The position numbers and the translations under genes are program-made. This document shows, one piece after another, positions 1 through 20,811 of a stretch of DNA of 20,811 nucleotides (positions within the stretch are counted from its first letter, which is position 1; every line of letters starts with the position of its first letter). The DNA lies in NCBI GenBank assembly GCA_024278415.1, contig JAJRTI010000543.1, positions 1 to 20,811 of the forward strand, read 5' to 3'. The notes beneath the pieces were generated by a model. The model saw nothing but the letters and a program-made list of their open reading frames with translations. It did no database searches and had not been told where the DNA came from. This DNA is from Planctomycetota bacterium (lineage in GTDB: Bacteria; Planctomycetota; Brocadiia; JAJRTI01).

Positions 1-105
1 AACGTGAAGGTCGCCGAGAAGATAGGGCTCGACTACGTGGCGTTCCTCCGCTCACTGGGCACGGACGAGGACAAGGTGGGGGCGATCGAGCAGAAGTTTG
101 TGTAG
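1..105 (+). CDS. 3' end of an unidentified gene
   Basis: The first 34 codons are open in frame 1 and end at TAG (103-105). The residues run NVKVAEKIGLDYVAFLRSLG and then an acidic/basic tail ending in EQKFV. The codon pattern (C/G-rich third positions) looks coding and matches the other real genes here. The fragment is too short to assign a family. It is separated from the next gene by almost 1.4 kb, so it is probably not part of the pilus locus. Confidence 0.6.
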   Translation, partial: NVKVAEKIGLDYVAFLRSLGTDEDKVGAIEQKFV

Positions 106-270
106 CGCTAAGGGGACGCACTGCCCAGCGATGTGGTCGTGGCCGGCGCCCGCTGGGTAGCACGCACGTCAGTGCGTTCCGCTCTGGGTCTTCCACGCCA
201 CCAGGCAGAGACGCTTTACGAGCGTGCAAAGGCTCTATGCTTCTTCGCAGACTTCGCTGCAAAACGGGGG

Positions 271-335
271 CGGCTGCACCGCAGCCGATGTGGAGTGCGG
301 TCCCGCGTGTGCGGGAACGCCGCTTTAGTGCCTTA
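271..335 (+). repeat. Structured repeat unit A (two hairpins, then CCTTA)
   Basis: Hairpin 1 is CGGCTGC/GCAGCCG (271-277/281-287). Hairpin 2 is TCCCGC/GCGGGA (301-306/311-316, loop GTGT). They are followed by TTTAGTGCCTTA ending at 335. Exactly 12 nt later begins the palindrome at 348. Units B and C have the same order of parts with different stem sequences. Function unknown; it could be a mobile-type repeat or an RNA element. Confidence 0.5.
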
Positions 336-347
336 CCGGTGTTCGGA

Positions 348-363
348 CGACAACATGTTGTCG
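348..363. repeat. 16-bp perfect palindrome, copy 1
   Basis: CGACAACATGTTGTCG is its own reverse complement. It is followed by ATGT, as in copy 2. Two more exact copies lie at 701-716 and 1022-1037. The spacing is 353 and 321 bp. The shape suits a dimeric regulator's operator or the conserved part of a repeat element. Confidence 0.85.
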
Positions 364-440
364 ATGTCGCTGAACGCCAGCACGGGGCTTGTCCCCGTGT
401 CGCTGGGCGGCGGGGGCCGCAGGCCGCCCAGGGGGCACAG

Positions 441-573
441 GATTGCCGACTACAGGGCGGCTCCCTGTCATCCCTCGCCCCTCTCCTTGCCGAATCTCGC
501 TCGCCTTCGGCGAGCGAGATTCGGCAAGGAGAGGGGAAACAGCGTGTGGCTGGTTCCGCGGTAGTCGGTAATC
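441..573. repeat. 133-bp inverted-repeat element with a perfect 28-bp stem
   Basis: The core 478-505 pairs perfectly with 509-536 (28 bp, 3-nt loop TTC). The ends GATTGCCGACTAC (441-453) and GTAGTCGGTAATC (561-573) are also inverted with one mismatch. The stretches between core and ends are about equal in length but diverged. This resembles a small palindromic mobile repeat (MITE-like), or two head-to-head copies of a shorter repeat. It encodes nothing and has no T-tract, so a simple terminator is less likely. Confidence 0.7.
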
Positions 574-633
574 ATCGCTACGCTGGGGCAAGCCCAGCGC
601 GGGCGGGAGGACAGCCCGCGGTACGGTGAACGC

Positions 634-688
634 GCGGCGCAGCCGCCTCTTCCTGCAAGCAACGTCTTGCAGGAAGCCTAGCTCCTTA
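634..688 (+). repeat. Structured repeat unit B
   Basis: Hairpin 1 is GCGGC/GCCGC (634-638/642-646, loop GCA). Hairpin 2 is an 11-bp stem CTTCCTGCAAG/CTTGCAGGAAG (649-659/666-676, 6-nt loop). TAGCTCCTTA follows and ends at 688. The palindrome starts exactly 12 nt after CCTTA, as in unit A. Confidence 0.5.
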
Positions 689-700
689 GCGTAAATCTCG

Positions 701-716
701 CGACAACATGTTGTCG
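701..716. repeat. 16-bp perfect palindrome, copy 2
   Basis: Exact copy of CGACAACATGTTGTCG, followed by ATGT as in copy 1. It sits 12 nt downstream of the CCTTA of structured unit B. Confidence 0.85.
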
Positions 717-730
717 ATGTTCTGTCACCC

Positions 731-805
731 TCCTACTCTTAGTCTTACTCTTTGTCCTACTCCTCCGCCGTGTCATGCGTTTTATGAGTAAGACTAAGAT
801 TAGGA
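731..805. repeat. 20-bp inverted repeat with one mismatch
   Basis: Positions 731-750 (TCCTACTCTTAGTCTTACTC) pair with 786-805 with a single mismatch (736/800), leaving a 35-nt loop. The arms are AT-richer than their surroundings. This suggests inserted sequence or a separate hairpin element. It sits between structured units B and C. Confidence 0.65.
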
Positions 806-808
806 ACT

Positions 809-863
809 GCGGCGCAGCCGCCCCTTTCTCGCAGCGCAGTCTGCGAGAAAGCGTAGTGCCTTA
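809..863 (+). repeat. Structured repeat unit C
   Basis: Hairpin 1 is identical to that of unit B (GCGGC/GCCGC at 809-813/817-821). Hairpin 2 is CTTTCTCGCAG/CTGCGAGAAAG (824-834/841-851, 6-nt loop). TAGTGCCTTA follows and ends at 863. Where the palindrome would follow, only CGACG (878-882) is seen, so this copy has lost or never had it. Confidence 0.5.
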
Positions 864-984
864 AGCATTCGTACCTGCGACGAAAAACAAGAAGTGGCTC
901 ACGTGGAGCGGACGGCCTTCGTCGTCCGTCGGAACGCGAAGGCGGGACTCCGAACAGCGACAGCGCTGCGCGCTGCCAGCCAAA

Positions 985-1074
985 GCGCCGTCGAGCCGGC
1001 GCACTCCACAACGGGGCGCATCGACAACATGTTGTCGTGCGAAGACAGCCGTGGAGGGGCGCCGTCGAGCCGGC
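985..1074. repeat. 16-bp direct repeat flanking palindrome copy 3
   Basis: GCGCCGTCGAGCCGGC occurs at 985-1000 and again at 1059-1074. Between the copies lie CTCCAC (1004-1009) and GTGGAG (1051-1056), inverted around the third palindrome. The nested symmetry centres on 1022-1037. Confidence 0.7.
1022..1037. repeat. 16-bp perfect palindrome, copy 3
   Basis: Exact copy of CGACAACATGTTGTCG. Its flanks match copies 1 and 2 (ATG on the outer side) only when read on the minus strand, so it lies in the opposite orientation. It is about 276 bp upstream of the candidate sigma-54 promoter at 1313. Confidence 0.85.
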
Positions 1075-1312
1075 CCCGAGTTGTCCCACAATAGGACGGC
1101 CTCAACCTGACACGTGCCGTTGTGCGACGTACGACACGCTTGTCGCACATGCGGCAAGTTGTCTACGATGTTGCCATGCTATGAGCGACGCGAAAACTGG
1201 ACGTCGGACAACGCAACATGAAGTGGCGACGAGGTTTGGCAACCCACTGGGCGGGCCTTTCTCGTGCACCACGCTCCGATCCTCCGCCACGCGGAAGCCT
1301 TCCGTTGTCTCA

Positions 1313-1328
1313 TGGCACATCCCTTGCG
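1313..1328 (+). promoter_or_regulatory. Candidate sigma-54 promoter of the kinase/STAS/pilB genes
   Basis: TGGCACATCCCTTGCG matches the -24/-12 consensus TGGCACG-N4-TTGCA at nearly every conserved base. The GG and GC dinucleotides are separated by the required 10 nt. Transcription would start near 1339, leaving a leader of about 150 nt before the GTG at 1490. It faces the first gene of the locus. Requires an enhancer-binding activator encoded elsewhere. Confidence 0.6.
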
Positions 1329-1394
1329 TTCGTTGACGCCGTGCCGCAACGACCCGTTCGCTGCGGCATTCTTTGGCGCCGATGTACGACATTG

Positions 1395-1437
1395 GTGTGC
1401 AACACGCGTGACCGACAGACGTGTGCAACACGCGTGA
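1395..1437. repeat. 17-bp direct repeat, 26-bp period
   Basis: GTGTGCAACACGCGTGA is found at 1395-1411 and 1421-1437. The 26-bp period is about 2.5 helical turns. It lies downstream of the predicted start of transcription and upstream of the kinase-like gene. It could be a pair of operator sites or a leader RNA element. Confidence 0.7.
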
Positions 1438-1470
1438 ACAACAACGACACCCCATGCTGTGCAAGTCCTC

Positions 1471-1480
1471 AGAAGGAGGT
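1471..1480 (+). promoter_or_regulatory. Ribosome binding site that fixes the kinase start
   Basis: AGAAGGAGGT is an almost perfect Shine-Dalgarno sequence. The only in-frame start codon at a suitable distance is GTG 1490-1492, about 10 nt after GGAGG. This argues against the ATG at 1421. Confidence 0.75.
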
Positions 1481-1489
1481 TCTTGCTCA

Positions 1490-3112
1490 GTGGCCCGGAA
1501 CGGTGGTCAAACTCAGGTGACAACGCCTCCTCCTGCCCCCAACACCGACGCGCCCGCGCCCCCGCCCTCGCCCGCTGCGCCAAGCCTGGGCGACTCTGAG
1601 TGCGCAATCGCGCTGGCTGTCGCGCTCGCGCTTATGGCCGGACTGCTCGCGATTGTGTATGGCACGGCTTGGATCTGCCGGCATAACGTGCCCGCGGCCC
1701 GGGCGACGATCTGGGTGGGAGTCGCGGTCAGTTTCGTGTGTGGATGGTATCTGACCAATAGGATCATCCTTCCGCTCGGCCGACTCAAGCAGATTGTGGA
1801 CGAGACGCTCGACGGGAAACGGTGGAAGCTCCGTGTCGAAAAGCTGGGCGCGTTAGCCTGGCTCGCGGAACTGTGGAACGCGGCGGCCATCGTCCAAGAT
1901 GAGGACATGGAAACTCTGCAGCGCCAGGTGGCCGACCTCGAAGTCAGCGGGCGCATGGCCGCGGTGCAGAGCAAGCGTGCCGAAGCCATCGTGCAAAGCC
2001 TCGATGACGCGGTGGTCATTGTCGACGGAGCGGGGCAAGTCACCTTCGCCAATCGTGTCTGCGAGCCCCTGCTCGGAACCGCGCCCAGCGACCTCATGGG
2101 CCGCCGCGCGAGCGAGTGCATCACGGTCGCCGAACTGGCCGAGTTCATTAGCAGTACGTTGCGGGCCGGCCCTGGTGCGCTGCCGCAGCCCATCGAGATC
2201 ACCGTGGGCACAGACACCGATCAGCGCAGCCTGAAGGTCTCGGCCCATGCGATCACGGCCGAAGGCGTCTCGTCTGGGTATACGATTCTGTGCCGCGACG
2301 TGACTCCCCAAAAGATGGCCGAGCGAATGCGCCACCGGCTCATCGACAGCGTGTCCAAGGAAATCGTGCCGCCTCTGGCCGACATCCGCGCACGCAGCGA
2401 CCGCCTTATGCGCTCGACGGGCGGCCAGCGGGGGACTCTGCGCGAGGAGGCCGAAGCGATCCACAGCGGCGTGGAGACCGTGTCGAATCTCATCAGCGAC
2501 CTCCGCCGTCTCACCGAAATCGAGAGTGGCGGCATGATGGTGCGCCGACAGGCCGTCAACATGGAGGCGCTGCTCCAGCAGGCGACGAACCTGGTGCGTA
2601 TCCAGGCGGAGGCAAAGCAACTCGATTGGTGCGCGGATGTGCCAGCTCTGCTGCCGCCGGTGCAAGGCGACCCGGACATGATCAAGGTCATCGTGCTGAA
2701 CCTGCTCAGCAACGCGATCAAGTTCACGCCCAACGGCGGCCGGATTGACATAGACGCGTTCGAGGAAGACGGCCAAATCGCTGTGCGCGTGCGCGACACC
2801 GGCTGCGGCATCGAGCCCGAAGACTTGCCTCGCGTGTTCGACAAGTTCTTCCGCACCGACCAGGCCCGGTCCATGCGTGTTCCTGGCGCCGGCCTCGGCC
2901 TCACCCTGGCCAAGCAGATGGCGCTGCTCCACGATGGCGATCTGCACGTGGCGAGCCAGCCCGGACAGGGCACGGAAGTGTGCCTGCTGCTGCCCGCGGC
3001 GCCGTCGACGCCGATCGACGCCCCGCAAGCCAAGCGCCTCACCCTGAGCGACGTCACGCCCGACCACACCACGCAAGAGGTTCCGGACGGTGAGAATAAA
3101 CAAGTCAACTGA
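1490..3112 (+). CDS. Membrane HAMP-PAS histidine-kinase-like protein lacking the phosphoacceptor His
   Basis: 540 aa from GTG 1490. Order: Pro-rich N-terminus; two membrane segments (about 38-61 and 71-92) with a very short outside loop; HAMP-like segment; coiled coil; PAS domain (about 160-270); a DHp-like helix; GHKL ATPase domain (about 375-510). The ATPase boxes are intact: N404-x3-N408, D436-T-G-C-G440 and G466-A-G-L-G470, plus an F-box FDKFF. In the H-box position the sequence is S289-K290-E291 followed by IVPPL, so lysine replaces the histidine that family members phosphorylate. It therefore binds ATP in all likelihood but cannot act as a standard histidine kinase. The stop lies 23 nt inside the STAS gene, implying translational coupling. 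It may be a pseudokinase sensor, or may phosphorylate a protein such as the STAS partner; the second is inference. Confidence 0.85.
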   Translation: MARNGGQTQVTTPPPAPNTDAPAPPPSPAAPSLGDSECAIALAVALALMAGLLAIVYGTAWICRHNVPAARATIWVGVAVSFVCGWYLTNRIILPLGRLKQIVDETLDGKRWKLRVEKLGALAWLAELWNAAAIVQDEDMETLQRQVADLEVSGRMAAVQSKRAEAIVQSLDDAVVIVDGAGQVTFANRVCEPLLGTAPSDLMGRRASECITVAELAEFISSTLRAGPGALPQPIEITVGTDTDQRSLKVSAHAITAEGVSSGYTILCRDVTPQKMAERMRHRLIDSVSKEIVPPLADIRARSDRLMRSTGGQRGTLREEAEAIHSGVETVSNLISDLRRLTEIESGGMMVRRQAVNMEALLQQATNLVRIQAEAKQLDWCADVPALLPPVQGDPDMIKVIVLNLLSNAIKFTPNGGRIDIDAFEEDGQIAVRVRDTGCGIEPEDLPRVFDKFFRTDQARSMRVPGAGLGLTLAKQMALLHDGDLHVASQPGQGTEVCLLLPAAPSTPIDAPQAKRLTLSDVTPDHTTQEVPDGENKQVN

Positions 3113-3425
3113 GAACGACGTGACGATCCTGAGCCCAGACGCCGCGATCATCGACGAAGCAACGCACGCCTTGCACACCGCGCTCCAAGAGTGCGTGCAG
3201 GGCGGCGAACTTCGCATCGTCGTGGACCTCGCGAGCGTGCCCTTCATGGACAGCCGCGCGCTCGAAGTGCTGGTCGACACGCACGCGGAGCTGCGCCACA
3301 TCGACGGCGCGGTGAAGCTTGCCCGCCCCACCACGACCTGCCTCGACATCCTCAAGGCCACTCGCCTCGACGCGCGCCTCCAAGTGCACCAGGACCGCGC
3401 CGGCGCGGTACGGAGTTTCGTCTAG
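3090..3425 (+). CDS. STAS-domain protein (anti-sigma factor antagonist-like)
   Basis: 111 aa, a single STAS domain. The signature DLASVPFMDSRAL (46-58) corresponds to the SpoIIAA/RsbV segment whose serine, just after the Asp, is phosphorylated by a GHKL kinase; here D54-S55. The usual following S-G is R-A, so it is a divergent member. The GTG start at 3090 has AAGAGG 8-10 nt upstream and lies inside the end of the kinase-like gene (23-nt overlap), so the two products are probably made in a fixed ratio. Known family role: partner switching that frees or traps a regulator. No sigma or anti-sigma gene is next to it, so its target could be a pilus component or a distant regulator (inference). Confidence 0.8.
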   Translation: MRINKSTENDVTILSPDAAIIDEATHALHTALQECVQGGELRIVVDLASVPFMDSRALEVLVDTHAELRHIDGAVKLARPTTTCLDILKATRLDARLQVHQDRAGAVRSFV

Positions 3426-3436
3426 CGCACGCGATA

Positions 3437-3462
3437 GTTTTCGGTGGTCGACCACCGAAAAC
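3437..3462. promoter_or_regulatory. 26-bp perfect palindrome between the STAS gene and pilB
   Basis: G-TTTTCGGTGGTC-GACCACCGAAAA-C is a perfect palindrome. It could be an operator, or as RNA a hairpin with an 11-bp stem. A second CCGAAAA (3462-3468) directly follows the right arm, and AGTTTTCGG (3436-3444) can pair with CCGAAAACT (3462-3470) instead, so two mutually exclusive folds exist. No T-tract follows it. It may separate expression of the regulators from that of the motor genes. Confidence 0.6.
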
Positions 3463-3548
3463 CGAAAACTGCGCCATGTGCCAGCGGCTGTTGGAATGCC
3501 CAGCGACAATAGCGGCCCCCGTTATCTCATCCCCCCCCGCTCACACCC

Positions 3549-5267
3549 ATGCCCACTGCTACCCCCCCACGGCTCGGCCAGATGCTCATCGACGAAGGCG
3601 TGCTCACGCGCAGCCAACTCGGCGAAGCGCTGAAGCGCCAAGAGGAGATGGGCGCGCGGCTCGGCGAAGTGCTCGTTGACATGGGCATGGTGGCCGAATC
3701 GCACCTCATGCAGTTGCTCGGCCAGCAGTCTGGCATCCCCGCGGTGAACCTGCGCATCCAACTCATCGACCCCAAAGTCGTGCCCATCATCCCGCAGGAA
3801 AAGGCCGAACTCTACCACGTCATCGCCATGTTCAAGGTCCACAACGACCTCACCGTGGCCATGTCGGACCCCCACTCGCTGTTCGTCATCGACGACCTCG
3901 AGAACATCACCGGCTGCCAAATCCTGCCCGTGCTCTGCCAGGCCGCGGACATCGACGAACAGATCGACGCGCACTACAACAAGGAACTCGACATGGTCGA
4001 GTTCCTCCAGCGCCTCGACGATCACGACATGATGGCCGCGGACCAGGTGAGGGAAAGCGATGAGATTTCCGACGACGACGTGGAGGCCGAAGACGAGAGC
4101 CCGGTCATCAACCTCATCAACGTGATCATCCTCAACGCGGTGCGGGAACGGGCGAGCGATATCCACATCGAGCCGAGCGAAGGCAACACGCGCGTGCGCC
4201 TGCGCATCGACGGCGTGCTCCACGAGACCATGCAGCCCCCGGCGCGGGTGCACGCGGCCATGGTGTCCCGCATCAAAGTCATGGCCAAGATGGACATCGC
4301 CGAGCGCCGGCTGCCCCAAGACGGCCGCATCCATCTCACCGTGGACAACCGCAACGTGAACGTGCGCGTGTCCACCATGCCCACCGTGGTGGGCGAAAAA
4401 GTTGTGCTGCGCCTGCTCGACAAGAGCAACCTCGTCATGGACCTGACCCAGCTCGGCTTCCGCGCCGACACGCTGCCGGTGCTCGAACGCATGCTCGCCA
4501 TGCCGCACGGCATTTTCCTCGTGACCGGGCCCACGGGCAGCGGCAAGACCACCACACTCTATTCCGCGCTCGATCGGCTCGCCACGCCGGAGCAGAATAC
4601 GATCACGGTTGAGGATCCAGTCGAGTACCAACTCGACATGATCAATCAGGTGCAGGTCAACGAGCATATCGGCCTCACGTTCGCCGCAGCGTTGCGCACG
4701 ATCCTGCGCCAAGACCCGGACATTGTCATGGTTGGCGAAATCCGAGACGGCGAGACCGCGAGCGTGGCGATCCAGGCGGCGCTCACCGGCCACCTGGTGC
4801 TGTCCACCCTGCACACGAACGACAGCGCAGGCGCGGTCACGCGCTTGCTCAACATGGGCGTGGAGCCCTACCTGCTCTCGTCGGCCATGGTAGGCGTGCT
4901 CGCCCAGCGCCTCCTGCGCCGCATCTGCAACGAGTGCCGCACGAAATACTTCCCCGAAGAAACCGTGCTCGACCGCATCGGCTGGCCTGGGGACGAGCGC
5001 GGCAGAGCCTTCCCCTGCGGCAAGGGCTGCCCGACGTGCTTCGGCACCGGCCTACGCGGCCGGCAGGGCATCTACGAATTGCTCGACGTGGACCGCACCA
5101 TGCGCGAACTCATCATGACCGGCGCGTCCACCGACAAGCTGCGAGAGGCCCGCGACCGCAGCGGCTACCGCTCGTTGCATCAAGAGGGCCTGCTCTGCGT
5201 TCGCGAAGGAATCACCACGGTCGAGGAGGTGCTGCGCGTCGCCATGGCGGACGCAGAAGCGGAGTGA
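3549..5267 (+). CDS. pilB: PilB/GspE-type filament extension ATPase with MshEN domain
   Basis: 572 aa, the normal length. The N-terminus carries two MshEN cyclic-di-GMP half-motifs: R8-L9-G10, L13, G17, L24, A27-L28, Q31, then R37-L38-G39, L42, G46, L53, L57, Q60 (the usual Ala is Leu in the second). The catalytic part has Walker A G327-PTGSG-K333-T334, Asp box, Walker B DIVMVGE (391-397), His box, and zinc cysteines C460/C463 and C494/C497. It is a cytoplasmic hexamer that powers filament assembly through PilC. Start ATG 3549 lacks a clear Shine-Dalgarno sequence and follows a C8 tract (3531-3538). pilT begins 5 nt after its stop. Confidence 0.96.
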   Translation: MPTATPPRLGQMLIDEGVLTRSQLGEALKRQEEMGARLGEVLVDMGMVAESHLMQLLGQQSGIPAVNLRIQLIDPKVVPIIPQEKAELYHVIAMFKVHNDLTVAMSDPHSLFVIDDLENITGCQILPVLCQAADIDEQIDAHYNKELDMVEFLQRLDDHDMMAADQVRESDEISDDDVEAEDESPVINLINVIILNAVRERASDIHIEPSEGNTRVRLRIDGVLHETMQPPARVHAAMVSRIKVMAKMDIAERRLPQDGRIHLTVDNRNVNVRVSTMPTVVGEKVVLRLLDKSNLVMDLTQLGFRADTLPVLERMLAMPHGIFLVTGPTGSGKTTTLYSALDRLATPEQNTITVEDPVEYQLDMINQVQVNEHIGLTFAAALRTILRQDPDIVMVGEIRDGETASVAIQAALTGHLVLSTLHTNDSAGAVTRLLNMGVEPYLLSSAMVGVLAQRLLRRICNECRTKYFPEETVLDRIGWPGDERGRAFPCGKGCPTCFGTGLRGRQGIYELLDVDRTMRELIMTGASTDKLREARDRSGYRSLHQEGLLCVREGITTVEEVLRVAMADAEAE

Positions 5268-5272
5268 CACCC

Positions 5273-6340
5273 ATGCCGAATACCTTGGAAGACATCCTCT
5301 CCCTCGCGCGTCAGCGCGGCGCGTCCGACGTGCTCGTCGTTGCCGGCGAGCCCCCGGTGCTGCGCATCCAAGGCCAACTCGTCTGGATCGAGCAAGCTCC
5401 CTTGTCCAACGACGAGCAGCTTCGCCTGCTCACGGCCCCCCTGACCGACACACAACGCCGCGATCTCGACGCGTGCCGGGAACTCGACCTCTCCTTCACC
5501 AGCCCCCGCGCCGGCCGCTTCCGGCTCAACCTGCACTACGCACGCGGCGCGCTCGCTCTGGCAGCCCGGGTCATTGCCGACCACATTCCCACGCTCCAGG
5601 AGCTAAACCTGCCCGACGTGCTCGGCGATCAGGTGAACGCAGACCACGGCTTGATCGTCATTACAGGCCCCACGGGCAGCGGCAAAACCACCACGCTCGC
5701 CGCGCTCGTGGGTCTCATGAACCAAACCTCGTCGCGGCACGTCATCACCATCGAAGACCCCATCGAATACTACCACCAGAACGCCGGGTGCGTGATCGAG
5801 CAGCGCGAGGTCGGCACGGACACGCCGTCCTTCGGCCAAGCGCTCCGCCACGTGCTGCGGCAAGACCCTGACGTGATTGTGCTGGGCGAGATGCGCGACC
5901 TGGAAAGCATGGCGACCGCGGTGACCGCGGCCGAGACCGGCCACCTCGTGTTGGCCACGCTGCACACGAACGATGCGGCGCAAACCGTGAACCGCATCAT
6001 CGACGCGTTCCCCCCGTACCAGCAGAACCAAATCCGCGCGCAACTCACCATGTCGCTACGCTGTGTGGTGTCGCAGCGCCTGATCCCGAAACAAGACAAG
6101 ACCGGCCGCGTCGTGGCCGCGGAGGTGATGATCGCCACCCCAGCCGTGCGCAATATCATTCGCAACAACGAACTGAGCCAACTGCGCAACGTGATCACCA
6201 CGTCCAGCCAAGCCGGGATGATCTCGCTCGACCAGTCGCTTCAGCAACTCCACCAGCGCGGCCTCATCACGTACGACGATGCACTCATGAGAGCGTCCGA
6301 TCCAAGCACCCTATCGCAATTGCTCGCCATGTCTGCATAG
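5273..6340 (+). CDS. pilT: PilT-type retraction ATPase
   Basis: 355 aa, typical of PilT and shorter than PilB because it lacks the N-terminal MshEN region and the zinc cysteines. Walker A is G132-PTGSG-K138-T139; Walker B is DVIVLGE; the HTND histidine motif is present. The PilT-specific AIRNLIRE motif appears near the C-terminus as AVRNIIRNNE. It is a cytoplasmic hexamer that disassembles pili. GGAG lies 8-9 nt upstream of ATG 5273, overlapping the end of pilB. An in-frame extension upstream, inside pilB, reads as Arg/His-rich shadow sequence and was not used. Retraction ATPases are normally absent from type II secretion systems, so this argues for a pilus or a hybrid. Confidence 0.95.
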   Translation: MPNTLEDILSLARQRGASDVLVVAGEPPVLRIQGQLVWIEQAPLSNDEQLRLLTAPLTDTQRRDLDACRELDLSFTSPRAGRFRLNLHYARGALALAARVIADHIPTLQELNLPDVLGDQVNADHGLIVITGPTGSGKTTTLAALVGLMNQTSSRHVITIEDPIEYYHQNAGCVIEQREVGTDTPSFGQALRHVLRQDPDVIVLGEMRDLESMATAVTAAETGHLVLATLHTNDAAQTVNRIIDAFPPYQQNQIRAQLTMSLRCVVSQRLIPKQDKTGRVVAAEVMIATPAVRNIIRNNELSQLRNVITTSSQAGMISLDQSLQQLHQRGLITYDDALMRASDPSTLSQLLAMSA

Positions 6341-6368
6341 CCTCCTCGCCCTTTGTGCCCTCCGAACC

Positions 6369-7619
6369 ATGCCCGATATTGCCTACAAAGCCCGACGCAG
6401 CAACGGCGAACTCATCGAAGGCGTGATGCCTGGTGAGAACGAGAGCGCGGTCGCGTCCGAACTCCGGCGCCAGGGCCTGTTCGTGGTTAGCGTGGATGCG
6501 AGCGCGGCGCGGTCACAGGCCGGCGCGCGAGCGGCGCGGGCCCCTCGCACCCAGCGGGCGGCCGGCGGGCTGTTCGGCAACCGCGTCAATCGCAAGGATC
6601 TCATGCTCTTCACGTCGCAACTCTCCATCCTCCTCCAGACCGGCAGCAACCTTGTGACCGCGCTCGTGGTGTTGGAAGAACAGACCGAGAGCCCGCGCAT
6701 GGGCGAGATCTTGCGCGACGTGGCCGAAGCGGTGCAAGGCGGCGAGCCGCTGTCGAACGCGCTCGAGCGCTACCCCAAGGTGTTCGACCGCGTGTACGTG
6801 AGCATGATCCGCTCGGGCGAGACGAGCGGCACGCTTACCGACACGCTCAAGCGCCTCAGCGAGTTCCTCCAAAACCAAGCCCGGATCCGCTCGAACCTGC
6901 GCAGCGCGATCATGTACCCCGCGATCCTCTCTGTGATCTCCATCGCGGTCGTGGTGTTCATGGTCACCTTCGTGCTGCCTCGGTTCGCCGGCATCTTCGA
7001 CCGCTTCGACGCGAAGCTGCCCGGCCCGACGCAGTTCCTCATCGACGTCAGCACGGCATTTCGCACGTATTGGTATCTGGTGCTTGGCGGTGTGGTGGCG
7101 GCCATCGTCGGCTTCCGCACCTTCGCCGCAAGCTACGTCGGCAAGAAGGCCCTGCACAAGTTCGTGCTCAGTGTGTCCATCCTTGGTCGCCTCCTGCGCA
7201 CGGTCTACACCGCGCGCATCATGCGCACCATGGGCGTGCTGCTCGACAGCAGCATCCCCATCCTCGACGCCGTCCAAGTGGCCCGATACGTGGTTCCCAA
7301 CGTGACCTACAAGCCGTTCTTCGACTCGCTACGTGACAACGTCACCAGCGGCCGCGGCATCAGCACGGCGTTCAGCTCGACCAGGCTCATGCCGCGTACC
7401 GTGGCTCAAATGGTGCGCACCGGCGAGGAGGCAGGCGCGGTAGCTGAGGTCATGCTGGCCGTGGCGGACCACTACGACGAAGAGGCCGATCGAGCCATCA
7501 AGGATCTGACCACCGTCCTCGAGCCCGCCATTATCATCTGCATGGGCGGCGTCGTCGGCTTCATCGCCATGTCGCTCGTGCTGCCGTTGTTCAAGCTGTC
7601 GAGCGCGATTCGAGGCTAA
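6369..7619 (+). CDS. pilC: PilC/GspF inner-membrane platform protein
   Basis: 416 aa. Contains two T2SSF cytoplasmic helical domains (about 76-200 and 280-400) and three membrane helices (about 186-209, 234-255 and 387-408). The N-terminal part (1-45) matches the small GspF N-domain, followed by an Ala/Arg-rich linker (45-70). It couples the ATPases to filament growth and retraction. It lies 28 nt after pilT. No clear Shine-Dalgarno sequence precedes ATG 6369. Confidence 0.95.
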   Translation: MPDIAYKARRSNGELIEGVMPGENESAVASELRRQGLFVVSVDASAARSQAGARAARAPRTQRAAGGLFGNRVNRKDLMLFTSQLSILLQTGSNLVTALVVLEEQTESPRMGEILRDVAEAVQGGEPLSNALERYPKVFDRVYVSMIRSGETSGTLTDTLKRLSEFLQNQARIRSNLRSAIMYPAILSVISIAVVVFMVTFVLPRFAGIFDRFDAKLPGPTQFLIDVSTAFRTYWYLVLGGVVAAIVGFRTFAASYVGKKALHKFVLSVSILGRLLRTVYTARIMRTMGVLLDSSIPILDAVQVARYVVPNVTYKPFFDSLRDNVTSGRGISTAFSSTRLMPRTVAQMVRTGEEAGAVAEVMLAVADHYDEEADRAIKDLTTVLEPAIIICMGGVVGFIAMSLVLPLFKLSSAIRG

Positions 7620-7633
7620 CGCGGAGACCCCCT

Positions 7634-7879
7634 ATGAAACCCCGAGACATCGTCATCGTCGCCCTGCTAGTGCTGAACTTGACCTACCTCGTCGTACGCG
7701 ACGACGTGGCGCTCGCCGCGCAGTCCCGGAGGCATGATAAGAAGCCCGTGGCCTTCAAGTCTGCCTCCGAGCGCTCCCTGCCGTTTCTGAAAGACATCCG
7801 GGACTCGCTCCGGAGCATCGACGGCAAGATGGACACGCTCATCGCGCTTCAGCAGAACGCAGCAAAGCAGAAGAAGTAG
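7634..7879 (+). CDS. Small membrane-anchored coiled-coil protein
   Basis: 81 aa. One hydrophobic segment (about 6-21) near the start, then a basic stretch, then a heptad-like helix (about 50-75) that ends in KQKK. The segment could also be a signal peptide cleaved after an Ala near 29. GGAG lies about 9 nt before ATG 7634. It sits 14 nt after pilC, so it is probably co-transcribed. I do not recognise the family. Its topology resembles small accessory proteins of the alignment complex, but that is only resemblance. Confidence 0.65.
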   Translation: MKPRDIVIVALLVLNLTYLVVRDDVALAAQSRRHDKKPVAFKSASERSLPFLKDIRDSLRSIDGKMDTLIALQQNAAKQKK

Positions 7880-7891
7880 CGACGTCGCTAC
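7876..7891. promoter_or_regulatory. 16-bp palindrome overlapping a stop codon
   Basis: GTAGCGACGTCGCTAC is a perfect palindrome that includes the TAG of the small membrane protein gene. It lies 103 bp upstream of the MerR-type gene, in the only sizeable gap between pilC and pilM (7880-7993). It could be an operator for that regulator, but the usual MerR spacer architecture is not visible. Confidence 0.35.
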
Positions 7892-7993
7892 GCGTGCAGA
7901 TCTACACCTCCAAACGTTGACGGCCATCTTCTCTGTGATGGTCTTGTACGCCTTGCCCGCCGAATGCGGATTTGAGGCGAGAGGAGTCCGACC

Positions 7994-8251
7994 ATGAGCG
8001 GTACCCTGACAGCCACGTGCGGAGCGACGGAAGTCGCCACCCGCGTCGGCATCACCCTGAGGCAACTCTACTACTGGGAGCGCTTCGGGGTGGTCGAGCC
8101 GCGGCGCGAGACGTTCGGCGACCGGAAGTTCCGGCGCTACACGGAGCGCGACATCCAACTGCTCCGCCAAGTGAAACGCCTGGTCGACGAAGGCTACGTG
8201 CTCAGCCGAGCAGCCGAGAAGGCCATGGCCGCCGAAACGGGAGATGCCTGA
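7994..8251 (+). CDS. One-domain MerR-type DNA-binding protein
   Basis: 85 aa. It has the MerR helix-turn-helix (about 11-30, VATRVGITLRQLYYWERFGV), the wing with RRYTERD, and the following helix (51-65). It then ends; the dimerisation and effector part of full MerR proteins is missing. GAGAGGAG lies 7 nt upstream of ATG 7994. Its TGA overlaps the pilM ATG by one base (TGATG), so it is translated with pilM. It may autoregulate the operon, or may serve as a protein-binding or DNA-linked adaptor; neither is shown. Confidence 0.8.
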   Translation: MSGTLTATCGATEVATRVGITLRQLYYWERFGVVEPRRETFGDRKFRRYTERDIQLLRQVKRLVDEGYVLSRAAEKAMAAETGDA

Positions 8252-9315
8252 TGCCCCCCAGGCGCAACCCCTTCTCCCTCATCGGCGTCGATCTGGGCCG
8301 GCGCTCCGTCGAACTCGTCCAACTCCGCCGCGCTGGCGAGGGCTGGAAGCTGCACGAAGCCGGCCGCGCCGACCTGCCAGTCGCGCAGGACGACCCGGCG
8401 TCCGCAGGTGAATGCGCCCGCGCGATCAAGCGCCTGCGCTCGGCCTGCGCGTTCCGCGGCAAGGACGCAGCGGCCGCGCTGAGCATCGCCGACCTCGACG
8501 TGCGGCCGTTGCGCCTGCCCCCAGCCCGCGACGACGAACTGAGACAGATGGTGCGCTTCGAGGTCGAGGCGTACTTGCAGTACCCCATCGACCAGGCCGT
8601 CGTCGACTACGTGGCCACAGGAGAGATTGTCGACCGGGGCGAGCGCAAGACCGAGGTCATCGCCGTGTGCTCCCGCCGCCGCGCGGTCGACGAGCAGTTG
8701 GAGGTGCTCAAGGGCGCCGGCCTGCGGGCACGCGTGGTCGATGTGACGCCCTGCGCGCTCGCCCGCGCGCTGGGCCAGCCGGGCCGCGAAGCCGTGGCGA
8801 TCCTCGATATTGGTTTCGAGACCTCGGCCGTCGCGATTGTGCGGGGCGAGGATCTCATCTTCTGCCGCCGCGTGGACGTGGGCAGCCAGCACGTGACGCA
8901 GGCCATCGCGGAGAAGCTGGGCCTGGACACGGATCGCGCGGAAGACGTGAAAGTGCGCCATGGTCTGGACACCAAGCCTGTGGCCGAATTCGCCGATGGC
9001 GGCGCGAACGACATCCCGCGCACCATCTTTGCCGCGGCCCACGAGACGCTAGGCCACGTGGCCGACGAGGTACAGAAGTCTCTGCGCTACTGTGCGGCCA
9101 ACCGCCGCGGCCTGAGCGCGACGAAGCTGCTCATGACCGGCGGCGGTGCGATGATGCAAAACGTCGACCAGTTCCTCAGCGAGCGGCTAGCCATGCCCGT
9201 GGCTCCTGGCGATCCGTTCGCCACGGTCGAGGTCGATGCCGCGGCACCTTCCAGCCTGGCCGAAGACGCGCCGTTCTACGCGGTCGCGGTCGGCTTAGCC
9301 AAGTTGGAGCTATAG
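8251..9315 (+). CDS. pilM: PilM, actin-like cytoplasmic ring protein
   Basis: 354 aa from ATG 8251. The actin-fold phosphate motif IGVDLGRRSVELVQL lies at 11-25. A second motif, ILDIGFETSAVAIV, and a late GGGAMM adenosine-type motif follow. In type IV pili PilM binds ATP and the N-terminus of PilN (NLLP motif) and links the ATPase to the PilN/PilO/PilP complex. The gene overlaps the MerR-type gene by one base and lies 4 nt before pilN. A longer in-frame reading upstream from 7972 was rejected because it runs through the MerR gene as Arg/His-rich shadow sequence. Confidence 0.93.
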   Translation: MPPRRNPFSLIGVDLGRRSVELVQLRRAGEGWKLHEAGRADLPVAQDDPASAGECARAIKRLRSACAFRGKDAAAALSIADLDVRPLRLPPARDDELRQMVRFEVEAYLQYPIDQAVVDYVATGEIVDRGERKTEVIAVCSRRRAVDEQLEVLKGAGLRARVVDVTPCALARALGQPGREAVAILDIGFETSAVAIVRGEDLIFCRRVDVGSQHVTQAIAEKLGLDTDRAEDVKVRHGLDTKPVAEFADGGANDIPRTIFAAAHETLGHVADEVQKSLRYCAANRRGLSATKLLMTGGGAMMQNVDQFLSERLAMPVAPGDPFATVEVDAAAPSSLAEDAPFYAVAVGLAKLEL

Positions 9316-9319
9316 ACCG

Positions 9320-9928
9320 ATGGCACACGTGAACCTCCTCCCCACCGACGTGATCGAGCGCGAGCGCCAGCACGCGCGCCTGGTCGTGTGGTGCATGGTG
9401 TCCCTTGTGGTCGCATGCAGCCTCGCGATCGCGTACGTCGTACTGCAACAGCGCGTCACGCGCGTGGAAGGCCGCGTGGCCAAGCTGAAGAAGCGCCGTG
9501 CGGATCTGGACGAGCGCATTGCCCGTGTGCAGAAGCTCACCGCGGAGCGCGAGAAGCTCCAGTGCCGCCAATTGATCATCCAAGGCCTCCTCGAACGCCA
9601 CAGTCTGTGCTTCCTGTTCGCCGAGTTGTCCGAACGCACGCCGGAGCTGGTCTGGCTGAAATCGATCTCTGTCTCTCAGCCTGAAGAAGCCGAGCCCTCC
9701 GGGGCCAAGCCAGCGGACGGCGCGGCGCCAGACGCCGCTGCCCTCGCTCCACCCGGGCCGCGTCAAGTGACCCTGTCGGGCTTTGCCCGGTCGAACGCGG
9801 AGTTGGCGCGGCTCATGTCCCAGCTTCAGGGCTCGAAATGGATCAAAGAACCCGTGCTTCAGATATCCAAACGGGAGCGTTTCCTCGACAAGGAAGCCAC
9901 GGAATTCGAGATCCGCTTCGAGTTTTAG
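9320..9928 (+). CDS. pilN: PilN, inner-membrane alignment protein
   Basis: 202 aa. The N-terminus has the PilM-binding NLLP motif (5-8), one membrane helix (about 21-42), a coiled coil (43-80) and a ferredoxin-like periplasmic domain (about 95-202). An Ala/Pro-rich insertion (about 121-147) interrupts that domain. Starts 4 nt after pilM. Confidence 0.92.
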   Translation: MAHVNLLPTDVIERERQHARLVVWCMVSLVVACSLAIAYVVLQQRVTRVEGRVAKLKKRRADLDERIARVQKLTAEREKLQCRQLIIQGLLERHSLCFLFAELSERTPELVWLKSISVSQPEEAEPSGAKPADGAAPDAAALAPPGPRQVTLSGFARSNAELARLMSQLQGSKWIKEPVLQISKRERFLDKEATEFEIRFEF

Positions 9929-9960
9929 GCAGCCCCCCGCCATTTAGGTATCCCCTTGCC

Positions 9961-10494
9961 ATGAAAACCTCGCACATCGACATGGCCTTTGTCGGCGGCT
10001 TGCTCATCGCAGTGGCGCTCGCGGGCTTCAAGGTTTACATGCCACAAGTGCAACGTGCGGACGCGGCCAAGGCCGCCACGCTCGCCTCGGAAGCTGAGCT
10101 GAGCAAAAGCGAACAGGTGGCGATGGACGAACAGCAGATGGAGCAAGAAGTCGCTTGCATCGTTGCCCATCTCAAGGACTTCGACACCCGGCTGCCCTCG
10201 GCCACCGAGATCGATAAGTTCCTGAAACAGATCAGCGAGATCGCGGCGCGCCACGAACTGAAACTCGACCTCGTAAAGCCGGGCGAGATCGAGATGCGGC
10301 CCCTGTACGCGCAGTTGCCGATCACGATCGCGGGCACGTGCCGTTTCCCGCAGTTCTATGGGCTGCTTCGCGACATTCGAGAGATGCCGCGCCTCACCAA
10401 GGTTGCGGATCTGCGGCTTGAGGCCCGTGCGGATCAGCCCGACTGTAAGGTCGAAATGACGCTGTTGATCTTCCTTTGCCGACGTGGAGTCTGA
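9961..10494 (+). CDS. pilO: PilO, inner-membrane alignment protein
   Basis: 177 aa from ATG 9961. Short cytoplasmic N-terminus, membrane helix (about 8-27), coiled coil (28-65), then a ferredoxin-like domain with the typical GTCRFPQFYGLLRDI segment (about 121-137). It pairs with PilN in the periplasm. It lies 32 nt after pilN, behind a C-rich stretch without a clear ribosome binding site. Confidence 0.92.
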   Translation: MKTSHIDMAFVGGLLIAVALAGFKVYMPQVQRADAAKAATLASEAELSKSEQVAMDEQQMEQEVACIVAHLKDFDTRLPSATEIDKFLKQISEIAARHELKLDLVKPGEIEMRPLYAQLPITIAGTCRFPQFYGLLRDIREMPRLTKVADLRLEARADQPDCKVEMTLLIFLCRRGV

Positions 10495-10500
10495 CCCGCC

Positions 10501-11112
10501 ATGGCTGCCCAACCCAACGCCAACCCGCCTGGCGGCGATACGACAAAGATCGTCGTGCTCGTCGTGCTCGTGGCCGTCTTCGCCGGCATCTGGGTTCCTC
10601 GGCTGCTCAAGAAGAGCCGGCGTCCGCAGGCCGCGAGTGCGGCTGCGCCCACGTCCTCAACCGCAACGGCCGCGCCAACCCTCGAAGCCGCCACCACGGC
10701 TAAGCCGGCCGCGCCTGCTGCCCCAACCCCGTCTCCAGCCACCTGCGCTGTGGCGACGGCATGTTCCGACGCCGACGGCCCCCCGGCGGAACTGAAGCGC
10801 GACCCGTTCACCGTGTCCGAAGCCCTGAGGCAGCTCATGACGGTTGCCCAGCCTGCAACGCCCACCACCCAATCGGCGCCGGAAGCCGCCGCCTCGCAGG
10901 CCCCCGACCTTTTGCGCGAAGCGCGCTTGTGGACCCTCCAAGCCACAGTCATTGACGGCGCGGCCCGCTACGGCATGATCGATGGAAGAATCGCTGTCGA
11001 AGGCCAGACGTTCAAAGGCCTGACAGTCAAGTCCGTAGGCGAGCGCGAAGTGGTGCTCGAAGGCCCAACTGGCGAACTGCGTTTGACCATGGACGAAGGA
11101 GAAGCGAAATGA
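10501..11112 (+). CDS. pilP: PilP/GspC-like periplasmic linker
   Basis: 203 aa. Membrane helix (about 16-34), long Ala/Pro/Thr-rich linker (41-97), KRDPF motif (99-103), a second flexible part, then a small beta domain (about 146-198) of the HR type that contacts the secretin. It is anchored by a membrane helix, like GspC, rather than by a lipid, like most PilP proteins; position and KRDPF fit either name. GGAG lies about 11 nt upstream of ATG 10501. Its TGA overlaps the secretin ATG (ATGA). Confidence 0.75.
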   Translation: MAAQPNANPPGGDTTKIVVLVVLVAVFAGIWVPRLLKKSRRPQAASAAAPTSSTATAAPTLEAATTAKPAAPAAPTPSPATCAVATACSDADGPPAELKRDPFTVSEALRQLMTVAQPATPTTQSAPEAAASQAPDLLREARLWTLQATVIDGAARYGMIDGRIAVEGQTFKGLTVKSVGEREVVLEGPTGELRLTMDEGEAK

Positions 11113-12833
11113 ACCGCCCCCTGCTCCGCTTCGCCACCGCTATCGGCTGCGTCGCTCTCGTGGGGTGCAGCGCACCTCGCTCCGGCCGGTGGTACGTGCG
11201 CCCTGTGCCCGGTGCGGCTTCGGCCTCACAGGTGCGAGCGCTACGCATGGCCGCGCGCCAGCCGGCACCTGTCCGGGCGACGCCCCGCCCGGAGACGGCT
11301 CCAGGGTTGAACTTGCCCAAACGAAAGCGCCCCACGCCGAACCTCGCGCCTGTTGCACGCGCGAAGAAGGCTGTCCAAGGGGAGGCTCCGGCGGCGACTC
11401 CATCCGTGGGGACGCGTCTGGCGCCTGCCGCGCCCATGAGCGCACTAGCCGCCGCGACCCTCGCGGCAGCCACACCGGCAGCGCCCACGGTCGACGTACC
11501 ACAGGAAGGGCTGACTACGGGCCAGGGCGGCAAGATCACGCTGCACGTCAAGGACACGAGCATTGCCGATGTGCTCAAGCTTCTGTCAATCAGACGCCGC
11601 GTAAACATCGCGGTGGCTGGGGATCTGAGCGGGAACGTGACAGTGAGCCTCTACGACGTGAGCCTCGAGGAGGCCCTCGACGCAATCCTCACAGTGAATG
11701 GCTACACCTGGGCTCTGAAGGGCAACGTGGTCTACGTGACCAATGCGCAGAGCGAGGCCGCGTTGCCCCTGGAGACGCAGGCCCGACAGACCCGAATCTT
11801 CCGGCTCAACTACGCGGACGTAACGAAAACGCACGAAACTGTGAGTGCCCTGCTCTCCCGCGTGGGCAAGGCGTTCTTCACCGAAGCTCAGACAGGCGAC
11901 AACCGCCTCTCGGAAGACTTGCTCATCGTGGAAGACCTGCCGGCATATCTTGACCGCGTTGCGCTCGTGGTAAAGGAACTCGACCGGCGGCCGCGGCAAG
12001 TCATGATCCGGGCTCGGATCTTCGAGATCACGTTGAAGGACGAGTACAACATTGGGGTGCACTGGGACGTGTCGGGCTGGGCCGCAGACGTGGCCCACGC
12101 CGGCGTCTCGCCCAAAGCCGCGGCCACCCTGCTCACGCAAAACTTCGCGACGCTGTCCAGTGCGTCCAACGCCACCGGCATGTTCTTCACGCTCTCATCG
12201 CGCGAGGTTAGTGCCTACATGTCGGCCCTCCAACAAGTGGCCAAACTCAAAACGCTGGCCACGCCGCATCTGCTGGCGCTTGACGGCGAGATGGCGCGCA
12301 TTCAAGTCGGCTCGCAACTCGGCTACCGCACCACCACCACAACCGAGACCAGCACCCAGGAGACGGTCGAGTTCCTCGACATCGGCACAATGCTCGAAGT
12401 CGAGCCGTCCATCGCGGACGATGGCAACATCGTGCTGCTCGTGAAGCCCGAGGTGAGCGACGGCCAGGTGGACTCCAACACGGGCCTGCCGTCTGAGAAC
12501 ACGTCGCAGGCTGAAACGTCGCTGGTGGTGCAAGACGGCAAGACAGTCGTCATCGGCGGCTTGATTTCCGAACGCGACGAAGTGCGCCGATCCCAGGTGC
12601 CGATTCTCGGGGACATTCCCTTATTGGGGTGGCTCTTCCGACGCAACGAGACGCAGAAGATCAGCCGCGAGATCATCGTGACGCTAACGCCACAGATTGT
12701 TCCCGACAGCTTCGGCACATCGCGCACGGCTCCGAGCATGACCAAGGCCGTGGCCACGGTAGACGAGGCGTTCCCAAGTCCCATGGTAAAGAAGAAGCGG
12801 TCGCCGTGGACAACCTTGGATGCGCTCAAGTGA
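11109..12833 (+). CDS. pilQ: Lipoprotein secretin (outer-membrane gate)
   Basis: 574 aa. Lipoprotein signal with lipobox LVGC (C20). A long Ala/Pro-rich linker (21-135) follows. STN-like N0 domain (about 141-212), one N1 domain (about 228-292) and the secretin barrel domain (about 297-532), including the VPILGDIPLLGWLF signature (497-510). The C-terminus is a basic tail (530-574). It has only one N1 repeat, so it is shorter than most GspD proteins and closer to a minimal PilQ. AAGGAG lies 7 nt before ATG 11109. The lipid suggests that it may reach the outer membrane without a separate pilotin. Confidence 0.92.
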   Translation: MNRPLLRFATAIGCVALVGCSAPRSGRWYVRPVPGAASASQVRALRMAARQPAPVRATPRPETAPGLNLPKRKRPTPNLAPVARAKKAVQGEAPAATPSVGTRLAPAAPMSALAAATLAAATPAAPTVDVPQEGLTTGQGGKITLHVKDTSIADVLKLLSIRRRVNIAVAGDLSGNVTVSLYDVSLEEALDAILTVNGYTWALKGNVVYVTNAQSEAALPLETQARQTRIFRLNYADVTKTHETVSALLSRVGKAFFTEAQTGDNRLSEDLLIVEDLPAYLDRVALVVKELDRRPRQVMIRARIFEITLKDEYNIGVHWDVSGWAADVAHAGVSPKAAATLLTQNFATLSSASNATGMFFTLSSREVSAYMSALQQVAKLKTLATPHLLALDGEMARIQVGSQLGYRTTTTTETSTQETVEFLDIGTMLEVEPSIADDGNIVLLVKPEVSDGQVDSNTGLPSENTSQAETSLVVQDGKTVVIGGLISERDEVRRSQVPILGDIPLLGWLFRRNETQKISREIIVTLTPQIVPDSFGTSRTAPSMTKAVATVDEAFPSPMVKKKRSPWTTLDALK

Positions 12834-12997
12834 CCCCTGCTGGCGCTGTGCCAGATTGGAACGTGTGGTCCATTGGCCTGTTCAGAATGGCACGGCACGG
12901 AGTTCATTGCCGGAGGCTCCCACGCAGAGTCCCGCGTAACACGGTTGAATATCCTTGGTTATGACTTCCCCCCATCCACCAATTCACGTACTGAATT
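12834..12997. other. Gap after the secretin gene
   Basis: No gene. A weak 5-bp stem CTGGC/GCCAG (12840-12844/12850-12854) follows the secretin stop; it is too small to call a terminator. The remainder leads into the promoter at 12998. Confidence 0.5.
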
Positions 12998-13013
12998 CGG
13001 CACGAGTCTTGCA
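12998..13013 (+). promoter_or_regulatory. Candidate sigma-54 promoter of the pseudopilin genes
   Basis: CGGCACGAGTCTTGCA matches the -24/-12 consensus TGGCACG-N4-TTGCA at all conserved bases except the first, with GG and GC 10 nt apart. Transcription would begin near 13024, giving a leader of about 128 nt. Sigma-54 control of major pilins by PilS/PilR is well known in Pseudomonas and Myxococcus, which supports the call. Confidence 0.65.
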
Positions 13014-13036
13014 AAAGACATGTGTCGCACTCCCTT

Positions 13037-13048
13037 GAAAGGAGGTGG
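13037..13048 (+). promoter_or_regulatory. Orphan strong Shine-Dalgarno block in the pilin leader
   Basis: GAAAGGAGGTGG is nearly fully complementary to the 3' end of 16S rRNA, yet no ATG follows at a useful distance and it lies about 104 nt before the pilin start. GAAAGGAGG is the sequence of the STAB-SD element known to stabilise cry mRNAs by ribosome binding near the 5' end. It lies about 13 nt after the predicted transcription start. Confidence 0.45.
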
Positions 13049-13137
13049 AGCGACAAACCGATATCCGCTTTTGTTGTTCCGACACGACCGCAGGAAGCGA
13101 CGGTTTTCCATTCAGTTTGCATAGTCCCAGCACAATT

Positions 13138-13145
13138 GAGAGGTG
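13138..13145 (+). promoter_or_regulatory. Ribosome binding site of the major pseudopilin
   Basis: GAGAGGTG lies 6 nt before ATG 13152. The in-frame GTG at 13143 lies inside this site, so ATG 13152 is the start. Confidence 0.75.
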
Positions 13146-13151
13146 AATACA

Positions 13152-13688
13152 ATGTTGAAGAGGATGAAGCGTAAAGAAAGCGGTTTCACGCTTGTTGAAT
13201 TGATCATTGTCATCGTGATCCTCGGTATCCTGGCGTCCATCGCCATCCCGTCGATCATTGGCTCGGCCGACGAAGCGCGCGAGGCAGCCCTGAGCCAAGA
13301 CCTGTCCACGCTCCGTAAGGCTATCCAACTCTATGCGGCTCAGCACCAGGCCAAGTATCCCGGCGCCGTTGCATACAACCTGGGCAACAAGGCAGGCACA
13401 GAGGCCGCGGTCAAGAACCAACTGCTCTACTGGAGCGACAAGGCCGGCAACTGCTCCAAGACCAAAGATAAGAGCAAGTATCCCTTCGGCCCCTACCTCA
13501 CCAAGGAATTCCCTAAGGTTCCCGTGGGCGCCGGCGCCGACAAGGACACTGTCAACGTGACCGCGGATAAGGGCCAACTCACCGCCACTGGCAAAGATGG
13601 CGCATGGATGTACAGCTATGAGACTGGCGAGATCATCTGCAACGACGACACGACTGACCAATCCGGCAAGAAGTACTCCTCGTACTAG
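13152..13688 (+). CDS. gspG: Major pseudopilin, GspG-like
   Basis: 178 aa. Class III leader of 11 residues, cleavage G11/F12, E16 as Glu+5, then the hydrophobic helix of a major pilin (LVELIIVIVILGILASIAIP). The C-terminal domain has YPFGPYLTKEF and WMYSYETGEIICND, and two cysteines that may form a disulfide. It is the likely main filament subunit: it is first after a strong candidate promoter, has the best ribosome binding site, and is followed by a stable hairpin. It needs a prepilin peptidase, not found here. Confidence 0.93.
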   Translation: MLKRMKRKESGFTLVELIIVIVILGILASIAIPSIIGSADEAREAALSQDLSTLRKAIQLYAAQHQAKYPGAVAYNLGNKAGTEAAVKNQLLYWSDKAGNCSKTKDKSKYPFGPYLTKEFPKVPVGAGADKDTVNVTADKGQLTATGKDGAWMYSYETGEIICNDDTTDQSGKKYSSY

Positions 13689-13744
13689 TCACGCACCAAG
13701 CCTGCGTGGCGAGCCCCAACGCCGTCGTTTGACCCTCTAAGCCC

Positions 13745-13776
13745 CAGGGGGCTCGGGATTCTTCCCGAGTCCCCTG
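13745..13776 (+). terminator. Stable hairpin after the major pseudopilin gene
   Basis: 14-bp stem (13745-13758 with 13763-13776, one G-T pair), loop TTCT. No T-tract follows, so it is more likely a partial terminator or a 3'-end stabiliser that raises the major subunit over the downstream genes than a complete stop. Confidence 0.6.
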
Positions 13777-13806
13777 AATGCGCGTCTGAATCCCCCCCCC
13801 AGTGCC

Positions 13807-14364
13807 ATGAAGCAGCAACAAAACCAGTGGCCCTCCACATCCCGGCGGCGGGAGTAAGCGTTTACGCTCGTGGAGCTTGTCATCGTCGTCACGATCATGG
13901 CAATACTGGCCTCGGTCGCACTGCCGACGATCATGTCGTCGGGCACAGAAGGCGCCGAAACCGCGCTAGTGACCGACCTCGCCACCATCCGCAGCTCTAT
14001 CGCACTCTACAAGAGCCAACACAACGACCGGCTGCCCGGCCTCGTGTCGGGCAAGAAGCCGAGCGACCCAGCCAAGGCGTTCGTGGACCAAATGCTGCTC
14101 TACTCCGACGCGAACGGCAAGACCCGCTCCACGAAATCCGGTTCCTACAAGTTCGGGCCCTACATCCAGAGCCGATCGGGTTTCCTCGCGTCCCCAGTGG
14201 GAAAGAAGGCCGGCAACAACGAAGTGCTCGTGAACGCGTCGAAGACCCGGCTCACCGCTAGCGCCGACGAAGCTCAAGCCTGGAAGTACAGCTACCAGAC
14301 GGGCGAGTTCATCTGCAACGACCCTTCGCCCGACTCCAAGGGCACTGCATTCTCAACGTACTGA
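13807..14364 (+). pseudogene. Second GspG-like pseudopilin with an in-frame stop in its leader
   Basis: From ATG 13807 the frame reads MKQQQNQWPSTSRRRE, then TAA (13855-13857), then AFTLVELVIVVTIMAILAS and an intact pseudopilin body to 14364. The body is clearly related to the first GspG-like protein (FGPYI near the middle, WKYSYQTGEFICND near the end). Everything required is in one frame except the stop, which falls just before the cleavage region. A start at GTG 13870 would give 164 aa with no leader and without mature residues 1-3, so it could not be processed normally. A nonsense mutation, a sequencing error or stop-codon readthrough are the options. A C9 tract (13792-13800) lies 6 nt before the ATG. 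Confidence 0.75.
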
Positions 14365-14369
14365 ACGTC

Positions 14370-14864
14370 ATGCTGAAGAAAGCCATAGCCAGCCCGCGCG
14401 GGTTCTCGATGGTCGAATTGGTCATCGTGGTGCTCGTGATGGCCATCTTGGCGAGTATCGCCGTGCCTGCCATGGCGCTCACTCAAGTGCAGATGCAGCT
14501 CCAAGCCGCCGCCGACCACTTCGTCGGCGCCCTGCGATACGCGCAAAGCATGGCGGTGAACGAGTCCGGCAGCTTCGCGGTTGTGCCGTCCGTGAAGGAC
14601 AACAGTTTCTACGTGGCTGACATGGCCCACCCAAACCAGCCCATCACGGACCCGCTGACCCTTCGGCCCTACCGCGTCGAACTCAACAACAATCGCCTGT
14701 ACACCGGGGTCAAAATCGCGGCCACCAGTTACACAACGCCCATCCGATTCAACTCCCTGGGCAGCCCACAGTCGGGCGGATGGCTCGACCTCCAGGCTGG
14801 CGACAGCCGCCTTCGCGTCCAATTGGAAGGCATCACCGGCCGAATCTTCATCGCGGAGCCTTAG
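14370..14864 (+). CDS. gspH: Minor pseudopilin, GspH/FimT-like
   Basis: 164 aa. Leader of 11 residues ending G11/F12 with E16 at +5, hydrophobic helix, then a GspH-type beta domain (HFVGALRYAQSMAVNESG pattern at about 50-67, typical of FimT/GspH). Starts 5 nt after the preceding gene without a clear ribosome binding site, so translation may depend on its neighbour. Confidence 0.88.
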   Translation: MLKKAIASPRGFSMVELVIVVLVMAILASIAVPAMALTQVQMQLQAAADHFVGALRYAQSMAVNESGSFAVVPSVKDNSFYVADMAHPNQPITDPLTLRPYRVELNNNRLYTGVKIAATSYTTPIRFNSLGSPQSGGWLDLQAGDSRLRVQLEGITGRIFIAEP

Positions 14865-14897
14865 CCGGGGCTCGCGGCGCCAAGAGGAGATATTCAT

Positions 14898-15566
14898 GTG
14901 AGTAAGAAACGACGCGCATCCAACAAAGGCTTCACGCTACTGGAGGCCGTGGCCTGCCTCGCCCTCATTGGCGCGGTAGCCGTGCCCATTGGCTCAGCGC
15001 TGGCCGTCATCAGCCAGGGCCCACGCGAGCGCCAAACGCATACCGCCATTGCTACGGGCCTGGAGTCGGCGCTCGAACGCATCTGTGCCATGGACTTTGA
15101 TGACGTACCCATGAGCGATGGCAACAAGCCTGTCGACCTGGGCATCACGGCCTACGTGAACGGCCAGCGCAAGCGAGTCACCGTCTACGTGAAACCCTGG
15201 GGCTTCCTGCGCAACGTCGAGTGGCAACAGAACCCGGTGTCGCTCGACGTGGGCGACTCGCTGACACCCAAAGACCCATGGGAACTCAAGGCCAAGAGCA
15301 AAGGCGGGTTGCTCTACGACCCCAACGTGAAACTCGTCAAGGTCAAGCTCGACACCATGACCATGTCCACGCTGCTGCTGAGAGAACAAGTCCAGTGGCA
15401 GGCCGGCGGGCCGTCCGTTGGCGAAGGCGTCGCGCCAGAGCCTGATTCCAAAGACGTTCAGAACCGCAGAGAGTGGAGGCGGTACCGAGGCTGCATGATG
15501 TCCCAGAGGTCCAAGGGCCGGCAGCCTTGGCTCCGGTGGATCAAGTCAAAGAGGAGGCGCCACTAA
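14898..15566 (+). CDS. gspI: Minor pseudopilin, GspI/PilV-like
   Basis: 222 aa from GTG 14898; the ATG at 14896 is followed directly by TGA. AAGAGGAGA (14882-14890) gives the start. Leader G11/F12 with FTLLE, E16 at +5. The folded part is short (to about 185). It ends with a strongly basic tail (about 188-222: many Arg/Lys, two Met, Trp). Its TAA overlaps the next ATG (TAATG). Confidence 0.8.
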   Translation: MSKKRRASNKGFTLLEAVACLALIGAVAVPIGSALAVISQGPRERQTHTAIATGLESALERICAMDFDDVPMSDGNKPVDLGITAYVNGQRKRVTVYVKPWGFLRNVEWQQNPVSLDVGDSLTPKDPWELKAKSKGGLLYDPNVKLVKVKLDTMTMSTLLLREQVQWQAGGPSVGEGVAPEPDSKDVQNRREWRRYRGCMMSQRSKGRQPWLRWIKSKRRRH

Positions 15567-16654
15567 TGCCCAGGATCACCCTCATGAACATGCCTAAACA
15601 ACTGCGCCACGGCCGGGCCGCCTTCTCGTTGGCCGAGATGATCGTCGCGGTCGCCGTGCTCAGCACGATCGGCCTGAGCATGGGCCTGCTGTTTAGCGCT
15701 GGCCTCAGTGTGCACGAGGCCGCAGCAGACCAAGACCACATGTGCCGGGCCGCGAATATGGCCCTGCTGCGCATGAAGACCTTCGGCCGCGAGTCGAACC
15801 GCCTCTTCGTGCCCAACGTCAAAGCCCCCTCCGGACAGAGCCTCGCGTTCGCCAGCATGATCGACGACGATGGCGACGGCCTGTACAACGAGGATCCTCC
15901 GGGCTACGTGGATGGCCCCAAGTCCTCCGGCATCAAGGGCCTGGACGACGACGGCGACGGCGTGGTCGACGAAGGCGCGGCCGGGGATGACGATGAGGAC
16001 GGCAAGGTGGACGAAGATCCCATCAATGGCATCGACGACGATGGCGATGGCGCGGTCGACGAAGATGCCGGCGCGGACATCGATCAAGTGAAGGGCGCCA
16101 CGGCCCAGCCAGACGACGATGGCGACGGCAAGGCGAACGAAGACCCCTATCAGCCCATCGTGTATCGCTGGGACAAGGCGAAGAAGGAACTCTATGAGCG
16201 CCACCCCATCTACGGCGAAAACCTGGTCGCCAAGGATGTCACAGACTTCAACGTGACGCTAACCCAAGGCGCATCCGGCCAATGCCTGGTGTCCGTGTCC
16301 ATACGTATCGAAGTTGAAAACGGCAAGTACGTGGACGCGGGTATTAGCTTCTACATGCGCAACGCGGCCTACATCGGCAACCTAAACGCTCCCGTCGACC
16401 CCGGCGCCGGCGCGAACACTCTCGTGGACGCGCCCGACCCGGAGGACGCGCCCGAAGACCCAGGCGACGCTCTCAGCGACGATGACGGTGACCGCCCCAC
16501 GAACCCCTTCAGGTCGATCCTCAGCAGACTCGCCCACAGGCGAGGCAGGGGCGGCCGGCGGGGCGATGGCGACAAAGATGATGACGGCAAGACGAGCGGC
16601 GAAGGCCGAGGAGGCCGGGGCGACCATGGGGGATGGAGAGGCCGGCGGCGCTGA
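15566..16654 (+). CDS. gspJ: Minor pseudopilin, GspJ/PilW-like, with five Ca-type loops
   Basis: 362 aa from ATG 15566, with GAGGAGG about 8 nt upstream. Leader cleaved between A19 and F20 (Ala at -1), E24 at +5, hydrophobic helix 25-46. Five acidic D-x-D-G-D-G-type loops at 100-110, 127-137, 141-151, 157-167 and 183-193 interrupt the pseudopilin domain. The second part (about 195-290) is a beta domain. The C-terminus is Asp/Pro-rich, then Arg/Gly-rich (330-362). The loops look like EF-hand or thrombospondin-3 Ca-binding repeats; binding is inference. In-frame sequence upstream overlaps gspI and was not used. Confidence 0.85.
   Translation: MPRITLMNMPKQLRHGRAAFSLAEMIVAVAVLSTIGLSMGLLFSAGLSVHEAAADQDHMCRAANMALLRMKTFGRESNRLFVPNVKAPSGQSLAFASMIDDDGDGLYNEDPPGYVDGPKSSGIKGLDDDGDGVVDEGAAGDDDEDGKVDEDPINGIDDDGDGAVDEDAGADIDQVKGATAQPDDDGDGKANEDPYQPIVYRWDKAKKELYERHPIYGENLVAKDVTDFNVTLTQGASGQCLVSVSIRIEVENGKYVDAGISFYMRNAAYIGNLNAPVDPGAGANTLVDAPDPEDAPEDPGDALSDDDGDRPTNPFRSILSRLAHRRGRGGRRGDGDKDDDGKTSGEGRGGRGDHGGWRGRRR
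15863..16144 (+). repeat. Five tandem Asp-rich loop repeats within the gspJ-like gene
   Basis: The core GACGACGATGGCGACGG recurs with small changes. The repeat unit is 10-27 codons, with irregular spacing. Each encodes D-D-D-x-D-G-x-x-[DN]-E-[DG]. Repetition at DNA level may allow copy-number change. Confidence 0.75.
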
Positions 16655-16715
16655 GCCCACCGCGCCTCGTTTACGATCTCGGGACCCAAGACATCCCTAC
16701 TGGCTGAGCAACACC

Positions 16716-19334
16716 ATGAAGCAGCGAAACGAACAAGGCAGCAGCTACGCGGTTGTGCTGATCTTCGTGTCGTGTCTCACGATCCTCATTGGCAGCCTGG
16801 CGCTCACCAGCGCCAACTACGGCAAGATGTCGTCGAATGTGGCTGACGGCAGCAAGGCGTTTTACATCGCCGACGCCGGCCTCAAAGAGGGCACTTGGTG
16901 GGTCGGTGCACGACAGCGCTCACCGGAACTGTGGAAGCTCCCCGCGGCCAAGGACAAGCCCGACTACCCCTTCCCTATCAAGCGTAGCTTCTTCGGCGGG
17001 AAGTACGTTGTGACCGTGTCCGCAGCCGCGCCGGATGGCAGCGTGGATATCACGAGCGTCGGCACGTACAACGACGCACAGCGTACCGCCACGGCGACCT
17101 TACGGCCCTACGGCTTCGCGCTCTTCAGCAAGAACGCGCTCTCCCTTGGAAAGACTCCCACGACTCCGCTCGAAGCCGCAGCAGATGGCGACCTCGTGAT
17201 CGTGGACCGCGGGATCATTGGGGGCATGAAGTTCCACCTGTCTCGTGTGCAATACATGAATGATCCTGTCGCGGGCCGCACGGCTGAGGGCCGAAACGTG
17301 CTCGACGATTACGCGGCCATCATGGGCGCCAGCACGAGCGTTCGCCCTGTCGACCCTTACGGATACGTCGAGATCCTACTGGGCGTGCTGAACAACGTGC
17401 GCTGGAACTATGTCGTCGCCAAACGCAAGGGCCGAGCCTTCATCACGAACCCCGACTCTAAGCCCACCTTCCAAGACGTCGTCGGCGCCTTCTTCGCCAC
17501 CCGCGTGCGGCGAACCCGGCATGTAGACTATGAAGCCTATCGCGAGCGCCTGGCCAAGGCTGCATCCGATCTCACCAACGAACAGGCCCGGCAAGCGCTT
17601 CTCAAGATCGTCTCGTACTATCCCTACGACATCAAGAAGTACGGCTGGAAATGCCCACGCGCACTCAAGCACTGGGATCGGTTTACGATCCTCGACATAG
17701 TCGGGCGCTTCTTGGACACTCGTCGCGCTCGCAAGGAAAGCCACAAGACCTACGCCGCCAGACTGAAAAGAATCATCGAGCACTACAACTACCAGAACGC
17801 AGAGCGCTCGTTGCGCGAGGAAAACGCTGAGTTCTGGAACCTCGTGGACCCCGTCGGCCTCTGCGAGAAGGCCGACGTCGACACGCGGCAAGAGTGGCTG
17901 GAGAAGTGGGTGACCCAGTTCCCCTTCACCTACTACGCCAAGAACCAGAAGCCTCGCTCTGCGCCCAACCTGCTGGATGCATACGGCGCCATGCTCCGCG
18001 TCCGCCGACACTGGGACGCTGAAAACGACACGGACTACCAGAAAAGGCTCATCGCCGCGTTGGACCACGACCTAGTCCAGATCTATGGCAACATCCACTC
18101 GAACCAGAAAATCTGGACCTGCGACGCTACGGACCAACTCAACCAAAATGCCATCATCAACCTGCACGGCACCGCCACCCAGGTGGCCGAGGGCGATCCG
18201 GCCATCGCCCTTGGGTCCGTCGACTACGCAGGCATCCGCAAACGCGCAGAGGCCGATGCCAAGGCCACCGGCAAACAGCACGTGTGGACCGTCGCCCAGT
18301 TCCAGGCGCTGCTTCGGTCCACCCAGAATGTCCGCCTCACCGGCGTGCACTACGTCTATCTGCCCGGCAAGGCGGCCCAAGTCTACGTGGAGCGCCCTGG
18401 GGGCTTCCGGCCCTCGCAACTCGCGCTCAGGAAGGTCGGCGGCTCACTCAAGGTAGAAGGCTGCCTCGCCTTCGATATCCCTGGGCACCCGAGTGCGAAA
18501 GTACGCGGCTGCTACCTCGTCGATGGGCGCTACAAGCCTCTGCCTGCCGTGAAGCTCAACTGCGACGTCTTCCTCACGCCCGGCTCGGTCAAGCGCGGCA
18601 ATGTCACCACCGCAGGCCCCGACGCGGAGGATCTGCCCGTGCTGGCTTCGTCTGGCATCCCTCTACAATTTGGCCCCAGCTTCGACGAATACGCACGCCC
18701 CGCCCGGGCGCTGCTCTTCCTCCTCAGGCGCTTCCGTTACCTCGCCATGAGCCACGTGCCCGCCCCCAACGGCTTGGACCGCCTCGGCCGCATCGTGGGC
18801 GTCGCTCGCCGCACGGACGAAGGCAACTATGATTACTACTCGCGCGTGCGTGCCGGCGTCTACGACCGGTTCGACGACTCGCGGCGTGTCATGGCCGCCA
18901 TCCTTCGTGAGAAATGGGAGGAGGGCCTGGCGCCTTTCGCTTCGCGGGACGACCTTGCCGACACGATCGCGAAGTGGCTAGGACGCCGCCGGCGCCAGCG
19001 ATCTGAGACGGGTCTAAAGTTCCTCGCGCGCCTGGCCAAGGAGGTTGAAAAAGCGCCCGACGACCAGAAGGACGTGCGCCTCTACTTGCAGGGCCAAATC
19101 CACTCCGAAGGGCTGGTGGCCATCTTCTCGCGGCCCGAGATCCCGCGTGTGTTCGGCCCGCGCAAGAGATGGGTCAACCGAAAAACGTACGACACCGATG
19201 GTTCGGTGACGGCATTCGGCTCCATCATCGCCGGCGGCCTCTACATCGAGCGCTGCTCGACATCCGCCCAGTACTTCTTCAAGTCCTACGGAGCGAGCCG
19301 CGGCCTCCAACTCACGCACTGGTCCGCCAACTGA
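16716..19334 (+). CDS. Large GspK/PilX-like minor pseudopilin with repeated helical modules
   Basis: 872 aa from ATG 16716. The N-terminus is pilin-like: G8 then SSYAVVLIFVS, one hydrophobic helix (11-31), no Glu at +5 (as in GspK and many PilX), and the PilX-type AFYIADAGLKEG (48-59). A beta-like segment follows (90-190). About six copies of a module lie at 195-220 (weak), 252-279, 326-350, 420-445, 687-711 and 747-773. Pattern: D-x2-[GA], hydrophobic residues, R-R, then an aromatic 19-21 residues after the Asp, x2, R-[LV]. Between them are segments I do not recognise. It is several times larger than most PilX proteins. It follows the GspJ-like gene by 61 nt and would cap the filament tip. 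No strong ribosome binding site is seen. A longer in-frame start at 16482 overlaps gspJ and is not used. Confidence 0.8.
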   Translation: MKQRNEQGSSYAVVLIFVSCLTILIGSLALTSANYGKMSSNVADGSKAFYIADAGLKEGTWWVGARQRSPELWKLPAAKDKPDYPFPIKRSFFGGKYVVTVSAAAPDGSVDITSVGTYNDAQRTATATLRPYGFALFSKNALSLGKTPTTPLEAAADGDLVIVDRGIIGGMKFHLSRVQYMNDPVAGRTAEGRNVLDDYAAIMGASTSVRPVDPYGYVEILLGVLNNVRWNYVVAKRKGRAFITNPDSKPTFQDVVGAFFATRVRRTRHVDYEAYRERLAKAASDLTNEQARQALLKIVSYYPYDIKKYGWKCPRALKHWDRFTILDIVGRFLDTRRARKESHKTYAARLKRIIEHYNYQNAERSLREENAEFWNLVDPVGLCEKADVDTRQEWLEKWVTQFPFTYYAKNQKPRSAPNLLDAYGAMLRVRRHWDAENDTDYQKRLIAALDHDLVQIYGNIHSNQKIWTCDATDQLNQNAIINLHGTATQVAEGDPAIALGSVDYAGIRKRAEADAKATGKQHVWTVAQFQALLRSTQNVRLTGVHYVYLPGKAAQVYVERPGGFRPSQLALRKVGGSLKVEGCLAFDIPGHPSAKVRGCYLVDGRYKPLPAVKLNCDVFLTPGSVKRGNVTTAGPDAEDLPVLASSGIPLQFGPSFDEYARPARALLFLLRRFRYLAMSHVPAPNGLDRLGRIVGVARRTDEGNYDYYSRVRAGVYDRFDDSRRVMAAILREKWEEGLAPFASRDDLADTIAKWLGRRRRQRSETGLKFLARLAKEVEKAPDDQKDVRLYLQGQIHSEGLVAIFSRPEIPRVFGPRKRWVNRKTYDTDGSVTAFGSIIAGGLYIERCSTSAQYFFKSYGASRGLQLTHWSAN

Positions 19335-19367
19335 GCGCGCCCAGCCGGCCAATCAGACGAATAGGCC

Positions 19368-19413
19368 CAGCCCTGTGGTGGCGAGACGGTCTCGTTTCCC
19401 CGCCACAGGGCTG
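19368..19413 (+). terminator. Candidate terminator after the pseudopilin genes
   Basis: CAGCCCTGTGG (19368-19378) pairs with CCACAGGGCTG (19403-19413). An inner stem CGAG/CTCG (82-85 with 91-94 of 193xx) is included. The T-tract after it is poor (TATTCATTG). It lies 34 nt after the stop of the large gene and separates it from the PilZ gene. Confidence 0.5.
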
Positions 19414-19538
19414 TATTCATTGATCGCTGCCCGGCCAGACCAGCGAACCCGCCCTGCGGTTTTGCTTGCGCCGCGTGCGCGAATTCAGTACCCTCTGAAG
19501 CCACCCCGGGGCATCGCCGCCACACGAAAGGAACCGCT

Positions 19539-20108
19539 GTGTCTCAGCCGACTGAGAAGGACAAGCGCCAACACGTACGCCGGGCCGCGGAACTCGCCGC
19601 CCAACTCTGGCTCCAGCAGCAAACGGACGCCCGGACCCACATCGACGCGGTCACAGTGGACGTGAGCGCCGCCGGCGTCGCGGTGCACGGCCGGTCGGAT
19701 CAGGTCGAGGTCATCGACGCCGCGGCCACTCGCGCCGAGCCGGTCGTTACGAGCCTCACCCTCCCCGGCCAGCCCCAGCCCGTGACCGCGATCGCCAGGC
19801 CGCGCTGGATCAACCTTACTGGCGAGCCGGGCGCCTTCGACATGGGGCTCCAGTTCCAGGAAATCACCAGCCGCAGCCGGGACGCGCTGGTCGCATTTGT
19901 GCTCAGGGACCTTTCGACTCAGGCCATTGCCGTCAGCACGCCTGCGATGGAACAGATCGAGGGCGTCGGCGACATTGCCGCGCGCATCGAGGAGAAGATG
20001 CGCGAGATCAACAACCTCCTCGCAAGCGTGGTCGCGAGCCGGGACGTGCTCGTGGAGGAAGTCGCCAGCCTCAGGCAAATCCTCCTGCGGCTCGTGCAGA
20101 AGCCGTAA
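19539..20108 (+). CDS. PilZ-domain protein with C-terminal coiled coil
   Basis: 189 aa from GTG 19539, with AAAGGA about 7 nt upstream. The PilZ cyclic-di-GMP motifs are present: R10-QHV-R14 (RxxxR) and D41-V-S-A-A-G46 (D/N-x-S-x-x-G). The beta-barrel ends near 125. The tail (about 143-187) is a long amphipathic helix with heptads, likely for dimerisation or a partner. No membrane segment. Next to a pilus locus it is a natural reader of cyclic-di-GMP, possibly acting on PilB or another motor part (inference). A terminator-like hairpin precedes it, so it may have its own promoter; I do not see a clear one. Confidence 0.85.
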   Translation: MSQPTEKDKRQHVRRAAELAAQLWLQQQTDARTHIDAVTVDVSAAGVAVHGRSDQVEVIDAAATRAEPVVTSLTLPGQPQPVTAIARPRWINLTGEPGAFDMGLQFQEITSRSRDALVAFVLRDLSTQAIAVSTPAMEQIEGVGDIAARIEEKMREINNLLASVVASRDVLVEEVASLRQILLRLVQKP

Positions 20109-20112
20109 AAGC

Positions 20113-20143
20113 GGGGACGCAAAACGGGATCGCAATCGTCCCC
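20113..20143 (+). terminator. Weak hairpin after the PilZ gene
   Basis: GGGGACG (20113-20119) and CGTCCCC (20137-20143) form a 7-bp stem with a 17-nt loop, starting 5 nt after the stop. No T-tract. Nothing else is seen in the rest of the gap to 20382. Confidence 0.3.
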
Positions 20144-20382
20144 CAGACCAAGCCGTAGCAAGCAGGCCGCGGCGGCGACGGACGAAGGGATCCGGCGGCA
20201 AGCCCCGCCTCGCCCCCTCGCATGTCTCCGGGGCAACCACCGCACGCAACATGCTCATAGCTCCCACTCCGCGCGGATCCAGGCGAGCCCATACCCTGAC
20301 GGCATTCGCACATTGACAAACCCGAGAAGAATCTGTTGACTTCAGCTCCTCAACACTCCTTCGCCACAACCAGGAGACCCCC

Positions 20383-20811
20383 ATGTCCATTCCTTCCTAT
20401 CTGCAAGGCTACGAAGACCTTTACGCCCAAGACCCGCGCGCGGCCGCGGTCCAATGGTTCCGCGACGCGAAGTACGGGCTGTTCCTCCACTACGGCCTCT
20501 ACTCTCTGCTCGGCCGGCACGAGTGGGTGCAGTTCAAGGAGTGCATCCCCGTGGCCGAGTACGAGAAGCTCATGGACCGCTTCACCGCGGAGAAATTCGA
20601 TGCGGACTACATCGCGGAGTTCGCCGAGGCCTCCGGCATGAAGTACGTGAACATCACCACGCGGCACCACGACTCCTTCTGCCTCTTCAAGACCGCGCAG
20701 ACCGATTTCAACAGCGTGAACGCACCCTGCGGCCGGGACCTCGTAGGCGAGTTGGCCGAGGCCTGCGCGAAGCGCGGCCTGGGGCTGTGCCTCTACTATT
20801 CGCACGGCCGC
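20383..20811 (+). CDS. Alpha-L-fucosidase (GH29), 5' part
   Basis: 143 codons from ATG 20383, open to the end of the window. AGGAG lies 6-7 nt upstream (CAGGAGACCCCCATG). GH29 markers: WFRDAKYGLFLHYGLYS (about 25-41), where family members have KFGIFIHWG, and TTRHHDSFCLF (about 92-102), matching the KHHDGF segment. No signal peptide, so probably cytoplasmic. It removes fucose from glycans. No sequence link to the pilus locus is seen beyond position. Confidence 0.9.
   Translation, partial: MSIPSYLQGYEDLYAQDPRAAAVQWFRDAKYGLFLHYGLYSLLGRHEWVQFKECIPVAEYEKLMDRFTAEKFDADYIAEFAEASGMKYVNITTRHHDSFCLFKTAQTDFNSVNAPCGRDLVGELAEACAKRGLGLCLYYSHGR

Follow-up and report, generated by a model that had tools for sequence, protein, structure and literature searches.

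The window, i.e., the whole stretch of 20,811 nucleotides from a Planctomycetota bacterium that was analysed, holds a pilus operon with PilM and PilN (identified with Pfam), a PilT-like ATPase (recognised by reading) and a cluster of minor-pilin genes in H-I-J-K order, the last of which encodes the large protein P0001 (Table 1). As had been proposed from a sequence-only reading of the same DNA, the setting is of pilin type, with the gene closing a pilin set in an operon like those for type IV pili or type II secretion. The strong RNA hairpin just 3′ of the stop codon (z -4.9; none of 200 shuffles as stable) has no T-run and is not among the terminator-type hairpins listed, but likely marks the end of the transcript. 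Neither Rfam families nor tRNAs were found in the window. GspE matches on plasmids were below 60% identity in all 696 of 696 records.

Table 1. Features of the P0001 locus, with positions in the window and the basis of each assignment.
Feature	Position	Strand	Basis
GspG-like gene, first	13143-13688	+	N_methyl above cut-off; G name by gene order and sequence
GspG-like gene, second	13870-14364	+	no Pfam family; named by gene order and sequence
GspH-like gene	14370-14864	+	N_methyl and GspH above cut-off
GspI-like gene	14898-15566	+	N_methyl below cut-off; I name by gene order and sequence
GspJ-like gene	15557-16654	+	N_methyl below cut-off; J name by gene order and sequence
P0001, PilX/GspK/ComZ-like large minor pilin (best reading), 872 aa	16716..19334	+	ORF; sub-cut-off PilX_N in 3/3 family members; full-length relatives
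Prepilin-type N-terminus, residues 1-60	16716..16895	+	sequence; kept in P0002 and P0003
Predicted helical insertion 1, residues 191-452, contains c1-c3	17286..18071	+	helices in low-confidence model
Candidate copy c0, residues 192-226	17289..17393	+	sequence tests negative; helix-loop-helix only in low-confidence model
Copy c1, residues 250-284	17463..17567	+	92.6% profile-profile, 0/253 background; 11.1 bits in P0001
Copy c2, residues 324-356	17685..17783	+	96.7% profile-profile; 14.4 bits, 0/2000 decoys
Copy c3, residues 418-451	17967..18068	+	95.0% vs other copies; 95.8% vs phage-only profile
Predicted beta-rich body, residues 453-655, rung-like GxIHSxxxI motifs	18072..18680	+	strands in low-confidence model; motif by eye
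Predicted helical insertion 2, residues 656-782, contains c4 and c5	18681..19061	+	helices in low-confidence model
Copy c4, residues 685-719	18768..18872	+	93.9% vs other copies; 94.5% vs phage-only profile; pLDDT 81 helix-loop-helix
Candidate copy c5, residues 745-779	18948..19052	+	4.8-39.2% over 27-31 columns; HMM tests negative
C-terminal beta-type stretch, residues 783-872	19062..19331	+	conserved motifs; predicted, without confident structure
Strong hairpin just 3′ of stop codon	19368..19413	+	21-nt arms, 86% complementary

At its N-terminus, P0001 has a short leader up to Gly8, followed by a hydrophobic helix (residues 9-28 in a low-confidence model) without Glu at mature position 5, a residue that is also missing in GspK. 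Leader, hydrophobic helix and lack of Glu5, as read from the sequence, are conserved in all three members of the family, namely P0001 and its only relatives found, P0002 and P0003, which are 59-60% identical to it over the full length. The wider family profile search returned at least these three members at E<=10 among 7997 candidates scored, while with a single module region as query only the query itself matched among 9 candidates scored, and pattern-based scans of genome contigs gave no further relative. PilX_N matched the N-termini of P0001, P0002 and P0003 at 16.6, 12.1 and 20.7 bits, below the cut-off of 25.5 bits, and a T2SSK domain was detected in none of them at E<=1 (Pfam and NCBIfam; the HMMER filters drop most matches above ~0.1). 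The normal PilX-type N-terminus named in the sequence-only reading is a tentative assignment. P0001 resembles GspK and PilX in following GspH/I/J-like genes and in its prepilin-type N-terminus with an AFYIA-AG motif and no Glu5, but differs in these domain scores and in insertions made of repeated hairpins; typical GspK/PilX members are also several times shorter. Membership among the PilX/GspK/ComZ-like pilins is hence the best reading of the sub-threshold Pfam scores together with the gene position. A match to T4BSS DotI/IcmL at residues 229-289 (E 0.0009; 19.2 bits against a cut-off of 27.7) is absent from P0002 and P0003 and was therefore taken as chance.

The layout of P0001 is kept in both relatives according to the family alignment, and was outlined with a full-length structure model of low confidence (mean pLDDT 34). 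The predicted strands of the body fall between residues 547 and 633, and this region is a possible beta-solenoid; compared with PDB sequences, residues 453-656 had no solved relative and one chance match (E 1.1). In the C-terminal stretch, LxGxIxxxGLxxI and AFGxIIxGGxYIER motifs are conserved. The hairpin copies are not in tandem, as c1-c3 lie in one helical stretch and c4-c5 in another, with the strand-containing stretch between them.

The sequence-only reading had described a six-copy helical module at 17296..19034, which indeed corresponds to residues 194-773. P0001 has five matches to its pattern, while 5000 shuffles average 0.004 and none has five, although the pattern was drawn from the same copies; the strict form occurs twice in each relative, and the most relaxed form five, four and three times in P0001, P0002 and P0003. 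In a leave-one-out HMM search, trained on all other copies and controlled by 1000 shuffles and 1000 local shuffles, P0001 scored 11.1 bits for c1 (reached by 0 and 1 of the respective controls), 9.2 for c2 (0 and 2), 4.6 for c3 (0 and 6) and a weak 0.8 for c4 (32 and 30). Both relatives yielded c2 and c3 at 10.4-16.7 bits, whereas c1 and c4 were each picked up in one relative only and weakly, c1 in P0002 and c4 in P0003 (0.3 bits each). With training on three of c1-c4, the scores in P0001, P0002 and P0003 were 14.4, 11.7 and 12.8 bits for c2 (0 of 2000 decoys each), 1.8 (10 and 26 of 1000 controls), 12.4 and 9.4 for c3, and -0.2, 1.6 and 4.1 for c4, while c1 reached 6.6 (2 and 3 of 1000 controls) and 0.6 and was missed in P0003. 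An HMM built from c2 and c3 only gave, in the same order, 5.5, 7.2 and 9.9 bits for c4 and 10.4, 3.5 and 0.4 for c1.

Profile-profile comparison, in which each copy was left out in turn and the family alignment was scored in windows of 36 columns, recovered c1-c4 at the values given in Table 1, with none of the 253 background windows as good for any of them; the highest background scores, 57-68%, came from helical stretches at 295 and 389. Since c1-c4 are recovered by the leave-one-out tests, four copies are supported, and the short helical hairpin seems, as judged by these sequence profiles, to be present in P0001 in four or more diverged copies. Failure of the profiles to detect a copy was confined to c0 and c5, so that six equal copies are ruled out: neither had a leave-one-out HMM match in any of the three proteins. 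For c0, noted as weak at residues 195-220 and unsupported here, the profile-profile score was 0.6-16.5% from 3-13 aligned columns, and 2-22 of the 253 background windows did as well. For c5, which had been called clear at residues 747-773 and is here a doubtful candidate, the HMM test gave background level (-4.1 and -1.1 bits), and 2-6 of the 253 background windows equalled its profile-profile score. The predicted structures did not set the segments apart, which is a weak test: all six are modelled as helix, loop of 9-11 residues and second helix in the full-length model, and c4 modelled singly likewise. Copies are less alike among themselves (27% identity) than across orthologues (55%), hence the duplications are old. 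Composition gives no sign of recent acquisition, with GC3 of 0.809 and 0.811 in the insertions against 0.808 in the gene; the operon range of 0.67-0.88 includes both values.

A likeness to phage baseplate proteins, noted in the sequence-only reading, was substantiated by profiles: that of the copies matched that of phage wedge proteins (Mu gp48/DUF2612-like) in register at 95.6%, against 0.07% for the reversed control. The phage profile drew on 4 of the best 60 of 838 matching records plus 3 others, leaving out the AAM37 J-like protein, a good match in the second motif half only, and DIBBI26, near-identical to AAM37gp26. With the phage-only profile, c1, c2 and c5 were weak yet above every background window. 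The copy nearest to the phage module is c3. TmpF, BSP10 baseplate protein 2, Mu gp48-like (PF10076) and DUF2612 (PF11041) proteins share with P0001, in register, the helix-loop-helix LD..G...G..R...(E)SD..YR.RI, in the form LD..G..G..R..E..YR.R[IL] for the Mu gp48/DUF2612 module; each phage protein compared has one copy, starting near residues 36-67, whereas the pilin has four or five. No other common part was seen between them, nor a Pfam match: PF10076 or PF11041 was found at E<=1 in none of P0001-P0003 and in 5 of 5 phage proteins scanned, in 2 of them above cut-off. No tail genes were noticed in the window.

For the phage and PDB look-ups, alignment A2 comprised 12 of 18 possible rows (c1-c4 of the three proteins), because c0 and c5 had failed the repeat test. 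The PHROG baseplate families phrog_7378 and phrog_1160 were reached by 5 and 4 of the 12 module rows and by no reversed row, and of the 11 PHROG families matched in all, 7 are shared with the BSP10 baseplate protein. Among solved structures, searches by sequence and by fold alike led to the phage 812 wedge protein TmpF, with weak E-values. Among 177,635 PDB sequences, TmpF was second to ribosomal uL18, at E 0.037 over the whole module (best reversed E 0.73). Foldseek placed phage 812 baseplate chains at ranks 1-5 of 9 for the c4 model, and 9euf_H and 9euk_D, among the chains matched, are named TmpF in the PDB sequence records. VIA-align superposed residues 5-44 of the c4 model on 55-92 of a phage 812 chain in the register found by Foldseek. 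Kinship at the level of fold is not claimed, as VIA-align ranked unrelated helical chains higher and Foldseek against viral models had a best E of 0.24, with a baseplate name in 6 of the best 50 of 106 rows. A likeness over 28 residues of sequence would fit homology and convergence alike.

We favour, at about even confidence, the explanation that P0001 is an exceptionally large minor pilin, beta-rich in its body, whose two hairpin-built helical insertions act together as a protein-docking platform at the tip. P0001 would enter a pilus or pseudopilus through its N-terminal helix, as prepilins usually do, and would take its place at the tip or close to it beside the GspH/I/J-like pilins of the preceding genes, a location suggested by gene order and by analogy with GspK and ComZ. 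For ComZ of Thermus thermophilus, the authors argue that the fibre can accommodate its 380-residue beta-solenoid nowhere but at the tip (PMC6561018). ComZ resembles P0001 in being far larger than ordinary pilins, encoded alongside minor pilins and missed by a standard pilin finder, and in having an extra large domain, an argument for tip location, but its beta-solenoid lacks helical repeat insertions (PMC6561018); homology of ComZ to P0001 was not detected, and a solenoid in P0001 is putative. From a beta-rich, probably solenoid body, residues 191-452 and 656-782 would project as insertions made of a helix-loop-helix of 28-34 residues, LD..G...(G)..R...E....Y..R[LI], in four or more diverged copies. 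Mu gp48 is part of the heterotrimeric wedge and serves as an anchor for the tail fibre (PMC11915804). Wedge proteins of this kind have packing and anchoring roles in the baseplate; we therefore infer that the pilin copies may form a multi-site docking surface for other minor pilins or a separate adhesin.

It is somewhat unlikely, though a serious competitor, that the modules are a structural device only, i.e., generic amphipathic helix-loop-helices that fill out and stabilise solenoid loops, have no part in docking and came to resemble the phage motif by chance; D and E would cap the helices, R would form salt bridges with E or D, and Y and L would provide the packing. The common core of only ~28 residues speaks for this, as do the uL18 ribosomal proteins, which fit the second half as well as TmpF fits the whole, the VIA-align ranking, a non-tail phage protein as best match for one module, and the long loops and short helix packed on the solenoid faces of ComZ (PMC6561018). 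Against it, the whole hairpin matches specifically and in register, whereas reversed controls do not, and one module query matched 40 of 50,697 phage records (34 of them Bacillus phages) but 1 of 72,556 plasmid records; of the 40, 21 are annotated as baseplate, 5 as tail and 14 as hypothetical or unannotated, and none with a non-tail function.

More doubtful is a stronger form of the docking platform, in which a phage-tail wedge hairpin was captured by a bacterial pilus and duplicated, making one tip pilin a baseplate-like hub. A single gp48-type hairpin may contribute to holding together the wedge on which the tail fibres sit; in the pilin, each hairpin would dock a minor pilin or a separate adhesin. 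That P0001 is a tip DNA receptor whose arginine-rich insertions bind DNA for uptake is improbable: ComZ, likewise a minor pilin of large size with a solenoid, binds DNA (PMC6561018), and the P0001 insertions carry net charges of +10 and +8, but charge is unconserved in the three proteins (+10, +17 and -2 for insertion 1; +8, +3 and +2 for insertion 2), and no competence gene was noticed on reading the window. Slightly less probable still is a type II secretion pseudopilin GspK with insertions diverged from the ordinary alpha-domain, which that source places within the pilin fold (PMC6561018), as the final position in a G-H-I-J-K-like gene set and the lack of Glu5 would fit, but T2SSK is undetected, the insertions repeat a phage-wedge-like hairpin, and the PilT-like ATPase, PilM and PilN of the operon favour type IV pili.

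In the open-licence literature searched, no pseudopilin with baseplate-like modules came up. What a type IV filament binds depends in part on the minor pilins at its tip, and many of the large ones are without an assigned function. To our knowledge, contractile tails and type IV filaments are generally held to be unrelated, and capture of the hairpin, if true, would amount to an exchange of parts between them. If the wedge hairpin is reused in P0001, the repeated docking hairpin would offer a definite principle of assembly that can be tested, and one of few instances of parts shared by the two kinds of machine; a convergent likeness would still suggest that extracellular hubs of several proteins make repeated use of a compact hairpin.

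The large pilin-like protein P0001, whose residues 194-773 had been singled out by the sequence-only reading, is encoded by the final member of a run of pilin-like genes, and its N-terminus, which lacks Glu at mature position 5, combines a short leader up to Gly8, a hydrophobic helix and the motif AFYIA-AG. At least two relatives, P0002 and P0003 (59 and 60% identity across the full length), exist among ~5.8 billion proteins (7997 candidates scored per search), and two pattern-based scans of one genome per species across 84,980 species returned none, hence the family is rare or poorly sampled; in all three members the PilX_N match lies below its cut-off.

Features of the P0001 gene and its surroundings in the window
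Feature	Position	Strand	Basis
Sensor histidine kinase-like and small STAS-like ORFs, ahead of pilus genes	1421-3425		reading
PilM, PilN and secretin genes, upstream			Pfam
GspE/PilB-like gene, upstream of pilin run			sequence and similarity to annotated gspE genes
PilT-like and PilC-like genes, upstream of pilin run			sequence
GspG-like pilin, first of two			N_methyl above cut-off (Pfam)
GspG-like pilin, second of two (leader region)	13807-13870		no Pfam family
GspH-like pilin			GspH above cut-off (Pfam)
GspI-like pilin			N_methyl below cut-off (Pfam)
GspJ-like pilin P0007	15557-16654		N_methyl below cut-off (Pfam)
P0001 ORF, 872 residues	16716-19334	+	ORF call
Strong hairpin, downstream of P0001 gene	19368-19413		
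PilZ gene, downstream of P0001 gene			Pfam

The DNA hairpin, directly past the P0001 stop codon, is very stable (z -4.9) and has no T-run. The kinase-like and STAS-like ORFs are a possible regulatory pair. In the second GspG-like gene an in-frame stop lies within the prepilin leader, immediately ahead of the AFTLVE motif, and the first start past it (GTG 13870) would give a leaderless pilin; the stop may reflect a pseudogene, recoding or a sequencing error. P0007 carries five acidic DDD(G/E)DG...(D/N)E-type loops at residues about 100-200, which we take to resemble calcium-binding repeats, and an R/G-rich tail.

Six copies (c0-c5) of a helical module had been proposed in P0001, of which c1-c4 are supported; these share the hairpin pattern LD..G...(G)..R...E....Y..R[LI]. 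The pattern first described occurs far above shuffles; because these same copies were its source, leave-one-out tests were used instead. With the other copies in training, an HMM recovered c1, c2 and c3 of P0001 and c2 and c3 of both relatives, where c1 was weak or missed, while c4 was weak or missed, and c0 and c5 were missed, in all three proteins. With training limited to the better copies, scores for P0001, P0002 and P0003, respectively, were 14.4, 11.7 and 12.8 bits (c2), 1.8, 12.4 and 9.4 bits (c3), 6.6 bits, 0.6 bits and no match (c1), and -0.2, 1.6 and 4.1 bits (c4); training on c2 and c3 gave 5.5, 7.2 and 9.9 bits for c4. Profile-profile leave-one-out, which pools the three proteins, gave 92.6% for c1, 96.7% for c2, 95.0% for c3 and 93.9% for c4, and in none of the four comparisons did any of the 253 background windows score as high; these windows, which have no more than 7 columns in common with a copy, overlap and hence are not independent, and the best of them score 57-68%. 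c5 aligned along its length at 4.8-39.2%, equalled by 2-6 of the 253, and c0 aligned over 3-13 columns only. Across the 12 rows of c1-c4 from three proteins D, G and R are invariant, and E, Y and R are present in 11. Mean agreement is 55% for the same copy between orthologues versus 27% between different copies, which places the duplications before the split of the three proteins. The GC3 of the insertions, the predicted helical stretches 191-452 and 656-782, is that of the gene, giving no sign of recent arrival.

The likeness to phage baseplate proteins pointed out by the sequence-only reading holds, and is lost in the reversed controls of the family, PDB and profile searches. Against PHROGs, the P0003 modules matched two baseplate families, phrog_1160 in two stretches (E 4e-5) and phrog_7378 (E 3e-4), P0001 and P0002 matched baseplate families weakly (about 0.1), and single module rows reached phrog_7378 in 5/12 (best 4e-4) and phrog_1160 in 4/12 (best 8e-4); reversed rows reached three families, one row each, none with a baseplate name (best 0.09). 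The module rows reached 11 families in all, seven of which the BSP10 baseplate protein also hits at E<=0.01 and four of which it does not. Among 39 PDB sequences at E<=10, mostly ribosomal uL18, the top was uL18 (E 0.027, module second half), with the phage 812 baseplate protein TmpF next, over the whole module (E 0.037), versus 0.73 for the best reversed match. The c3 module of P0003 matched 40 of 50,697 translated phage records (E 0.5-6; 21 annotated as baseplate and 5 as tail proteins, the remaining 14 being hypothetical or lacking annotation, with no other function named), 34 of them Bacillus phages and six, from Pantoea/Xanthomonas, by the module second half only, and 1 of 72,556 plasmid records. 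Counter to this, P0002 c4 matched no translated phage record, and P0002 c3 gave 20 phage matches, the best six (E 0.06-0.3) in Dibbivirus hypothetical or membrane proteins, 12 in Bacillus phages (7 baseplate, 5 hypothetical) and two in phage Noxifer, within a protein listed as hypothetical. The Dibbivirus protein examined, the 98-aa hypothetical gp70 of Pantoea phage PSKM (L012 1021-1317), gives the top single match to one P0002 module (E 0.06, 54% identity, 28 columns) and lies 25 kb from its phage's baseplate J gene, away from tail genes.

A c1-c4 profile scored 7/8 phage proteins above zero, with the LD..G register kept in six (BSP10 27.1 bits, five others 1.9-7.4, LpeD -2.0, and a J-like protein 16.0 via its second half only); a c2+c3 profile scored 5/8 above zero. 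Conversely, a profile of eight phage wedge pieces and no pilin rows, although its seed, BSP10, was itself found by a pilin module, recovered c3 and c4 of P0002 and P0003 (at most 1/3000 shuffles as good) and, in P0001, c1 (second half), c3 and c4 (1-3/3000) and c2 (28/3000). A shorter core profile gave 0/3000 for P0001 c4 and the relatives' c3 and c4, 82/3000 for P0001 c3 and 134/3000 for c1. Pilin and phage profiles matched with a probability of 95.6% (reversed, 0.07%); by window, c3 (95.8%), c4 (94.5%), c2 (19.8%), c1 (13.8%) and c5 (6.8%) exceeded all 253 background windows, and c0 (1.6%) fell below one.

A c4 model, whose input alignment also included three phage rows and three further copies from the window, is predicted as helix 9-16, loop and helix 27-58 (pLDDT 81). 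No Foldseek match among 350,542 PDB chains was significant: of the nine listed, all at E 3.2 or worse, ranks 1-5 are chains of the phage 812 baseplate (with the name TmpF for 9euf_H and 9euk_D) and rank 9 comes from the phiCD508 baseplate; the best viral model had E 0.24. The structural register equals the sequence register, though unrelated helical chains outscore those of phage 812, and this evidence is not independent, since Foldseek also uses sequence and the alignment held phage rows.

In seven phage loci from named records the module starts at about residues 36-67 of its protein, and in six its gene lies directly 3' of one with a baseplate annotation (J, wedge, or protein/component); in the seventh, Vibrio phage 1.121.O, it follows a pectin-lyase-fold protein. 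A tail-fibre gene lies at most three genes downstream in 4/7, and all five phage module proteins scanned match Pfam Mu Gp48 or DUF2612, two above cut-off. In the reported Mu structure the third wedge protein is gp48: at the N-terminus it forms a three-helix bundle with the corresponding regions of two gp47 copies, its remainder makes up a trifurcation unit, and its loop 133-155 anchors the tail fibre (PMC11915804).

Homology between module and wedge hairpin would fit a match that is specific across the entire hairpin and disappears on reversal, whereas convergence would fit both the similar scores that unrelated helical chains, uL18 and a phage protein outside the tail reach in places and the failure to find an intermediate protein; 28 residues are too few to decide. 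Capture of a phage-tail wedge hairpin by a bacterial pilus we hold to be improbable. That the insertions are an ordinary GspK alpha-domain is disfavoured, as none of the three proteins has a T2SSK match in Pfam or NCBIfam at E<=1, and so is a DNA receptor, as insertion charge is not conserved.

A literature search largely confined to papers outside subscription gave no pilin with baseplate-like modules, in keeping with the initial impression that no such pseudopilin had been described, and a search on TmpF found no account of the hairpin's role, so that docking is a function we infer. The ComZ structure led its authors to argue that the tip is the only place in the fibre where a large-solenoid minor pilin can be accommodated (PMC6561018). 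For P0001, the data establish the repeat, its conservation in the relatives, the phage-like sequence and the gene order. By analogy, P0001 may be a tip minor pilin, with a putatively solenoid, beta-rich body bearing the two helical insertions, whose hairpins would serve as docking sites.
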